NCBI RefSeq assembly: GCF_016862755.1
Contig: NZ_BONO01000003.1
Span: forward strand, 62,001-126,000
Source of the DNA: Cellulomonas pakistanensis
GTDB lineage: Bacteria > Actinomycetota > Actinomycetes > Actinomycetales > Cellulomonadaceae
Direction of reading: 5' to 3'
DNA length: 64,000 nt
Shown: in pieces, positions 1-64,000 of the stretch
Numbering within the stretch: the first letter of the stretch is position 1
Layout: each line of letters starts with the position of its first letter
Position numbers and translations under genes: made by a program
The notes under the pieces: model-generated
What the model was told of the DNA's origin: nothing
What the model saw: the letters and a program-made list of their open reading frames with translations, nothing else
The model's database searches: none

Positions 1-51
1 GAGCAGGTGTTCGTGGAGCTGACCGGGGAGGGCTTCGATGTCGCGCGCTGA
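1..51 (+). CDS. ABC transporter ATP-binding protein, C-terminal end (partial)
   Basis: The open frame from the left edge to TGA at 49-51 encodes the last 16 residues of a protein ending ...VFVELTGEGFDVAR. That ending is typical of the C-terminus of ABC-2 type exporter ATPases, and the next gene is the matching permease, whose ATG (38) lies inside this frame. The 14-base overlap suggests translational coupling. The ATPase domain itself lies outside the window, so the family call rests on the tail and the neighbour. Confidence 0.6.
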   Translation, partial: EQVFVELTGEGFDVAR

Positions 52-919
52 GGTGCTGGACGGACCGGGCGCCGGCCTGCCGGTCGCCGCGCCCGCGCCG
101 GTCGCGTTCGCCCGGCTGCTGCGGTCCGAGCTGCGGCTGGTGCTCGGCCGGCGGCGCAACCTCGTGCTGCTCGCGGGGCTCGCGCTGGTGCCGGTCGTCA
201 TCGGGACGGTGCTCCTGGTCACCCGGGACAGCGCGCTGTCCGGGCAGGGGCCGGCGTTCCTCGCGCAGGTGACGGGCAACGGCCTGTTCCTGGTCGTGGC
301 CGCGCTGTTCCTCTGCCTGCCGTTCCTGCTGCCGCTGTGCATCGGCATCGCGTCGGGCGACGCCGTCGCGGGCGAGGCGTCCGCGGGCACGCTGCGCTAT
401 CTGCTGGTCGTCCCGGTCCCCCGCACCCGCCTGCTGCTGGTCAAGGCGCTGGCCGCGCTGACGTTCGCCGCCGCCGCGGTGCTGGCGGTCGCGGTCACCG
501 GGCTCCTGGTGGGGGCCGCGTTCTTCGGCGTGCAGGACGTCGTGCTGCTGTCCGGCAGCACCGTGCCCGTCGGCGAGGGCGTCGTGCGGGTCGCCGGGAT
601 CGTCGCGTACGTCGGGCTGTCGCTGACCGGGCTGGTGGCCGTCGGGCTGTTCTTCTCCACGCTCACCGAGGTGCCGGTCGGCGCCATGGCCGCGACCGTC
701 GTGGTCGCCGTGGTGTCGACGGTGCTGGACTCGCTGCCGCAGCTGTCCGCGATCCACCCGGGGCTGCTCACGCACCACTGGTTCGACTTCGCGGAGTTCC
801 TCCGGGTGCAGGTGGACTGGGGCGTCGTCGGGTCCGGGCTCGCGGTGCAGGCGGCGTGGGTGGCGGTGTTCGGGTCGCTGGCGTGGGCGCGGTTCACCAC
901 CGCGGACGTGACGTCCTAG
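38..919 (+). CDS. ABC-2 type transporter permease
   Basis: A 293-residue integral membrane protein. A cytoplasmic N-terminal stretch of about 40 residues is followed by roughly six hydrophobic segments: near 42-62, 80-105, 130-160, 185-205, 212-232 and 265-285. The loop with SGDAVAGEASAGTLRYLLVVPVPRTRLLLVK is the conserved ABC-2 permease signature, where an internal helix precedes membrane segment 3. It overlaps the preceding ATPase gene by 14 bases, so the two probably form a two-component exporter. The substrate cannot be told from sequence. The start ATG is the first in frame and is supported by the overlap. Confidence 0.85.
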   Translation: MSRAEVLDGPGAGLPVAAPAPVAFARLLRSELRLVLGRRRNLVLLAGLALVPVVIGTVLLVTRDSALSGQGPAFLAQVTGNGLFLVVAALFLCLPFLLPLCIGIASGDAVAGEASAGTLRYLLVVPVPRTRLLLVKALAALTFAAAAVLAVAVTGLLVGAAFFGVQDVVLLSGSTVPVGEGVVRVAGIVAYVGLSLTGLVAVGLFFSTLTEVPVGAMAATVVVAVVSTVLDSLPQLSAIHPGLLTHHWFDFAEFLRVQVDWGVVGSGLAVQAAWVAVFGSLAWARFTTADVTS

Positions 920-922
920 GGG

Positions 923-1309
923 TCAGGCGAGCAGACCGGCCACCGTCGCGACGACGGCGAGCAGCGGGAACGCGCCCTGCTTCACCGCGGCCCGCGCCTT
1001 GTCCCGCGACGACAGCAGCAGCACCAGCGCCGCGGCGAGCATCGACCCGGTGCCGGCGAGCACGAGCGCCGCGCCCACGGCCTCGGCGCCGGTCGCCGTC
1101 GCGACGACCCCGGCCGCGGCGACCACCGCGAGGAAGAGGTTGTAGAAGCCCTGGTTGTACGCGAGCTCCCGCGTGGCCGCGGCGCCCTCCGGCGTGGTGC
1201 CGAACACCGCGCGGGTCCGGTCGGACGTCCAGGTCAGCGACTCGAGCACGAAGATGGAGACGTGCACGAGGGCCGCGAGCGCGGCGAGCACGAGTCCGGC
1301 GGCGATCAT
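923..1309 (-). CDS. DUF1304 family membrane protein
   Basis: A 128-residue protein with four predicted membrane helices. It begins MIAAGLVLAALAALVHVSIF and carries the DUF1304 hallmark ELAYNQGFYNLFLA around residues 48-61. The open frame runs further upstream to 1657, but that extension is antisense to the arsR gene and lacks membrane character, so the ATG at 1309 was chosen. The gene is divergent from the ArsR regulator with 75 bases between the two starts, so the ArsR operator could also affect it. The biochemical role of DUF1304 proteins is unknown. Confidence 0.8.
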   Translation of the reverse strand: MIAAGLVLAALAALVHVSIFVLESLTWTSDRTRAVFGTTPEGAAATRELAYNQGFYNLFLAVVAAAGVVATATGAEAVGAALVLAGTGSMLAAALVLLLSSRDKARAAVKQGAFPLLAVVATVAGLLA

Positions 1310-1347
1310 GCGGGCCAGTCTGCCGTGCCACCCCGCACGCCGGGGCC

Positions 1348-1394
1348 TTGTGACCCGCGCCACACCCGAGTAACGTGCAACCACATGGTTGTAC
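1348..1394 (+). promoter_or_regulatory. arsR-type promoter with palindromic operator covering the start codon
   Basis: A -35-like TTGTGA (1348-1353) is separated by 17 bases from a -10-like TAACGT (1371-1376). A near-perfect palindrome, GTGCAACCACATGGTTGTAC (1375-1394, one mismatched position), overlaps the -10 and contains the ATG (1385-1387) of the regulator. CAACCA-N2-TGGTTG is the kind of operator used by ArsR regulators paired with SRPBCC proteins. With the start codon about 8 bases after the -10, the transcript is probably leaderless, and bound repressor would block initiation directly. Confidence 0.75.
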
Positions 1395-1735
1395 GTCAGT
1401 TGGACCCCGCCGAGGTGGACCGGGTGTTCGCCGCGCTGGCCGACGCCACCCGCCGCGACATCGTCACGCGGGTGCTGCGCCGGGAGGCGTCGGTGAGCAC
1501 GCTCGCCCGCTCCTACGAGATGAGCTTCGCCGCCGTGCAGAAGCACGTCGCCGTGCTCGAGCGGGCGCACCTCGTGACCAAGCAGCGGCACGGCCGCGAG
1601 CAGGTCGTCCACCCCGACGTCGCGACCATCCGGGCCGCCGCACGGCTGCTCGACCACTACGAGGAGCTCTGGCGCGGCCGCATCGACCGCATGTCCGAGG
1701 TCCTCGGCGACACGCGAGAAGGGGACGCGCCATGA
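1385..1735 (+). CDS. ArsR family winged-helix transcriptional repressor
   Basis: A 116-residue protein. It starts with FAALADATRRDIVTRVL (residues 13-29), the classic ArsR N-terminal helix, followed by the recognition region TLARSYEMSFAAVQKHVAVLE and a wing with a conserved basic RHGREQV. No cysteine metal site is present, so it is not a metal sensor of the CxC type. It overlaps the SRPBCC gene by ATGA (1732-1735); this ArsR-SRPBCC arrangement is common in Actinobacteria. It probably represses its own operon through the palindrome over its start codon. The longer open frame from 1262 was rejected because it crosses the promoter. Confidence 0.9.
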   Translation: MVVRQLDPAEVDRVFAALADATRRDIVTRVLRREASVSTLARSYEMSFAAVQKHVAVLERAHLVTKQRHGREQVVHPDVATIRAAARLLDHYEELWRGRIDRMSEVLGDTREGDAP

Positions 1736-2220
1736 CCGTCGTGGACACCATCAAGGACACCGATGCCCGCACGCTCACCGTGGTGACCGAGCTCGACGCC
1801 CCGCCCGAGCGGGTGTGGCGCCTGTGGTCCGACGCGGGCCAGCTCTCCCGGTGGTGGGGGCCGCCGTCCTGGCCGGCCACCTTCACCGCCCACGACCTGA
1901 CCCCGGGCGGCGGGTCGAAGTACCACATGACCGGCCCGGACGGCACCGAGGCGCACGGCTGGTGGCGGGTCCTCGCCACCGACGAGCCGCGGTCGCTCGA
2001 GGTCGAGGACGGGTTCGCCGACGCCGACGGCAACCCGGACGACTCCCTGCCGGTCACGACGATGCACGTCGACCTCGCCCCCGTCGACGGCGGGACCCGG
2101 ATGACCATCACCTCCCGGTTCGCCAGCGCGGAGGCGCTCGAGCAGGTGCTCGGGATGGGGATGGCCGAGGGGATGCGCGAGGCGATCGGGCAGATCCCCG
2201 CGCTGCTCGCGGAGGGCTGA
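1732..2220 (+). CDS. SRPBCC (AHSA1-like) domain protein
   Basis: A 162-residue protein covering one START/Bet v1-like fold. The N-terminal strand DAPPERVWRLWSDAGQLSRWWGP (about residues 24-46) and the C-terminal helix EGMREAIGQIPALLAE are typical of the AHSA1 family. Such proteins bind hydrophobic ligands or modify stress responses, but no specific ligand can be read from the sequence. It is translationally coupled to the ArsR gene by an ATGA overlap and should be co-regulated with it. Confidence 0.85.
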   Translation: MTVVDTIKDTDARTLTVVTELDAPPERVWRLWSDAGQLSRWWGPPSWPATFTAHDLTPGGGSKYHMTGPDGTEAHGWWRVLATDEPRSLEVEDGFADADGNPDDSLPVTTMHVDLAPVDGGTRMTITSRFASAEALEQVLGMGMAEGMREAIGQIPALLAEG

Positions 2221-2360
2221 GGGCCGGCGCCGGTCGCGGCGGTGCCCGGGCACCCCGCGGCCGGCGGCGCTCGCCCCCTCGACCCGCGGCGCGGCCGTCA
2301 GCCCTGGTGGTCGCGGCGGTGGGAGCGCTACCGTCCGTCGGGACATCGAGGAGGACGCCC

Positions 2361-2741
2361 GTGCACCGCAGCCGGATCTCGACCCTGCTCATCGACGCGC
2401 CGCACGCCGAGGCCGCCGCGGCCGCCGCGTTCTGGTCCGCCGCCACCGGCGTAGCCGCGTGGTCGGTGCCCGACGAGGCGCAGTTCACGCACCTGGACGA
2501 CCCGATCCCCGGGCTCGTCGCCGCCGTCCAGTCGATCGGCGGGCCCGCGCGGTACCACCTCGACATGGAGACGGACGACGTCGCCGCCGAGACCGGCCGG
2601 CTCCTCGGGCTGGGCGCGGTCGAGGTCGGCGGCTGGCTGGACTGCCGGACGCTGCGCGTGCCGGGCGGGCACCTGCTGTGCGTCATCCCGGTGCACAGCG
2701 ACCCCGCGGAGTTCGCCGAGCACGCCCACGTCTGGCCCTGA
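2361..2741 (+). CDS. VOC (glyoxalase/bleomycin resistance-like) family protein
   Basis: A 126-residue protein with the paired beta-alpha-beta-beta-beta pattern of the vicinal oxygen chelate fold: AAAAAFWSAATGV near the start, RYHLDMETDD in the middle and the terminal strand DCRTLRVPGGHLLCVIPVH. The GTG start follows a strong ribosome site GAGGAGG (2348-2354) at a 6-base spacing, which rules out the much longer open frame upstream. The potential metal ligands (H in YHLDME, a C-terminal H/E) are only partly recognisable. The substrate is unknown. Confidence 0.75.
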   Translation: MHRSRISTLLIDAPHAEAAAAAAFWSAATGVAAWSVPDEAQFTHLDDPIPGLVAAVQSIGGPARYHLDMETDDVAAETGRLLGLGAVEVGGWLDCRTLRVPGGHLLCVIPVHSDPAEFAEHAHVWP

Positions 2742-2764
2742 CCCCGCTCCTCCTCCCGACCCGC

Positions 2765-2832
2765 TCGCCGAGATGGCACCTCTCGGCTGTGCGCGGGCGT
2801 GCGTCGACAGCCGAGAGTTGCCATCTCGGCGA
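2765..2832. repeat. long intergenic inverted repeat (hairpin family member 1)
   Basis: Arms 2765-2790 and 2807-2832 are 26 bases each with a single mismatch, around a 16-base loop. The ends read TCGCCGAG and CTCGGCGA. It lies between two same-strand genes and ends 19 bases before the next start codon. No T-run follows either arm. It belongs to the set of similar hairpins described in the findings. Confidence 0.9.
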
Positions 2833-2851
2833 AGGGGGCGAGGCTGAGGGC

Positions 2852-4309
2852 GTGGAGTGGTTCGACGCGGAGCGGTACACGATCGCCCGGGAGATCGCGC
2901 AGCGCGGGGTCGCCGCGGTGTACGTGCTGGCGTTCGTCACCGTGCTGCGGCAGTTCCGGCCGCTGCTCGGGGAGCGCGGTCTACTGCCGGTGCCGTCGTT
3001 CACGGAGCGGGTGCCGTGGCGGGCCTCCCCCAGCCTGTTCTTCGCGCGGTACTCCGACCGCCTGCTGGTCGCCGTCGGCTGGACCGGGGTGGTCGTCGCG
3101 GCGGCGCTGGTGGCCGGGCTCCCGCAGCAGGGACCGCCGTGGCTGCCGCTGCTGGCGTTCGGCGTGCTCTGGGTGCTCTACCTGTCGGTGGTCAACGTCG
3201 GGCAGACGTTCTACGGGTTCGGCTGGGAGTCGCTGCTGCTCGAGGCGGGGTTCCTCGTCGCGTTCCTCGGCTCGGACGCGGTCGCGCCCCCGTGGACCGT
3301 GCTGGCGCTGCTGTGGTGGCTCGTGTTCCGCCTCGAGCTGGGCGCGGGGCTGATCAAGTGGCGCGGCGACCCGGCCTGGCGCGACCTGACGGCGCTGTAC
3401 TACCACCACGAGACCCAGCCGATGCCCGGTCCGGCGAGCCGGCTGTTCCACCTGCTGCCGAGGCCGCTGCACCGCGTCGAGGTCGCCGCGAACCACGTCG
3501 CGCAGCTGGTGGTGCCGTTCGGGCTGCTGGTGCCGGGCCCGGTCGCGAGCACCGCGGCGGCGATCATGGTGGTCACCCAGCTGTGGCTGGTGCTGTCCGG
3601 CAACTTCGCCTGGCTGAACTGGCTGACGATCGTCCTCGCGGCGTCGGCGGTCGACGACGGGTCGTGGGCGGCGGTGCTGGGGCTGGTGGGGGTCGACGCC
3701 GCCGCCGCCGCGTCGGCCGCGGCCGACCCGCCCGCCTGGTTCGTCGTCGTCGTGCTCGCGGTCAGCGCGCTGTGCGTCGTGCTGTCCTACTGGCCCGCCC
3801 GCAACCTGGTGTCCCGGCACCAGCGGATGAACGCGTCGTTCAACCCGTTCCACCTGGTCAACGCCTACGGTGCGTTCGGCACGATCACCCGGCGCCGCAC
3901 CGAGGTGGTCGTCGAGGGCACCCGGGACGCCGACCCCGAGGACGCGACGTGGGCGGAGTACGGGTTCCGCGGCAAGCCCGGGGACGTCCGGCGGCTGCCG
4001 CGGCAGTACGCGCCGTACCACCTGCGGCTCGACTGGCTGATGTGGTTCCTGGCGCTCGGGTCGTCGGCCCAGCTGCGCTGGTTCGTGCCGTTCCTCGCGA
4101 AGCTGCTCGAGGCCGACCGCCCGACGCTGCGGCTGCTGGCGGACGACCCGTTCGGCGGCGAGCGCCCCCGCTGGGTCCGGGCGCGGCTGTACCGGTACCG
4201 GTTCGCCACGCCCGCGGAGCACCGGGCGACCGGCGACCGGTGGGTGCGCGAGGACCAGGGGCTGATGATCGACGCGGTCGACCTGCGCCGGCTGGCGCGC
4301 GGCGGCTGA
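2852..4309 (+). CDS. lipase maturation factor (LMF1-like) family membrane protein
   Basis: A 485-residue polytopic membrane protein. Hydrophobic helices fill about residues 10-320, and a soluble C-terminal third contains NASFNPFHLVNAYGAFGTITRRR followed by a region ending near LYRYRF. This layout (N-terminal membrane domain, then a conserved domain starting with the F-N-x-F-x-L-VN-YG-FG motif) is that of the lipase maturation factor family, which in animals folds secreted lipases. The role in Actinobacteria is not established. The GTG at 2852 was chosen because the hairpin immediately upstream makes a longer reading unlikely. No operon partner is evident. Confidence 0.75.
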   Translation: MEWFDAERYTIAREIAQRGVAAVYVLAFVTVLRQFRPLLGERGLLPVPSFTERVPWRASPSLFFARYSDRLLVAVGWTGVVVAAALVAGLPQQGPPWLPLLAFGVLWVLYLSVVNVGQTFYGFGWESLLLEAGFLVAFLGSDAVAPPWTVLALLWWLVFRLELGAGLIKWRGDPAWRDLTALYYHHETQPMPGPASRLFHLLPRPLHRVEVAANHVAQLVVPFGLLVPGPVASTAAAIMVVTQLWLVLSGNFAWLNWLTIVLAASAVDDGSWAAVLGLVGVDAAAAASAAADPPAWFVVVVLAVSALCVVLSYWPARNLVSRHQRMNASFNPFHLVNAYGAFGTITRRRTEVVVEGTRDADPEDATWAEYGFRGKPGDVRRLPRQYAPYHLRLDWLMWFLALGSSAQLRWFVPFLAKLLEADRPTLRLLADDPFGGERPRWVRARLYRYRFATPAEHRATGDRWVREDQGLMIDAVDLRRLARGG

Positions 4310-4311
4310 GC

Positions 4312-4380
4312 CGACTGGGCATCGGACGCGTCGAGCGGGCATCCCGTGGCTGCCCGCTCGACGCGTCCGGTGCCCACTCG
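4312..4380. repeat. long intergenic inverted repeat (hairpin family member 2)
   Basis: Arms 4312-4341 and 4351-4380 are 30 bases with two mismatches around a 9-base loop. It lies 3 bases past the stop of the LMF-like gene and between convergent genes, so it could stop transcription in both directions. Unlike most members it lacks the CGCCGAG ends. Confidence 0.85.
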
Positions 4381-4440
4381 CGCCCCGGCTGAGCCGGGCG
4401 CGCCCCGGCTGAGGCGGGCGCGTCCCGGCTGAGGCGGGTG
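4381..4440. repeat. three tandem 20-bp repeats
   Basis: Three consecutive 20-base units, each close to CGCCCCGGCTGAGGCGGGCG, run from 4381 to 4440, directly after a long hairpin and just before the stop of the minus-strand ROK gene (4443). Each unit is itself partly self-complementary (CCGGCTGAGGCGG). Units differ at one or two positions. Confidence 0.8.
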
Positions 4441-4442
4441 CG

Positions 4443-5678
4443 TCAGGCCCGGCGCGGCGCCAGGTCCTCCTGGAGCACCAGCGCCGCCGCGCCGACCGCC
4501 GCGGCGTCCGCCACGTGCGCGGCCAGCGCGACCCGCACCCCGTGCCGGTCGGCCGCGTGCAGCTCGGCCCGCAGCCGCCGCTCGACCACCGCCGCGTACA
4601 GCGACCCCGCCGTGCTGAACGCCGGGCCGGCGAGCACGACCGAGTCCACGTCGAGCAGGTTCGCGACGGTGACGACGGCGTCCGCGAGGTACTCCGCGGA
4701 CTCCGCCACGAGCTCGCCCGCGAGCGCGTCGCCCTGCACCGCCGCGGTCGCCACGGCGCCGAAGTCGGTGATCGGGTCGCCGTCGGCGCTCAGCCGCACC
4801 GAGGTGTCCCGGCCCGCGGCGACCGCCTCGCGCGCCCGGCGGGCGACCGCGTGCGGCGCGGCGAGCTCCTCCAGCGTGGGCCCGGGCTCGTGCCCGGACC
4901 GGTGCAGGTGCATCCGCCCGAGCGGGCCGGCGTTGCCGCTCGCGCCCCGGTGCACCCGCCCGCCCACCACGACGCCCGCGCCGATCCCGGCGCCCATGTG
5001 CAGCGTGCAGTGCGCCACCGACCCGGCGGTCCGCCCGGCCCACACCTCGCCGACCGCCGCGGCGGTCGCGTCGTTGTCCAGCACCACGGGCAGGCCGACG
5101 GCCTCCGCCAGCCGGTCGCGCACCGCGAGGCCCTGCCAGCGGTGCAGCGAGCGCGACACGGTGATCGCGCCCGCGTCGAGGTCGAGCGCGCCGGGCACCG
5201 CCAGGCCGACGCCGGCGACCCGGTCCCGCCCGATGCCGGAGGCGCGCAGCAGCACGTCGACCTCCCGGGCGATGCCGGCGAGCACGTGCTCCGGGTCCAG
5301 CTCGCGCGCGCCGCGCACCCGGGTCCGGGCGACGACCGCGCCCCGGGCGTCGATCAGCACCACGACCACCCAGTCGGCGCCGAGCTGGACGCCCACGGCG
5401 CACCGGGCCAGCGGGTCGAGCGTGAGCATCACGCGTGGCTTGCCACCGGTCCACTCCCGCGCGCCGGACTCGCGGAGCAGGCCCTGGTCGAGCAGCGCGC
5501 GCACGGCGTGCGAGATCGCCGCCGGGGTGACCCCGGCCAGCTCCGCGAGCTCCACGCGGCTGATCGGCCCGCGCGTCCGGACGAGGTCGAGCACCCGGGA
5601 GCCCGTCGTCGACAGCGCCCGGCCGCCCCGCCGCCCGGCGCCCCGCGGCACCTCGACGCCGTCCATGGCGCTCAGCAT
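4443..5678 (-). CDS. ROK family transcriptional regulator lacking the zinc motif
   Basis: A 411-residue protein. The N-terminal winged helix (LVRTRGPISRVELAELAGVT...SHAVRALLDQGL, about residues 28-75) is followed by a ROK actin-like ATPase fold with VGVQLGADWVVVV and the catalytic-loop-like LDNDATAAAVGE. The CxCGxxGCxE zinc motif of most ROK proteins is absent: the corresponding stretch reads HLHRSGHEPGPTLEEL. It is therefore probably a sugar-sensing regulator without kinase activity. It is divergent from an HTH-less LacI-type gene only 47 bases away and converges on the LMF gene. An alternative start four codons later (5666) is equally possible; neither has a clear ribosome site. Confidence 0.85.
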   Translation of the reverse strand: MLSAMDGVEVPRGAGRRGGRALSTTGSRVLDLVRTRGPISRVELAELAGVTPAAISHAVRALLDQGLLRESGAREWTGGKPRVMLTLDPLARCAVGVQLGADWVVVVLIDARGAVVARTRVRGARELDPEHVLAGIAREVDVLLRASGIGRDRVAGVGLAVPGALDLDAGAITVSRSLHRWQGLAVRDRLAEAVGLPVVLDNDATAAAVGEVWAGRTAGSVAHCTLHMGAGIGAGVVVGGRVHRGASGNAGPLGRMHLHRSGHEPGPTLEELAAPHAVARRAREAVAAGRDTSVRLSADGDPITDFGAVATAAVQGDALAGELVAESAEYLADAVVTVANLLDVDSVVLAGPAFSTAGSLYAAVVERRLRAELHAADRHGVRVALAAHVADAAAVGAAALVLQEDLAPRRA

Positions 5679-5725
5679 GGCACGGCGTCGCACCCCCGCC
5701 GCGCCACCCGTGCGATGCTGCGCCC

Positions 5726-6595
5726 ATGACGACGCCGACGCCGCCCGACCGGCGGCCGGGCAGCGGGATCCGCGTCGGGCTGGCGCTGCTGCCCGCCGAC
5801 GACGACGGCGCCCTCGAGCCCTTCTACACGGACCTGCTCGCCGGCATGGAGGAGGAGCTGGACGCGCACGGCGCCAGCGTGTTCGTGCACGTGGTCCCCG
5901 ACCTGGACGCGGAGCTGGTGGCGTACCGCCGCTGGGCCCGGGACGGGCTGGTCGACGCCGTCGTGATCTCCGACCTGGTCGAGGACGACCCGCGCGAGCA
6001 GGCGTGCCGCGACCTCGGGCTGCCATCGGTGCTGCTCGGCGGCGAGCCCGGCGACGGCCGGTGGGTCGTCGACTACGACAACGACGGCGCGATGCGGACC
6101 GCCGTGGCGTTCCTCGCCGGGCTGGGCCACCGGCGGGTCGGCTGGGTGTCGGGACCGGAGCGGTACCGGCACACGCGGGTGCGCGGCGCGGCGTTCCGGG
6201 ACGCCGCCGCGGCGGCCGGCGTCGTCGGGCTGCACCGCGAGGGCGACTACGGCGCGGCCAGCGGCGCCGCGCGCACCGCGGAGCTGCTGGCGCTGCCCGA
6301 ACCGCCGACCGCGATCGTGTACGACAACGACCTCATGCCGCTCGCCGGGTTGCGCGAGGCCGCGCGGCTCGGCGTCCGGGTCCCCGAGGACCTGTCGGTG
6401 CTGGCCTGGGACGACTCGGCGAACGTGCGGATCTCGCACCCCCCGCTGTCGGTGGTGAGCCGCGACGTGCACGAGCTCGGGGCGCTGACCGCCGAGGTGC
6501 TGCTGCGGGCGGTCGCCGGCGGCCCGCCCGCGACGACGGGCACCCCCGGCGCCCGGGTGGTCGCCCGCGGCAGCACGGCCCCGCCGTCCCGCTGA
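5726..6595 (+). CDS. LacI/GalR-type sugar-binding domain protein without an HTH
   Basis: A 289-residue protein whose whole length matches the periplasmic-binding-protein-like effector domain of LacI regulators. Recognisable pieces are FLAGLGHRRVGWVSGPERYRHTRVRGAAF, AIVYDNDLMPLAGLREA, and VPEDLSVLAWDDSANVRISHPPLSVVSRDVHELG. The usual 60-residue N-terminal LacI helix-turn-helix is missing, and the 47 bases before the start leave no room for it before the divergent ROK gene. There is no signal peptide, so it is probably cytoplasmic. It may act as a sugar sensor working with the neighbouring ROK protein, or be a relic of a LacI regulator. Confidence 0.8.
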   Translation: MTTPTPPDRRPGSGIRVGLALLPADDDGALEPFYTDLLAGMEEELDAHGASVFVHVVPDLDAELVAYRRWARDGLVDAVVISDLVEDDPREQACRDLGLPSVLLGGEPGDGRWVVDYDNDGAMRTAVAFLAGLGHRRVGWVSGPERYRHTRVRGAAFRDAAAAAGVVGLHREGDYGAASGAARTAELLALPEPPTAIVYDNDLMPLAGLREAARLGVRVPEDLSVLAWDDSANVRISHPPLSVVSRDVHELGALTAEVLLRAVAGGPPATTGTPGARVVARGSTAPPSR

Positions 6596-6622
6596 CCCCG
6601 CGACCCCCACCCGGGCTCCGCC

Positions 6623-6696
6623 GCCGAGACCGGCAGCCCGGGCGCGAGGTCGGCAGCCCGAGGAGCCGACCTCGCGCCGGTCCTGCCGCGCTCGGC
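6623..6696. repeat. long intergenic inverted repeat (hairpin family member 3)
   Basis: Arms 6623-6654 and 6665-6696 are 32 bases with 27 paired positions, including a perfect 12-base inner stem. The ends are GCCGAG and CTCGGC, and the core contains GAGGTCGGCAGCC, which recurs at 27977-27989. It sits between convergent genes (LacI-like and alpha-galactosidase). Confidence 0.85.
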
Positions 6697-6712
6697 CCCG
6701 GCGGCGCGCCGG

Positions 6713-8869
6713 TCACACCTCCGTGGCGTGCAGCACCAGGGCCTGCGCCGCCCAGAGCGCCGGGATCTGCAGCCCCACCTCCGCCAGCACCCGGCCGGGC
6801 AGCGTCACCTCGCCCGCGGCGAGCCACGGCGGCGTCACCCAGCCCCAGCGCGCCGGGCCGACCTCGTCGCGCACCCGCACCCGGTACCGGGCGTCCGGGC
6901 GCAGGCCGTGCAGCCGGACGGGCTCCGGCCGCGCGTCCTCCAGCGAGGCCACCGTCGCGACGGTCCACACGCCCGCCGACCCGTCCGCGGCGACGGCGCC
7001 GACGACGCGCAGCGCCGGGTCCCGCACGTCGGCGTGCACGACCGTCCCGGTGTGCAGCAGCGGCCGCAGCTCCCGGTACAGCGCGCCGAACCGGGTGAGC
7101 ACGGCGACCTCCTCGTCCGAGCAGGACAGCACGTCCCACTCGAAGCCGGCCGACCCCATGAGGCTGGTCGCCAGGCGGTACGACAGGTCGACGGTCCGCC
7201 CGGAGCTGTGCGAGGTCGGCGGCCCGACGTGCGCGCCGACCAGCTCGGGCGGCAGCAGCAGCGTCGTCCACCGCTGGATGTCCTGCCGCTCGACCGCGTC
7301 GTTGGAGTCCGACGCCCACACCCGGTCGGCGACCTCGAGCACCCCGAGGTCGCTGCGCGCGCCGCCGGACGAGCACGACTCGATCTCCAGCCCGGGGTGC
7401 CGCGCCTTGAGCTCGGCCATCAGCCCGAGCACCGCGCGGGTCTGGGCGTCGACGCCCGGCCGGCCCGCGTGCCGCGCGTCCACCAGGTCGCGGTTGTGGT
7501 CCCACTTGATGAAGTCGATCCTGAGCTCGGCGACCAGCGCCGACACCTGGCCGAGCACGTGCGCCCGCGCCTCCGGCCGCGCCAGGTCGAGCACGTACTG
7601 CGTCCGGTACGACAGCCCCGCGGGGTCCGGGACCCGGTCGGCGGGGTGCAGCAGCCAGTCCGGGTGCGCGCGCGCCAGGTCGGAGTCGAGGCTGACCATC
7701 TCGGGCTCGAACCACAGCCCGAGCTGCATGCCGAGCCCGTGCACCCGCTCCGCGAGCGGGCCGAGCCCGTCCGGCCACACCGCCCGGTCGACGACCCAGT
7801 CGCCGAGCCCGCGGGTGTCGTCGCGGCGCGCGAGGAACCAGCCGTCGTCCAGCACGAACCGCTCGACGCCGATCTGCGCGGCACGCTCGGCGAGCCGGAG
7901 CACCGTCGCCGGGTCGTGGTCGAAGTACACGGCCTCCCAGGTGTTGAGCACGAGCGGGCGCGGCGTGCGCGGGTGCTGCGGCCGGGACCGGAGGTACGTG
8001 TGGAACCGCGCGGAGACGCCGTCCAGCCCGCCGTCCGACCAGGCGAACCACGCCGTCGGCGCCGCGTACGACTCCCCCGGCTCCAGCACGACCTCGCCGG
8101 CCCGCAGCAGCTCGCCGGCGCCGAGCAGGGTGGGCTGGTCCGGCAGCCGGTCCGTCCGGTAGGTGACGTCCGCGGGCCACGCGAGGTGCACGGTCCACAC
8201 CTCGCCGTCCCGGTCGCGCGGGGTCGCCGAGGTGAGCGCGAGCAGCCACGGCTGGTCGTGCCCCGGCCGCCCTCGCCGGGTCTGCCGGGCGAGCGACCCG
8301 CGCGGCAGCGGCCCGGTGGCGGGCGCCTTCTCGCGGGTCCACCGGCCGGCGAACGTGGTGGCCACGTCCGCGCGGGTCGGGACCGGCAGCACGGCCTCCA
8401 GCGCCTGCACCTCGACCGGCCCCGGCCCGCCCGACGCCACCTCCAGCGCGTGGTCGACGCCGAGCAGCCCGCCGGGCTCCAGGCGCAGGCGGGTGCGCAG
8501 CACCAGCCCGGCGGCAGGGTCCTCGGCCTCGATCTCGACCGCGTGCCCGTCCGGCGCCGGCGCCACCGAGCGCGGCACCCACCGCGGGGTCAGCGGCACG
8601 CCGTCCCGCACGAGCTGCGCGCCCGGGCGGCCCGGCCAGCCGTCGGTCTCCTGCGGGAGCAGCGACGGGTGCGCGGCCGCGTCCAGCGTGCCGGGCGGCG
8701 TCTGCCGGTCGGCCGCCGCGCGGAGCGCCGCCAGGTCCGCGGGCTCGAGCGGGCCGAGGTCGGCACCCCAGTGCAGCACCTGCGGCAGGCCGTCGGCGGG
8801 GTGCGCGAGCACGACGGCGACACCGTCGCGGCGCAGCACCGTCCAGCGGGGGTCGGGGGTGGTGGTCAC
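6713..8869 (-). CDS. alpha-galactosidase, glycoside hydrolase family 36
   Basis: A 718-residue enzyme of the usual length for full GH36 alpha-galactosidases. An N-terminal beta-domain covers about residues 1-330, followed by a TIM barrel beginning NTWEAVYFDHD. The nucleophile is D457 in FIKWDHNRD. The SCSSGGARSD motif and the acid/base region WASDSNDAVERQDIQ are intact. No signal peptide is present, so it acts inside the cell on imported alpha-1,6-galactosides such as galactomanno-oligosaccharides. The GTG start at 8869 follows AAGGAGA. It lies 38 bases downstream of a ROK regulator on the same strand and is probably co-transcribed with it. Confidence 0.95.
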   Translation of the reverse strand: MTTTPDPRWTVLRRDGVAVVLAHPADGLPQVLHWGADLGPLEPADLAALRAAADRQTPPGTLDAAAHPSLLPQETDGWPGRPGAQLVRDGVPLTPRWVPRSVAPAPDGHAVEIEAEDPAAGLVLRTRLRLEPGGLLGVDHALEVASGGPGPVEVQALEAVLPVPTRADVATTFAGRWTREKAPATGPLPRGSLARQTRRGRPGHDQPWLLALTSATPRDRDGEVWTVHLAWPADVTYRTDRLPDQPTLLGAGELLRAGEVVLEPGESYAAPTAWFAWSDGGLDGVSARFHTYLRSRPQHPRTPRPLVLNTWEAVYFDHDPATVLRLAERAAQIGVERFVLDDGWFLARRDDTRGLGDWVVDRAVWPDGLGPLAERVHGLGMQLGLWFEPEMVSLDSDLARAHPDWLLHPADRVPDPAGLSYRTQYVLDLARPEARAHVLGQVSALVAELRIDFIKWDHNRDLVDARHAGRPGVDAQTRAVLGLMAELKARHPGLEIESCSSGGARSDLGVLEVADRVWASDSNDAVERQDIQRWTTLLLPPELVGAHVGPPTSHSSGRTVDLSYRLATSLMGSAGFEWDVLSCSDEEVAVLTRFGALYRELRPLLHTGTVVHADVRDPALRVVGAVAADGSAGVWTVATVASLEDARPEPVRLHGLRPDARYRVRVRDEVGPARWGWVTPPWLAAGEVTLPGRVLAEVGLQIPALWAAQALVLHATEV

Positions 8870-8907
8870 GGGCTCTCCTTCGAGTCGGGACGACGGGGTG
8901 GTGCGGG

Positions 8908-10254
8908 TCAGGCGGGCAGCGCGGGCACGGCAGCGGCGGCAGCGGGCGCGGGGTCGGCGGCGGGCGCGGGCGCGGGCACGGGCGCGGGGGCCGAGGCGGG
9001 CGCGAGGCGGGGCACGGCTTCGGCGGACACCACGCCGGGCACCGGGTCGAGCGCCGTCGGCACCGCCCCCGGCCGCCCGAGCGGCGACCGCAGCACGACC
9101 AGCGCCCCGCCCACGGCGGCCGACACCCGCACGTCGCGCGACAGCCGCACCCGCACCGGCCGCAGCAGCCGCGCGAGCGCGCCGGCGTCGACGACCTCCT
9201 GCACGCCGGCGACGTACAGCGGCCCGGCGACGCCGAACGCCGGCCCGGCCAGCACGACGGTGTCGACGTCGAACAGGTTCATCAGCGTGACGGCCGCGGT
9301 CCCCAGGTGCCGCGCCGACGCGGCGAGCAGCGCCTCGCACGCGGCGTCCCCGGCGACCGCCGCCCGGGCCACGCGCTGGAAGTCCGCCAGCACCGCGTCC
9401 GCCCCGCCGGCCAGCCCGAGCCGGCCCGCGAGCGCCGGGTCGCCCAGCGCGGTGCCGACCACCGCGCCCGGCCCGGCGAGCACCTCGACGCACCCGCGGC
9501 TGCCGCAGGCGCACGCCGGACCGGCGGGGTCGACGGGCACGTGCCCGATCTCGACGGGGTTGGCGGTGCCGCCGCGGTACACCTCGGCGCCCGCGATCAC
9601 GCCGCCGCCCACGCCGGTCGCCATGTAGAGCACGCCGAACGTGTCGACGTCGAGGGCGCCGACCCACTGCTCCCCCACGGCCGCGGCGGTCGCGTCGTTC
9701 TCCAGCAGCACGGGCAGGCCGAGCAGCCGGGAGAGCGTCGCCGTCAGCGGGTAGTCGCGCCACTCCGGGGTCGGCTGCCCGGTGAGCACGGCGCCGGCCG
9801 CGCGGTCCTGCGGGCCGTGCGTCACCAGCCCGACCCCGAGCACGCGGTCCCGCGGCAGCCCCGCCCCGGCGAGCAGCAGGTCGATGTGCCGGGCCAGCAC
9901 CGGCAGCGTGTCGTCGGGTGCGCCGCGGCCGACCCCGCGGACGGCGGTGGACGCCACCCGGCGGCCGGCGAAGTCGGTCACCACGACGCTGCTGGCGCTG
10001 CGGTCCAGCTGGACGCCGACCGCGAACCAGGCGCCGGCGTCGAGCTCGAGCAGCCGCCGCGGCGACCCGACACCACCGGTCACCCGGCCCACCTCGTGCA
10101 CCAGGCCCTCGCCGATGAGGTCCCGGACGACGTGCGTGATGGTCGCCGCGGTGAGCCCGGACCGGTCGGCGAGCTCGACCCTGCTGACCGTGCCGAGCGT
10201 GCGGATCAGGTCGAGGACGAGCGCCCCGGTCGCGGCACGGGGTGACGTGCGCAT
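8908..10254 (-). CDS. ROK family transcriptional regulator with zinc motif
   Basis: A 448-residue protein. An N-terminal winged helix (LIRTLGTVSRVELADRSGLTAATITHVVRDLI) precedes a ROK domain with LENDATAAAVGEQW, EIGHVPVDP and the intact zinc motif CACGSRGCVE. A tail of about 60 residues is rich in Ala and Pro. Unlike the ROK protein at 4443-5678 it keeps the zinc site, so it may still bind or phosphorylate sugar. It heads a two-gene unit with the alpha-galactosidase and is divergent from the ABC importer operon, placing it to control both through the palindrome at 10275-10289. The ATG at 10254 was chosen because a -10-like TATGGT ends 7 bases upstream, suggesting a leaderless transcript. Confidence 0.9.
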   Translation of the reverse strand: MRTSPRAATGALVLDLIRTLGTVSRVELADRSGLTAATITHVVRDLIGEGLVHEVGRVTGGVGSPRRLLELDAGAWFAVGVQLDRSASSVVVTDFAGRRVASTAVRGVGRGAPDDTLPVLARHIDLLLAGAGLPRDRVLGVGLVTHGPQDRAAGAVLTGQPTPEWRDYPLTATLSRLLGLPVLLENDATAAAVGEQWVGALDVDTFGVLYMATGVGGGVIAGAEVYRGGTANPVEIGHVPVDPAGPACACGSRGCVEVLAGPGAVVGTALGDPALAGRLGLAGGADAVLADFQRVARAAVAGDAACEALLAASARHLGTAAVTLMNLFDVDTVVLAGPAFGVAGPLYVAGVQEVVDAGALARLLRPVRVRLSRDVRVSAAVGGALVVLRSPLGRPGAVPTALDPVPGVVSAEAVPRLAPASAPAPVPAPAPAADPAPAAAAAVPALPA

Positions 10255-10260
10255 GTCCCG

Positions 10261-10300
10261 ACCATATCTTGACATGCTTAATTTAAGCACGTAACGATAT
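10261..10300. promoter_or_regulatory. divergent promoter region with AT-rich ROK-type operator
   Basis: An AT-rich island in very GC-rich DNA. On the plus strand a perfect TTGACA (10269-10274) is followed by a 17-base spacer and TAACGA (10292-10297). The spacer contains the 15-base palindrome TGCTTAATTTAAGCA (10275-10289), with perfect 7-base arms. On the minus strand TATGGT (reverse of 10261-10266) can serve the ROK gene. An operator between -35 and -10 of the importer operon would give direct repression; the regulator is most likely the adjacent ROK protein. Confidence 0.7.
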
Positions 10301-10374
10301 GCCTGCGTTTCCCCGGGCCGCGACGACGCGGCCACGACCAGACCGTCGGCCGCGACGGGTGGAAAGGACCAGCG

Positions 10375-12102
10375 ATGTTCCTCAGGTCAGCACGCACGCA
10401 CCGGCGCCGCGCCCGCCGCGCCCGCCAGGGCACCGCCCTCGTCGCCGGCGCCGCGACGCTCGCGCTCCTCGCCGCCTGCAGCGGCGGCGGCGACGGGGGC
10501 GGCGGCAGCAGCACCGGCGCGTCCGGCGACAGCGCCACGCTCGTCGCCTACACCGGTCAGTCCGGCGACTACCAGGTCAACTTCAACCCGTTCTCCCCGT
10601 CCCGGATCGGCGCGCTCGGCACGATCTACGAGCAGCTGTTCTTCATCAACAAGGCCGCGGAGACCGAGCCCGTCCCGCTGCTCGGCACCGAGTACGCCTG
10701 GAACGACGACGGCACCGAGCTGCAGGTCACGCTCCGCGAGGGCGTCACCTGGTCCGACGGCGAGCCGTTCACGGCCGACGACGTGGTGTTCACGTTCGAC
10801 CTCCTGGCGAGCACCCCGGCCATCAACAACGTCGGCTACGCGGGCACCGCGACCGCGACCGACGACACCCACGTGACCTTCACCTTCGAGGCGCCCGCGT
10901 TCGTGCAGGGCCCCGACGTGCTGTCCGGCGTGCCGATCGTCCCGGAGCACCTCTGGGCGGACGTCGACCCGACCGCGGACGTCGTCGAGAACCCGGTGGG
11001 CACCGGCGCCTACGTGCTCGACGACTTCAAGCCGCAGGCGTTCACCTACGCCGCGAACCCGGAGTACTGGGGCGGCGAACCGGCCGTGAAGACGATCCGG
11101 TTCCTGTCGCTGTCCGGCAACACGGCCGGCGCCGACGGCATCGCGAACGGCACCATCGACTGGCAGACCGGCCCGGTGCCCGACATCCAGAACGTCGCCG
11201 AGAACTTCCCCGGCTACGACACCCTGACCGCCGCGCAGAACCAGATGGTGCTCGCCACCTGCTCCAGCGTGGAGCTCGGCTGCTCGGGCCCGCAGACCGA
11301 CCCGGCGGTCCGGCACGCGCTCTACCTCGCGATGGACCGCACGCAGCTCAACCAGCTCGCGTTCGAGGAGACCGCGTCGGAGATCTCGCCGACGTTCGCG
11401 CTGACCTCCACGCAGGAGGGCACCATCTCCGCCGACGTCGAGGAGCCGGTCGCCCCGGAGACCGCCGACCCCGAGGGCGCCGCCGAGGTGCTCGAGGCGG
11501 CCGGCTGGGCCAAGGGCTCCGACGGCATCTACGCCAAGGACGGCGAGCGGCTCACCGTGACGGTCGAGGTCGTCACCGGCTGGACCGACTACATCACCGC
11601 CGTGCAGACCATCGCGCAGCAGGCCAAGGCCGCGGGCATCGACGTGCAGACCGCGCAGTCGTCCTGGAACGAGTGGACCGAGCGCCGCACCCAGGGCAAC
11701 TTCCAGCTCGCGATCGACTCGCTGTGGCAGGGCCCGGCGCCCGACCCGTACTACCTCTACACGTACTTCTTCTCGTCGGCGACGGGCGCCCCGGTCGGCG
11801 AGGCGGCGGGCAACAACTACGCCCGGTACGCGAACGCGGACGTCGACGCGGCGCTCGACGCGCTGAAGTCCATGCCCCTGGACGACGCCGAGGCGCGCCA
11901 GCCGCACTTCGACGCGATCCAGGCCGCGGTCGTCGAGGACATGCCGTACATCCCGATCCTGACCGGCGGCACCACGAGCGAGTGGAACGTCGGCAAGTTC
12001 ACCGGCTGGCCGACCGAGGACGACATGTACGCCTTCCCGGCGGTGTGGTCCGCGTTCGACGCCGCGGAGATCTTCAAGCGCCTGGAGCCGGCGGAGGGCT
12101 GA
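10375..12102 (+). CDS. ABC transporter substrate-binding lipoprotein, family 5 (peptide/oligosaccharide)
   Basis: A 575-residue lipoprotein. A twin-basic N-terminus and a hydrophobic stretch lead to the lipobox LAAC with the lipidated Cys at residue 35, followed by a Gly/Ser linker. The family 5 solute-binding signature appears as LQVTLREGVTWSDGEPFTADDVVFTFD (about 118-144). The family binds di/oligopeptides but also cello- and manno-oligosaccharides; the glycosidase genes downstream favour oligosaccharides here. The start follows GGAAAGGA (10361-10368). It is the first gene of a long operon with its own permeases, ATPases and three glycosidases. Confidence 0.9.
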   Translation: MFLRSARTHRRRARRARQGTALVAGAATLALLAACSGGGDGGGGSSTGASGDSATLVAYTGQSGDYQVNFNPFSPSRIGALGTIYEQLFFINKAAETEPVPLLGTEYAWNDDGTELQVTLREGVTWSDGEPFTADDVVFTFDLLASTPAINNVGYAGTATATDDTHVTFTFEAPAFVQGPDVLSGVPIVPEHLWADVDPTADVVENPVGTGAYVLDDFKPQAFTYAANPEYWGGEPAVKTIRFLSLSGNTAGADGIANGTIDWQTGPVPDIQNVAENFPGYDTLTAAQNQMVLATCSSVELGCSGPQTDPAVRHALYLAMDRTQLNQLAFEETASEISPTFALTSTQEGTISADVEEPVAPETADPEGAAEVLEAAGWAKGSDGIYAKDGERLTVTVEVVTGWTDYITAVQTIAQQAKAAGIDVQTAQSSWNEWTERRTQGNFQLAIDSLWQGPAPDPYYLYTYFFSSATGAPVGEAAGNNYARYANADVDAALDALKSMPLDDAEARQPHFDAIQAAVVEDMPYIPILTGGTTSEWNVGKFTGWPTEDDMYAFPAVWSAFDAAEIFKRLEPAEG

Positions 12103-12108
12103 GCCGGA

Positions 12109-12152
12109 CCGGTCCGGGCGACGGCACGCACCGCCGCCGTCGCCCGGACCGG
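12109..12152 (+). terminator. perfect 17-bp hairpin after the binding-protein gene (attenuator)
   Basis: Arms 12109-12125 and 12136-12152 pair perfectly over 17 bases with a 10-base loop, 6 bases after the stop of the binding-protein gene and 38 bases before the permease start. There is no T-run. A hairpin here commonly lets the binding protein be made in excess over the membrane parts, by partial termination or by protecting the upstream mRNA end. Confidence 0.7.
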
Positions 12153-12190
12153 CCCCCGCTCCCCCGCCCCGCCGTCGGAAGGGTCGCGAC

Positions 12191-13180
12191 GTGAACTACG
12201 TCCTGCGCAAGCTCGGCTTCTACGCGGTCGCCCTGTGGGCCGCCGTCACCCTCAACTTCCTCATCCCCCGCCTGCTCCCGGGCAACCCGGTCGACATCCT
12301 GCTGGCCAAGCTCCAGCAGCGCGGCGGGACGGTCACCCCCGAGACGCGCGAGGCGTACGCCGCCCTGCTCGGCGGCGACACCACCGACTCCCTGCTGCAG
12401 CAGTACGGCACCTACCTGTCGAACCTGCTGCGCGGCGACCTCGGCGTCTCGGTCACCTACTTCCCGACCCCGGTCAGCGAGGTCATCGGCACGTCGATGC
12501 CGTGGACCGTCGTGCTGGTCGGCATCGCCACCGTGCTCGCCGCGACCATCGGCGTGCTGCTCGGTGCGTTCGTCGGCTGGCGGCCCGGCACCTGGCTCGA
12601 CTCGGCCGTGCCGCTGACGACGCTGCTCGCCGCGGTGCCGTACTTCTGGCTGGCGCTCGTGCTGGTCTACCTGCTGTCCCGGGTGCTCGGCTGGTTCCCG
12701 TCGCAGGGCGGCTACGACGTCGTGCTCGACCCCGGCTGGTCGCCCGAGTTCATCGCGTCCGCGATCGAGTACGGCTTCGTACCCGCGCTGACCATCGTGG
12801 TCGCGTCGATCGGCGGCTGGCTGCTCGGGATGCGCAACATGATGGTGTCCACGCTCTCCGAGGACTACGTGCTGACCGCCCGCGCCAAGGGCCTGCCGCA
12901 CGGCCAGGTGATGCGGAACTACGCGGCGCGCAACGCCGTGCTCCCGTCGGTCGCCGGGTTCGCCATCTCCCTCGGGTTCGTCGTCTCCGGGTCCGTGGTC
13001 ACCGAGCAGGTGTTCTCCTACCCCGGCATCGGGTCCCGGCTGCTCGCCGCGGTCACCAACAACGACTACGCGCTCATGCAGGGCGTGTTCCTGTTCATCA
13101 CCCTGGCCGTGCTCGGCGCGAACCTCGTCGTCGACCTGCTGTACGGCCTCATCGACCCGCGCACCCGCGCGAAGGCCTGA
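12191..13180 (+). CDS. ABC transporter permease, DppB/OppB type
   Basis: A 329-residue inner-membrane permease. An N-terminal helix (FYAVALWAAVTLNFLIPRLLPGNPVD) is followed by the core helices and the EAA-type coupling loop ARAKGLPHGQVMRNYAARNAVLP (about 235-257). The C-terminal VFSYPGIGSRLLAAVTNNDYALMQGVFLF is characteristic of DppB. It follows the binding-protein gene and precedes the DppC-like partner by 12 bases. The GTG start is in context GACGTGAAC without a strong ribosome site. It forms half of the translocation channel. Confidence 0.93.
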   Translation: MNYVLRKLGFYAVALWAAVTLNFLIPRLLPGNPVDILLAKLQQRGGTVTPETREAYAALLGGDTTDSLLQQYGTYLSNLLRGDLGVSVTYFPTPVSEVIGTSMPWTVVLVGIATVLAATIGVLLGAFVGWRPGTWLDSAVPLTTLLAAVPYFWLALVLVYLLSRVLGWFPSQGGYDVVLDPGWSPEFIASAIEYGFVPALTIVVASIGGWLLGMRNMMVSTLSEDYVLTARAKGLPHGQVMRNYAARNAVLPSVAGFAISLGFVVSGSVVTEQVFSYPGIGSRLLAAVTNNDYALMQGVFLFITLAVLGANLVVDLLYGLIDPRTRAKA

Positions 13181-13192
13181 GGGGAGCCGGCG

Positions 13193-14199
13193 ATGACGAA
13201 CATCGGACCGGACGTGCAGGTCGCCGTCGAGGGCCCCGGCGGCCCCGTCGAGACCACCGCGCCGACCACGCCGCCCGAGCCCCGCCCCGCGGGCCGCGCG
13301 CGCCCCGCCTGGCGGCTCCTGCTGCCGACCATGACCCCGTGGCTCGCCACCGGCCTGGTGCTGATCGCCGGCGTCGTGCTGCTCGGCGTCGTCGGGCCGT
13401 ACCTGGTCGGCGACCCGGACGCGATCAGCGACGTCGGCCTGTCCGGCCCGTCGGCGGAGCACTGGCTCGGCACGACGCAGACCGGCCAGGACGTGCTGGC
13501 GCAGCTGGCGTACGCGACCCGCGGCTCGCTGCAGATCGGCCTCATGGTCGGCGTGCTCGCGACGGTGCTGTCGGCGTTCTTCGGGATCTACGGCGCCTAC
13601 CTCGGCGGCGCGGCGGACGAGGTGTTCTCGCTGCTGTCGAACGTCTTCCTCGTGATCCCCGGCCTGCCGCTGGTCATCGTGATCTCGGGCTTCGTGCCCC
13701 GCGAGAGCCGCGGCCTGTGGACCATCGCGGTCGTCCTCGCGCTCACCTCGTGGGCGGCGTCCGCGCGGGTGCTCCGCGCGCAGACCCTGTCCGTCCGGGC
13801 CCGCGACTACGTGGCCGCGTCCCGGCTGTCGGGCGAGAAGCCGTGGCGGGTCATCGGCGTGGAGATCCTGCCGAACCTGCTGCCGGTGCTCGCCTCGCAG
13901 TTCGTCTACGCGGTGATCGCCGCGATCCTCGGCGAGGCCGGCCTGTCGTTCCTCGGCCTCGGCGCCTCGAACGCGTCCACGCTCGGCACGATGCTGTTCT
14001 ACGCGCAGAACGGCTTCGCGCTCCCGCTCGGCGCCTGGTGGTGGTTCGTGCCGCCCGGCCTGGTGATCGCCCTGTTCGGGATGGGCCTGTCCCTGGTCAA
14101 CTTCTCGATCGACGAGATCATCAACCCCCGCCTGAAGAACGCCCGCACCGCCCGCCGCCGCGCGAAGGCGGCCGCCCGCGTCGCCAGGAAGGCCGCCCG

Positions 14200-14203
<4 letters not shown>
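13193..14203 (+). CDS. ABC transporter permease, DppC/OppC type
   Basis: A 336-residue permease. An N-terminal cytoplasmic extension rich in Pro and Ala (residues 1-45) precedes the first helix. The conserved HWLGTTQTGQDVLAQLAYATRGSLQIG (DppC signature) and the EAA loop AASRLSGEKPWRVIGVEILPNLLP are present. The C-terminal tail (RTARRRAKAAARVARKAAR) is very basic. It partners the DppB-like protein and overlaps the first ATPase gene by ATGA (14200-14203). Confidence 0.93.
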
Positions 14204-15086
<883 letters not shown>

Positions 15087-15087
<1 letters not shown>

Positions 15088-16004
15088 TGACCAGCGTGCA
15101 CGTCACCGACCTGACCAAGGACTACGCCCTGCGCTCGGGGCTGCGCCGCAGCACGCTGCGCGCCGTGGACCGGGTGTCGTTCGACCTGGTGCCGCGCCGC
15201 ACCGTCGCCCTCGTCGGCGAGTCCGGCTCGGGCAAGTCGACGATCGCCAAGCTGCTGACCCGGATGGAGAAGCCGACCTCCGGCACGATCGACGTGCAGC
15301 TCGACGACCGCACCCCGGTCATGGGCTCGGTCTACCAGCGGCACGTGCAGATGGTGTTCCAGGACCCGTTCGCGTCGCTCAACCCGTTCCACACCATCGA
15401 GCACCACGTCGCCCGGCCGCTGCGGATCCACCACCGGACCCACGACGCCGCGTCGACGCACGCGCGGGTGGTCGAGATGCTCGAGCGAGTCAACCTGACG
15501 CCGGCCGAGGCCATCGCGGCGCGCCGCCCGCACGAGCTGTCCGGCGGGCAGCGCCAGCGCGTCGCGATCGCCCGGGCGCTGGCCCCGGGCGCGCAGGTGC
15601 TGATCGCCGACGAGCCGGTGTCGATGCTCGACGTGTCGATCCGGCTCGGCGTGCTCAACCTGCTGGGCCGCCTCCAGCGCGAGGACAACCTGGCCGTCCT
15701 CTACATCACGCACGACCTGGCGACCGCCCGGCACTTCTCCGACGAGATCCTCGTGCTCTACCGCGGCCGGGTGGTCGAGCGCGGGCCGGCGGACGCCGTG
15801 ATCCTCGACCCGCACCACGACTACACGAAGCTGCTCGCGCTGGCCGCACCGGACCCGGACCGGGTCGGCAGCGTCGGGCGGGAGGGCGACACCGCCGTCA
15901 CCCGCGAGGCCATCGACAACTCGGTCTGCTACGACCACGACCTCGGCGCGTGGGTGTCGATCGACGAGGCGCCGGCGGCGCGGCGGGAGGCGGCCCGTGC
16001 CTGA
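15087..16004 (+). CDS. ABC transporter ATP-binding protein, DppF/OppF type
   Basis: A 305-residue nucleotide-binding protein. Walker A GESGSGKST, Q-loop VFQDPFASLNP, signature LSGGQRQRV, Walker B VLIADEPVSML and switch His in YITHD are intact. The C-terminal extension (DNSVCYDHDLGAWVSIDEAP) contains the motif often seen at the end of DppF-like proteins. It forms the second half of the ATPase pair. Its last codons overlap the GTG start of the GH42 gene by 8 bases, tying transport and hydrolysis in one operon. Confidence 0.95.
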
Positions 16005-18033
16005 GTTCGTCAGCGCCGTGGTCCCGGCCAGCGCCCCGCCGGCGCGCCCGTTCGCCTGGCCCACCGACGGCCTGTCCTACGGCGGCGACTACAACCCCGA
16101 GCAGTGGCCGCGGGAGGTCTGGGACGAGGACGTCGCCCTGATGCGCGAGGCCGGCGTGAACCTCGTGACCCTCGGGGTGTTCTCCTGGGGCCTGGTCGAG
16201 ACCGCCGACGGCGCGTTCGACTGGACCTGGTTCGACGACGCGGTGGAGCTGCTGCACGCGCACGGCATCGCGATCGACCTGGCCACGCCGACCGCGGCGC
16301 CGCCGTCCTGGCTGCACACCGCGCACCCCGAGGTGCTGCCGTTCGACGCGGACCTCTACCAGCAGCCGCCCGGCGGCCGGCTGGCGTGGTGCCCGAGCAG
16401 CGCGGTGTTCCGCCGGTACGCGCTGCGGTACGTCGAGGCGCTGGCGGAGCGGTACGGGCGCCATCCTGCGGTGCGGCTGTGGCACGTCGGCAACGAGCTC
16501 GGCGGCGGCAACGCCCGCTGCTACTGCGACGTGTCGGCGGCGGCGTTCCGGGACTGGCTGCGCGCCCGGTACGGGACCGTCGACGCGGTGAACGAGGCGT
16601 GGGGCACCGCGCAGTGGGGGCACCGGTTTGGCGCGTGGGACGAGATCCTGCCGCCGCGCGGGAAGCACGGCGCGCCGAACCCGGGGCTCTACCTCGACTA
16701 CGAGCGGTACTCCTCGGACGCGCTGCTCGCGCACTACCTCGCGGAGAAGGAGGTGCTCGAGCGGCACTCCGCGGTGCCGGTCACGACCAACATGATGGTC
16801 GGGCCGGGGGCCCAGGTCGTGGACTACGCGTCCTGGGCGCCGCACACCGCCGTGGTGGCGAACGACCACTACACGCTGGTGGACGACCCGGACCGGGAGC
16901 AGGACCTCGCGTTCGCCGGCGACCGGATGCGCGGGATGTCCGCAGGACGGCGGCCGTGGCTGCTGATGGAGCACTCCACCGGTGCGCCCTCCTGGCAGCA
17001 GCGGAACCGCGCGAAGGACCCGGGCGAGATCGCCCGCAACGCCCTGGGCCACGTCGCCCGCGGCTCCGACGGCGCGCTGTTCTTCCAGTGGCGCGCGTCG
17101 ACCGCCGGGGCCGAGCAGTTCCACTCGGCGATGCTGCCGCACTCCGGGACCCGGTCGCGGATCTGGCGGGAGGTCGTCGCGCTCGGGCGCGACCTGCGGG
17201 CGCTCGCGGAGGTGCGGGGCACCGTGGTCGAGCCCGCGCGCGCGGCGATGGTCGTCGACGACCCGGCCGGCTGGGCGCTCCAGCACGGGCTCACCCCGCA
17301 CCGGGCGCTGCGGTACGGGCGGGAGCTGCGCACCTGGCACCGGGCGCTGTGGGAGCGCCAGGTGCTGTGCGACGTCGTGCCGCCCGGCACCGACCTGGCC
17401 GGCTACGACCTGGTGCTGGTGCCGACGCTGCTGGTGCTGTCCGACGCGGAGGCGGAGCGGCTGCGCGCCGTGCCGGCCCGCGGCGGCACGCTGCTCGTCA
17501 CCTACCTGTCGGGCGTCTGCGAGCCGACCGGCCGCGTCCGGCCCGGGCTCGGCGCCCTGCAGGACGTGCTCGGCGCCTGGACCGACGAGTTCTACCCGCT
17601 CCAGGCCGGCGAGCGCGTCCGGCTGGACGACGGCGCCGAGGTCGCGGACTGGACCGAGCGGGTCGAGCTGGACGGCGCCGACGCCGTCGTCCGGTACGCC
17701 ACGTCGTCGCTCGCGGGCGGCCCGGCCGTCACGCGGCACGCGGTCGGCGGCGGAGCCGCCTGGTACGTCGGGGCGGCGCTGCCCCGCGAGGCCGTCGACC
17801 GCGTCGCCGCGCGGCTGGTCGAGGAGGTCGGGCTGCCCCGCACCGCCGAGGCCGAGCCCGGCGTCGAGGCGGTCCGCCGGGTCGGCGAAGGCTCCTCGTA
17901 CCTGTTCCTGCTCAACCACACCGACGCGGACCGGAAGGCCACCACGTCCGGGACCGACCTCCTCACCGGCGCCGAGGTCGGGCCCGTCACCACCGTGCCG
18001 GCGGGCGGCGTGCGCGTCGTCCGCGAGCGCTGA
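15997..18033 (+). CDS. beta-galactosidase, glycoside hydrolase family 42
   Basis: A 678-residue cytoplasmic enzyme. The GH42 N-terminal barrel begins YGGDYNPEQWPREVWDEDVALMREAGVN. The acid/base is E167 in HVGNELGG and the nucleophile is E325 in LLMEHSTGAPSWQQRN. A trimerisation domain follows (about 390-600), then a small C-terminal beta-domain. It has a probable Cys metal site (CYCD near residue 176). It releases beta-linked galactose from imported oligosaccharides. It overlaps the upstream ATPase gene by 8 bases, and 58 bases of short direct repeats separate it from the GH2 gene. Confidence 0.93.
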   Translation: MPEFVSAVVPASAPPARPFAWPTDGLSYGGDYNPEQWPREVWDEDVALMREAGVNLVTLGVFSWGLVETADGAFDWTWFDDAVELLHAHGIAIDLATPTAAPPSWLHTAHPEVLPFDADLYQQPPGGRLAWCPSSAVFRRYALRYVEALAERYGRHPAVRLWHVGNELGGGNARCYCDVSAAAFRDWLRARYGTVDAVNEAWGTAQWGHRFGAWDEILPPRGKHGAPNPGLYLDYERYSSDALLAHYLAEKEVLERHSAVPVTTNMMVGPGAQVVDYASWAPHTAVVANDHYTLVDDPDREQDLAFAGDRMRGMSAGRRPWLLMEHSTGAPSWQQRNRAKDPGEIARNALGHVARGSDGALFFQWRASTAGAEQFHSAMLPHSGTRSRIWREVVALGRDLRALAEVRGTVVEPARAAMVVDDPAGWALQHGLTPHRALRYGRELRTWHRALWERQVLCDVVPPGTDLAGYDLVLVPTLLVLSDAEAERLRAVPARGGTLLVTYLSGVCEPTGRVRPGLGALQDVLGAWTDEFYPLQAGERVRLDDGAEVADWTERVELDGADAVVRYATSSLAGGPAVTRHAVGGGAAWYVGAALPREAVDRVAARLVEEVGLPRTAEAEPGVEAVRRVGEGSSYLFLLNHTDADRKATTSGTDLLTGAEVGPVTTVPAGGVRVVRER

Positions 18034-18091
18034 CCGCCCTGCGACACCCCCGAGCCACCCTGAGCCACCCCTGCGACACCCGGGAGCACCC

Positions 18092-20716
18092 GTGCAGCAC
18101 CACACCCTCGCCGACGGCTGGACCGTCACCGCCACCGCCGGGCCCGTGCCCGAGGCCGTCACCGCCGCCGGCCCGCTGGCCGCGGCCGTGCCCGGCTCCG
18201 TGCACACCGACCTGCTGGCCGCCGGCCTGATCCCCGACCCGTACCTCGACGCGCACGAGGAGACCGTGCGCTGGTTCCACGGCACCGACTGGCGGTACGG
18301 GCGCGCGCTGGCGCTCGACCCGGCCGCCGAGGGCGAGCGGGTCGACCTGGTGCTCGAGGGCGTCGACACGGTCGGCACCGTGGCGCTCGGCGGGCGCGTG
18401 CTGGGGACGACCGCGAACATGCACCGGTCGTACCGGTACGACGTCCGGGACCTGGCAGACGGGTCGCCGCGGGCGCTGACCGTCGACCTGCGCTCGGCCA
18501 CCGCGTACGCCGACGAGGTGCGGGACGCGCTCGGCGACCGGCCGTCCGCGTACAGCCCGGTGCCGTTCAACTTCGTCCGCAAGATGGCCTGCTCGTTCGG
18601 CTGGGACTGGGGCCCGGACCTGCGCACCGCCGGGCTGTGGCAGCCGGTGCGGGTCGAGCGCTGGTCGGTCGCCCGGCTCGCCCGGGTGCGACCGCTCGTC
18701 ACGCTCGACGCCGACGGCACCGGGCGGGTCGCGGTGCACGTGGACGTCGAGCGCTCGGGGCTGGCGCCCGACGGCGCGCTGACCCTGCGGGCGGCGGTGC
18801 TCGGGGTGTCGGCGTCGGTGACGGTGCCGGGCGGCGAGTCGTCCGCGGCGGTCGAGCTCGCGGTGCCCGGCGCGCCGGTGTGGTGGCCGGTCGGGCACGG
18901 CGACCAGCCGCTGGCCGACCTGGACGTGACGCTGGCGGGGCCGGACGGGGCCGCGCTCGACGCGTGGCGCCGGCGGGTCGGGTTCCGGTCGGTCGCGCTC
19001 GACACCGCCGACGACGAGCACGGCACCCGGTTCACGCTCGTCGTCAACGGCCGGCCGATCGCCGTGCGCGGGGCCAACTGGATCCCCGACGACCACCTCC
19101 TCACCCGGATCACCCGCGAGCGCCTGGACCGGCGGATCGACCAGGCGGTCGACGCGCACCTCAACCTGCTGCGGGTGTGGGGCGGTGGCGTCTACGAGTC
19201 CGAGGACTTCTACGCCGCGTGCGACGAGCGCGGCGTGCTCGTGTGGCAGGACTTCCTGCTCGCCTGCGCCGCGTACCCCGAGGAGGAGCCGCTGCGTTCG
19301 GAGATCGAGGCCGAGGCCCGGGAGAACGTCGTCCGGCTCATGCCGCACGCGTCGCTGGTGCTGTGGAACGGCGGCAACGAGAACGTCTGGGGCCACGAGG
19401 ACTGGGGCTGGCAGGCGCTGCTCGGGGACGCGACCTGGGGCCGGTGGTACGCCGAGGAGCTGTTCCCCGCCGTGCTCGCCGAGCTCGACCCGACGCGGCC
19501 GTACGCCACCAACAGCCCGTTCACGCCGCGGCGCGACCCCGCCGACGTGCACCCGAACGACCCCGACCGCGGCACGCACCACCAGTGGGAGGTGTGGAAC
19601 CGCGTCGACTACACGGTGTACCGCTCGGAGATCCCGCGGTTCTGCTCGGAGTTCGGGTTCCAGGGCCCGCCGGCCTGGCGGACGCTCGTCGAGTCGGTGC
19701 ACGCCGTCGACGGCGGGCCGCTCGCGGACGCCCCGGTGCCGCAGGAGGACCCGGTGTTCCTCGTGCACCAGAAGGCCGACGACGGGAACGGCAAGCTCGA
19801 CCGCGGCATGGCGCCGCACCTGGGCGTGCCCCGCGACTTCGCCGACTGGCACTGGGCCGCGCAGCTCAACCAGGCCCGCGCGGTCCGGCACGCCGTCGAG
19901 CACTACCGCGCGTGGTGGCCCCGCACCGCGGGCTGGATCGTCTGGCAGCTCAACGACTGCTGGCCGGTGACGTCCTGGGCGGCGGTCGACTCCGCCGAGC
20001 GGCCCAAGCCGCTGTGGTTCGCGCTGCGGGCCGCGAGCGCGCCGCGCGCCCTGTTCCTCGCCGAGCGGGACGGCGGTGTCGTCCTCGTCGCGACCAACGA
20101 CACGGACGAGCCGTGGGACGGCACCGCGCACCTGCGGCGGGAGACGCTCGGCGGGATCGCCGCAGCCGCGGTGGGCGTGCCGGTGGCGGTCGCCCCGCGG
20201 TCCGTGGCCGTCGTGCCCGTGCCGGCCGACGTCGCCACGCCCGGCGACCCGCGCGGCGAGGTGCTCGCCGCCCGGCTCGGCGAGGGTGCGGGCGAGCGCC
20301 GGGCGACGCTGACGTTCGCCGAGGACGTGGAGCTGCGGCTGGACCCCGGGGCGGTGCACGCCTCCGCGCGGCGCGAGCCCGGCGGGTACCGGGTGGAGGT
20401 CGTGGCCCGGTCGTACGCGGCCGACGTCACGCTGCACGCGGACCGGCTCGCGCCGGACGCGCTCGTGGACGAGGGGCTCGTGACGCTGCTGGCCGGCGAG
20501 CGGGCGACGTTCCACGTCACCACCGAGGCGGTGCTGGACCCGGCGGAGCTCACGGCGGCGCCGGTGCTGCGGTCGGCGAACGACCTGCGGGGCGTGGCGC
20601 TGGTCGGGGAACCGGTGGGGGCGGGCGTCGGGGCGGGCGTCGGCACTGACGCGGGCGCGGGCGCGGGCGTCGGCGCGGGCTCCGGGGCCGAGACGGGCCT
20701 CGAGGGGGTCCGGTGA
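18092..20716 (+). CDS. glycoside hydrolase family 2, beta-mannosidase type
   Basis: An 874-residue enzyme. The N-terminal jelly-roll ([31 protein letters not shown]) and [17 protein letters not shown] are distinctive of GH2 beta-mannosidases. The barrel contains [21 protein letters not shown], the acid/base E430 in NGGNENVWG and the nucleophile E520 in FCSEFGFQG. There is no signal peptide, so it acts on imported manno-oligosaccharides. The last 35 residues are a Gly/Ala/Val repeat of low complexity. The GTG start gives the usual N-terminus of the family. It overlaps the GH1 gene by GTGA (20713-20716). Confidence 0.93.
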
Positions 20717-22227
20717 CCGCGGCACGCCGGTTCCCGGACGGCTTCGTCTGGGGCGCGGCCACCGCCGCGTACCAGGTCGAGGGCGCCACCGACGCGGACG
20801 GCCGCGGGCCGTCCATCTGGGACACGTTCGCCCGGACCCCGGGCGCCGTGCTCGGCGGCCACACGGGCGACCTCGGCACCGACCACTACCGGCGGTTCGC
20901 CGACGACGTCGCGCTCATGGCCGACCTCGGCCTGCGCGCCTACCGGTTCTCCGTCGCGTGGCCCCGCGTGCAGCCGACCGGGCGCGGCCCGGCGAACCAG
21001 GCCGGGCTCGACTTCTACCGGCGGCTCGCCGACACCCTGCTCGCGCACGGCATCGACCCCGTCGTCACGCTCTACCACTGGGATCTCCCCCAGCCGCTGG
21101 AGGACGCCGGCGGCTGGCCCGCCCGGGACACCGCGTGGCGGTTCGCCGACTACGCCGGCCTCGTCGCCGGCGCCCTCGGCGACCGGGTGCCGCTGTGGAC
21201 CACGCTGAACGAGCCGTGGTGCACCGCGTACCTCGGCTACGCGTCCGGCGAGCACGCGCCCGGCGTGCAGGACCCGGCCCGCGCGCTCGCCGCGGTGCAC
21301 ACGCTCAACCTGGCGCACGGGCTCGGCGCGCGCGCCGTGCGGGCCGCCGCCGGCGACGCCGCGCAGGTGTCGATCACGCTGAACCTGCAGGTGAACCGGG
21401 CCGCGTCCGCGGCGCCGGCGGACGTGGCGGCGAAGGCCCGGCTGGACCGGGTGGCGAACGAGGTGTTCCTCGGGCCGCTGCTCGACGGCGCGTACCCGGA
21501 GGAGGTCGTCGCGGAGACCGCGCACCTCACCGACTGGTCGTTCGTGCGCGACGGGGACCTGGACCTGGTGCGGACCCGGCTCGACGCGCTCGGGGTGAAC
21601 TACTACACGACGGCGCTGGTGGCGGGGGTGCCGGACGCCGCGGGGCCCGTCCCGGACCCCGGCGGCGAGACCGGTCCGGCCGACGTGCAGGCGGCGTCCC
21701 CGGCGGGCGACGAGCGACCGCCGGCCAACCTCGTCACCGGGGTCCGCTGGCTGCACCAGCCCGGCCCGCGGACCGCCATGGGCTGGGTCGTCGACCCGTC
21801 CGGCCTGACCGAGCTGCTGCTCGACCTGCACCGGCGGCGGCCGGACCTGCCGCTGTGGATCACCGAGAACGGTGCGGCCTACCCCGACGCGGTCGCCGAC
21901 GACGGCCGCGTGCACGACGCCGACCGGATCGCGTACCTGCACGGGCACCTCGACGCGGTCGGCGCGGCCCTGGACGCGGGCGCGGACGTGCGCGGCTACC
22001 TCGCGTGGTCGCTGATGGACAACTTCGAGTGGGCGTACGGGTACGAGCGCCGGTTCGGGATCGTGCACGTCGACTACGCCACGCTCGAGCGCACCGTGAA
22101 GGACTCGGGGCACTGGTACCGGCGGCTCGCGACCACCGGGGTGCTGCCGGCGCCGGACGACGCGGGGCCGGCGGCGGACGACGCCGGGCCGGCGCCGGTG
22201 GGCGCGGGGGCGGTCGCCGCGGGTTGA
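20713..22227 (+). CDS. glycoside hydrolase family 1 (beta-glucosidase-type)
   Basis: A 504-residue enzyme. The GH1 N-terminal signature [29 protein letters not shown], the acid/base E167 in TLNEPWC and the nucleophile E385 in WITENGAA are intact, as is the C-terminal [22 protein letters not shown]. The last 30 residues are Ala/Gly/Pro-rich. It is the last gene of the importer-glycosidase operon. It could remove beta-linked glucose or mannose from short oligosaccharides; the family does not settle which. Confidence 0.94.
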
Positions 22228-22314
22228 CCCCTTGCCGGGCGGGTCGGTCGCGCGCATCCTGCTGCCGTCCCGCCCGGCCGCCGCCCGGCGACCCCGCCCG
22301 CCGCTGGAGGCACC

Positions 22315-23895
22315 GTGCTCACGCTGGAGCTCATCGTCGTCGTGCTGCTCGCGCTCCTCGCCGGGACCGCGCTCGGCCGGCGGTTCGGCGTCGCGCCGCC
22401 GCTGGTCCTGCTCGTCCTCGGGATCGCGCTCGGCTTCCTGCCGGCGTTCCGCGGGCTGACCGTGCCGCCCGAGATGGTGCTCCTGGTCGTGCTGCCCGCG
22501 CTCCTCTACTGGGAGAGCCTGACGACGTCGCTGCGCGAGATCCGCGCGAACCTGCGGGTGATCGTCCTGTCCAGCGTGCTGCTCGTCGTGGTGACCGCGG
22601 GCGCGGTGGCCGCCGTGCTGCACGCGCTGGGGATGCCCTGGGGCCCGGCGTGGATCCTCGGCGGCGTGCTGGCCCCGACCGACGCGACCGCCGTCGCCGG
22701 GGTCGCCAAGGGCATGCCGCGCCGCACGCTCACGACACTGCGGGCCGAGAGCCTCGTCAACGACGGCACCGCGCTGGTCATCTACGCGATCGCGGTGCAC
22801 GCCGTCGCCGAGCCGGTCACCGGCGGCTACCTCGCGGGACGGTTCACGATCTCCTACCTGGGCGGGGCGGCCGCGGGGGTCGCCGTGTGGTGGCTGGCGG
22901 TCCAGCTCCGCGAGCGGATGCACGAGGCCATCCAGCAGAGCGTGATCAGCGTGCTGACGCCGTTCGCCGCGTTCCTGCTGGCCGAGCTCGTGCACGCGTC
23001 GGGGGTGCTGGCCGTGGTGGTCGCCGGGCTGCTGCTGAGCCAGAGCGGGCCGCGGGTCATCCCGGCCGCCGCCCGCGTGCAGTCGCAGTCGTTCTGGGCG
23101 GTGGTCAGCCACGTGCTCAACGGCGCGCTGTTCGTGCTGGTCGGGATCCAGCTCGTCACGGCCGCCGACGGGCTCTCGTCCACCGACCTGGCCGAGGCGC
23201 TGGGCTGGACCGCGGCGGCGTTCGTCGCCGTGATCGGCACGCGGATGCTGTGGTTCCACACCACGCCGTACGTGGTCCGGGCGATCGACCGCCGTCCGGT
23301 GCAGCGGACCCGGCGGGTGTCCTGGCGGCACCGGATGCCCGGGGCGTGGGCCGGGTTCCGCGGCGCGGTGTCGCTGGCCGCCGCGCTCGGCGTGCCGGAG
23401 GCGACCGCCGAGGGCGCGCCGTTCCCGGGGCGGGACGTCATCATCTTCGTCACGGGCGGGGTCATCCTCGCGACGCTGCTGATCCAGGGGCTGACCCTGC
23501 CGGCGGTGGTGCGCTGGGCGCGGCTCCCCGCCGACGACGCCGTCGACACCGAGCGGCACCAGGCCGAGCAGGTCGCGACCCGCGCCGCCCTCGAGGCGCT
23601 GCCGACGGAGGCCGCCCGGCTCCGGCTGGACGGCAAGGTCGTCGCGAAGCTCGAGGCGGAGTACCGGATGCACGCCGAGGCGCTCGCCGAGGCGGACGCC
23701 GAGCGCACCGACGACGGCCGCCCGCGCGAGGCCGACTTCGACGCGCTGCGGCTGGCGGTGCTCGCGCACAAGCGCGCCGCGGTGGTCCGGCTGCGCGACG
23801 AGCGGACGATCGACGACATCGTGCTGCGCGAGGTGCAGGCACAGCTCGACGCCGAGGAGGTCCGCCTGACCCGCGGCGCGCTGTCCCCGGAGTGA
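22315..23895 (+). CDS. Na+/H+ antiporter, CPA1 (NhaP) family
   Basis: A 526-residue membrane protein with about 12 helices in residues 1-400. The CPA1 core motifs [18 protein letters not shown] (unwound helix, about 118-136) and [16 protein letters not shown] with the ion-binding ND pair are present. A soluble C-terminal tail of about 120 residues, rich in Glu and Arg, is probably regulatory. It exchanges cytoplasmic Na+ or K+ for protons. The GTG start follows CTGGAGG (22303-22309). It appears to be a single gene, 87 bases after the GH1 gene. Confidence 0.92.
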
Positions 23896-23940
23896 CGGCC
23901 GCCGGCCGCCGGCCGGCGCCCCGGCCGCCCGGTCGCGGCC

Positions 23941-24002
23941 CTCCCCCGCGCCTCCGCCGCCTCCCCAGCCTCAGCCGCCTCCCCCGCCTCAGCCGCCTCC
24001 GC
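23941..24002. repeat. low-complexity CCTCAGCCGCC repeats
   Basis: Between the antiporter and the ligase the DNA consists of imperfect repeats of CCTCAGCCGCCTCCC and CTCCGCCGC running directly into the hairpin at 24003. No gene is seen in 23896-24145. Confidence 0.6.
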
Positions 24003-24076
24003 CGCCGAGACCCACTGATCCGTGCGAGACCCCCGGACGCGGGCGTGGGGGTCGACCGGATCAGTGGGTCTCGGCG
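24003..24076. repeat. long intergenic inverted repeat (hairpin family member 4)
   Basis: Perfect 20-base outer arms 24003-24022 and 24057-24076 begin CGCCGAG and end CTCGGCG. An inner GACCCCC/GGGGGTC stem (7 bp) is separated by a small internal loop. It lies between two same-strand genes, 70 bases before the ligase start. Confidence 0.9.
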
Positions 24077-24145
24077 AACGCACGCCCCCGGCGGGCGGCG
24101 TCGGCGGCCGGCGTCGGCGGGCGGGTGTCGGTGGCGGGCGGCAGG

Positions 24146-25693
24146 ATGACGACCGTGCTGCTCGCCGACGTCGCCGCCACCAGCGCGGGCCTGGCCGCGA
24201 CCCGCTCGCGCCTGGCCAAGCGCGCCCTGCTCGTCGACCTGCTCCGGCGCACCGGCCCGGACGAGGTCCCGGTCGTCGCGCGCTACCTGGCGGGCGAGCT
24301 GCGGCAGCGCCGCACCGGCCTCGGCTGGCGGTCCCTGCGCGACCTGCCCGCTCCCGCGGCAGAGCCGGGCCTCGACGTGCTCGCGGTCGACGCGACGTTC
24401 GAGCGGATGGCCGGCCTGTCCGGCCCCGGCTCGGCGGGCGCGCGCTCGGCGCTCGCCGCCGAGCTGTTCGGCGCCGCCACCGCCGAGGAGCAGCGGTTCC
24501 TCGCCGGCCTGGTGTCCGGCGAGGTCCGGCAGGGCGCCCTCGACGCGCTGCTGCTCGACGCCGTCGCCGAGGCCGCGGGCGTCCCGGTCGCGTCCGTGCG
24601 GCGCGCGGCGATGCTGGCCGGCGGGAGCGAGCCGGTCGCCGAGGCCGCCCTGGCCGCGCCGGACCCCGAGTCGGCCCGCGCCGCGCTCGACGGGTTCGGC
24701 CTGACGGTCGGGCGGCCCGTCCGGCCGATGCTCGCGGCGTCCGCGCCCGACGTCCCGGCCGCGGTCGCCGGGTTCGACGGCCGGGCGGTCGTGGTGGACG
24801 CGAAGCTCGACGGCATCCGGATCCAGGTGCACCGCGACGGCGACGACGTCCGGGTCTACACCCGCAGCCTCGACGACATCACGGCCCGCGTGCCCGAGGT
24901 CGTCGAGGCGGTGCGGGCCCTCCCCGTGCGCTCGGTGGTGCTCGACGGCGAGGCGCTCGCCCTGGACGACGCCGGCCGGCCGCGTCCCTTCCAGGAGACC
25001 GCCGCCCGCAGCGCCACCCGGGACGCGGAGCTCGCGGCCACCACCGCCCTGCGGCCGTTCTTCTTCGACGTGCTGCACCGGGACGGCGCCGACCTGCTCG
25101 ACGCCCCGCTCACCGAGCGGCTCGCGGTCCTCGACGCGATCGCCCCCGACCACGCGGTCGAGCGGGTCGTCACCGCGGACCTCGGGGTCGCGCAGGAGGC
25201 GTTCGCCGGCTGGGTCGCCGCCGGGCAGGAGGGCGTCATCGTCAAGGACGCGTCGGCGCCCTACGAGGCCGGCCGGCGCGGCGGCGCCTGGGTCAAGGTC
25301 AAGCCGCGGCACACGCTCGACCTGGTGGTGCTGGCGGTCGAGCGCGGCTCCGGCCGCCGGGTCGGCTCGCTGTCGAACATCCACCTCGGCGCGCGCGACG
25401 GCGAGGGCGGGTTCGTCATGCTCGGCAAGACGTTCAAGGGCATGACGGACGAGATGCTCGCCTGGCAGACGGCGCGGTTCCGCGAGCTCGAGGTCGCCGA
25501 CGACGGCTGGACCGTCACGCTGCGGCCGGAGCAGGTCGTCGAGATCGCGTTCGACGGCCTGCAGCGCTCGACGCGGTACCCGGGCGGGCTGGCGCTCCGG
25601 TTCGCCCGCGTGCTCCGCTACCGCGAGGACAAGACGGCCGCGGAGGCGGACACGATCGACACGGTGCGCGCGCTCGCGGCGCCGCAGGGCTGA
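24146..25693 (+). CDS. ATP-dependent DNA ligase
   Basis: A 515-residue ligase. An N-terminal all-helical DNA-binding domain (residues 1-200) is followed by the nucleotidyl transferase core. The adenylated lysine lies in [10 protein letters not shown], with downstream motifs [27 protein letters not shown] and AWVKVKP, and an OB-fold to the end. The size and domain order resemble the mycobacterial LigB type. It is likely accessory to the essential NAD-dependent ligase. A LigD-type protein without a ligase domain lies 0.5 kb downstream on the other strand. A GTG seven codons earlier is an alternative start. Confidence 0.93.
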
Positions 25694-25818
25694 GCGGCCC
25701 GACGACCCGGGACCCTGGTCCCTTCCGCCCACCGCCGCACGGAGCGTGCGGCACCGCGCGCCGCGGATCCACCCGCAGGTCAGCATCCGGGCGCGGGTCG
25801 GACGGGTCGAGGATGGAT

Positions 25819-25845
25819 CCGTGGACCACCACCCCCGGTCCACGG
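25819..25845. repeat. perfect 9-bp hairpin
   Basis: CCGTGGACC (25819-25827) and GGTCCACGG (25837-25845) pair around a 9-base loop, about 80 bases upstream of the small gene at 25925. It could be the ligase terminator or part of a leader. Confidence 0.4.
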
Positions 25846-25924
25846 CCGCGAGGACGCGACCGCCTCCTCCGCGGCGACCGACCCGGTGGCGCACCCCGCC
25901 ACCCGACCCGTGCAGGAGGACCCC

Positions 25925-26089
25925 GTGCACCCCGACCTGTTCCTCGTCGTGTACCGCCAGCAGGAGCGCGAGCTCGAGCATCGGCTCGAGCACCGGCGCT
26001 CGCAGGCCACCCGGGACGACTCCTCCGACCGCCGGCCGCGGCAGCGCCGCCCGCTCGCCGCGCTGACCGCGGCCCGCCGCCGCCACTGA
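25925..26089 (+). CDS. small basic protein of unknown function
   Basis: A 54-residue open frame that starts GTG after a strong ribosome site AGGAGGA, giving [25 protein letters not shown] then an Arg-rich tail ending TAARRRH. Short proteins of this kind (a hydrophobic start, a heptad-like YRQQERELE helix and a basic tail) are frequent in Actinobacteria, but no function is known to me. The helix may form a coiled coil. The codon usage and ribosome site support a real gene. A longer in-frame start at 25886 lacks a ribosome site. Confidence 0.6.
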
Positions 26090-26108
26090 CGCGGGCCGGG
26101 CGGCGCCG

Positions 26109-26178
26109 GCGCGTCGAGCGTGCAGAAGATGCGGGCATCACGGCCCTGAACCCCGCATCTTCTGCATGTTCGGCGCGC
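26109..26178. repeat. long intergenic inverted repeat (hairpin family member 5)
   Basis: A perfect 15-base stem (26121-26135 with 26152-26166) extends outward to 27 bases (26109-26178) through several G-U-compatible pairs. The mismatches are all of the kind that still pair in RNA, which suggests selection on RNA structure. It lies between convergent genes. Confidence 0.85.
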
Positions 26179-26228
26179 CGAGGCGCGGCGGGGCGGTGCG
26201 ACGAAGGCGGCAGGCTCCCGGAGTCGGG

Positions 26229-27887
26229 CTACCCCAGCCGCGGCAGCGTCTGCCCCGGGCCGAGCAGCGCCCGGAACGGGTCCCCCCGCTCCGCGACCCG
26301 GTCCAGCACCGTGCGGATCGTGAACGCGTCCGGCCGCAGCCACGGCTCGTCCAGCTCGTCCCACGTGATCGGCGCGGACACCGGCGCACCGGGCCGCGCC
26401 CGCGGGCTGTACGGCGCGACCAGGGTCTTGTTGATCGCGTTCTGCGTGTAGTCGAGCCGCGCCTGCCCGCCGCGCGCCTTGACCTCCCACTTCCAGCTGA
26501 CCAGGTCGGGCACGACGGCGCCGACGGTGCGGGACACCCGCTCGACCCACGCGCGGGTGTCGTCGAACGACGGGCCGGTCGCGATCGGGATCCAGATCTG
26601 GATGCCGCGCTGCCCGGTCACCTTGGGCACCGCCTGCACGCCGAGGTGCTCGAACGCGTCCCGGTGCAGGCGCGCCAGCAGCAGGACGTCCTCCCAGGCG
26701 GTCGACGGCCCCGGGTCGAGGTCGACCAGGGCGTAGGTGGGCCGGCGGGGCGCGTCGGTGCGCGAGGTCCAGGCGTGCCACTCGAGCGCGCCGAAGTTCG
26801 CCGCCCAGATCAGCGCGGCCGGCTCGTCGACGACCAGGTACGTCCGGCTGTCGTCCTCGTCGGCCTCGGGGTTGTCCCAGCGCGGCAGCCAGTCGGGCGC
26901 GTGCGTCGGCAGCTCCTTGTGCCAGAACCCGGCGGTGCCGGCGCCCTGCGGGAACCGGTGCATGTTGAGCGCCCGCCCGCGCAGGTACGGCAGCACGACC
27001 GGGGCGACCCGCGCGGCGTACCGGAGCAGCTCGCGCTTCGTCACCGGCTCCTCGCCCTCGCGCGCCGGGAACAGCACCTTGTCGAGGTTCGTGACCTTGA
27101 GCCGGCGGCCGTGCACGTCCCAGGTCCCGCCGTTCGGCCCGAGGTCGTCGAGCGCCGCCAGCTCGTCGTCGGTCGGCGGGTCGACGGCCGGCGCGCGCAG
27201 GTCGACCGACGCCTCCGCGGCGGGCAGGTCGGAGCGCCACAGCCGGTCGGGGTCGGCCTTCACCTCGTCGTTGGTCCGGCCGCTGAGCACCGACGTCGGG
27301 TGGTCCTCGGCGTCCCAGCCCTTCACGGCGTGCTCGTCGTGCTTGTGCGCGAGGATCCACTGCTCCTTGCCGTTCGCGTCCGGCTCGCCGCGCCGCACCA
27401 GCACGAGCCGGCCGCGCAGCCGCTCCCCGAACATGTCGGCGTGCAGCTCGCCCGCCGCGATCGTCGCCGCCGGGTCGTCCGTGCCGTGCGGCTCCCAGGT
27501 CCCGCGGTCCCACACGATGACGTCGCCGCCGCCGTACTCCCCGGCCGGGATCACGCCCTCGAAGTCCTCGTACTCGAGCGGGTGGTCCTCGACGTGCACG
27601 GCCATGCGCCGCGCGTCCGGGTCGAGGGTCGGCCCGCGGGGCACCGCCCAGGACACCAGCACGCCGTCGACCTCGAACCGCACGTCGTAGTGCAGCCGCC
27701 GGGCCCGGTGCCGCTGCACGACGAACCGGCGGGGCGCGCCGGGCGCGGCCGGGGCGGGCGTCGCGCCGGCGGGCTCGGCCGTGCGGTCGAAGTCGCGCAT
27801 CGACCGGTAGGTCTCCAGCCCGCCCCCGGCGGTGGCGCCCTTCCCCGTCGACGTCGTGCGGCGGCGCCGCTCGGCCACGCTGCTCAC
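26229..27887 (-). CDS. LigD-type 3'-phosphoesterase and primase-polymerase, no ligase domain
   Basis: A 552-residue protein. Residues about 53-185 are the LigD phosphoesterase ([53 protein letters not shown]). Residues about 255-545 are the archaeo-eukaryotic-primase-type polymerase ([22 protein letters not shown], metal-binding D389/D391 in VDLDPG, and [11 protein letters not shown]). These remodel DNA ends in non-homologous end joining. The order PE-Pol differs from the Pol-PE-Lig order of mycobacterial LigD, and the ligase domain is missing; the separate ATP-dependent ligase nearby could supply it. No Ku gene is in the window. The start is GTG. Confidence 0.92.
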
Positions 27888-27952
27888 CCCTCCCCGGTCG
27901 CTCCCGGGTCCAGCGTGGCCGAGACCCGGGCGCCGCGCGACCCGCCCGCCGC

Positions 27953-28026
27953 GCCGACCTCGGCAGCCGTGGTCCGAGGTCGGCAGCCGGAGGTGCCGAG
28001 CTCGCCCTCGCGGTGCCGAGCTCGGC
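27953..28026. repeat. double intergenic hairpin (family member 6)
   Basis: Two adjacent hairpins: 27953-27963 with 27974-27984 (11 bp, GCCGACCTCGG/CCGAGGTCGGC) and 27995-28004 with 28017-28026 (10 bp, GCCGAGCTCG/CGAGCTCGGC). It lies between divergently transcribed genes, so it is not at the 3' end of any recognised gene. It shares GAGGTCGGCAGCC with the hairpin at 6623-6696. Confidence 0.85.
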
Positions 28027-28136
28027 GGGCCGTCACAGTCGGGACCAAAGTCCTATCCGCCCGGCGAGCGCTTGCCGATGGGAGGGGCACCGGGGTGCAG
28101 GGGGTGCCCCGTGAGCACCGACGGAGGCAAGATCCC

Positions 28137-29768
28137 GTGACCGGAACCACCACCCGCGCGCCGCAGCGCGCGTCCGCGCTCGCCTGGGTCCGCGACCGCG
28201 GCGTCAGCGCCCGCATCCTCGCGGCCGTCCTGCTCGCGGCCGCCGTCGGCGCCGTCGTGGGCGTCGTCGGGATCGCGTCGCTCGCCTCGACGAACGCGGC
28301 GACGACCGCGATGTACACCGAGAACGTCGTCGGGCTGCAGCAGGCCGCGACCCTGCGCCGCGCGATGGTGCAGATGCGGCTCGACGTCACGAACCACGCC
28401 CTGTCCACCGACGACGCCGTGATGGCGGGCTTCGAGGACCGGATCGCGGCCAGCGAGGCCGAGCTCCGCGACGCGATCGCCGCCTACGCCGCGCTGCCGC
28501 TGGACGACGAGTCGGAGCGGGCGCTCGACGACTTCGAGGCGGCGCTCGCCCGGTACCTCGACGTGCGCGACGACCAGCTGCTCGTCGCCAGCCGCGCGCA
28601 CGACACCGACGCGTTCGCCGAGGCCCGGGACACGGTCGCGCAGCCGATCATCGACGCGATGAGCGCCGCCGCCTCGACGCTGGTGGAGGGCGAGGAGTCC
28701 GACGCCGCCGCGGCGGCCGAGCGCGCCGCCGCGGACTACCGCACCAGCCGCACCACGATGCTCGTGCTGCTGGTCGCCGGGACCGCGCTCGCCCTCGGGC
28801 TGGGCGCGCTGGTCGCCCGGTCGATCGTCCGGGGCCTGCGGCGCGTCGAGGTCGTGGCGGACGCCCTGGAGCGCGGCGACCTCACGGTCACCGCCGGGCT
28901 GACCAGCCGGGACGAGGTCGGCCGGATGGGCGCGGCGCTCGACTCCGCCGTCGGCACCCTGCGCGGCGTCATCGGCACGATCGACCGGTCGTCGGCCTCG
29001 CTCGCGTCCGCGGCCGAGCAGATGTCCGCGAGCAGCGGGCAGATCGCCGCGTCGGCCGAGGAGACCGCCGCGCAGGCCGGCGTGGTGTCCGCGGCGGCGG
29101 AGCAGGTGTCGCGCAACGTGCAGACCGTCGCCGCCGGCTCGGAGCAGATGGGCGCCTCGATCCAGGAGATCGCGCACAGCGCGTCCCGGGCGGCCGAGGT
29201 CGCCGGGCGCGGCGTGGCCGCCGTCGGCGCGACGACCTCGACGATGGACCGGCTGGGCGAGTCCAGCAAGCAGATCGGCAACGTGGTCAAGCTGATCACG
29301 TCGATCGCCGAGCAGACGAACCTCCTCGCGCTCAACGCCACGATCGAGGCCGCGCGCGCCGGCGAGGCGGGCAAGGGGTTCGCCGTGGTCGCGGGCGAGG
29401 TGAAGGAGCTCGCGCAGGAGACGGCGAAGGCCACCGAGGACATCGCCCGGCGGGTCGAGTCCATCCAGGCCGACACCGACGGGGCCGTCGGGGCGATCGA
29501 GGAGGTCGCCGCGATCATCGGGCAGATCAACGACTTCCAGCTGTCGATCTCGAGCGCCGTCGAGGAGCAGACCGCAACCACCGCCGAGATGAACCGCAGC
29601 GTGTCGGAGGCCGCCACCGGGTCCGGAGAGATCGCGAGCAACATCGCCGGCGTCGCGGGCGCGGCCGACCTCACGACGCAGGGCGCCGCCGAGGCCCGCC
29701 GCGCGGTGACCTCCCTGGCCGAGATGTCGGCCGAGCTCCAGCGCCTGGTCGGCGGCTTCCGGGTCTAG
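28137..29768 (+). CDS. methyl-accepting chemotaxis protein
   Basis: A 543-residue chemoreceptor. Membrane helix 1 is at about 24-46. A helical extracellular four-helix-bundle sensor (about 47-200) is rich in Ala, Asp and Glu. Helix 2 ([21 protein letters not shown]) is followed by a HAMP domain and a long coiled-coil cytoplasmic domain with the hairpin tip [37 protein letters not shown]. It would signal through CheA/CheW, which are not in the window, and indicates a motile organism. The GTG start follows GGAGG (28123-28127). The ligand is unknown. Confidence 0.95.
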
Positions 29769-29777
29769 CCCGGGTCA

Positions 29778-29850
29778 GGCGAGGTCGAGGGTTCCCGGCG
29801 AGGTCGAGGGTTCCTGCACGCCCGGCGCCGGGAAACCCTCGACCTCGGCG
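29778..29850. repeat. intergenic hairpin with a duplicated left arm (family member 7)
   Basis: Two direct copies of GGCGAGGTCGAGGGTTCC (29778-29795 and 29797-29814) precede one complementary arm (29831-29850, ending CTCGACCTCGGCG). Either copy can pair with the right arm over a 14-base core, giving two mutually exclusive hairpins. A 12-base palindrome CCCGGCGCCGGG (29821-29832) abuts the right arm. It lies between convergent genes. Confidence 0.85.
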
Positions 29851-29854
29851 CTGC

Positions 29855-31432
29855 TCAGGCGAGCCAGCGGCGCAGCTTCGGCTTCCCCGCCACCTTCGCC
29901 ACCGCGCGGGCGGCGCGCTCGGACTCCCGGGCGCGCGCCTCCTCCAGCGCGTGCAGCCGGCCGTACAGGAACGCCACCTCGGAGCTCGGCGCGGTCCGGG
30001 CCAGCTCGCGCAGGCGGGCCCGGGCGACGACCGAGTCGTGGTGCTCGCCGAGGACCTCCTGCAGGTCCTCCATGCGCCGCGCGTACCGGGCGGCGTCCTT
30101 GCCGAGCACGCCGGCGACGGACTCCCCCGCGTACCGGGCGGCCTTCGCGGCCTTGCGGGTCGCGTGCAGGGCGTCGTCCCGGCGACGCCCCTCCGGCGCC
30201 CGTGCCGCGCGCCGCAGCCGGCGGCGCACCTTCCGGTCGCGGCGAGCCACCTGCGCCGGCAGCACCTTGCGGGCCCGCGCGCGCCCCGGCTCGGCGAGGG
30301 GCGGCTCGGCGACGAACGCCGCCAGGTCGCGCAGCAGGCGCCGGTACCGGTCGCCGTCGAGCTCGCGCAGCAGCGTGCGCACCGCGTCCTCCGCCTCCCG
30401 GCCGAGCTCGGCGTCCGCGGCCACCGCCGCCGCGTGCGTGCCGGAGCCGACGGCCTCCTCGGCGTCGGGCGCCTCGACCGCGGACCGCACGCGCTCCCGC
30501 ATCACCTCGGCGTCCCGGGCCCGGCCGAGCTCGCCCGCGAGCCAGCCGAGCTCGTCGCGCAGCGGCCGCACCGCCCCCGGCTCGAACAGCGCGCCGAACG
30601 TCTTCAGCGCGTTCCGCATCCGCCGCGTGGCCACCCGCATCTGGTGCACGCCCTCGGCCGCGCCGAGCCGGACCCGCAGGTCCTGGCTCCGCACGCGGTC
30701 GAGCTGGTCGGACAGGTAGCCGGCGACGACGTCGCCCGCCGGCGACTTCGCGGTCGGCCCCCGGCGCTGCGGCTCCCGGACCTCCGCGGGACCGAGCAGG
30801 CGCTCGAGCTTCGACCGCTCCTCCGCGGGCCGGATCCCGAGGTCGCCGAGCCGCTGCTCGACCGCGTCGAGCAGGTCCTCGGCGCCCTCGACGAGCTCGA
30901 CCTCGATCTCGCGCCACTCCTCGGGGGCGCCGGTGACGTCGCCGGATCCGGCCGCGGGCCGGACGCGCCGCGCGGTGACCCGGTCGTCCACGAGCTCCAG
31001 CAGCACCCGGCCGGTCGCGTCCGCGAGCCGGTGCACCTCGCGCGCGGTCCGCACCTCGGCGACCGGCCGGAGCGTGGCGCCGAGCGTGGCGGCGTGGGCC
31101 ATCGCGCGCAGCGGCGCCGGGACCGTGCGCACCGCGCGGCCGGGCGGGAGCCGCACCTCCGAGCGCTCGTCGTCGCCCGCGGGCACCTTGAGGTGCCAGC
31201 CGGCGTCCTGCCCGCCCGTGCGACGCCGCAGCGTCAGGCCCGCCGCGGCGAGCCGGAGGTCGGCGGTGTCGAAGTAGGTCGCGACCAGCTCGACCCGGTC
31301 GTCGCTCGTCGCCGTGGGCGTCCCGGCGTCGGGCAGCCCGGCGGCGCCGGCCAGCAGCTCGGTCAGCGCCGGGAGCTCGACGTCGGGGCCGGTGGCGTAC
31401 TTGCGCTCGATCTCGCGGTGCACGTCAGCCAT
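29855..31432 (-). CDS. CYTH and CHAD domain protein
   Basis: A 525-residue protein. An N-terminal CYTH domain (residues 1-215) has the metal-binding REIERKY motif and the strand pairs VELVATYFDTADLRLAAAGLTLRRR and GWHLKVP. A C-terminal CHAD domain (about 235-525) has the conserved helices VHQMRVATRRMRNALKTF and ALHATRKAAKAARYAGE, rich in His, Arg and Lys. CYTH proteins hydrolyse tripolyphosphate-like substrates and CHAD domains bind polyphosphate, so this is probably a polyphosphate-associated protein. It is a lone gene convergent with the chemoreceptor and divergent from the RsbQ-like gene. Confidence 0.92.
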   Translation of the reverse strand: MADVHREIERKYATGPDVELPALTELLAGAAGLPDAGTPTATSDDRVELVATYFDTADLRLAAAGLTLRRRTGGQDAGWHLKVPAGDDERSEVRLPPGRAVRTVPAPLRAMAHAATLGATLRPVAEVRTAREVHRLADATGRVLLELVDDRVTARRVRPAAGSGDVTGAPEEWREIEVELVEGAEDLLDAVEQRLGDLGIRPAEERSKLERLLGPAEVREPQRRGPTAKSPAGDVVAGYLSDQLDRVRSQDLRVRLGAAEGVHQMRVATRRMRNALKTFGALFEPGAVRPLRDELGWLAGELGRARDAEVMRERVRSAVEAPDAEEAVGSGTHAAAVAADAELGREAEDAVRTLLRELDGDRYRRLLRDLAAFVAEPPLAEPGRARARKVLPAQVARRDRKVRRRLRRAARAPEGRRRDDALHATRKAAKAARYAGESVAGVLGKDAARYARRMEDLQEVLGEHHDSVVARARLRELARTAPSSEVAFLYGRLHALEEARARESERAARAVAKVAGKPKLRRWLA

Positions 31433-31544
31433 GGGACCCGTTGTATCCCGGGCGGCTCGCGGCGGCGACCGGGCCGGTGGGGCCCGGTCGCCCCCGCCAC
31501 GGGGACGAGCCCGCCGCGGCAGCCCGGCTCGCTACGCTCGGCAC

Positions 31545-32342
31545 GTGAGCGCGACGCAGCGGCACCACATCCGCGTCTCGGGCGTCCCCGGTGCGCAGCC
31601 GGTCCTGTTCGCCCACGGGTTCGGGTGCGACCAGCACATGTGGCGGCTGGTCGCGCCGCACTTCGAGGACGCCTACACGGTCATCACGTTCGACCACGTC
31701 GGGGCGGGAGGGTCCGACCCGGCGGCGTACGACCCCGCCCGGCACGGCTCCCTGCAGGGCTACGCGGACGACGTCCTCGCGATCGTGCACGAGCTCGGGC
31801 TCGACGACGTGGTCCTGGTCGGCCACTCGGTCTCGGCGATGATCGGCGTCCTCGCCGCCGTCGCGGAGCCCGACCGGTTCGCCCGGCTCGTGCTGGTCGG
31901 GCCCTCCCCGCGCTACCTGGACGACGACGGCTACGTCGGCGGCTTCACCGCCGCCGACATCGCCGAGCTGCTGGAGTCGCTGGACAGCAACTACCTCGGC
32001 TGGTCGCGGGCGATGGCCCCGGTGATCATGGGCAACCCGGACCGCCCCGAGCTCGCCGCGGAGCTGACGGAGAGCTTCTGCCGGGCCGACCCCGACATCG
32101 CCCGGCGGTTCGCACGGGTGACGTTCCTGTCCGACAACCGGGCCGACCTGGCGAAGGTCTCGGTGCCGACGCTCGTGCTCCAGTGCAGCCAGGACGTCAT
32201 CGCGCCCGTCGTCGTGGGCGAGTACGTGCGGGACGAGATCCCCGGCGCGGAGCTCGTGCTGCTCGACGCGACCGGCCACTGCCCGCAGCTCAGCGCACCC
32301 GAGGCGACGACGGCCGCGATCGCCGCGTTCCTCCGGGGCTGA
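31545..32342 (+). CDS. rsbQ: RsbQ-like alpha/beta hydrolase
   Basis: A 265-residue alpha/beta hydrolase. The catalytic triad is S95 (GHSVSAMIG), D217 (QCSQD) and H245 (ATGHCPQLSAP). Position and context match Bacillus subtilis RsbQ (S96, D219, H247), including VGHSVSAMIG and the phrase TGHCP. RsbQ generates or senses a small signal that activates the phosphatase RsbP under energy stress. Here the next gene, 13 bases on, is an RsbP-like PAS-phosphatase, which makes the assignment strong. The GTG start lies 6 bases after a -10-like TACGCT (31533-31538), so the mRNA is probably leaderless. Longer frames upstream are not coding. Confidence 0.88.
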   Translation: MSATQRHHIRVSGVPGAQPVLFAHGFGCDQHMWRLVAPHFEDAYTVITFDHVGAGGSDPAAYDPARHGSLQGYADDVLAIVHELGLDDVVLVGHSVSAMIGVLAAVAEPDRFARLVLVGPSPRYLDDDGYVGGFTAADIAELLESLDSNYLGWSRAMAPVIMGNPDRPELAAELTESFCRADPDIARRFARVTFLSDNRADLAKVSVPTLVLQCSQDVIAPVVVGEYVRDEIPGAELVLLDATGHCPQLSAPEATTAAIAAFLRG

Positions 32343-32355
32343 GGGGGCGGCGCTG

Positions 32356-33501
32356 GTGACCGGTGCGGCGTCCGACGACCCGGCGTTCCTCTACGAGCAC
32401 GCCCCCTGCGGCCACCTGTCCACCACGCCCGACGGGATGATCGTCCGGGTCAACGACACGTTCCTCGCCTGGACCGGGCACGCCCGGGACGACCTGGTCG
32501 GACGCCGCCGGTTCGTGGACCTGCTGCCGGTCGGCGACCGCATCTTCCACGAGACGCACTACGCGCCGACGCTCCGCATGCTGGGCGCCGCGCGGGAGAT
32601 CGCCCTGGAGATCGTCCGCGCGGACGGGCGGCGGATGCCGGTCCTGGTGACCTCGGTGCTCGACCGCGACGACACGGGACGACCGGTCGGTGTCCGCTCC
32701 GCGGTGTTCGACGTGACCGAGCGGCGCCGGTACGAGCACGAGGTGCTCGCGGCCAAGCGGCGTGCCGAGGCCTCCGAGGCACGCGCCGTCCAGCTCGCGC
32801 AGACCCTCCAGCAGACGCTCATCCCCCCGACCCCGCCACGCATCCCCGGCCTCGACGTCGCGGCCGCGTACCGCCCCGCCGGCGACGGCCGCCACGTGGG
32901 CGGCGACTTCTACGACGTGTTCCAGGTCGCCGTCGACGACTGGGTGGTGGTGCTCGGCGACGTCCAGGGCAAGGGGGCCGACGCCGCCGTCGTCACCGCG
33001 CTGGCGCGCTACACCGTGCGCGCCGCCTCCGTCGACCACCACGTCCCCAGCGAGGTGCTGCACACCCTGGACGAGGTGCTGCGGCGGGCGGACACCGACA
33101 GGTTCTGCACCGCCGTGCTGGTGCGGCTGCGACGGGTCGCGGGCGCGTGGCGCGCCACCGTCGCCAGCGGCGGGCACCCGCTGCCGCTCCTGCGCCGGCC
33201 GGGGGGCGGTGCCCGGCCCGTCGGGGGGTACGGGCACGTGCTCGGCATCGTGCCGGCCGCGACGTTCGTCGACACCGAGGTCGTGCTCGGTGCCGGCGAC
33301 GCCCTGGTGCTGTTCACGGACGGCGTCACCGAGGGCCGGCGCGGGACCCTGCTGTACGGCGCCGAGCGCCTGGCCGAGGTCGTCGACGCCCACCGCGGCA
33401 CGGCCGCGGCCACCACCGACGCGATCCTGGCGGACGTGATGGCGTTCCAGTCCGACGACGCGCGGGACGACATCGCCGTCGTCACCGTGGCGGTGGGATG
33501 A
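32356..33501 (+). CDS. rsbP: RsbP-like PAS domain PPM phosphatase
   Basis: A 381-residue protein. An N-terminal PAS domain (about 10-120, with MIVRVNDTFLAWTGHARDDLVGRR and FDVTERRR) is joined by a helical linker (125-155) to a SpoIIE/RsbU-type PP2C phosphatase (about 165-380). The metal-binding aspartates are D184/D187 in GGDFYD, D202 in GDVQGKG and the C-terminal DDIAVVTV. In Bacillus such phosphatases dephosphorylate an anti-anti-sigma factor. The RsbQ-like gene directly upstream indicates an energy-stress input. The matching RsbV/RsbW/sigma genes are not in the window. Confidence 0.88.
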   Translation: MTGAASDDPAFLYEHAPCGHLSTTPDGMIVRVNDTFLAWTGHARDDLVGRRRFVDLLPVGDRIFHETHYAPTLRMLGAAREIALEIVRADGRRMPVLVTSVLDRDDTGRPVGVRSAVFDVTERRRYEHEVLAAKRRAEASEARAVQLAQTLQQTLIPPTPPRIPGLDVAAAYRPAGDGRHVGGDFYDVFQVAVDDWVVVLGDVQGKGADAAVVTALARYTVRAASVDHHVPSEVLHTLDEVLRRADTDRFCTAVLVRLRRVAGAWRATVASGGHPLPLLRRPGGGARPVGGYGHVLGIVPAATFVDTEVVLGAGDALVLFTDGVTEGRRGTLLYGAERLAEVVDAHRGTAAATTDAILADVMAFQSDDARDDIAVVTVAVG

Positions 33502-33534
33502 CGAGGGCCCGGACCGTGCGGTCCGGGCCCTCGT
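33501..33534. terminator. bidirectional terminator shared by rsbP-like gene and tRNA
   Basis: ACGAGGGCCCGGACC (33501-33515) and its exact complement (33520-33534) form a 15-bp stem with a GTGC loop. It begins at the last base of the rsbP-like stop codon and lies 7 bases beyond the 3' end of the minus-strand tRNA gene. Confidence 0.85.
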
Positions 33535-33541
33535 GCCTGCG

Positions 33542-33615
33542 TAGCGGGGACAGGATTTGAACCTGCGACCTCTGGGTTATGAGCCCAGCGAGCTACCGAG
33601 CTGCTCCACCCCGCG
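33542..33615 (-). tRNA. initiator tRNA-Met (CAT), copy 1
   Basis: A 74-base cloverleaf without encoded CCA. The anticodon is CAT in CTCATAA. Initiator features are present: an unpaired first base (C1 opposite T72), three consecutive G-C pairs in the anticodon stem (GGG/CCC), and the acceptor CGCGGGG/CCCCGC. The T-stem ends with a G49-T65 wobble (CCTGT). A -10-like TAGGGT lies upstream (33627-33632 on this strand). A second copy with C65 is at 44417-44490. Confidence 0.97.
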
Positions 33616-33639
33616 TCGGTACCCACCACCCTACGCGAT

Positions 33640-33688
33640 GCCGGGCGCGCCCCCGACCGCGGGGCCCGGCACGCGGCCGCGAGGCCGC
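33640..33688 (-). terminator. double hairpin after the response-regulator operon
   Basis: GCGGCC/GGCCGC (33673-33678 with 33683-33688) and GCCGGGC/GCCCGGC (33640-33646 with 33664-33670) lie directly after the stop of the response regulator (33694) and before the tRNA promoter. They are likely the end of the long minus-strand operon. Confidence 0.6.
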
Positions 33689-33693
33689 TACCC

Positions 33694-34356
33694 TCATCGG
33701 TCGGCCAGCCGGTAGCCCATCCCGCGGACCGTCTCGATCCGCTCGGCGCCGAGCTTCTTGCGCAGGTACGCGATGTACACGTCGACGACGTTGGACCCGG
33801 GGTCGAAGTCGTAGCCCCAGACGTGGCTGAGCAGCTGCTCGCGGGACAGCACCTGGCCGGGGTTGCGCAGGAACACCTCCGCGAGGGAGTACTCGCGCGC
33901 CGACAGCTCGACGGTGCGGCCGGCGACGTCCGCACGGCGGGTGCGCAGGTCGAGCGACAGGTCGCCCGCCGTCAGCACCGTGGCGTCCGGGCCGCGCGAG
34001 TCGCGCAGTCGCAGCCGGATCCGCGCGAGCAGCTCCTCGAACCGGAACGGCTTCGGCACGTAGTCGTCCGCCCCGCCCTCCAGGCCGGCCACGGTGTCGC
34101 TCACCGAGTCGCGCGCGGTGAGGATGATGACCGGCAGGGCGCTGCCGGCCTCGCGGAGGCGGGCGAGGACCGCGAACCCGTCCAGCCGGGGCAGGCCGAT
34201 GTCGAGCACGAGCAGGTCGAACTCGCCGGACAGCGCGTGGTCCAGCGCGTCCATCCCGTCCTCGACGACCGTCGGCGTCAGCCCGTTGGCCCGCAGGCCC
34301 TTGGCGACGAAGGCCGCGATGCGCGCCTCGTCCTCCGCGATCAGCACCCGCTTCAC
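33694..34356 (-). CDS. OmpR/PhoB family response regulator
   Basis: A 220-residue regulator. The receiver domain has acidic D9, phospho-acceptor D52 (LVLDIGLP), T80 and K102 (PKPF). The C-terminal winged helix contains LSAREYSLAEVFLRNPGQVLSREQLLSHVWG and VVDVYIAYLRKKLG. It overlaps the upstream phosphotransferase gene by GTGA, so it is translated as the last gene of the glycoconjugate operon. No kinase gene adjoins it; the only sensor kinase nearby is the one at the head of the same operon (42304-43857), making them a likely pair. It may bind the repeats upstream of that operon. Confidence 0.93.
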   Translation of the reverse strand: MKRVLIAEDEARIAAFVAKGLRANGLTPTVVEDGMDALDHALSGEFDLLVLDIGLPRLDGFAVLARLREAGSALPVIILTARDSVSDTVAGLEGGADDYVPKPFRFEELLARIRLRLRDSRGPDATVLTAGDLSLDLRTRRADVAGRTVELSAREYSLAEVFLRNPGQVLSREQLLSHVWGYDFDPGSNVVDVYIAYLRKKLGAERIETVRGMGYRLADR

Positions 34357-35498
34357 GAGGGCAGCCCTCCCGCGATGTCGCGCGGGTCCGCCGCCCGCGT
34401 GCGGTGCCTGCTGTGCACGTCCGAGTCCTTCCTGGTCGGGCCGCCGGCGGCGGCCTCGGGTCCTGCGCCCCATCGCAGCACGGCCGCGGGCGATCCGGGC
34501 CGGAAGCCGTAGACCGCCGCGAGCCGGGCCCGGGTGAGCGCCTCGTACGCCGGGATCCGCGCCGACACCCGCGGCGCGGGCCGGTACCCGTCGAGCACCG
34601 CCACCCGCACCGCCACCGCGCGGTCGGGCGCGCAGACGCCCTGGTGCGCGCGCAGCTCGAGGTGCACGAGGAGGTTCGCGACGTCGAGCGCGGCCTCCCC
34701 CGCCGCGGCGAGGTCGAAGTCGAGCAGCCCCACGCGCCCGCGGTCGTCGACGAGCACCTGCTTGTCGTGCAGGTCGCGGTGCACGGGCACGAGCGGCCCG
34801 GCCCCCGCCGGCGGCGGCGCGGGCGCCTCTCCCACCGGCACGCCGTGGGCGCGGGCGAGCCCACGCCAGCGTGCGAGCACGGCCGCCTCCGCGGCCGCGT
34901 CGTGCACCCGGGCGCCGGGCGGCAGCGGGGACGCGTGCAGGACGGCGAGCGCGCGCCCCAGCTCCCGCGCGGCCGGTGCCGGGTCGACCGCGGGGTCGGC
35001 GAGCAGGGCGTGCAGGGTGCGGCCGGGCAGCGCCCGGGTGGTGACCACGCCGTCCACCTCGTCGACGTCCAGCACGGTGGGCACCCGCAGCCCGGTCGCG
35101 GCCGCGGCGGCCGCCGACGCGACCAGGTCGGCGACGGCCGCGGACCGGACCACCTTGGCGTAGGAGCCGTCGCCGAGCCGCACGACGGCCCGGCGCTCGG
35201 GCCGGTGCGCGACGAGACGTGCGCCCGGCCGCGCGAGGACGCGGGCCAGCGCGGGCAGCCGGCGGTCGGCGCCGCGAGGCTGCAGGACCACCCGCCCGGC
35301 CGCCCGCGCCGGGTCGCCGGTCCCGGCCGCCACCCGGGCCGCGCGCCCCGCGTCGGCGAACCACTGGCCGGCGACCGCGGACCCACCGCCGTCGGGCACG
35401 AGCTCGAGGAGCAGGTGCTCCGCGCCGCGCGGCCAGGCGCGCCGCAGCCGGAGCCCGTGCGCCGCGGCGACGGCGCCCACCTCGGCGAGCGCGCTCAC
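34353..35498 (-). CDS. phosphotransferase with aminoglycoside/sugar-kinase-like fold (kinase B)
   Basis: A 381-residue protein. The catalytic loop reads HRDLHDKQVLV, with Gln where most APH-fold kinases have Asn, as in maltokinases. The metal-binding Asp is in LLDFDLAAAGEAALDVANLL. The N-terminal lobe (1-120) is divergent. It is the second of two tandem APH-fold genes, sharing GTGA overlaps with both neighbours. The substrate is not recognisable; the glycosyltransferase and exporter context suggests a sugar or a glycolipid head group. No drug resistance role is implied. Confidence 0.75.
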   Translation of the reverse strand: MSALAEVGAVAAAHGLRLRRAWPRGAEHLLLELVPDGGGSAVAGQWFADAGRAARVAAGTGDPARAAGRVVLQPRGADRRLPALARVLARPGARLVAHRPERRAVVRLGDGSYAKVVRSAAVADLVASAAAAAATGLRVPTVLDVDEVDGVVTTRALPGRTLHALLADPAVDPAPAARELGRALAVLHASPLPPGARVHDAAAEAAVLARWRGLARAHGVPVGEAPAPPPAGAGPLVPVHRDLHDKQVLVDDRGRVGLLDFDLAAAGEAALDVANLLVHLELRAHQGVCAPDRAVAVRVAVLDGYRPAPRVSARIPAYEALTRARLAAVYGFRPGSPAAVLRWGAGPEAAAGGPTRKDSDVHSRHRTRAADPRDIAGGLPS

Positions 35499-36793
35499 GC
35501 GGGCGCTCCCGCGAGCTGCCGCTCGGCGAGCCCCAGCACCCGCTCCGTCTGCTCGGGCCACAGCGGGCTGCACGAGCGGAACGGCTCGACCGCGCGGCGC
35601 AGCAGCCCGCCGGCCGCGTGGGCGCGCAGCCGGGCCGGGTCGACCGGGCCGTCGTACCCGGCGAGCAGCGCCGGCGCCTGGGACCCGGCGTCGGCCGGGA
35701 GGGCACCCAGGACGGCGGCGGCGTGCAGGGCCGCGACGCCGCTGCCGAGGTCCAGGGCCGGTTCGGCGGCGGTCGCCGCGTCCAGGTCGACGAGGCCGGT
35801 CCGGCCGTCGGGTCCGACCACCACCTGGTCGACGGAGAAGTCGCCGTGCGCGGTGACGGCGGGGGCGGGGCCGGCGGCCAGCGCCGCGGCGACCCGGTCG
35901 GCGAGCGCGGAGGCCCGGGCCCCGAGCCCGGGCACCAGGCGGGCGACCGCGGCCGCCGCGCTCGTGAGGTCCGCCGCGTCCGCGCCCGGGCCGCGCCCGG
36001 GGAGCGCCCCGGGCGGGCGGCGGTGCAGCGCGGCCAGCGCCGCGCCCGCCGCGGCCAACCCGTCGGCGGCCGCGCGCCCGTCGGCAGCCGCCGGCCCGCC
36101 GGCGGCTGCCCCGGCTGCCGCGAGCGCGTCGTGCAGGGAGGTCCCCGGCAGCCAGGTCCACGCGACGAGCCCGCCGTCGGGGTCGGCGCCGCGCAGCACG
36201 GGCGTCCACGCCGCCGCGGCGCCCGGCTCGGCCCCGGGCGTGCCCGCCGTCGGCTCCCCCGCCGCCAGGGCGCGCGCCGCCGCCACGACCGCGCGGGCCT
36301 CGTCCGGGCGGTGCACGCGCAGCACCACGGGCGGCCCGCCCACCGGCGTCAGCAGACCGACCCACCGGCGCTGGGGCTTGTGGGTGAGCGGCGCGAGCGT
36401 GGCGCCCGCCAGGTCGACCCCGGGCAGCAGCCCGCCCAGCGCCCCGGGCAGGTCGCGCGCGATGCGGGCCAGGGCGGGCAGGTCGCGGTCGGCGGGCGGG
36501 CGGGCGACGACGACGCGCGCGGCGGGGTCGACGGCGAGCAGGCTGCCCGGGGGCGCCTTCCGCACCGTCTTGTCCAGCTTGGGCGCGGCGTCGGCCGCGA
36601 CGGTCAGGGCGAAGGCCCGGTGCCCGTCGACGTCGAGCGCCAGCGCGCACGCGACGCCCGGCTTGTAGCGCAGGTAGCGGCGGCGCACGGGCGAGCCCAG
36701 GCGCTCGGCGAGGGCGTCGTCGTCGAGGAGCACCGCGAGGCCCGGCAGGTCGCGGTCGCGCGCGACGAGGGTCGCGTCACCGGGCGACAGCAT
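35495..36793 (-). CDS. phosphotransferase with aminoglycoside/sugar-kinase-like fold (kinase A)
   Basis: A 432-residue protein. The catalytic loop is HGDFSVDQVVV and the metal-binding Asp is in GLVDLDAATAAEPALDLG. Gln again replaces the usual Asn. The N-terminal region includes RRRYLRYKPGVACALAL, an R-Y-K-P-G segment typical of a nucleotide-lobe lysine motif in distant APH kinases. An Ala/Gly-rich insertion lies around 225-250. It overlaps the ABC exporter gene by 17 bases and the next kinase by GTGA. The two kinases are only distantly related to each other, so they probably act on different substrates or steps. Confidence 0.75.
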   Translation of the reverse strand: MLSPGDATLVARDRDLPGLAVLLDDDALAERLGSPVRRRYLRYKPGVACALALDVDGHRAFALTVAADAAPKLDKTVRKAPPGSLLAVDPAARVVVARPPADRDLPALARIARDLPGALGGLLPGVDLAGATLAPLTHKPQRRWVGLLTPVGGPPVVLRVHRPDEARAVVAAARALAAGEPTAGTPGAEPGAAAAWTPVLRGADPDGGLVAWTWLPGTSLHDALAAAGAAAGGPAAADGRAAADGLAAAGAALAALHRRPPGALPGRGPGADAADLTSAAAAVARLVPGLGARASALADRVAAALAAGPAPAVTAHGDFSVDQVVVGPDGRTGLVDLDAATAAEPALDLGSGVAALHAAAVLGALPADAGSQAPALLAGYDGPVDPARLRAHAAGGLLRRAVEPFRSCSPLWPEQTERVLGLAERQLAGAPA

Positions 36794-38579
36794 CGCGACC
36801 CTCCCGCTCCGCCTCGCGCGCCGGCGCCGCCGCGCGCGCCTGCGCCACCTCGCGCGCCCGGCCGTCCTCGACCCGGACCACCCGGTCGCAGTCCCGGGCG
36901 GCGTCGAGGTCGTGCGTGATGACGAACGTGGTGCGGCCGCGGGTGAGCCGGCCGAGCGCCGCCACCACCTCGGCCTCGGTCTCCCCGTCCAGCCCGGTCA
37001 GCGCCTCGTCGAGGATCACGACCGGCGCGTCCCGGAGCGCGGCGCGGGCGATCGCGATGCGCTGGCGCTGCCCGCCCGACAGGGTCGACCCGCGCTCCCC
37101 GACCACGGTGTCGTACCCCCGCGGCAGCCGGCGGACGAACCCGTCGGCGCCCGCGAGCCGCGCGGCGGCGACGACCTCCTCCTCCGTCGCCCCGGGCCGG
37201 CCGTAGGCGATGTTGTCGCGGATCGACGTCGCGAACAGCACGCTCTCCTGCAGGACGACCGCGACCTGCTCGCGGACCGAGTCGATGGTGAGGTCCCGCA
37301 CGTCGTGGCCGTCGAGCAGCACCCGCCCGTCGTCCGGGTCCCGCAGCCGGGACAGCAGGGACACCAGGCTCGACTTGCCCGAGCCGGACGGGCCGACCAC
37401 CGCCACCCGCTCCCCGGGTCGCACGGTCAGGTCGAGCCCCCGGAGCACCGGGTGCCCCGGCGCGTAGGACAGGTGCACGCCCTCGAACCGCACGTCCCCG
37501 CGGAACCGCGGCGCCGGGCGGGCCCAGCTGCGATCGACCAGGTCGGGCCGGGTCTGCAGCACGTCCACGATCCGCTCGCCGGACGCGGCGGCCTTCGCGA
37601 TCCGCCCGGTGTACTTGGCGATGTCGCGCAGCGGCTTGAACGCGGTCTTGAGGTAGGTGAGGAACACGACGAGCTCGCCCGGCGTGAGCGCGCCGGCCAG
37701 GACCCGCTGCGCGCCGACGTAGAGCACGACGCCGGTGGCGAGCCCCACGAGGGCGTCCGTCGTCCGCTCCAGGCCCGCCGACAGCTTCTTCGCCTGCACG
37801 CCCTCGGTCAGGCTGCGCTCGTTGTCGCCGCCGAACGCCTCCTGCATCGGCCGCTCCAGGCTGTACGCCTGCACGACCTTCATGGACGACAGCGACTCCG
37901 TCGCGAGCGACGCGAGCGCCCCCTCCGCCTTCCGCTGGCCGCGGGACACGGCGGAGATGCGCCGAGTCAGCCGCACGCCGCTCACCGCGAACAGGGGGAA
38001 CACCAGCAGCACGACGAGCGCGAGCTGCAGGTCGAGCACGGCGATCACGACGAGCATCCCGACGAGCGTGACGACGTTGCCCAGCAGCGGCAGCAGCGCG
38101 GTGACGGTCGCCTCCTGCAGGCGGCCGACGTCGCCGGTGACCCGGGTGACCAGGTCGCCGGTGCGGGAGGAGTCGTGGAACGCCAGGCTGAGCCGGTGCA
38201 GGTGGGCGTACACCTCGGCGCGGACCCGGGTGAGCACCCGGTTGCCCGCCAGGGCGAACGCGACGGTCATCAGGTACGACGCCGCGGCGCGCAGCAGCAC
38301 GACCACGACGACGCCGACCGAGGCGAGCAGGAGCAGCGTGCCGAGGTCGTCCGGCCGCCGGACCGCGAGGTCCGCCCCGGCCGCGACGACGACCGCGTCG
38401 AGCACCCACTTGAGCGGCCACGGCTCGAGCAGCCGCATCGCGACCTCGGCCAGCAGCGCCGCGCCGCCGCCCGCGATCAGCGTCCGCTGCTCGCGGATGT
38501 GCGGCCGCAGCTGGCGCAGGGTGCGGCGCAGGCCGGGCACCGCCTCGCGCAGGCCCGCCGGGCGCTCGCGCCCGCTCAC
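36777..38579 (-). CDS. ABC exporter, fused membrane and ATPase domains (ABCB/MsbA type)
   Basis: A 600-residue half-transporter. Six membrane helices lie in about 35-330, with the coupling-helix-like LSLAFHDSSRTGDLVTRVTGDVGRLQ. The ATPase has Walker A GPSGSGKSS, signature LSGGQRQRI, Walker B VVILDEALTGLD and switch His in VITHD. A 30-residue Ala/Arg/Glu-rich tail follows. Such homodimers flip lipids or lipid-linked glycans. It is embedded between glycosyltransferases and kinases with a GTGA overlap on its 5' side, so it probably exports the product of this operon. Confidence 0.93.
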   Translation of the reverse strand: MSGRERPAGLREAVPGLRRTLRQLRPHIREQRTLIAGGGAALLAEVAMRLLEPWPLKWVLDAVVVAAGADLAVRRPDDLGTLLLLASVGVVVVVLLRAAASYLMTVAFALAGNRVLTRVRAEVYAHLHRLSLAFHDSSRTGDLVTRVTGDVGRLQEATVTALLPLLGNVVTLVGMLVVIAVLDLQLALVVLLVFPLFAVSGVRLTRRISAVSRGQRKAEGALASLATESLSSMKVVQAYSLERPMQEAFGGDNERSLTEGVQAKKLSAGLERTTDALVGLATGVVLYVGAQRVLAGALTPGELVVFLTYLKTAFKPLRDIAKYTGRIAKAAASGERIVDVLQTRPDLVDRSWARPAPRFRGDVRFEGVHLSYAPGHPVLRGLDLTVRPGERVAVVGPSGSGKSSLVSLLSRLRDPDDGRVLLDGHDVRDLTIDSVREQVAVVLQESVLFATSIRDNIAYGRPGATEEEVVAAARLAGADGFVRRLPRGYDTVVGERGSTLSGGQRQRIAIARAALRDAPVVILDEALTGLDGETEAEVVAALGRLTRGRTTFVITHDLDAARDCDRVVRVEDGRAREVAQARAAAPAREAEREGRDAVAR

Positions 38580-39730
38580 CGGGCCACCCCAGCGAGCCGG
38601 GCGTGCGCCAGGGTGCGCTCGACCACCGCGCGCCAGGTGTGCCGCTCCTCGGCGGCCCGGCGGCCCTCGGCCGCGAGCCGCGCGCGACCCGGCGCGTCGG
38701 CCCGCAGGTCCGCGAGCGCCGCGGCGAGCGCCCCGGCGTCGCCCGGCGGGACGAGCGCCCCGAGCCGGCCGCCCCCCAGCGCGCCCGGCACCTGGCCGAC
38801 GGCGCTCGCGACCACGGGCACCCCGGCGGCGAGGTACTCGTAGAGCTTGAGCGGCGAGAAGTACAGGCCGGGCAGGTCCGGGTACGGCGCCGCGGCGACG
38901 TCCATCCGGTGCAGCTGCGGCAGGACCTCGGCCGGCGCGAGCGCGCCGGTGAACGCGACGTGCGGCCCCGCGGCGGCGCGCAGCGCGGGCCCGCACGGCC
39001 CGTCGCCCACGACCAGCAGGCGCCACGACGCGTCGCGCGCGTGCAGCCGGTCGACGGCGCGCAGCAGGACGTCGACGCCGTGCCACTCCTTGAGCGTCCC
39101 CACGAACCCGACGGTGAACTCCGCGGCGTCCGCGGGCCGCGCCGGCAGCCCCGACGGCACGACGCGGTCCGTGTCGACCCCGTTCGGCAGCACGACGACC
39201 CGCTCCGGGTACGCGGACGTCGCCCGGGCCCAGTCCGCCACCGCGTCGCTCACGCACACGACGACCGGCGCCGCGGACAGCGCGGCGCGGGCCACGGCCT
39301 CCGCGCCCGCGCGGTCGACGAGCTCGCGGTGCGCGGCCTGCTCCTCGACGAGCGGGGCGTTGACCTCCAGCACCGCGGGCACGCCGCGCCCGGCGGCCCA
39401 GGCCGTGGCGGTGCGCCCCCACAGGGCGTACCGCTCGTAGACGAGGTCGAGGGGCGGCAGCGCGCCGAGGACCTCCGCGACGGCCCGGTCGGCGGCCCGG
39501 GCGGCGCGCTCCCGCTCCGCCGCGGGTGCGCGGCCCACCTCGGGCAGCCGGTGCACCCGCACGCCCGCGAGGTCGGGGGCCGGCTCGCCGCCGGTGCGCG
39601 CGCACACCAGGTGCACCTCCGCGCCGCGGCGCACGAGCTCCCGGAGCACGGCCTGGACGTGGACCGACGCCCCCTTGCGGCCGAACACCGGGATGCCCGG
39701 GTCGGTGCAGACGTAGGCGACCCGGATCAC
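38576..39730 (-). CDS. glycosyltransferase, GT4 (GT-B fold), second
   Basis: A 384-residue GT-B enzyme. The N-terminal domain starts VIRVAYVCTDPGIPVFGRKGASVHVQAVLREL. The C-terminal donor domain contains FVGTLKEWHGVDVLLRA, VVGDGP and the E-x7-E-like SPLKLYEYLAAGVPVVAS. It adds a sugar from a nucleotide donor, probably to a lipid-linked or polyphosphate-linked acceptor. It shares GTGA overlaps with the preceding GT4 and the following exporter gene. Acceptor and donor are unknown. Confidence 0.9.
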   Translation of the reverse strand: MIRVAYVCTDPGIPVFGRKGASVHVQAVLRELVRRGAEVHLVCARTGGEPAPDLAGVRVHRLPEVGRAPAAERERAARAADRAVAEVLGALPPLDLVYERYALWGRTATAWAAGRGVPAVLEVNAPLVEEQAAHRELVDRAGAEAVARAALSAAPVVVCVSDAVADWARATSAYPERVVVLPNGVDTDRVVPSGLPARPADAAEFTVGFVGTLKEWHGVDVLLRAVDRLHARDASWRLLVVGDGPCGPALRAAAGPHVAFTGALAPAEVLPQLHRMDVAAAPYPDLPGLYFSPLKLYEYLAAGVPVVASAVGQVPGALGGGRLGALVPPGDAGALAAALADLRADAPGRARLAAEGRRAAEERHTWRAVVERTLAHARLAGVAR

Positions 39731-40944
39731 GCGGGCACCGCCTCGTGCTCGCCGGCGAACAGCGCCCGGAGCCGGACCGCCTGCCGCCGGACGTCGAACT
39801 CCTCCTCGACCAGGGCGCGGGCGCCCGTGGCCAACCGGCTCCGCAGCGCTCCGTCCTCGAGCAGCCGCCGCAGCGCCGCGGCGAGCCGGGCGGCGTCGCG
39901 CTCCGGGACCAGCAGCCCCGTGACGTCGTGCCGCACGGCCTCGGGGATGCCGGTCACCGGCGTGGTGACGCACGGGGTGCCGAGCGCCATCGCCTCCAGC
40001 AGCACGGTGGGCAGCCCGTCCCGGTTGCCGTCGGCCCCGACGACGCAGGGCGCCGCGAACACGCTCGCGGACTGCACGACCTCCCGCACCCGGCCCTGGG
40101 GCAGCGCCCCGCGCAGCCGGACGACGTCCCCGAGCCCGAGCCGGTCGACCTGCTCGCGCAGCGCGCCCTCGCACGGCCCGGTGCCGACCAGCTCGACCCG
40201 GAACGGGACGCCGTCCGCGGCCAGCAGCGCCGCCGCGTCCAGCAGGGTGTCGAAGCCCTTCTTCTCGACGAGCCGGCCGACCGCCGCGACGACGGGCCGC
40301 CGGTCGACCGGGTCCGCGAACCGGAACGCCCCCAGGTCGAGCCCGTTGTAGACGCGCTGCAGGCGGGACGTCGCGGGCCCGTGGGCGCGGCGCAGGTGCG
40401 CCACGTTGTAGTCGCTGACCGTGACCACCCCGGCGGCGTCGCGCAGCTTGCGGCGCAGGTCCTCGGGGTCGACGTCCTCGTGGAAGATGTCCTTGGCGTG
40501 CGCCGTGAAGCTGTAGGGCACGTCCGCGAGCCGGGCCGCGAGGCGGGCGACGGTCGTGGCGACGGACGCGAAGTGCGCGTGCACGTGGCCGATCCCCCGC
40601 CGGCGGACCTCGACGGCCACCTCCAGTGCCTGCACGGCGTCGGCCACGTCGGCCGACAGCAGCTCGTCCAGGCACCCGGCCAGCCCGGGCAGCTCGGCGC
40701 GCGCGGCGGCGAGCGCGGCCCACACGTCGGCGGCCCGCAGCCCGCTCGACCGGACGTACGTCACCGGGGCGCGCACCGCGGCGAGCTGCTCGTGGAACCG
40801 CCCGTCGACCGGGGCGCGCAGCGAGAACACGTCGACCCGCTCGCCGGCGGCCTCGACGGCGAGCAGCTCGTTGACCACGAACGTCTCGGAGAACCGCGGG
40901 TACATCTTCAGCACGTACGCGGTGCGGCGCTCAGACGGCGACAT
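39727..40944 (-). CDS. glycosyltransferase, GT4 (GT-B fold), first
   Basis: A 405-residue GT-B enzyme. The N-terminus YVLKMYPRFSETFVVNELLAVEAAG is that of colanic-acid/exopolysaccharide-type GT4 enzymes. It also has HVHAHFASVATTVARLAARL and YSFTAHAKDIF. The donor domain has AVGRLVEKKGFDTLLDA, LVGTGP and GLPTVLLEAMALGTPCVTT. It overlaps the upstream glycosyltransferase gene by 14 bases and the next by GTGA. It probably acts in the same pathway as its two neighbours. Confidence 0.92.
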   Translation of the reverse strand: MSPSERRTAYVLKMYPRFSETFVVNELLAVEAAGERVDVFSLRAPVDGRFHEQLAAVRAPVTYVRSSGLRAADVWAALAAARAELPGLAGCLDELLSADVADAVQALEVAVEVRRRGIGHVHAHFASVATTVARLAARLADVPYSFTAHAKDIFHEDVDPEDLRRKLRDAAGVVTVSDYNVAHLRRAHGPATSRLQRVYNGLDLGAFRFADPVDRRPVVAAVGRLVEKKGFDTLLDAAALLAADGVPFRVELVGTGPCEGALREQVDRLGLGDVVRLRGALPQGRVREVVQSASVFAAPCVVGADGNRDGLPTVLLEAMALGTPCVTTPVTGIPEAVRHDVTGLLVPERDAARLAAALRRLLEDGALRSRLATGARALVEEEFDVRRQAVRLRALFAGEHEAVPA

Positions 40945-42205
40945 CGGCGAGCTCCAGCGGTCGGGCGGCGCCGGCGGGGCCGGCCGCGATCAGGTCGGCG
41001 GCGAGGCGGGGCACGCGCGCCAGGCCGTCCAGGTCCACCGGGCGGCCGGCGACCGGGGCCGGGCGCGCGGCGGCGCGCAGCCACGCGCCGAGCCGGTCCG
41101 CGTCCGCCTCCTCGGGGGCGAGGACGTCGACCAGGCCCACCCGCTCGAGGCTGCGGGCGCGCAGCATCTGCTCGGCCCGGGGTGTGGTGCGCGGGACGAG
41201 GAGCGTGCGGCGCCCCGCGGCCAGGAGCTCGCAGACGCTGTTGTACCCCGCCATCGACACCACGGCCGACGCGCCGGCGACGAACCGGTCCGCGTCGGGG
41301 ACGAACTCCAGCACCGCGAGGTCGGGGCGCCCCTCGGCCGCCCGCCGCAGCGCCTCCCGCGACTCGCGCCGCATGTACGGCCCGGTGAGCAGGACACCCC
41401 CGTGGCCCGCGGGCAGCGGCGCGCGCGCGAACGCCTCCGCCAGCTCGCGCCCGTCCTGCCCGCCGCCGACCAGGCACAGCACGTACGGCTCGGCCGGCGG
41501 GCGGACCCGGGCCGAGGGCCGGGACCGCACCACGGTGCCGGCGCCGCGGCCCCGGGCGAGGTAGCCGGTGTACGCGACCTTGGCGGCGACCGCGGCGGGC
41601 AGCCGGCACTCGGCCACCAGGTCGTACACCGCGCGGTCCCCGTACACCCAGACCGCGTCGTACAGGTCGCGGACCGTCTCGGTCGTCCGGGACGCGGCCC
41701 ACTCCCGGCGGGCCACCTCCGGTGTGTCCAGCACCTCGCGCAGCCCGAGGACGACGGCGGTGCCGGTGCCGCGCAGCGCGGCGAGCGCCGCGTCGAGCTC
41801 GCCGTCGACGCCCCGGGCGACCTTGTCCACCACGAGCAGGTCCGGCGCGAACGCAGACAGCGCCGCGGCGAGGATCCGCGAGCGCAGCCCGATGACCTCG
41901 GGCAGCGTCGAGCCGAGGGTCCGCGCCGCGTACCGGCCGCGGCCGTCCTTGCGCAGCGTCGGCAGCGTGACGACGTCGGTGCGGGGCGGCAGCGGCAGCC
42001 CGGTCGCCTCCGGCGCGCCGGTCAGGAGCAGGACGTCGGTGGCCGGGTCGTCGGCGACGAGCGCGGCCGCCAGGGCGATGTTGCGGCGGATGTGCCCCAG
42101 CCCCTGCGTGTCGTGCGAGTACAGGGCGATCCGGCGGGGACGCCCGGCGGGCCGCGCGGGCCCCCGGCGCTCGCCGGACGGCTCGGTCAGGGGGGAGCTG
42201 GCCAC
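40931..42205 (-). CDS. MurG/GT28-like predicted glycosyltransferase
   Basis: A 424-residue protein. The opening IALYSHDTQGLGHIRRNIALAAALV and the later CLVGGGQDGRELAEAF and SMAGYNSVCELLAAGRRTLLVPRTTPRAEQMLRA are those of the MurG-like GT-B family of predicted glycosyltransferases. The GTG at 42205 was chosen because GGAGG (42210-42214) lies just upstream. An ATG at 42271 has no ribosome site. A 98-base gap separates it from the sensor kinase gene; all later genes overlap. It is the first biosynthetic gene of the operon. Confidence 0.85.
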   Translation of the reverse strand: MASSPLTEPSGERRGPARPAGRPRRIALYSHDTQGLGHIRRNIALAAALVADDPATDVLLLTGAPEATGLPLPPRTDVVTLPTLRKDGRGRYAARTLGSTLPEVIGLRSRILAAALSAFAPDLLVVDKVARGVDGELDAALAALRGTGTAVVLGLREVLDTPEVARREWAASRTTETVRDLYDAVWVYGDRAVYDLVAECRLPAAVAAKVAYTGYLARGRGAGTVVRSRPSARVRPPAEPYVLCLVGGGQDGRELAEAFARAPLPAGHGGVLLTGPYMRRESREALRRAAEGRPDLAVLEFVPDADRFVAGASAVVSMAGYNSVCELLAAGRRTLLVPRTTPRAEQMLRARSLERVGLVDVLAPEEADADRLGAWLRAAARPAPVAGRPVDLDGLARVPRLAADLIAAGPAGAARPLELADVAV

Positions 42206-42303
42206 GTCGCCTCCAGGGCTGTCGGGCACCGCGGTGCGGTGCGTGCACCCCCGAGACTCGCCGTCGACCATGGGGCGACCATGAGCCGGCCGTGAGAGAA
42301 CCC
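42206..42303 (-). promoter_or_regulatory. gap between kinase and glycosyltransferase genes with CTCAT-type half-sites
   Basis: This is the only sizeable gap in the operon. It contains CATGAG (42280-42285) and CCCTCATG (42301-42308) next to TGAGAG (42293-42298). These resemble the halves of the palindrome at 44315-44334 upstream of the first gene. An internal promoter or second regulator site is possible but unproven. Confidence 0.35.
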
Positions 42304-43857
42304 TCATGCGCGGTCGCCGCGGTCGTGCTCGGCGCGCCCCCGGGCGCGGCCCGACCGCTTGGCCGGCAGCACCAGCCGGAAGGTCGACCCGCGGCCGACC
42401 TCGCTGTCCAGGCGCACCTGCCCGCCGTGCCCCTCGACGACGGCCATGACGATCGCGAGGCCGAGCCCGTGCCCGTCGGACCGCCGGGGCTGCGCCGTCG
42501 CGCGGGCGAACCGCTCGAAGATGCGGTCCCGGTCCACCTCGGCGACACCCTCGCCCTCGTCCCGGACCCAGATGTGCACGTGGTCGCCGTCCCGCGACGC
42601 GCCCAGGGCGATGACCTGGCCGGGCGTCGTGTGCTGGACCGCGTTCTGCGCGAGCTGCGTGAGGGCCTGGGTGAGCCGCTGCGGGTCGGCCTCCAGGTCG
42701 GACGGCACCGCCCCGTCGTAGACCCATTCGCGGTCGGCGAGCGCGGACACCTTGGCGAACACGTCCGGCAGCAGCGTCTGCACGGCCACCGTGCGGTGGT
42801 CGATGAAGTCGGGCCGCTCCGAGCGGCTCAGCAGCAGCAGGTCGTGCACGAGCCGGGCCATCCGGTCCAGCTCGTCGAGGACGAGCGCGACGGTCTCCTC
42901 GCGGTCGGCCGGGTCGTCCGTCATGACCTCGAGGTGGCCGCGCACGATGGTGATCGGCGTGCGCAGCTCGTGCCCCGCGTCGCTGACGAAGTCGCGCTGG
43001 GAGGCGAGCGCGCGCTCCACGCGGTCGAGCATCTCGTTGAACGTCTGCCCGAGCTCCGCGATCTCGTCGGAGCCGGACACCGGCATGCGCGCGGACAGGT
43101 CGTTCTCGTGGATGGCGCGGGCGGTCTCGACCGCCCGGCGCAGCGGCGCGAGCAGGCGGCCCGCGACCACGTACGCGGCGACGGACACCACCGCGAGCAG
43201 CGCCAGCAGGGCCAGGCCGATCCGCCCCATCGTCGTGTCGACGCGGGCCAGGCGGTCCTCGGTGAACTCCGCGACGACGAACACGCCCTGGATGCTCGGC
43301 TGCTGGGTCGCCGGGTCGGTGCCGACCACGGGCACCGCGAGGTACTCGACCGGCCCCGCGGACGACTCCAGGTGGCCGCGGCGCGGCTCCGTCAGCCCGC
43401 GCACCTCCCGGACGAACGCGGGGTCCGCCGTCAGCTGCGCCGGCGGGCTCGCGCTCGTCAGGTACGGGTCGCCGGCCACGAACGCGTAGAGCGCCTCGTC
43501 CTCCGCGGTCGCGTTGCGCTCGAAGAACGTGTCGAAGATCGCCCGCAGGTCGCCCGCGAACGGCAGGCCCGTGCTCGGGTCGTTGCCCCCCACGAGCCGC
43601 TGCAGCTCCTCGACCTCCTGGGTCAGGTCCGTCTCGACGCCCTCGCGGATGCCCTCCACGAGCACGGTGCGCGCCGCGAACCCCGCGACGAGCAGCGACG
43701 TGGCCAGCAGGAGGATGTACGCGACGAGGATGCGGGTGCGGGTGCTGCGCAGGCGCGGGACCAGCCGACGCCACCGGAACCGGGGTCGCCGGCTCGCCAC
43801 CGGGACCCCCTCGGTCGGCGGGGCCGCGGCGCGCTCAGTCGTCGCCTGCTCCGTCAT
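42304..43857 (-). CDS. sensor histidine kinase
   Basis: A 517-residue kinase. Membrane helix 1 is at about 40-65, followed by an extracellular sensor of about 125 residues and helix 2 (IGLALLALLAVVSVAAYVVAGRL). Then come HAMP, a HisKA domain with H296 in SDAGHELRTPIT, and an ATPase domain with NAVQH, DEGEGV, FERFARA and GHGLGLAIV. Start 43857 overlaps the stop region of the small acidic gene by 23 bases. The paired regulator is probably the OmpR-type protein at the far end of the operon. The signal may be envelope-related, as the output genes are glycan genes. Confidence 0.9.
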   Translation of the reverse strand: MTEQATTERAAAPPTEGVPVASRRPRFRWRRLVPRLRSTRTRILVAYILLLATSLLVAGFAARTVLVEGIREGVETDLTQEVEELQRLVGGNDPSTGLPFAGDLRAIFDTFFERNATAEDEALYAFVAGDPYLTSASPPAQLTADPAFVREVRGLTEPRRGHLESSAGPVEYLAVPVVGTDPATQQPSIQGVFVVAEFTEDRLARVDTTMGRIGLALLALLAVVSVAAYVVAGRLLAPLRRAVETARAIHENDLSARMPVSGSDEIAELGQTFNEMLDRVERALASQRDFVSDAGHELRTPITIVRGHLEVMTDDPADREETVALVLDELDRMARLVHDLLLLSRSERPDFIDHRTVAVQTLLPDVFAKVSALADREWVYDGAVPSDLEADPQRLTQALTQLAQNAVQHTTPGQVIALGASRDGDHVHIWVRDEGEGVAEVDRDRIFERFARATAQPRRSDGHGLGLAIVMAVVEGHGGQVRLDSEVGRGSTFRLVLPAKRSGRARGRAEHDRGDRA

Positions 43858-44272
43858 CGTCGCCCCCATCATCCCCGTCCGCGTCGTCGTCGTCGTCATC
43901 GTCCGGCTGCGCCGGCTGCGGCGCGGGCTGGGGCGGCGGCACCGGCGCCTGCGGCACCGCCGGGGGCGCGGCGGGCGCGGGCTGGGCCGGCGCCGGTGCG
44001 GGCTGCGCCGGCTGGGCCGGGGCAGGCGACCCGTCGTCGCCGCCCCCGGCCGAGGTCGCGTCGTCCGCGCCGTCCCGCGCGGGCTCCGCCGACCCGGGCG
44101 CCGACGACCCGCCCGGCGACGGAGCGGGCGACGAGGACGGCGACGTGCCCAGGTCGATCACGGGGACGGGCGCCCGGTCGGCCGCCGCGCCGGGCAGCGT
44201 GATGGCGAGCGCACCGCCCGCGACGACGACCACCGCCAGGGCCCCCAGGCCGAGGGCAGCTCTCTTCTGCAT
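43835..44272 (-). CDS. small membrane-anchored Pro/Ala-rich protein with acidic tail
   Basis: A 145-residue protein. Residues 1-28 form a signal-anchor (MQKRAALGLGALAVVVVAGG). The rest is disordered: a Ser/Pro-rich part, a run of PAQPAPAP-like repeats and a C-terminal stretch dominated by Asp and Gly. It heads the operon and overlaps the kinase gene, so it may be exported and influence the sensor, or bind cations through the acidic tail. No family is recognised. The ATG at 44272 gives a proper signal; an upstream ATG (44332) would read through the palindrome. Confidence 0.65.
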   Translation of the reverse strand: MQKRAALGLGALAVVVVAGGALAITLPGAAADRAPVPVIDLGTSPSSSPAPSPGGSSAPGSAEPARDGADDATSAGGGDDGSPAPAQPAQPAPAPAQPAPAAPPAVPQAPVPPPQPAPQPAQPDDDDDDDADGDDGGDDDGAGDD

Positions 44273-44314
44273 GCCCCCACCCTGCGTGGCGGGCGTGAGG
44301 TGCCCATGAAGCGG

Positions 44315-44334
44315 GGATGAGAGGACTCTCATCC
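44315..44334 (-). promoter_or_regulatory. 20-bp perfect palindrome upstream of the kinase-glycan operon
   Basis: GGATGAGAGGACTCTCATCC (44315-44334) has 9-base perfect arms around a 2-base centre, 42 bases before the first gene. Reading on the minus strand, further TTCATG and CTCAC-like copies follow at about one-turn spacing (44290-44312). Direct repeats of this spacing suit an OmpR-type regulator, so autoregulation by the operon's own response regulator is the simplest idea. Confidence 0.55.
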
Positions 44335-44359
44335 GGCCGCGCCCGCACCGCGGAGAACG

Positions 44360-44393
44360 ACGAAGGCCCGGACCGTGTGGTCCGGGCCTTCGT
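44360..44393. terminator. terminator after initiator tRNA copy 2
   Basis: ACGAAGGCCCGGACC (44360-44374) pairs exactly with 44379-44393 around a GTGT loop. It differs from the terminator of the other initiator tRNA by paired changes in the stem (AAGG/CCTT versus AGGG/CCCT), which keeps the pairing. Confidence 0.85.
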
Positions 44394-44416
44394 CACCGAT
44401 CTGCATCGGCACTGTG

Positions 44417-44490
44417 TAGCGGGGGCAGGATTTGAACCTGCGACCTCTGGGTTATGAGCCCAGCGAGCTACCGAGCTGCTCCACCCCGCG
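44417..44490 (-). tRNA. initiator tRNA-Met (CAT), copy 2
   Basis: Identical to the copy at 33542-33615 except for one T-stem base: position 65 is C here, pairing with G49, instead of T. The anticodon CAT, the C1-T72 mismatch and the three G-C anticodon-stem pairs mark it as initiator. CCA is not encoded. A good promoter lies upstream (44503-44532). Confidence 0.97.
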
Positions 44491-44502
44491 TCGGTGATCA
44501 CT

Positions 44503-44532
44503 ACGTTACGCCAGGGTGACGGGCGGGTCCAA
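44503..44532 (-). promoter_or_regulatory. promoter of initiator tRNA copy 2
   Basis: On the minus strand TTGGAC (44527-44532) and TAACGT (44503-44508) are separated by 18 bases, placing transcription start about 7 bases before the tRNA. It is clearly better than the promoter of copy 1, which has only a -10-like TAGGGT. Confidence 0.7.
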
Positions 44533-44580
44533 ATCCAGCACCCGTGCCCTCGGTCACACCTCCCCCGTGCCGGGCCGGTG

Positions 44581-44632
44581 CCGAGGTCGTCGGTCGCGGC
44601 CGCCGCGACCCCGGCGCAACCGACGACCTCGG
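44581..44632. repeat. intergenic inverted repeat (hairpin family member 8)
   Basis: CCGAGGTCGTCGGT (44581-44594) pairs perfectly with 44619-44632; an inner CGCGG/CCGCG stem lies in the loop. It carries the GAGGTCG core of the family. It lies upstream of the tRNA promoter and downstream of the UPF0182 terminator. No gene is seen in 44533-44719. Confidence 0.85.
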
Positions 44633-44660
44633 GCGGAACCGCCGACCTGGGCCGGGAACG

Positions 44661-44700
44661 CCGGCGGGCCGGCTCCCCCGAGGAGGAACCGGCCCGCCGG
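44661..44700 (-). terminator. terminator of the UPF0182 gene
   Basis: CCGGCGGGCCGG (44661-44672) and CCGGCCCGCCGG (44689-44700) form a perfect 12-bp stem with a 16-base loop, 20 bases past the stop of the UPF0182 gene. No T-run follows, as is usual in high-GC Actinobacteria. Confidence 0.75.
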
Positions 44701-44719
44701 CGTCGTGCCGCGCCCGGGC

Positions 44720-47700
44720 TCAGCCGCCCGAGCCGCCGAGCTCGGCGTCGGCCGCGGCGGCGTCGTCCAGCGCCTCCTGCAGCCGGGCCTGCGCCTCGCC
44801 GTAGGCGGCGAAGTCGCCGTCCGCCAGCGCGGCCTGCCCGTCCTGGTACGCCTGCGACGCGCGGCTGATCGCGTCGGTCAGCCGGGTCGCCGCGGGCGCA
44901 CCGGCCCCGGCGCCGCCGGCGCCCTCGGTGGGCTCGGGCGACGGCGTGGTCGTGCCGTCACCCGTGTCGCCGGTGCCGGCGTCCCCGCCGTCGCCGGTGT
45001 CGTCCCCGGTCGTCGGCGGCGTGATCTCGTTGCCCGCGTCGCCCGCGGAGGTGCCGTCGTCGCCGCCGAACACCTGGTCCAGCGCCTCGTCCAGCGTGCT
45101 GGCGAAGCCGATCTCGTCACCGAACGACACGAGCACGCGCTGCAGGAGCGGGAACTGCGTGCCGCTCGCCGCCTGGACGTACACGGGCTGCACGTAGAGC
45201 AGGCCGCCGCCGACGGGGAGCGTGAGCAGGTTGCCGCGGATGACCTGGGAGTCACCGCGCGCCAGGATGTTCAGCTCGTTCGACACGTCCGGGTTGGACG
45301 AGAAGTTGTTGTTCATCTGGTTCGGCCCGGGCACCGTCGAGTCGCGGGGCAGCTCGAGCAGCCGGATCTTCCCGTAGCCCTCCGCGGGCTCGCCCTCGGC
45401 CGCCCCCGCCTCCGCGTCGACCGCGATGTACCCGGTCAGCACGTCGCGGGCGTTCCCGCCGGCCGGCACGTAGGTCGACATGAGCGAGAAGCTCGCGGCG
45501 TCCTGCGTCGGCATCTCCAGGGTCAGGTAGTACGGCGGCTGCGCGACGTCCTGGCCGGAGGCGGTCGGGTCGTTCGGCGTGCGCCACGCGTCGTTGCCGG
45601 AGAAGAACTGGCCCGGGTCGGTCACGTGGTACGTGCCCAGCAGGGTGCGCTGGACCTTGAACAGGTCCTCCGGGTACCGGATGTGGCTCATCAGCTCGCT
45701 GCTGATCTCGGACACCGGCGCCAGCGAGGTGTCGAACACCTGGCTCCACGCCTGCAGGACCGGGTCCTGGTCGTCCCACGCGTACAGCGTGACGCTGCCG
45801 TCGTAGGCGTCGACCGTGGCCTTCACCGAGTTGCGGATGTAGTTGACCTTCTCGGGCTGCAGGGCCGCGATGGTGGTCGAGGTCTCCGTCAGCGAGTCGA
45901 CGGTGGCGTCCTCGAGGGACTGCGCCGCCGCGTACGGGTACTGGTTCGACGTCGTGTAGCCGTCGACGATCCACTTGACCCGGCCGTCGACGACCGCGGG
46001 GTACACCCGGCCGTCGAGGGTCAGGTACGGGGCGACCTTCTGGACGCGGTCGACCGGGTCGCGGTCGTAGAGGATCTGCGACTCGGCCGTCACGCGGTCG
46101 GAGAACAGGATCTGCTCGGAGCCGAACTTGATCGAGTAGAGCAGCTTGCTCCAGAACGTGCCGATCTCCGGGCCGGCGGACACCTCGTCCGTCGGGAAGG
46201 AGGTGTTCACGGCGCCGCCGGACTCGTCGTCCGGGTAGTCGAGCTCCCACTCGGAGCCCTCGGGGGCGCCGACGATCGAGTAGCTCGGCGAGCTCTGGCC
46301 GAAGTAGATGCGCGGCTCGTACTCGCCCATCTCGCCGGAGGTCGGGATGCCGCCCTCCCAGAACTCGGGAGCGCCGCTCGACGTGGTCGTGTTGCCGTAG
46401 GCCGCCACGACGCCGAAGCCGTGCGTGTAGACGGTCGCGTCGTTGGTCCAGTTGCGCCGCTGGGCGTCCAGGCCGTCGAGGTCGAGCTCGCGGACGGCGA
46501 TCACGGTGTCGCGGCTCTCCTCCTCGATCTCGTACCGGTCGACCGACAGCGTGTCGGGGAACGAGTAGAACCCGCGGATCTGCTCGAGCTGGCGGAACGA
46601 GTCCGACACCACCTGCGGGTCGAGCAGGCGGATCGACGCGGTGGTCTCCGCGTCCTCGCGCAGCGCGCCCGGCTCGGCCGTGACGCTGGCGTTGTAGTCG
46701 GTGGTCTCGACGTCCTCGAGGTCGTACGCCGCCAGGGTCGCGTCGATGTTGCGCTGGATGAACTCCGACTCCGCGTCCTGCTGGTTCGGGTTCACCTGGA
46801 ACCGCTGGACGACCGCCGGGTAGATGCCGCCGATGACGACCGCGCTCACGATCATGAGGCCCACGCCGATGGCCGGCAGGCGCCAGGTGCCGCGCACCGC
46901 GGTGACGACGAACATGACGGCGACCAGCAGCGCCACGCCCGCGAGGATGCTCTTGGACGGGATGACTGCGTTGACGTCGGTGTACGAGGCGCCCGCGAAC
47001 CGGTCGCCCTCCTGCGTGAGGATCGAGTACCGGTCGAGGAAGTAGTTCGCCGCGATGAGCACCATGAGGACGGCCGCGATGACCGACAGGTGCACCCGGG
47101 CGGCGCGCGTCATGCGCGGGGTGCCGGCGGAGCCGCCGATGCGGAACCCGCCGTACAGGTAGTGCGTCGCGACGGCCGCGATGCCGGACAGCACCGTGAC
47201 GGCCATGAGGAAGCTGACGACGAACCGCATGCCGGGCAGCTGGAACATGTAGAACGACAGGTCCAGGTCCCACTGCGGGTCCCGGCGGCCCACCTCGGTG
47301 CTGTTCAGCCACAGCTGGACGGAGCTCCACTGCTGGGACGCGGCGATGCCGGCGAACAGGCCGAGGACGGCCGGGCCGGCGATCAGCACGACGCGGCGCA
47401 GCGGCTCGACGGCCTCGCGGTAGGCGTCGAGGCTGGCCTGCTCCTGGTTGGACGGCGCGTAGACGGGCCGGGTGCGGTAGCCGATCGCGAGGCTGGCGAA
47501 CACCGCCCCGCCCATGATCAGCAGGCCGGCGAGGAACAGCGCCCCGCGGGTCAGCCACTGGGTCCACAGCACCTGGGAGTAGCCGAGCTGGTCGAACCAG
47601 AGGACCTCGGTCCAGAACTGGGCGAGCAGCAGCACGGCGACCACGACCAGGGCGAGCACCACGATCGTGATCGCGAGCGGGCTCGGCCGGCGGCGGCCGG

Positions 47701-47770
47701 CGACTCCCCTCGGTGGCCGGGGCGGTCGTGGCCCCCGGGGCTGGCGGGCGGACGGGTTGGCGAAGGTCAC
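44720..47770 (-). CDS. UPF0182 family membrane protein
   Basis: A 1016-residue protein. A basic Pro-rich N-terminus (1-30) leads into seven membrane helices in about 32-320, then a large domain presumably outside the membrane (about 330-900) and an acidic Gly/Thr/Asp-rich linker before a short helical C-terminus. This architecture and the EVLWFDQLGY segment are those of UPF0182 (COG1615), including M. tuberculosis Rv3193c. The function is unknown. It is transcribed away from the PPA1309-family gene, whose start is 175 bases away. The start is GTG. Confidence 0.93.
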   Translation of the reverse strand: MTFANPSARQPRGPRPPRPPRGVAGRRRPSPLAITIVVLALVVVAVLLLAQFWTEVLWFDQLGYSQVLWTQWLTRGALFLAGLLIMGGAVFASLAIGYRTRPVYAPSNQEQASLDAYREAVEPLRRVVLIAGPAVLGLFAGIAASQQWSSVQLWLNSTEVGRRDPQWDLDLSFYMFQLPGMRFVVSFLMAVTVLSGIAAVATHYLYGGFRIGGSAGTPRMTRAARVHLSVIAAVLMVLIAANYFLDRYSILTQEGDRFAGASYTDVNAVIPSKSILAGVALLVAVMFVVTAVRGTWRLPAIGVGLMIVSAVVIGGIYPAVVQRFQVNPNQQDAESEFIQRNIDATLAAYDLEDVETTDYNASVTAEPGALREDAETTASIRLLDPQVVSDSFRQLEQIRGFYSFPDTLSVDRYEIEEESRDTVIAVRELDLDGLDAQRRNWTNDATVYTHGFGVVAAYGNTTTSSGAPEFWEGGIPTSGEMGEYEPRIYFGQSSPSYSIVGAPEGSEWELDYPDDESGGAVNTSFPTDEVSAGPEIGTFWSKLLYSIKFGSEQILFSDRVTAESQILYDRDPVDRVQKVAPYLTLDGRVYPAVVDGRVKWIVDGYTTSNQYPYAAAQSLEDATVDSLTETSTTIAALQPEKVNYIRNSVKATVDAYDGSVTLYAWDDQDPVLQAWSQVFDTSLAPVSEISSELMSHIRYPEDLFKVQRTLLGTYHVTDPGQFFSGNDAWRTPNDPTASGQDVAQPPYYLTLEMPTQDAASFSLMSTYVPAGGNARDVLTGYIAVDAEAGAAEGEPAEGYGKIRLLELPRDSTVPGPNQMNNNFSSNPDVSNELNILARGDSQVIRGNLLTLPVGGGLLYVQPVYVQAASGTQFPLLQRVLVSFGDEIGFASTLDEALDQVFGGDDGTSAGDAGNEITPPTTGDDTGDGGDAGTGDTGDGTTTPSPEPTEGAGGAGAGAPAATRLTDAISRASQAYQDGQAALADGDFAAYGEAQARLQEALDDAAAADAELGGSGG

Positions 47771-47944
47771 GGCCTTGAGGTCCTCGTCGTCGGGTACGGG
47801 TCACGCGTGCACGCACCGGGCACACCCGGCACACACGCAGGCCACAACGCGCCAGGCGGGGTCAAGGTTCCCACAGCCGCGGCACCGCGCACCGGCCCGC
47901 TCCCCGCGCCGCTCCCGCGCTTCGTGGGTGCGAGGATGGCGCGC

Positions 47945-48508
47945 GTGACGCAGACCCCGGACACCCCCGCCAGCACCCCCGCCCAGCGCGCCCTCGCCGC
48001 GGCGGTCGTCGAGATCGAGCGGCACGTCGCGACCGGTGGCTGGGACGGCCCCGTGCGCGTGTTCGCGCTGGTCCGGACGCAGGCCGCGCTCGACGCCGAG
48101 CCCGCGCTCGCGTCGCAGCTGCCCGCCGGGGTGATCGCCGCCGCGGCCGCCGACCCGGACCACCTCACGTCGATCGAGCAGGAGGGCCTGCCGGCGAGCG
48201 ACGACCTCGAGGGCCTGCTCGGCGGCATGGCCTGGCCCGAGGGCGTGGACGGCGCGGCGCTGACCGTCGAGCGGATCGTGCTGCCGCCCGAGGCCGAGGA
48301 GGGGTTGCCCGAGGAGCCCGACGCCGCGCTGGCCGCGCTGCTCGCGCACCCGCAGCGCCAGGACGTCCGGCTCGCCGTCGGGGTCCTGCGCGACGGGCCG
48401 TCGTGGTGCGCCGTGCGGCAGCGAGCCGAGGACCGGGACGAGGCCGTGGGCCAGGGCGAGGACGTGGTGCCGGGGCTGGTGGACGCGCTGCGGGCGACGT
48501 TCGCCTGA
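47945..48508 (+). CDS. PPA1309 family protein
   Basis: A 187-residue protein recognised by ALAAAVVEIERHVATGGWDGPVRVFALVRT near the start and RLAVGVLRDGPSWCAVRQR near the end, as in the PPA1309 family conserved next to UPF0182 genes (Rv3192 region). It is soluble, without a known function. The GTG at 47945 is preferred over ATG 47936 because an extended -10-like TGCGAGGAT lies 7 bases upstream, fitting a leaderless mRNA. It ends convergent with the PDZ protease gene. Confidence 0.8.
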   Translation: MTQTPDTPASTPAQRALAAAVVEIERHVATGGWDGPVRVFALVRTQAALDAEPALASQLPAGVIAAAAADPDHLTSIEQEGLPASDDLEGLLGGMAWPEGVDGAALTVERIVLPPEAEEGLPEEPDAALAALLAHPQRQDVRLAVGVLRDGPSWCAVRQRAEDRDEAVGQGEDVVPGLVDALRATFA

Positions 48509-48536
48509 CGAGCCGGGCGGCCCGGCGGCCCCGGCC

Positions 48537-49715
48537 TCAGCCCGCGTCGGCGGCGTCGGCCGCGGTGCACGCCGGCAGGTCCCCGGCCTCCCCCGCGCCG
48601 ATCGCCTCGACGGCCTCCCGGGCCTCGTGCAGCGTCGCGACCTTCACGACCGTCAGCCCGTCCGGGACGTGCCCGACGACCTCGTCGCAGTTGCGTGCGG
48701 GCGCCAGGAACCAGTCCGCCCCGTCGCGCAGCGCGCCCGCCATCTTCTGCCGGATGCCGCCGATCGGGCCGACGGCGCCGTTGAGGTCCATCGTGCCGGT
48801 GCCGGCGACGACCTCGCCGTTCGCCTCGTCCTCCGGCGTGAGCTTGTCGATGATCCCGAGCGCGAACATCGTGCCCGCGCTGGAGCCGCCGATCTGGTCG
48901 ATCCGGATGGACACGTCCACCGGCGGGTCGAACGACGGGTCGATGAAGACGCCGAGCTGGCTGCCCTCGCCGTCCTCCTGCGCGCCGGTCACGACCTCCA
49001 GGTCGACGTCCGCGCCGTCGCGCCGGACGCCGAGCGTGACCGTCGTCCCCGGCTCGGTGTCGTCCAGCAGGTCGATGAGCTGCCCGTACGAGGTGAGCTC
49101 CGTGCCGTCGTAGGTCAGCAGCACGTCGCCGGGCTCGACGACGCCGACCGCGCCGGTGCCCTCGACGGCGTCGTGCACGGTCAGCGTGACCGGCACGGTG
49201 TACCCGAGCTCCTCGAGCGCGGCGACCGTGGCGTTCTCCTGCGAGGACACCATCTGGGCCTCGTTCTGCTCGTCGAGCTGCTCCTGCGTGGCGTCCTGCG
49301 GGAACACCGACTCCACGGGCAGCACCCGTCGCGTGCCGTCGACCCAGCCGGCCAGCACGCCCAGCACGCTCGAGGGGTAGCCGGGGCCGCCGGTGGTCGA
49401 CACGGTGGTCAGCCGGAGCTCGCCGGTCGACTCGTACGTCTCCGCGCCGTCGATCGTGATGAGCGCCTGGTCGTCGTGCGTCCCGAGGGTGTCGAGCGTC
49501 GGCCCCGGGGAGTTCACGGCGTACGGCACCGGCATGAGCAGCAGCACGACCAGCAGCACCGTGGTGAGCAGCAGGCCGCCGGACAGCAGGGCGGCGCGGC
49601 GGGTCACGGGCTCCGGCGGCGGGACCGGCTCGCCGGCGACGACGGCGCCGTCGAGCGGGGCGTCCGTGCCGGGGGTCGCGGCGGGCTCCGAGGGGCTTCC
49701 GGGCTGGGCGTGCAC
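48537..49715 (-). CDS. membrane-anchored PDZ and Lon-type (S16) protease
   Basis: A 392-residue protein of the YlbL type. One membrane helix (about 42-62) is followed by an extracytoplasmic PDZ domain (about 185-270, GVVEPGDVLLTYDGTEL) and a Lon-like proteolytic domain. The catalytic Ser is S279 in GGSSAGT and the Lys is K324 in GIRQKMAGA. It needs no ATPase. Orthologue in M. tuberculosis: Rv3194c. GTG 49715 was preferred to ATG 49733 because a -10-like CATGAT sits just upstream, fitting a leaderless start. It probably acts in envelope quality control; its substrate is unknown. Confidence 0.92.
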   Translation of the reverse strand: MHAQPGSPSEPAATPGTDAPLDGAVVAGEPVPPPEPVTRRAALLSGGLLLTTVLLVVLLLMPVPYAVNSPGPTLDTLGTHDDQALITIDGAETYESTGELRLTTVSTTGGPGYPSSVLGVLAGWVDGTRRVLPVESVFPQDATQEQLDEQNEAQMVSSQENATVAALEELGYTVPVTLTVHDAVEGTGAVGVVEPGDVLLTYDGTELTSYGQLIDLLDDTEPGTTVTLGVRRDGADVDLEVVTGAQEDGEGSQLGVFIDPSFDPPVDVSIRIDQIGGSSAGTMFALGIIDKLTPEDEANGEVVAGTGTMDLNGAVGPIGGIRQKMAGALRDGADWFLAPARNCDEVVGHVPDGLTVVKVATLHEAREAVEAIGAGEAGDLPACTAADAADAG

Positions 49716-49841
49716 CGGACGATCATGCCGCACGGACGTGTGCGGGCCGGCGTGCGCCCTCAGCGAACCCGCGACGACGACCGGTCCCGCCCGCGCGCGC
49801 TGTGGTTACGGTGGCACCACGACGAGCCCGGGAGCACCGAG

Positions 49842-51323
49842 ATGACCGACGACCCCACCGCGCGCCAGCCCGGCGAGCCCTCCGACGGCTCCGCCTGGGA
49901 GCAGATGCTGCGCCAGATGTTCGGCGAGGGCGCGGACGAGGCGCTCCGGCAGATGCGCGAGCAGGGCCTGGACCCCGCCGAGATGGCGCGCGCGTCCGGC
50001 CTGCCCGACGACCCGATGCTGATGAACCAGGTGATCGCCCAGGTGCAGCGGATGCTGTCGTCCGGCGGCGACGGCCCGGTGAACTGGGACGTCGCGCACG
50101 ACATGGCCCGCCAGGTCGCCGTCACCGGCGGGGACCCGAGCCTGTCCCCCGCCGAGCTGCGCCAGGCGACCGAGGCGCTCGGCGTCGCGGAGCTGTGGCT
50201 CGACGCCGCGACCGACCTGCCGCCCGCCGGCGGCTCGGTGCGCGCCCTGTCCCGCTCGGAGTGGGTCGAGCGCACGCTGCCGACCTGGCGCACCCTGACC
50301 GAGCCGGTGGCGACCTCGATGTCGACCGCGCTGGCCGCGACGCTCGCCGATCAGCTCCCCGAGAGCATGGAGCTCCCGCCCGGCCTCGGCGCCGGCGGCC
50401 TCGACCCCGCCGCGATGATGCGCCAGCTCGGCGCGCTCGTGTTCGGCATGCAGGTCGGCCAGGCGGCCGGCTCGCTGTCCCGCGAGGTGTTCGGCCTGAC
50501 CGACGCCGGCCTGCCGCTGGTCGCCGAGCCGGCGACCGCGCTCGTGCCGGGCAACGTCGCCGCGTTCGCCGACGGGCTCGACGTCCCGCTGGACGAGGTG
50601 CGGCTGTTCCTCGCGCTGCGCGAGGCCGCGCACGCCCGGCTGTTCACGCACGTCACCTGGCTGCGCGGGCACCTGCTGGCCGCCGTCGACGCCTACGCGC
50701 GGGGCATCACCATCGACGTGGAGAGCCTGGAGGAGTCGGTGCGCGCCATCGACCCCACCGACCCGGCCGCGCTGCAGGGCGCGCTGTCCTCCGGCGTGTT
50801 CGCGCCGCAGACGACCCCCGAGCAGCGGGCCGTGCTCGCCCGGCTGGAGACCGCGCTCGCGCTGGTCGAGGGCTGGGTGGACGAGGTCGTCGCCACCGCC
50901 GCGCTCCCCCACCTGCCGCACAGCGTCGCGCTGCGCGAGATGATCCGCCGCCGCCGCGCCGCCGGCGGGCCCGCCGAGCAGACGTTCGCCACGCTGGTCG
51001 GCCTGGAGCTGCGGCCCCGCCGGTCGCGGGACGCCGCCGCGCTGTGGGCGCGGATCGCCCGCGAGCAGGGCGCCGAGGCGCGCGACGCCGTCTGGGACCA
51101 CCCGGACCTGCTGCCGACGGCCGAGGACCTGGACGACCCCGCCGGGTACGCCGGGCGCCGCGCCGCGGCCGAGGGCGAGCACGCCGACCTGGACAAGGCG
51201 CTGGCGGAGATCCTGGGCGACGACGCGGCCGGCGGTGCCGGCGGCGCGTCGCCCGCGGGCGACGGGACCGAGGGCGACGGGACCGAGGGCGACGGCCCGA
51301 CGGGCGGCGAGCCGACCCGCTGA
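49842..51323 (+). CDS. zinc-dependent metalloprotease, DUF2342 (zincin-like) family
   Basis: A 493-residue soluble protein. The helix LFLALREAAHARLFTHVTWLRGHL contains E261-A-A-H264, the family's variant of the zincin HExxH, with Arg at the first position as in many actinobacterial members. Other family features are a Met-rich N-terminal region (WEQMLRQMFGEG) and MMRQLGALVFGMQVGQAAGSLSREVFG. The last 35 residues are a Gly/Glu/Thr-rich repeat (DGTEGDGTEGDG). Orthologue: the Rv3195 type. Divergent from the PDZ protease, with 126 bases between the starts. Confidence 0.85.
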   Translation: MTDDPTARQPGEPSDGSAWEQMLRQMFGEGADEALRQMREQGLDPAEMARASGLPDDPMLMNQVIAQVQRMLSSGGDGPVNWDVAHDMARQVAVTGGDPSLSPAELRQATEALGVAELWLDAATDLPPAGGSVRALSRSEWVERTLPTWRTLTEPVATSMSTALAATLADQLPESMELPPGLGAGGLDPAAMMRQLGALVFGMQVGQAAGSLSREVFGLTDAGLPLVAEPATALVPGNVAAFADGLDVPLDEVRLFLALREAAHARLFTHVTWLRGHLLAAVDAYARGITIDVESLEESVRAIDPTDPAALQGALSSGVFAPQTTPEQRAVLARLETALALVEGWVDEVVATAALPHLPHSVALREMIRRRRAAGGPAEQTFATLVGLELRPRRSRDAAALWARIAREQGAEARDAVWDHPDLLPTAEDLDDPAGYAGRRAAAEGEHADLDKALAEILGDDAAGGAGGASPAGDGTEGDGTEGDGPTGGEPTR

Positions 51324-51327
51324 GTGG

Positions 51328-52080
51328 TCAGTCCGCCTCGGGCGCGGCGACGTCCTCGACGGCGTCGTCGTCCGGGGCGGCGTCCTCGCCCCCGGGCGCG
51401 CGCTCGGCGAACGAGTAGCCCTCGAGGAACCCGCGCGCCCGCTCGGTGCGCGGGTACGCCTCGAGCTCGGCCCAGAACTCCGGTCCGTGGCCGGCGTGGA
51501 GCAGGTGGGCAAGCTCGTGCAGCAGCACGTAGTCGGTCACCCAGGACGGCATGCCGCGCAGCCGGTCGGACAGCCGGATGCTGCCGTCGGCGATCGTGCA
51601 CGAGCCCCAGCGCCGGCCCTGGTTGCCGGACCACCGCACGCTCGACGGCACGGCGCGGCCGCCCAGGTACCGCTGGTTGAGCTCCGCGGCGCGGCGGACG
51701 AGCTGGTCGTCGGACGGCCGGCGGCGCTGCTCCTGGGTGGCGAGCCGGTCGAGCATCCGGCGCACCCACTCGCGCTCCTGCGCCCGCGTGAACCGCGCGG
51801 GGATCGCGACGATCGTCCGGCCGCCCTCGCGGTACGCGGTCACCGTGCGGGACCGGCGCCGGGAACGGCGGACCTCGACGGGGCCGAGGCGCGGGTCGCC
51901 GTCGGCGGCGCCCGGGGCGGCGGTGGGGTCCGGGGCGGCGGCGGGGACGCTCGCCGGACGGGACGACGTGGCCGCGGGTCGGGGCGCGGCCGCGGCCGGG
52001 CGGGGCACCGGGCCGGGCGCGGGCGCGGCCGAGCGCACCGGGTCGACCGGTCTCCGGGGGTGCTCCCGCGACGGCTGCAC
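51328..52080 (-). CDS. YgjP-like (M48/WLM type) metallopeptidase domain protein
   Basis: A 250-residue protein. A disordered Pro/Ala-rich N-terminus (1-65) is followed by a compact metallopeptidase domain containing VTDYVLLHELAHLLHAGHGPEFW, i.e. HELAH plus a third ligand His, and the family motif WGSCTIADGSIRLSDRLRGMP. The GTG at 52080 follows a -10-like TACGGT (52088-52093) by 7 bases, suggesting a leaderless mRNA. The acidic tail resembles that of its neighbour. The substrate is unknown. It ends 4 bases from the convergent DUF2342 gene. Confidence 0.85.
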   Translation of the reverse strand: MQPSREHPRRPVDPVRSAAPAPGPVPRPAAAAPRPAATSSRPASVPAAAPDPTAAPGAADGDPRLGPVEVRRSRRRSRTVTAYREGGRTIVAIPARFTRAQEREWVRRMLDRLATQEQRRRPSDDQLVRRAAELNQRYLGGRAVPSSVRWSGNQGRRWGSCTIADGSIRLSDRLRGMPSWVTDYVLLHELAHLLHAGHGPEFWAELEAYPRTERARGFLEGYSFAERAPGGEDAAPDDDAVEDVAAPEAD

Positions 52081-52227
52081 GTCCAGCACCGTAGCGGTTC
52101 GGCCCCGTGATCTGGGGCAACCGGCGCGCGACGGGCGGAGGGAACTCTCCCGCGCGCGCCGCTCGGCAGACATACTGGCCCGGGCGCCGAGGAGCGGCGT
52201 CCGTGGACCGACACCGAGGAGACAGAC

Positions 52228-52386
52228 ATGGCCGAGACCTACGCCGGCGAGTTCTACTGCGTGAAGTGCAAGGAGAAGCGCCAGGCCGAGGGTGAGGTCG
52301 TCGTCTCCGAGTCGGGGCGCCGGATGGCCAAGGCCGTCTGCCCGGTGTGCAGCACCAAGCTGAACCGGATCCTCGGCAAGGCCTGA
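52228..52386 (+). CDS. DUF5679 small zinc-ribbon protein
   Basis: A 52-residue protein with two CxxC pairs, C11/C14 (YCVKC) and C38/C41 (CPVC), and a short basic C-terminus ending ILGKA. This is the DUF5679 pattern, seen in many Actinobacteria. It probably binds one zinc ion; the role is unknown, though the layout resembles ribosome- or nucleic-acid-associated ribbons. The ATG follows GAGGAGA at a good spacing. Confidence 0.85.
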   Translation: MAETYAGEFYCVKCKEKRQAEGEVVVSESGRRMAKAVCPVCSTKLNRILGKA

Positions 52387-52470
52387 GCGAACCCGCCCTG
52401 TGGACGACGGCGTCCACCCCCGTCCGGGGTGCCACGGTGGTGGCACTCGACGGGACGGGGGTGGGGCGCC

Positions 52471-53487
52471 GTGCAGCTCCGGCAGGGACTCCGCGTGCTG
52501 CGCCGCGCGCGGGACGAGGTCCAGGTGGGCGTCGACCCCCGCTGGGCGGTGCGGGTCGGCGGCCTGACCCCCGAGCGGGCCGAACGCCTGCTCCGCGCCG
52601 GCGACCGCCCCGTGGACGACGCGCTGCCCGCGTCGGCGCTCGCCGCCCTGCGCGCCGCCGGGCTGCTCCGCCCGCGCGGCGCCCGTGCCCGCCGGGTCCG
52701 CCCGGACCTGGTGCCCGAGGCCCTCGCCCACGGCCTGACCCGCGCGGACGGCGACGGCGTCGACTCCGTGCGGCGGCGGTCGCGCGCCACCGTGGCTGTG
52801 GTCGGGCTCGACCGCGCCGGGACCACCGCGGCGAGCACCCTCGCGCTGGCCGGCGTCGGGGGCCTGCTGCTCGACGACCCGCGCCCGCTCGGCCCTGCGG
52901 ACGTGGCGGGACCCGTGGCCGCGCGCCGGACCGTCGACGGCGCGACGGACCGCGCCACCGCGGTCGTCGACGGGTTGCGCCGGCTCGCCCCCCGCACCCG
53001 CGTCCACGTGCGCCGCGGCCTCGGCGCCGTGCTCGCCGAGCGGCCGGACGCGGTGGTGACGGCGTCGGCCGGGGCGACCGACCCCGCGTCCGCGCTCGCG
53101 CTGCTGGGCGCGGACCTGCCCCACCTGCCGGTCGTCACACGCGAGGCGGATGCCCTGGTCGGGCCGTTCGTGCGCGCGGCGGCGGACGACCGCGCCCTGC
53201 CCTGCCTGCGATGCCTCGACCTGCACCGCGCCGACGCCGACCCGGCGTGGCCGGTGGTGCTGGCGCAGCTCGTGGCCCCCGGCGCCGACGGGCACGCCCC
53301 GGGCGTGCCGGCCGCGCTCGCCGCCGTCGCGGGCGGGCTGGCCGCCGCCGAGGTGCTCGCGCACCTGGACGGCGGGTCGCCCCGGACGGCCGGGGCGCAG
53401 TACGAGGTCCCGGTGCCGTCGGCGGAGCCGCGGCTGCGCCGGTGGGCGGCGCACCCGGCGTGCGGGTGCGCCGCCCTGGACGGCTGA
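52471..53487 (+). CDS. ThiF/E1-like fold protein with Cys zinc site
   Basis: A 338-residue protein. An N-terminal winged-helix-like part (1-95) resembles the precursor-binding region of cyclodehydratase partner proteins. It is followed by a Rossmann-like E1 fold starting ATVAVVGLDRAGTTAASTLALAGVGGLLLDD. Four cysteines at C245/C248 (CLRC) and C331/C333 (CGC) could bind zinc. The glycine-rich ATP loop is degenerate and the usual E1 catalytic Arg/Asp residues are not obvious, so adenylation activity is doubtful. It sits beside whiB7, as its counterpart does in mycobacteria. No peptide substrate gene was found nearby. Confidence 0.7.
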   Translation: MQLRQGLRVLRRARDEVQVGVDPRWAVRVGGLTPERAERLLRAGDRPVDDALPASALAALRAAGLLRPRGARARRVRPDLVPEALAHGLTRADGDGVDSVRRRSRATVAVVGLDRAGTTAASTLALAGVGGLLLDDPRPLGPADVAGPVAARRTVDGATDRATAVVDGLRRLAPRTRVHVRRGLGAVLAERPDAVVTASAGATDPASALALLGADLPHLPVVTREADALVGPFVRAAADDRALPCLRCLDLHRADADPAWPVVLAQLVAPGADGHAPGVPAALAAVAGGLAAAEVLAHLDGGSPRTAGAQYEVPVPSAEPRLRRWAAHPACGCAALDG

Positions 53488-53516
53488 CCGCCCGGCCGTC
53501 GTGGCCGGCCGGGCGG
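53488..53516 (+). terminator. terminator hairpin of the ThiF-like gene
   Basis: CCGCCCGGCC (53488-53497) pairs with GGCCGGGCGG (53507-53516) immediately after the stop codon. Confidence 0.7.
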
Positions 53517-53520
53517 GGCG

Positions 53521-53554
53521 GACGAGCGGGCGGGGCGGACGAGCGGGCGGGGCC
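53521..53554. repeat. two tandem 17-bp repeats
   Basis: GACGAGCGGGCGGGGCG and a near-identical second unit run head to tail between the ThiF-like gene and whiB7. A further imperfect copy of the CCGACCGTCGTGGCCGGCCGGG segment follows at 53559-53581. No gene is seen in 53488-53648. Confidence 0.7.
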
Positions 53555-53604
53555 GCCGCCCGACCGTCGTGGCCGGCCGGGCGAGCGGACGGCGAGCCGC
53601 GCGG

Positions 53605-53635
53605 CCCCGCCCCCGGGTGCGGACCGGGGGCGGGG
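53605..53635 (-). terminator. terminator of whiB7
   Basis: CCCCGCCCCCGG (53605-53616) pairs exactly with CCGGGGGCGGGG (53624-53635), 13 bases beyond the whiB7 stop. Confidence 0.75.
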
Positions 53636-53648
53636 TGGCGGGCGGCGG

Positions 53649-53996
53649 TCAGGCCGCCGGGCTCGCGTCCTTGCGCGGCCGGCCGCGGCCGCGCTTGACG
53701 GCGACGACCTGGCCGGCGACGAACACCTCGCCGCCCCACACGCCCCAGGGCTCCTGCCGCTCGAGCGCGCCGGCGAGGCAGCCCTCGAGGAGCGGGCAGG
53801 TGCGGCAGAGCGCCTTGGCCTGCTCGACCTCGGCGGTCCGCTCGGCGAACCAGAGCTCGGGGTCGTTGGACCGGCACGGGATGAGCCCCGCGACGAGGGC
53901 GTCGAACTGCACATCGGTGACGGCGGGCGTCGAGGCGGGCGGCCAGGGACCGGAACCGCCCTGGTTGACCGTGTCGAGCAGCGTCGTGAGCCGCAC
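53649..53996 (-). CDS. whiB7: WhiB7 redox/antibiotic-response transcription factor
   Basis: A 115-residue WhiB protein. The iron-sulfur cysteines are C41, C64, C67 and C73 (C-x22-C-x2-C-x5-C). The turn GVWGG is at 85-89 and an AT-hook RGRPRKD is at 104-110; the hook plus QEPWGVWGGE distinguishes WhiB7 from other WhiB types. WhiB7 binds the primary sigma factor and AT-rich DNA just upstream of -35 boxes, activating ribosome-antibiotic resistance genes and itself. The GTG start follows AGGAGGA. It is preceded by a roughly 400-base leader with its own upstream ORF and attenuator. The locus order (ThiF-like, whiB7, uvrD2) matches mycobacteria. Confidence 0.95.
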   Translation of the reverse strand: MRLTTLLDTVNQGGSGPWPPASTPAVTDVQFDALVAGLIPCRSNDPELWFAERTAEVEQAKALCRTCPLLEGCLAGALERQEPWGVWGGEVFVAGQVVAVKRGRGRPRKDASPAA

Positions 53997-54083
53997 GATG
54001 TCCTCCTGATGACTTGCGGGTTGAGCGAGGTGGCGGTGGATCCGCGGGTGCCTCGCTCCTCCGCGCAGTGCGGGGGAAGACGA

Positions 54084-54115
54084 AGGCCGCGGGATCCGGG
54101 TGGACTCCGCGGCCT
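54084..54115 (-). terminator. attenuator hairpin in the whiB7 leader
   Basis: Reading on the minus strand AGGCCGCGG pairs with CCGCGGCCT (54107-54115 with 54084-54092) around a 14-base loop, followed by TCGTCTTCCCCC. It begins 18 bases after the uORF stop and 88 bases before the whiB7 start. CGGAGTC on its 5' side (54103-54109) can instead pair with GACTCCG inside the uORF (54157-54163), a possible antiterminator. Confidence 0.75.
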
Positions 54116-54133
54116 GAGGGGCTGGTCATCGAC

Positions 54134-54328
54134 TCAGATGACCGGTCCTCCTGGGACGGAGTCGGGGGCGGACGAGAGATCGCGCGCACGCAGCCGGAGA
54201 CCGGTGCCGCCGAGGCCACGGATGCCCGTGGGGGCGGCGGGGGACACAGCGGTCCCCTGGAAGGTGCCGGAGGTGGGTGCCAGGAACGGCAGCGCGATCG
54301 CGCCGAGCTCGTTGTTCATCTTCTTCAC
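54134..54328 (-). CDS. upstream ORF in the whiB7 leader (leader peptide)
   Basis: A 64-codon frame starting GTG after a near-consensus AAGGAGG and encoding VKKMNNELGAIALPFLAPTS... with an Arg-rich LRLRARDLSS stretch and the end VPGGPVI. Such a strong ribosome site is rare in this window. It begins about 66 bases after the predicted transcription start and stops just before the attenuator. whiB7 genes of mycobacteria and Streptomyces are known to be induced through a leader uORF whose translation controls attenuation; this frame sits where that uORF is expected. The peptide itself resembles nothing I recognise. ATG 54319 is an alternative start. Confidence 0.75.
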   Translation of the reverse strand: MKKMNNELGAIALPFLAPTSGTFQGTAVSPAAPTGIRGLGGTGLRLRARDLSSAPDSVPGGPVI

Positions 54329-54400
54329 AGCACCACACCTCCTTCTCGTCATCGGGCCGCCGCCGCTTCGCGCAGCACGGCCTTCCAGCAGGACTCGTTC

Positions 54401-54440
54401 ACCGTAGAGGGGCCCTCGCGGGCGGCACAACCGATTTACC
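54401..54440 (-). promoter_or_regulatory. whiB7 promoter with WhiB7-type AT element
   Basis: On the minus strand TTGTGC (54425-54430) and TACGGT (54401-54406) are separated by 18 bases. TAAAT (54434-54438) lies exactly 3 bases upstream of the -35, the known position of the AT-rich WhiB7 site, and another AT-rich block with seven A residues lies further up (about 54443-54464). Autoactivation by WhiB7 is the natural reading. Confidence 0.8.
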
Positions 54441-54484
54441 GAGGAATCTTCCGGACTTTTTTTCCGGGTCACCCGGACGGCGGG

Positions 54485-56524
54485 TCAGCGCACCGCCGCG
54501 GCGTCCCCGGCGGCGGGCCGCCGACCGGCCACGATGGCCAGCAGGTCGGGCCCGTACCGGTCGATCTTCGCCGGGCCGATGCCCTGCACCCGCGCCAGCT
54601 CCGGGACGCTCGCCGGGCGCAGCTCCGCGATGGCGGCGAGCGTGGCGTCGCCCAGCACCGTGTACGCCGGCTTGGACGTCGAGCGGGCGAGGTCGGCGCG
54701 CCAGACGTGCAGCGCGGCGAGCAGCTCGGCGTCGACCTCCCCGGTGAGCCGCGGCACGGCGCGCGGGCGGCCGTCGCCGAACCGCGCGCGCCCCTCCTGC
54801 GGCCACAGGCCGTCGAGGAACCGCGAGCGGCGGCGGGTCGCGCGGCCCCCGGGGTTGCGGGCCCGGCCGTAGGACAGCTCCAGGTGCACCCGCGCGCGGG
54901 TGATGCCGACGTAGAGCAGCCGGCGCTCCTCCGCGAGGTCCGCGGCGGTGTCGGCGGACGCCCACGGCACCAGGCCCTCGCTGAGCCCGGCGAGGAACAC
55001 CGCGTCCCACTCCAGGCCCTTGGCGGCGTGCAGCGACGCGAGCGTCACGCCCTCGACGGTCGGGGCGTGCTGCGCGGCGGCGCGCTCGTCCAGGTCGGCG
55101 ATGAGGTCCTGCACCGTGGCCCGTCCGCCCGCGCGCTCGGCCGCGGCGGCGAGGTCGTCGGCGAGCGTCACCAGCGCGTGGAGGGTGTCCCAGCGCTCGC
55201 GCGAGGCGCCGCGCGCCGCGGGCGGCTCGTCCGACCAGCCCGCCGACCGCAGCGCGTCCCGGACCGTCTCGGTCATGGGCACGTCGGCGTCGGCGGCGAC
55301 CGCGGCGCCCCGCAGCCGGACGATCGCGTCGCGGACCTCCTTGCGCTGGAAGAACCGCTCGCCGCCGCGGAGCACGTACCCGATGCCCTGGTGCGCCAGC
55401 GCCTGCTCGAACGCCTCGGACTGCGCGTTGGTCCGGTACAGGACGGCGATCTCGCTCGGGCGGGTGCCCGCGGCGATCAGCCGGCCGATCCGGGTGGCGA
55501 CGCCGGCGGCCTCCGCCTCGTCGTCGTCGTAGACCGCGAACCGCACCGGCCCGCCGGACGGGCGCTGCGCGATGAGCTCGAGCGGCTCCCAGCGCGCGCC
55601 GCGGTCCTTCGGCGCGCGGCGCAGCACCTCGTTGGCCAGGCCGACGACCTGCGGGGTCGACCGGTAGTCGCGGACCAGCCGGACGACCTGCGCCTCGGGG
55701 TGCTCGGCCGTGAACCGGGTCAGGTAGTGGGGCGTCGCCCCGGCGAACGAGTAGATGGTCTGGCTGGGGTCGCCCACCACGCACAGCTCGTCCCGGCCGC
55801 CGAGCCACTGGTCGAGCAGGAACTTCTGCAGCGGGGAGATGTCCTGGTACTCGTCGACGACGAACCGCCGGTACTGGTGGCGGATCTCGTCCGCGACCGC
55901 GCGGTTCTCCACGAGCATCCCCGACAGCAGCCAGAGGATGTCCTCCATGTCCATGACGCCGCGCGCGTCCTTGGCGTCCTCGTACGCCGTGATGAGCCGG
56001 GCCACGACGTGGTGGTCGTGCCCGGCGGGCGCCGGCCGGTCGGCCGCCGCCGCGGCGCGCACGTAGTCCTCGGCGGTGATGCGCGAGACCTTCGCCCACT
56101 CGATCTCGGACGCGAGGTCGCGGACGGACACCCGGTCGACCGACAGCCCGAGCCGGTGGCACGCGTCCGCCACGACCGGCGCCTTCTGCGCGAGCACCTG
56201 GGGCGAGGGGCCGCCGACGACCTTCGGCCAGAAGTACCGCAGCTGGCGCAGCGCGGCCGAGTGGAACGTGCGCGCCTGCACGCCCGCGACGCCGAGGTCG
56301 CGCAGGCGGGTGCGCATCTCCCCCGCGGCCCGCGCGGTGAACGTCACGGCGAGCACGCTGGTCGGCGCGTACACGCCGGTGCGCACGCCGTACGCGATCC
56401 GGTGCGTGATCGCGCGCGTCTTCCCCGTGCCCGCGCCCGCCAGGACGCACACCGGCCCGGTGAGGGCGCGCGCGACCTCCCGCTGGTCCGGGTCGAGGGC
56501 GTCGAGGAGGTCGTCGGCAGGCAT
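54485..56524 (-). CDS. uvrD2: UvrD2-type superfamily 1 DNA helicase
   Basis: A 679-residue helicase. Motif I is LAGAGTGKTRA, Ia VTFTARAAGEMRTRL, II VVDEYQD, III GDPSQTIYSFAGA, IV LVRDYRSTP, V TLASLHAAKGLEWDAVFLAGL and VI LLYVGITRARVHLELSYGR. A C-terminal HRDC domain (about 595-675, ELLAALHVWRADLARSTSKPAYTVLGDATLAAIA) marks it as UvrD2 rather than UvrD1. It unwinds DNA 3' to 5' in repair. It is divergent from mrx1, as in other Actinobacteria. The ATG at 56524 gives MPADDLLDALDPDQ, the usual start. Confidence 0.93.
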   Translation of the reverse strand: MPADDLLDALDPDQREVARALTGPVCVLAGAGTGKTRAITHRIAYGVRTGVYAPTSVLAVTFTARAAGEMRTRLRDLGVAGVQARTFHSAALRQLRYFWPKVVGGPSPQVLAQKAPVVADACHRLGLSVDRVSVRDLASEIEWAKVSRITAEDYVRAAAAADRPAPAGHDHHVVARLITAYEDAKDARGVMDMEDILWLLSGMLVENRAVADEIRHQYRRFVVDEYQDISPLQKFLLDQWLGGRDELCVVGDPSQTIYSFAGATPHYLTRFTAEHPEAQVVRLVRDYRSTPQVVGLANEVLRRAPKDRGARWEPLELIAQRPSGGPVRFAVYDDDEAEAAGVATRIGRLIAAGTRPSEIAVLYRTNAQSEAFEQALAHQGIGYVLRGGERFFQRKEVRDAIVRLRGAAVAADADVPMTETVRDALRSAGWSDEPPAARGASRERWDTLHALVTLADDLAAAAERAGGRATVQDLIADLDERAAAQHAPTVEGVTLASLHAAKGLEWDAVFLAGLSEGLVPWASADTAADLAEERRLLYVGITRARVHLELSYGRARNPGGRATRRRSRFLDGLWPQEGRARFGDGRPRAVPRLTGEVDAELLAALHVWRADLARSTSKPAYTVLGDATLAAIAELRPASVPELARVQGIGPAKIDRYGPDLLAIVAGRRPAAGDAAAVR

Positions 56525-56670
56525 CGCGGAGATCCTCGCACCTCCCGCCGACACGCCGGGACGGTCGTCCCCAGGCCGCCGGGGCGTGATCGGCTGACGC
56601 GTCCGGGATGATCCTGCGGGCGCCGGGCGTTCTGCTCGGTGACGCGACACCGACCATGCGAAGGCAGACG

Positions 56671-56937
56671 ATGACGACCACGCAGGACCTGCCCGCCGAG
56701 GGCACCGTGACGATGTACTCGACGACCTGGTGCGGCTACTGCCGCCGGCTCAAGACGCAGCTCGACTCCGCGGGCATCGCGTACACCGAGGTCGACATCG
56801 AGCAGACGCCGGACGCCGCGTCGTTCGTCGAGCAGGTGAACGGCGGCAACCAGACCGTCCCGACGGTGCTGTTCCCGGACGGCTCCGCCGCCACGAACCC
56901 GTCGCTGGTGCAGGTCCGCGAGCGCCTCGGCGCCTGA
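56671..56937 (+). CDS. mrx1: mycoredoxin (glutaredoxin-like)
   Basis: An 88-residue thioredoxin-fold protein with the active site C21-G-Y-C24 after MYSTTW, cis-Pro in TVPTVLF and the C-terminal GSAATNPSLVQVRERL. It reduces mycothiol mixed disulfides using mycothiol. The position between uvrD2 and nudC is conserved in Actinobacteria. The ATG at 56671 was chosen over two upstream in-frame ATGs because it gives the family N-terminus. Confidence 0.92.
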   Translation: MTTTQDLPAEGTVTMYSTTWCGYCRRLKTQLDSAGIAYTEVDIEQTPDAASFVEQVNGGNQTVPTVLFPDGSAATNPSLVQVRERLGA

Positions 56938-56945
56938 AGCGCGGC

Positions 56946-58139
56946 TCAGCGCGTGCCGAGCGGACCCTCGTCCGCGGGGGCCGGGGCGGCGCGCCGGCCC
57001 TGCCGGCGGGTGGCGGGCGCCGGCGGCTGCGCGGCCGGGGCGGCGTCCTCGGCCGGGGCCGGCCGCTCCGCGGGGGCGGGCCGCCCGTCGGCGGCACCCG
57101 TCTGGCCGTCCGTCGCCGCCGCCTGCTCGGCCGGGGGCACCGCGCCGCGGCTCCAGCCGTCGCGCAGCGGGTCGGACGGCAGCGGCCCGCCGAACCAGTC
57201 CTCGATCAGCGCGCGGGCGATGGACGTCCCCGGCGGGAGCACCACGGTCCCGTCCTCGACCTCCGCGCGCAGCGTGTCGCGGTCGAACCAGCGCGCGGCG
57301 CGCAGCTCGTCGCCGTCGACGGTGATCTCCGTGGACAGCGCCCGGGCGCGGAAGCCCAGCATGAGCGACGCGGGGAACGGCCACGGCTGGCTGCCCCGGT
57401 ACTCGACCTCGCCGACGACGACCGCCGTCTCCTCGCGCGCCTCCCGGCGGATCGCGTGCTCGACCGACTCCCCCGGCTCCACGAAGCCCGCGAGCGTCGA
57501 GAACCGGTGCGTGGGCCACGCCGCCGAGTTGGCGAGCAGCAGCCGGTCCCGGTCGTCGACGACCGCCATGATCACGGCGGGGTCGGTGCGCGGGTAGTGG
57601 TCCGAGCCGTCGACCGGGCACCGGCGCACCCAGCCGCTCGACACCGGCTGCGTCTCCGCGCCGCACCGCGGGCACCGCGGGTTCCGGACGTGCCACTCGT
57701 AGAGCGCGACCGCCGCGGTCGCCAGGCCGGCGTCCCGCGCGGACAGCTCGGCGCCGACCTCGCGCAGCGCCGTCCACTCGTCGCCCGCGGCCAGCGCCGC
57801 CGCGGCACCCTCGGGCACGTGGTGCGCGAGGTACGCGGGGCCGTGCGGGCGCTCCTCGCCGGGGGCGACGCCCGGGACGCGGTCGGCGTCGTCGTAGCCG
57901 AGGAACGCCCAGCGCTCCGCCAGCGACGAGCTCGGCGCGCGGAGCGCCGCCTCCTGCGGCGAGTAGAGCGCGAGCGCCGGCCGGCGGCCGCGGCGGCGGG
58001 TCACGACCCGTCCGCCGGACACCAGCAGCACGCGGGTGGAGTCGTCGTCGAGCAGCGCGGGCAGCAGGTCCTCGTCACCGCGGAGGTCCGCGGCCCGGTC
58101 CGTGACCGTCCGCGACAGAGGGAGGTCGGAGGCGAACAC
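56946..58139 (-). CDS. nudC: NudC-type NAD+ diphosphatase (Nudix hydrolase)
   Basis: A 397-residue enzyme. An N-terminal domain (1-145) is followed by a zinc ribbon (NPRCPRCGAETQPV...RRCPV) and the Nudix box GFVEPGESVEHAIRREAREETAV, then the NudC-specific SQPWPFPASLMLGF. It hydrolyses NADH and related dinucleotides. A Pro/Ala-rich tail of about 80 residues is unusual. The GTG at 58139 is preceded by a -10-like TACCGT six bases earlier (58146-58151), so the mRNA is probably leaderless. It ends 8 bases from the convergent mrx1 gene. Confidence 0.92.
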   Translation of the reverse strand: MFASDLPLSRTVTDRAADLRGDEDLLPALLDDDSTRVLLVSGGRVVTRRRGRRPALALYSPQEAALRAPSSSLAERWAFLGYDDADRVPGVAPGEERPHGPAYLAHHVPEGAAAALAAGDEWTALREVGAELSARDAGLATAAVALYEWHVRNPRCPRCGAETQPVSSGWVRRCPVDGSDHYPRTDPAVIMAVVDDRDRLLLANSAAWPTHRFSTLAGFVEPGESVEHAIRREAREETAVVVGEVEYRGSQPWPFPASLMLGFRARALSTEITVDGDELRAARWFDRDTLRAEVEDGTVVLPPGTSIARALIEDWFGGPLPSDPLRDGWSRGAVPPAEQAAATDGQTGAADGRPAPAERPAPAEDAAPAAQPPAPATRRQGRRAAPAPADEGPLGTR

Positions 58140-58186
58140 GTCGCCACGGTACGCGTCGCGGGCGGAGGTCGCAGTCGACGGACGCC

Positions 58187-58276
58187 GGGCGACGTCGCGG
58201 GGCGGCGGGCGGCGGGCGACGACGTGGAGCCGCGGCCCCGGGCGACGTCGTGGAGCGGGCGGCGGGCGACGCCGCG
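58187..58276. repeat. four imperfect copies of a GGGCGACG unit
   Basis: GGGCGACG recurs at 58187, 58214, 58240 and 58264, each followed by a (T/A/C)CG(C/T)GG-like tail, giving a period of 24-27 bases in the divergent region between nudC and the phosphotransferase-like gene. Its role is unknown. Confidence 0.6.
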
Positions 58277-58335
58277 GTGACACGCCCGGCGCCGGGCGGT
58301 CTGCCCCGGGCGCCCGCGGGTCCTACCCTGGGGCG

Positions 58336-59271
58336 GTGCGTTCTCCCCTTGCCCTCGCCGCCCTCGCGACCGTCGCCGTCCCCGGCTTCGACGCCCGCGA
58401 GGTGCGCGCCGCCGCGGCCCCGGGGGACGACGACGTCGCGCTGGTGACCGACGGGCAGCGCCGGCACTGGGTGGTGCGCGCGCCGCGGAACGCCGCCGCG
58501 GGCGCCGCCCTGGAGGCCGAGCTCGTGCTGCTGTCCGCCCTCGGCGACCAGGTGGACGCCGGGAAGCTGCCGTTCGACGTGCCGCGCGTCGCGGGCGCCG
58601 CGCCGCTCGAGGAGGGCGGCCGCGTCGTCGTCCACCGCGAGCTGCCGGGCCGGCCGGTCGACCTGGAGCGCGTCGCGCCCGGCCCCGGCATCGCCGCGTC
58701 ACTCGGCCGTTCGATCGCCGCGCTGCACGAGCTGCCGGTGGCGATCGTCGAGGACGCCGGGCTGCCCGTCTACGACGCCCCCGCCTACCGCGCCCGCCGG
58801 CTCGCCGAGGTCGACGAGGCCGCCCGCACCGGCCGCGTGCCCGCCACCCTGCTGCGCCGGTGGGAGGAGCGGCTCGAGGACGTCGCGCTGTGGAAGTTCG
58901 CGCCCGTCGTCCTGCACGGCGACCTGTCCGCCGACCACGTGCTCGTCGCCGACGGTGCCGTCACCGGGGTGACGTCGTGGGGCGAGGCCAAGGTCGCCGA
59001 CCCCGCCGACGACCTCGCGTGGCTGCTCGTCGCCGCCCCGCAGGACGCCGTCGACTCGATCATGGAGGCGTACCAGCTGCGCCGCACCGAGCTCACCGAC
59101 CCGCACCTCGCGGACCGCGCGCTGCTCGCCGGCGAGCTCGCGCTCGCGCGCTGGCTGCTCTACGGCGTGCGGTCGGGCGACGGCGAGGTGGTCGCGGACG
59201 CCGTGCAGATGCTCGACGAGCTGGACGAGCAGACCCGCGACGTCGCCGAGCCGGGCGCCGCCCCGCTCTGA
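58336..59271 (+). CDS. macrolide-phosphotransferase-like protein, possibly inactive
   Basis: A 311-residue APH-fold protein. The catalytic loop HGDLSADHVLV (H194, D196, H201) has His where most APH proteins have Asn, as in macrolide 2'-phosphotransferases. The downstream motif that should supply a metal-binding Asp (V-I-D-W) reads VTSWGEA with S214 instead, so catalysis may be lost or altered. The GTG start lies 6 bases after TACCCT (58324-58329), suggesting a leaderless mRNA. It is divergent from nudC in the block shared with mycobacteria, where a different gene occupies this place. A resistance role is not shown. Confidence 0.75.
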   Translation: MRSPLALAALATVAVPGFDAREVRAAAAPGDDDVALVTDGQRRHWVVRAPRNAAAGAALEAELVLLSALGDQVDAGKLPFDVPRVAGAAPLEEGGRVVVHRELPGRPVDLERVAPGPGIAASLGRSIAALHELPVAIVEDAGLPVYDAPAYRARRLAEVDEAARTGRVPATLLRRWEERLEDVALWKFAPVVLHGDLSADHVLVADGAVTGVTSWGEAKVADPADDLAWLLVAAPQDAVDSIMEAYQLRRTELTDPHLADRALLAGELALARWLLYGVRSGDGEVVADAVQMLDELDEQTRDVAEPGAAPL

Positions 59272-59358
59272 CCGGCCGCGGCCACGCGCTCCCGGCGCGC
59301 CCCGCTCCCGCGCTCCGCTAGCGACCCCGCTCCCGCGCTCGCTCTCGCTCTCGCTCTC
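59272..59358. repeat. CTCTCG and CCCGCTCCCGCGCTC simple repeats
   Basis: The gap 59272-59583 (312 bases) holds no gene. It starts with repeated CCCGCTCCCGCGCTC and a run of CTCTCG units ending at the nested hairpin 59359-59428. The rest (59429-59583) is imperfectly repeated GCTCCCCCGC-CGACCGCCGCCCACCTC and short inverted repeats. Confidence 0.6.
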
Positions 59359-59428
59359 GCGAGGTCGTCATATCGCGCCGAGGTCGTCATCAACGAATGA
59401 CGACCTCGGCGACGAATGACGACCTCGC
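59359..59428. repeat. nested double inverted repeat (hairpin family member 9)
   Basis: The outer stem 59359-59371 with 59416-59428 (13 bp) and inner stem 59376-59390 with 59397-59411 (15 bp) are both perfect. They share the sequence CGAGGTCGTCAT, with only 4 bases between them on each side. Ends of the inner stem are CGCCGAG and CTCGGCG. Because both left arms are the same sequence, alternative pairings are possible. It lies between convergent genes. Confidence 0.9.
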
Positions 59429-59583
59429 CGGCTCCCCCGCTCGACAGCCGCCCACCTCGCCAGCTCCCCCGCCCGACCGCCGCCCACCTCCCCGGTTCCG
59501 CGGTCACGAGCTCCGCGGAGCGGGCGACCTCGCGCGCGACCGGCGAGCTCCTGCGGGACCGGCGACCAGCCGCCGGCGCGCGG

Positions 59584-62500
59584 TCAGGCCGGCGGGCCCT
59601 CCGTCGCCGCGAGGAGCAGTCGCTCGATCTCGTCCGCGCCGAGCAGCCGCTCGGGGCGGACGGTGCGGCCCGCGCCGACGTAGCAGAACGCCGCGCTGAC
59701 CCGGTCGAGCGGCGTGCCGGTCCACCGGGACCACGCCAGCCGGTACACGGCGAGCTGCAGCTCCCGCACCGCGGTGGCGGCGGGGTCGGTCGGCGGCGCG
59801 CCGGTCTTCCAGTCGACGACGACCACCGCGTCCCGCTCCGGGCGGTCCGGGTCGCGGAACACGGCGTCGATCCGGGACCGCAGCACGTACCCCGCCACGG
59901 TCGTCTCGACGTCGACCTCGACCGCGACCGGCTCCAGCGCGGCCCAGGGCGTCGCCAGGAACGCGGCGCGCAGGGCGGCCTCGTCGGCGTCGACGGGCAC
60001 GGAGTCGTCGTCGGCGCCGGGCAGGTCGTCCAGGTCGACCAGCGCGGGCGACCCGAAGAACCCCTCGACCCAGGCGTGGAACTGGGTGCCGCGCCGGGCC
60101 TGCGGGGACGGCCGGTTCGGCACCGGGCGGCGCAGCGCGCGGGCGAACTCGCCGCGGTCGGCGGCCAGCCGGACGACCGCGGACGCGGACAGGTGCGCGG
60201 GCAGCTCGACCTCGGGCCGCGGCCGGGACTCCAGCGCCCGCTCGGCGAGCAGCAGGTCGACCGTGCGGTCCCACGCCGACCGCCGCCCCGGGCCGGACCC
60301 GCCCGCCGCGCGCTCCGCCCGGGCCGCGCGCACCGCCGCCGCGGCCGCCTCGACCGCGGCGCGCCGCACGGGACCGCCCTCGGCCTCCCCGCCGAACGGG
60401 TCGGCGGGCCACACGGCCCCCGCGACGTCCTGGGTCCGGGGGTTCTCGGTGCCGTCGTCGGGCTGCACCGCCCAGCCGTCGACCCGCGCGAGCCCCGCGT
60501 CCACGACCTCGGTGAGGAACAGCGACGGCGGCCGCACCCGGGTGCCGTCGCCCCACCACGCGCCGGTGAGCAGCAGCGACGCCCGCGCGCGGGTGAACGC
60601 CACGTAGGCGAGCCGGCGCTCCTCGGCGACCTGGTGGTCGCCGGCGTCCAGCAGGAACTGCTTGCGCCGCTCCTCCAGGTCCTTGGGGTCGGCCGCGCCG
60701 GCGTAGGCGAGGTCGGGCAGGTCGTGCCGGTCGCCGCGCAGCGGGTACGGCAGCTCACCCAGCCCGGTCAGCCACGCCGAGTCGGTCGGGCCGCTCGGTC
60801 CCTGGGTCCGGGTCGCGGGCAGCCCGCCGTCGACCAGCCCGGCCACGGCGACCGCGTCCCACTCCAGGCCCTTCGCGGCGTGCACGGTGATGAGCTGGAC
60901 GGCGTCCGGGTCGGGCTCGGCCACCGGCATGTCGAGGCCGTGCTCGTGCGCGTCCGCCGACTCCAGCCAGGCGAGGAACCCGCCGAGCGTCGGGTCGTCG
61001 GTGGCGTCTGCGTACCGCACGGCGACCTCGCGGAACGCGTCCAGGTGCGCGCGCGCCCGGCCCGGCGCGACGCCCGCGCGGGCGGCGACCTCGATGTCCA
61101 GGCCCCAGAGCCGCTCGGCGTGCGCGACCAGCTCGGGCAGCGAGAGGTAGGTGTGCTGACGGACCGCCCGCAGAACCTCGCCGACGGCCACGACCCGGGC
61201 CAGGCCCGTCGGGGTGAGCGAGCGGCCGGACGGGCTGGTCCAGCCGGGCGGCGGCGGGGAGTCCACCGCGTCCACGATGCTGCGCTCGTCCACGACGTCG
61301 GCGACCACCGGCGCGGGCTCCGCGGCGCCGTCGCCGGGCACGCCCGTGCTCGGGGCGCCGTCGATCGCGACGCCGTCGCCGGCGAGCGCGCCCGGCCCGC
61401 CCCCAGCGCCCGCCCCGGTGCCGGGGCCGGCCGCGTCCCCGCGTCCGGGCTCGGCCGCGCCCGCGACCGGTCCCGCCTGCCCGCCGGCGCCCGCCGCCGA
61501 CGCCGCCCGCTCCCGCGCCACGGCCGCCGCGGCGCGCGCGTCCAGCCCCTGCGCCAGGTGCGCGGACCAGTCCGCGAGCGCGTGCAGGTCCGCGGCGCCG
61601 AGCATGGTGCGCGCCCCGGTGAGGAGCCGCATGAGCGAGTCGCCGCGCGACGGGTCGTGCGCCGCCTGCAGCAGCGCCACCACGTCGACGACCTCGGGGG
61701 TCGCGAGCAGCCCGCCGAGCCCGACGACCTCCACCGGGAGGCCTGCGGCCCGCAGCGCCCGGTGCAGCACCGGGAACTGCGCGCGCTTGCGGCACAGCAC
61801 GGCCGCGGTCACGCGCGCGCCGCCCGGCGCCGGGGCGCCGCCGTCGACTCCCGGCCCGCCCTCGGGCCGCCAGCGCGCCGCGACGAACTCCGCGACCGCC
61901 TGCGCCTCCTCCTCCAGGGTGGGCGCGAGGTGCGCGATCACGTCGCCCGCTCCCGCGCCGGGCCGGGCGCCGAGGGTGGGTAGCGCGACGCGCGCCTTCT
62001 CCGGGCGCCGCAGCGGCGCGGCGACGTGGTTGGCGGCGTCCAGGACGGCGACGTCGTTGCGCCAGGAGGTCGACAGCGCGTACACGGCTGCGGGCTGCCG
62101 GTCGCCGTCCGCGGCGACGTCGGGGAAGTCGGTCGGGAACCGCTCGAGACCGCCCGCGCTCGCGCCGCGCCACCCGTAGATCGACTGGTGCGGGTCGCCG
62201 ACGGCGGTGACCGGGTGCCCGCCGCCGAACAGCTGGGACAGCAGGACCAGCTGCGCGTACGACGTGTCCTGGTACTCGTCGAGCAGCACGACCCGGAACC
62301 GGGCTCGCTCCCCCGCACCGACCTCCGGCACGTCGCGGGCCAGCCGCGCGGCGATCGCGACCTGGTCGCCGAAGTCGAGCGCGTCGGACGCGCGCTTGCG
62401 CTCCCGGTACGCCGCGACCAGGTCGAGCACCCGCTGCCGCTCCCGCAGCGAGCCGACGAGCTCGCGCACCTTGGCGTACGGCTGCCGCGGCGGCGTGCCG

Positions 62501-63168
62501 GGCGGGGTCGCCTCGATGTCCTCGACGATGCCCTCGATGCGCCGCCGCGCCTCGTCGGCGTCGATGAGGTGCTCGTCCAGGGCCCCCGACAGCGTGAGGA
62601 CCGCCTCGACGACCGTCGACACCGCGGCGGACGAGTCGAGGTCGGCGGTCCACGACTCCACCACCTCGCTGGCGAGCTGCCACTGCGCGGCCTCTCCGAG
62701 CAGCCGCGCGGACGGCTCGACGCCGATCCGCAGGCCGTGGTCGCCCACCAGGGACGCCGCGTAGGCGTTGTAGGTGGAGATGGTCGGCCGGGCCACCGTG
62801 AGCAGCGCCGCGCCGCCGTCGGCCGCGTCCTCCGCGACGGACAGCCCCGGCAGGTGCACGCCCTCGGCCGCGGCGGCGCGGGCGAGGTGCCGCAGCCGGC
62901 GCCGGACCCGCTCGGCGAGCTCGCCGGCGGCCTTGCGGGTGAACGTGAGGCCCAGCACCTCCTCGGGCGCCACCAGACCGTTCGCGAGCAGCCAGACGAC
63001 GCGGGCGGACATGGTCTCGGTCTTGCCCGAGCCGGCGCCGGCGACGACCAGGGCCGGGCTCAGCGGCGACTCGATCACCGCGACCTGCTCGTCGGTCGGC
63101 AGGTCGCGGCGCAGCAGCCGGGCGATGTCCTGCGCGGACAGGGTGGCGGCCAGGGCCGGCGCGGTCAC
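59584..63168 (-). CDS. adnB: AdnB-type helicase-nuclease subunit
   Basis: A 1194-residue protein. The UvrD-like motor has motif I VVAGAGSGKTETM, Ia TFTRKAAGELAERV, II VVLLDEYQDTSYAQ, III GDPHQSIYGWRGAS, V TVHAAKGLEWDAVAVAGL and VI RLAYVAFTRARASLLLTG. The C-terminal RecB-type nuclease has GTQFHAWVEGFF and VVVVDWKTG. A Gly/Ala/Pro-rich insertion of about 90 residues (around 540-630) interrupts the motor. With AdnA it resects double-strand breaks. It overlaps adnA by GTGA (63165-63168). Orthologue: Rv3201c. Confidence 0.92.
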   Translation of the reverse strand: MTAPALAATLSAQDIARLLRRDLPTDEQVAVIESPLSPALVVAGAGSGKTETMSARVVWLLANGLVAPEEVLGLTFTRKAAGELAERVRRRLRHLARAAAAEGVHLPGLSVAEDAADGGAALLTVARPTISTYNAYAASLVGDHGLRIGVEPSARLLGEAAQWQLASEVVESWTADLDSSAAVSTVVEAVLTLSGALDEHLIDADEARRRIEGIVEDIEATPPGTPPRQPYAKVRELVGSLRERQRVLDLVAAYRERKRASDALDFGDQVAIAARLARDVPEVGAGERARFRVVLLDEYQDTSYAQLVLLSQLFGGGHPVTAVGDPHQSIYGWRGASAGGLERFPTDFPDVAADGDRQPAAVYALSTSWRNDVAVLDAANHVAAPLRRPEKARVALPTLGARPGAGAGDVIAHLAPTLEEEAQAVAEFVAARWRPEGGPGVDGGAPAPGGARVTAAVLCRKRAQFPVLHRALRAAGLPVEVVGLGGLLATPEVVDVVALLQAAHDPSRGDSLMRLLTGARTMLGAADLHALADWSAHLAQGLDARAAAAVARERAASAAGAGGQAGPVAGAAEPGRGDAAGPGTGAGAGGGPGALAGDGVAIDGAPSTGVPGDGAAEPAPVVADVVDERSIVDAVDSPPPPGWTSPSGRSLTPTGLARVVAVGEVLRAVRQHTYLSLPELVAHAERLWGLDIEVAARAGVAPGRARAHLDAFREVAVRYADATDDPTLGGFLAWLESADAHEHGLDMPVAEPDPDAVQLITVHAAKGLEWDAVAVAGLVDGGLPATRTQGPSGPTDSAWLTGLGELPYPLRGDRHDLPDLAYAGAADPKDLEERRKQFLLDAGDHQVAEERRLAYVAFTRARASLLLTGAWWGDGTRVRPPSLFLTEVVDAGLARVDGWAVQPDDGTENPRTQDVAGAVWPADPFGGEAEGGPVRRAAVEAAAAAVRAARAERAAGGSGPGRRSAWDRTVDLLLAERALESRPRPEVELPAHLSASAVVRLAADRGEFARALRRPVPNRPSPQARRGTQFHAWVEGFFGSPALVDLDDLPGADDDSVPVDADEAALRAAFLATPWAALEPVAVEVDVETTVAGYVLRSRIDAVFRDPDRPERDAVVVVDWKTGAPPTDPAATAVRELQLAVYRLAWSRWTGTPLDRVSAAFCYVGAGRTVRPERLLGADEIERLLLAATEGPPA

Positions 63169-64000
63169 GCGACCACCTGCCCGCCCTCGTCGCGCAGCGG
63201 GCACGAGCGGCGCACCGGGCAGCGGTCGCACAGGGTGTTGGCGGTCGCGGCGAACGACGACGCGGCCATCCGCTCCGCCACCTCCTCGATGTGGGTCCGC
63301 GCCCAGGACGGGTCGTCCGGGGCGTCCGGGCCGAGCGCGGGCTGCTCGCGCAGCGCGGCCTTGTTCTTGTTGACGTCGGACACGAACACGAGCTGCGCTC
63401 CCGCGCTGGTCGCGCCGGGCGGCAGGCCCTCGACCGCACCGGCGTCCACCGCGAGCTGGTAGGCGCCGAGCTGCGGGTTCGTCGTCGCCTCCTGCGCCGA
63501 CGGCGCGGTGCGGCCGGTCTTGAGGTCGACGACCCGCACGGGGATCGCCGCGTCGTCGGGCCCGTCGGCCGCGTCCGCGTCCGCCCGCTCGACCCGGTCC
63601 AGCGTCCCGCGCACGACGGCGCGGTCCAGCTCCAGCTCGAACCGCGCCTCGATCGCCAGCGGCTCCCCGGCGTGCGCGAGGTAGTCCGCGAGCCGCCCGA
63701 CCATGGCCTCCGCGCGCCGGCGCTCGAGCGTGGCGGGCCAGCCGTGCCCGAGCCCGAGCTCCGGCCACCGCCGGTCGAGCTCCGCGAGCAGCTCCTCGCG
63801 GCCGCCGCGCGGGTGCGTCTGCGCGAGCGCGTGCACGAGCGTGCCGAGCGACTGCCGCGCGCTGCTCGGCGCCGTGCCGCCCGCCGCCTCCAGGGCCCAG
63901 CGGAGGGTGCAGGTGCCCGCGGTCTCGATCCGGGACGGCGACACCGGGACGCGCTGGCCCTCGGCCCACAGCGGGGCGTCGCTGGACGGCTCGGCGAGGC
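63165..64000 (-). CDS. adnA: AdnA-type helicase-nuclease subunit, C-terminal part (5' end outside window)
   Basis: The frame is open to the right edge and encodes the last 278 residues, almost exactly the RecB-like nuclease domain. It contains VSPSRIETAGTCTLRWALEAAGG, SLGTLVHALAQ, the catalytic VRVVDLKTG and the C-terminal cysteines CDRCPVRRSC, which with the earlier Cys suggest a 4Fe-4S cluster. The motor domain lies beyond the window. It precedes adnB with a GTGA overlap, the order of Rv3202c-Rv3201c. The trace reads convincingly up to the edge. Confidence 0.88.
   Translation of the reverse strand, partial: LAEPSSDAPLWAEGQRVPVSPSRIETAGTCTLRWALEAAGGTAPSSARQSLGTLVHALAQTHPRGGREELLAELDRRWPELGLGHGWPATLERRRAEAMVGRLADYLAHAGEPLAIEARFELELDRAVVRGTLDRVERADADAADGPDDAAIPVRVVDLKTGRTAPSAQEATTNPQLGAYQLAVDAGAVEGLPPGATSAGAQLVFVSDVNKNKAALREQPALGPDAPDDPSWARTHIEEVAERMAASSFAATANTLCDRCPVRRSCPLRDEGGQVVA

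Follow-up and report, generated by a model that had tools for sequence, protein, structure and literature searches.

A probable ribosome-controlled attenuator of whiB7 in Cellulomonas pakistanensis, with a conserved pause-like element within its upstream open reading frame

In actinobacteria WhiB7 acts as a master switch for intrinsic resistance to antibiotics, and the question raised by the locus described here is how the leader in front of the gene controls its transcription. The published work on whiB7/wblC, in the portions accessible to us, describes an attenuation in which translation of an upstream open reading frame (uORF) favours a terminator and antibiotic stress an antiterminator (PMC11550727; also PMC4128351 and PMC13236596), so the initial annotation of the locus was right in calling the mechanism known in mycobacteria and Streptomyces. 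The promoter, uORF, terminator and complementary arms that it reported were confirmed. Three items were overlooked in that first description: a pause-like element inside the uORF, a segment complementary to the uORF Shine-Dalgarno (SD) sequence, and the position of the pairing arm 2-12 nt before the uORF end in most leaders. In the window, i.e. the whole stretch of 64,000 nucleotides that was analysed, the minus strand carries in order a uvrD-like helicase gene (54485-56650), the promoter, the uORF, the terminator and whiB7, with the following parts:

54434-54438, minus strand: AT element TAAAT, 3 bp upstream of the -35 with CGG between (direct sequence reading)
54425-54430, minus strand: -35 hexamer TTGTGC (direct sequence reading)
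54401-54406, minus strand: -10 hexamer TACGGT, 18-nt spacer to the -35 (direct sequence reading)
54338-54344, minus strand: uORF SD AAGGAGG, 9 nt from the GTG (direct sequence reading)
54134-54328, minus strand: uORF of 64 codons, GTG start at 54328, TGA at 54136-54134 (direct reading and genus parsing)
54157-54163, minus strand: predicted antiterminator 5' arm GACTCCG, inside the uORF (sequence, pairing, folding)
54124-54143, minus strand: GGTCATC/GATGACC hairpin of 7 bp whose loop holds the uORF stop codon (folding energy -11 kcal/mol, z -3.26)
54084-54115, minus strand: terminator hairpin, 9-bp GC stem of AGGCCGCGG (54115-54107) and CCGCGGCCT (54092-54084) (-25.5 kcal/mol, z -4.17)
54103-54109, minus strand: CGGAGTC, predicted 3' arm of the antiterminator, which overlaps the 5' arm of the terminator (sequence, pairing)
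54002-54007, minus strand: whiB7 SD AGGAGG (direct sequence reading)
53649-53996, minus strand: whiB7, 115 amino acids (Cys 41/64/67/73, GVWGG, RGRPRK AT-hook)

The downstream gene is WhiB7 by its four cysteines, GVWGG motif and RGRP AT-hook. The product matches the Pfam family Whib (E 3.4e-16) and the WhiB7 structure 7kif of the PDB (E 7.4e-28), with the RGRPRKDA tail within the alignment, and Cys 41, 64, 67 and 73 are invariant in an alignment of 15 sequences. The closest named WhiB7, among the best 80 of at least 592 confirmed loci, is that of Cellulomonas sp. ACRRI (98%). A search of Rfam with positions 50000-58000 gave no match at E up to 1.

A WhiB7 match was present in 77 of the 81 Cellulomonas genomes, that of the window included, and one whiB7 locus per matching genome was taken as the genus sample (n = 77). 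The leader of locus L119 (genome G088) was not parsed, leaving 76, and the pause-like element still occurs beside its whiB7; L153 has no uORF, leaving 75 uORFs, of which two identical to another were collapsed to give 73 distinct ones. The class-wide sample comprised 88 loci (L163-L250); 60 loci were hand-picked for family spread from 246 matching genomes. In 80 of the 88 whiB7, promoter and uORF were parsed; L205 lacked whiB7, and promoter plus uORF were lacking in L163, which belongs to the same family as the window organism, L167, L192, L199, L200, L222 and L239. The uORF chosen by the script may be wrong in some distant loci. Family f17, of the same order, accounts for 13 of the 20 listed genomes with no match, a further 30 such genomes being unlisted, and for none of the listed matching genomes, which suggests a loss of whiB7; the WhiB7 matches L165 and L029 (genomes G140 and G034) each contain one TGA, possibly 5' of the true start.

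Promoters of whiB7/wblC attenuators carry an AT-rich element 3 bp upstream of the -35, and WhiB7 family proteins activate their own AT-element promoter. The same arrangement was read here on the minus strand, as had been claimed: an AT-rich element at exactly this distance from TTGTGC, together with the -10 TACGGT, so far as sequence can tell; the transcript is predicted to start near 54394. Simple consensus scans of 53900-54500 called neither a sigma-70 promoter nor a terminator. With a search pattern of TTG, TAnnnT, a spacer of 16-19 nt and at least 5 of 9 A/T, an AT-element promoter was found at 76 of 77 genus loci, the exception being L119. All 76 have a run of at least four A/T within 12 nt upstream of the -35, as is partly demanded by the pattern; the -35 hexamers were TTGTCC in 29, TTGTGA in 18 and TTGTGC in 15. 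The spacer is 18 nt in 74 of 76, a constancy not imposed by the search, which allowed 16-19 nt, and the distance from the -10 to the uORF start, likewise not imposed, is 69.6 +/- 2.8 nt (70 leaders).

The SD-led uORF of 64 codons that had been reported upstream of whiB7 was also read in its place, with AAGGAGG, GTG and TGA. An SD-led uORF occurs at 75 of 76 parsed genus loci, the SD being of the AGGAGG or GGAGG type in 63 of the 75 and only GAGGG in 12, and the uORF ends 122-147 nt before whiB7. A Pfam search with the uORF gave no match. The stop-codon hairpin is identical in sequence in L001-L004. In the last uORF codons, just 5' of this hairpin, there is an AGGAGG (54153-54148, minus strand), whose GAGG pairs with CCUC inside the predicted antiterminator and which may also slow ribosomes.

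The 9-bp GC hairpin described initially is present, but it does not lie just before whiB7: it ends 88 nt upstream of the start of the gene. It is a predicted intrinsic terminator after the uORF, though the U-tract is weak (TTCGTCTTCC) and the consensus scan made no call. The complementarity of GACTCCG (54163-54157) to CGGAGTC (54109-54103) on the 5' side of the hairpin holds as claimed. The 71-nt antiterminator stretch folds at -32.6 kcal/mol (z -2.29), and 7 of 200 shuffles were as good. When the RNA was ended at 54095, so that the terminator 3' arm is absent, the lowest-energy fold includes the GACTCCG/CGGAGTC helix; when it was extended to 54070, the terminator fold is favoured. For the stretch that a ribosome sitting on the stop codon leaves exposed, folding gives the terminator as the sole possible structure. 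Since the terminator is the more stable state on the full RNA, read-through must be kinetic. In the clade of the window 20 nt separate the end of the antiterminator arm from the stop, which puts it at, or slightly past, the edge expected for a terminating ribosome; masking by that ribosome would therefore be mainly of inner segments.

Conservation in close relatives, which had been proposed as a check, was found for all three parts: the promoter at 76 of 77 loci, the uORF at 75 of 76, and a terminator core downstream of the uORF in all 73 distinct leaders. Each of these 73 has, within the final 40 nt of its uORF, a segment able to pair with the terminator 5' arm, at -7.5 to -16.6 kcal/mol. The two arms change together, as CGACTCCG/CGGAGTC, GGCTTC/GAAGCC (L154, L155), GGATTC/GGAATCC (L005), GGATGTCCG/CGGACTCC (L025, L161, L162) and GGGACC/GGATCCC (L156). 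Covariation and folding together indicate an antiterminator exclusive with the terminator. When partners were swapped among 71 leaders, a test which ignores their relatedness and left out L025 and L161 (and L136, of uncertain start, in some pairing tests), native partners paired better on average, at -19.36 against -18.58 kcal/mol; none of 2000 permutations reached the native mean, the best being -19.31, and a control pair of regions showed no gain (native -15.79, swapped -15.85 kcal/mol). By leader, the native partner beats the mean swapped one in 51 of 71, and unrelated control regions score 40 of 71; the count per leader is therefore weak, and it is the difference of means that carries the test. 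In the other 20 leaders, L014, L124 and L155 among them, the own partner is no better than the swapped mean.

The position of the arm is not the same throughout the genus. In 58 of the 73 distinct leaders the gap between arm and uORF end is 2-12 nt; by eye, the arm stands about 20 nt before the stop in the clade of the window, in L120, L124 and L148, and in related Promicromonosporaceae, so that the register of the switch has moved within the genus. In nine of the 73 leaders the proposed arm pairs no better with the terminator arm than does a stretch further upstream in the uORF. Pairing is limited to split helices in L131 and L135 and to -7.5 kcal/mol in L158. An upstream GACTCCG and a downstream GGACTCC-like segment were seen together by eye in L014, L018, L145, L147, L148 and L149, which look as if they were caught between two switch registers.

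The complementarity might have been incidental in a merely translated 5' UTR with a constitutive terminator, control being left to promoter autoactivation alone. GC-rich sequence pairs readily, and for the duplex of uORF end and terminator arm the median shuffle fraction was 0.02, with values below 0.05 in 45 of 73 leaders and not in the remaining 28. The compensatory changes, the better mean pairing of native partners and the recurrent placing of the arm close to the uORF end argue otherwise, as does the attenuation published for mycobacteria and Streptomyces, in so far as those papers were accessible; incidental complementarity can hardly be credited. The claim that the position of the ribosome in the uORF chooses between termination and read-through thus gains support from conservation, covariation, native-over-swapped pairing and folding, and the leader is very probably a ribosome-controlled transcription attenuator of the whiB7/wblC kind. 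Its parts rest on sequence and covariation, its dynamics on inference.

The best-conserved stretch within the uORF lies about 80 nt after its start and is the nucleotide element GGN6T(G/C)YG-YCC. In the window it was defined, together with the arms of a second helix, as follows:

54242-54260, minus strand: pause-like element CCAGGGGACCGCTGTGTCC, with G-11 at 54256, G-10 at 54255, T-3 at 54248, G-2 at 54247, T-1 at 54246 and G+1 at 54245 (uORF alignment, pattern counts, weight matrix)
54329-54342, minus strand: 5' arm of helix A, uORF SD and spacer GGAGGUG.GGUGCU (pairing, partner swap)
54269-54281, minus strand: 3' arm of helix A, GGCACCCACCUCC, codons APT (partner swap, compensatory changes)

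In the aligned genus uORFs the translated core reads LAPT...FQGxA(V/L)P, yet it is conserved as nucleotides. The Gly codon of the element is GGG in 69 of 72 cases; elsewhere in the uORFs GGG makes up 39 of 287 Gly codons, the commonest being GGC. The codon two after this Gly ends in T in 70 of 73, compared with 12% T at third positions elsewhere, whichever of Ala, Gly, Thr, Ser, Arg and Pro it specifies; the codon following it has G as its last base in 72 of 73. In its strict form, GGN6TSYGYCC, the pattern occurs in 67 of 75 Cellulomonas uORFs (mean 1.8 and maximum 5 in 200 runs of shuffles), being absent from L025, L125, L142, L144, L145, L147, L152 and L161. In the class sample it occurs in 38 of 80 uORFs and is absent from 42 (shuffles: mean 2.6, maximum 8); among these 38, 16 belong to the 22 uORFs of Streptomyces type and 22 to the 58 others, and in the latter 22 it stands in frame 0 twelve times, in frame 1 three times and in frame 2 seven times.

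A weight matrix trained on Cellulomonas alone was applied at a 1% shuffle threshold, with five Cellulomonas loci kept out of the held-out set. The threshold was passed by 59 of the 66 uORFs of Streptomyces type and by 28 of the 85 others from outside Cellulomonas, sets which overlap with the class sample and in which species are non-independent; the 57 others that fail include the named Mycobacterium loci L066, L103 and L105 and the Rhodococcus locus L080. The best match among the 28 is in frame 0 eighteen times and in frames 1 and 2 five times each, and in L046 it is in frame 2 or 1 according to the start chosen. Translated, the element gives for instance QGTGLSG in Streptomyces, AGDTSALG in the Isoptericola halotolerans locus L052 and STGGVRPQ in L225. 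A string kept in three reading frames is not kept for its peptide.

Besides the positions of the consensus proper, an elemental pause of RNA polymerase is expected to show G-11, T-3 and G-2. The consensus proper, in the part of the source available, is G-10, Y-1 and G+1 (PMC12288461), and these three are present in the sequence of the element. Among the 73 aligned uORFs G-11 is found in 72, G-10 in 72, T-3 in 70, Y-1 in 73 and G+1 in 72, position -2 being G in only 44 and C in 28; conserved beyond the pause consensus in Cellulomonas are CCAG upstream and YCC downstream. The element is tied to the start of the uORF (80.1 +/- 4.4 nt) and not to its stop (112 +/- 31 nt; 70 Cellulomonas leaders), as expected if it timed the loading of ribosomes rather than termination. 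We infer that it may act as an elemental pause signal.

Several observations bear on this reading. In the class sample the G-2 form GGN6TGYG is not enriched (20 of 80, shuffle mean 17.9) and bare GGN6TSYG only mildly (48 of 80, shuffle mean 32.3), so that in this sample much of the signal comes from the downstream YCC. The T-rich motif of NusG-dependent pauses in the non-template strand, TTNTTT (-11 to -6), is not what the element has, which reads GGGNNN at these positions. The conserved CCAG and YCC outside the consensus count against a pause, as does the reported lack of a strong motif in M. tuberculosis pausing (PMC10937400, accessible in part). The pattern CCAGGGGN5TSYGYCC has one match in the 4.0-Mb genome of the window, the one here, and a reversed control pattern also has one; the number alone is therefore background, and it is the placement that matters. 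A genus genome has 0-3 matches (0-4 for the reversed control), with at least one in 65 of 81. The idea that translation starts internally at the element (AGGGG...GTG) was discarded, the codon being CTG in 24 of 73 aligned rows and the frame differing elsewhere. A literature search, mostly outside subscription papers, returned no such element for whiB7/wblC in the text accessible.

The uORF SD region of Cellulomonas (GGUGGG...) is complementary to the APT codons just upstream of the pause-like element. Native pairing of this helix A averaged -22.5 against -20.55 for swapped partners (best permutation -21.63), with the native better in 52 of 71 leaders, and compensatory changes were found in L120/L124, L121, L024 and L159; in L012, L015, L023 and L156 the relation is reversed, native pairing being worse than swapped. 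The shuffle control was moderate, with values below 0.05 in 35 of 70 Cellulomonas leaders and a mean fraction of 0.17. The best complement of the SD immediately precedes the element in 45 of 65 uORFs of Cellulomonas, 23 of 58 of Streptomyces type and 11 of 36 others, against expected shares of about 21, 11 and 17 percent, respectively; the Streptomyces-type uORFs have a further SD-complement peak about 32-40 nt after the element in 18. Helix A is thus probably an SD-sequestering helix at the level of the genus, as judged by pairing and compensatory changes, and the positions of SD complements outside the genus do not support it as a class-wide feature. RNAalifold of the 5' region also suggested pairing of GUCCU at the transcript 5' end with the SD; this candidate has no covariation evidence, as both arms hardly vary.

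Could the uORF core instead encode an arrest peptide (LAPT...FQGxAVP), the nascent chain being the sensor? The translated core does resemble a peptide motif in Cellulomonas and Streptomyces, and in several families besides these, AP(T/V)-like codons in frame 0 come before the element. A peptide would explain neither the choice of GGG for Gly where GGC is commonest elsewhere nor a codon two further on that ends in T whatever the amino acid, and in frames 1 and 2 of other families the same pattern holds unrelated residues. The peptide-motif reading was given up in view of these codon counts and reading frames, and an arrest peptide, to which one nucleotide pattern across three frames does not conform, appears very improbable. 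More serious, if still unlikely, is an RNA hairpin or protein-binding site with a GG(G):(Y)CC stem and a loop of about 9 nt. The CCAG and YCC kept in Cellulomonas lie outside the pause consensus, and GG can pair with CC in the clades examined, as such a site would have it. Its stem would have only about 3 bp in many species, however, and in Streptomyces the best pairing register would shift by one while the spacing of GG, T, Y and G stays constant; moreover T-3 and Y-1, in the loop, are as conserved as the stem (70 and 73 of 73). One conserved hairpin over the element was set aside, as it seems inconsistent between clades.

If the pause reading is adopted, RNA polymerase starting near 54394 would meet the element about 150 nt downstream, and meanwhile a ribosome would load on the uORF and begin translating; the leading ribosome might then follow the polymerase or push it on. 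In normal translation the ribosome at the stop codon near 54136 would cover the stop-codon hairpin and the inner antiterminator, and with those segments covered the terminator would fold and whiB7 stay off. An early stall of the ribosome, by a translation inhibitor or an uncharged tRNA, would leave GACTCCG free to pair with the newly made CGGAGTC before the terminator 3' arm exists, giving read-through into whiB7, whose product would then reinforce its own AT-element promoter. It is tempting to propose that the whiB7/wblC uORFs of many actinobacterial families, though not the named Mycobacterium loci examined, carry a built-in pause signal, selected as nucleic acid in three frames and placed in Cellulomonas at a fixed distance from the start; the polymerase would wait there for a pioneer ribosome, which would synchronise the antibiotic decision, and in Cellulomonas the SD-sequestering helix, formed once its 3' arm leaves the paused polymerase, would limit loading to the first ribosome. 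We consider this proposal evenly poised between right and wrong. That the attenuator, covariation included, is present in a genus other than the usual models confirms the breadth of the mechanism, and a three-frame nucleotide element in otherwise unrelated uORFs points to the timing of polymerase against the first ribosome.

In the trp and his leaders of E. coli, too, the position of the ribosome in a leader ORF selects terminator or antiterminator, and a pause synchronises polymerase and ribosome. The present proposal resembles this attenuation in both respects, the ribosome-position choice and the synchronising leader pause; unlike those leaders, the uORF here has by eye no prominent run of codons for a single amino acid, is a long one of 64 codons and differs in length among relatives. 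The closest demonstrated pause that gives time for leader-peptide translation, as far as the source could be consulted, is that of the B. subtilis yxjB (tlrB) leader, which likewise has an antibiotic-sensing leader peptide, a terminator and an SD-sequestering structure (PMC6851288). That pause is NusG-dependent, experimentally shown and located after the leader peptide, whereas the one here is putative, of elemental consensus and inside the uORF; in yxjB the SD of the resistance gene is sequestered, and here it would be the SD of the uORF (PMC6851288, in part). With the whiB7/wblC attenuators of Mycobacterium and Streptomyces, as described in the accessible portions of the papers, the locus shares the WhiB7 gene, an SD-led uORF, a stem-loop terminator after it, a mutually exclusive antiterminator and a leader of about 350 nt or more (about 350 nt in M. 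marinum and M. bovis; PMC4128351). By the same partial comparison it differs in the uORF sequence, in the placing of the antiterminator arm, some 20 nt ahead of the stop codon in the clade of the window, and in the complementarity of the uORF SD to codons just upstream of the element; the pause-like element itself is absent from the three Mycobacterium uORFs (L066, L103, L105). A step timing polymerase against the first ribosome does not appear in the accessible portions of the published whiB7/wblC model.

Two further features of the leader were observed. At alignment column 161, ahead of the antiterminator, Asp is encoded by GAT in 48 of 68 uORFs, compared with 30 of 79 Asp codons elsewhere in the uORFs, and this bias is possibly another constraint at the nucleotide level. 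Between the terminator and the whiB7 SD there is a second GC-rich hairpin, GAGCGAGG...CCTCGCTC (54060-54021, minus strand), in a stretch (54070-54010) that folds at -30 kcal/mol (z -4.95); this hairpin could affect the translation or decay of whiB7.
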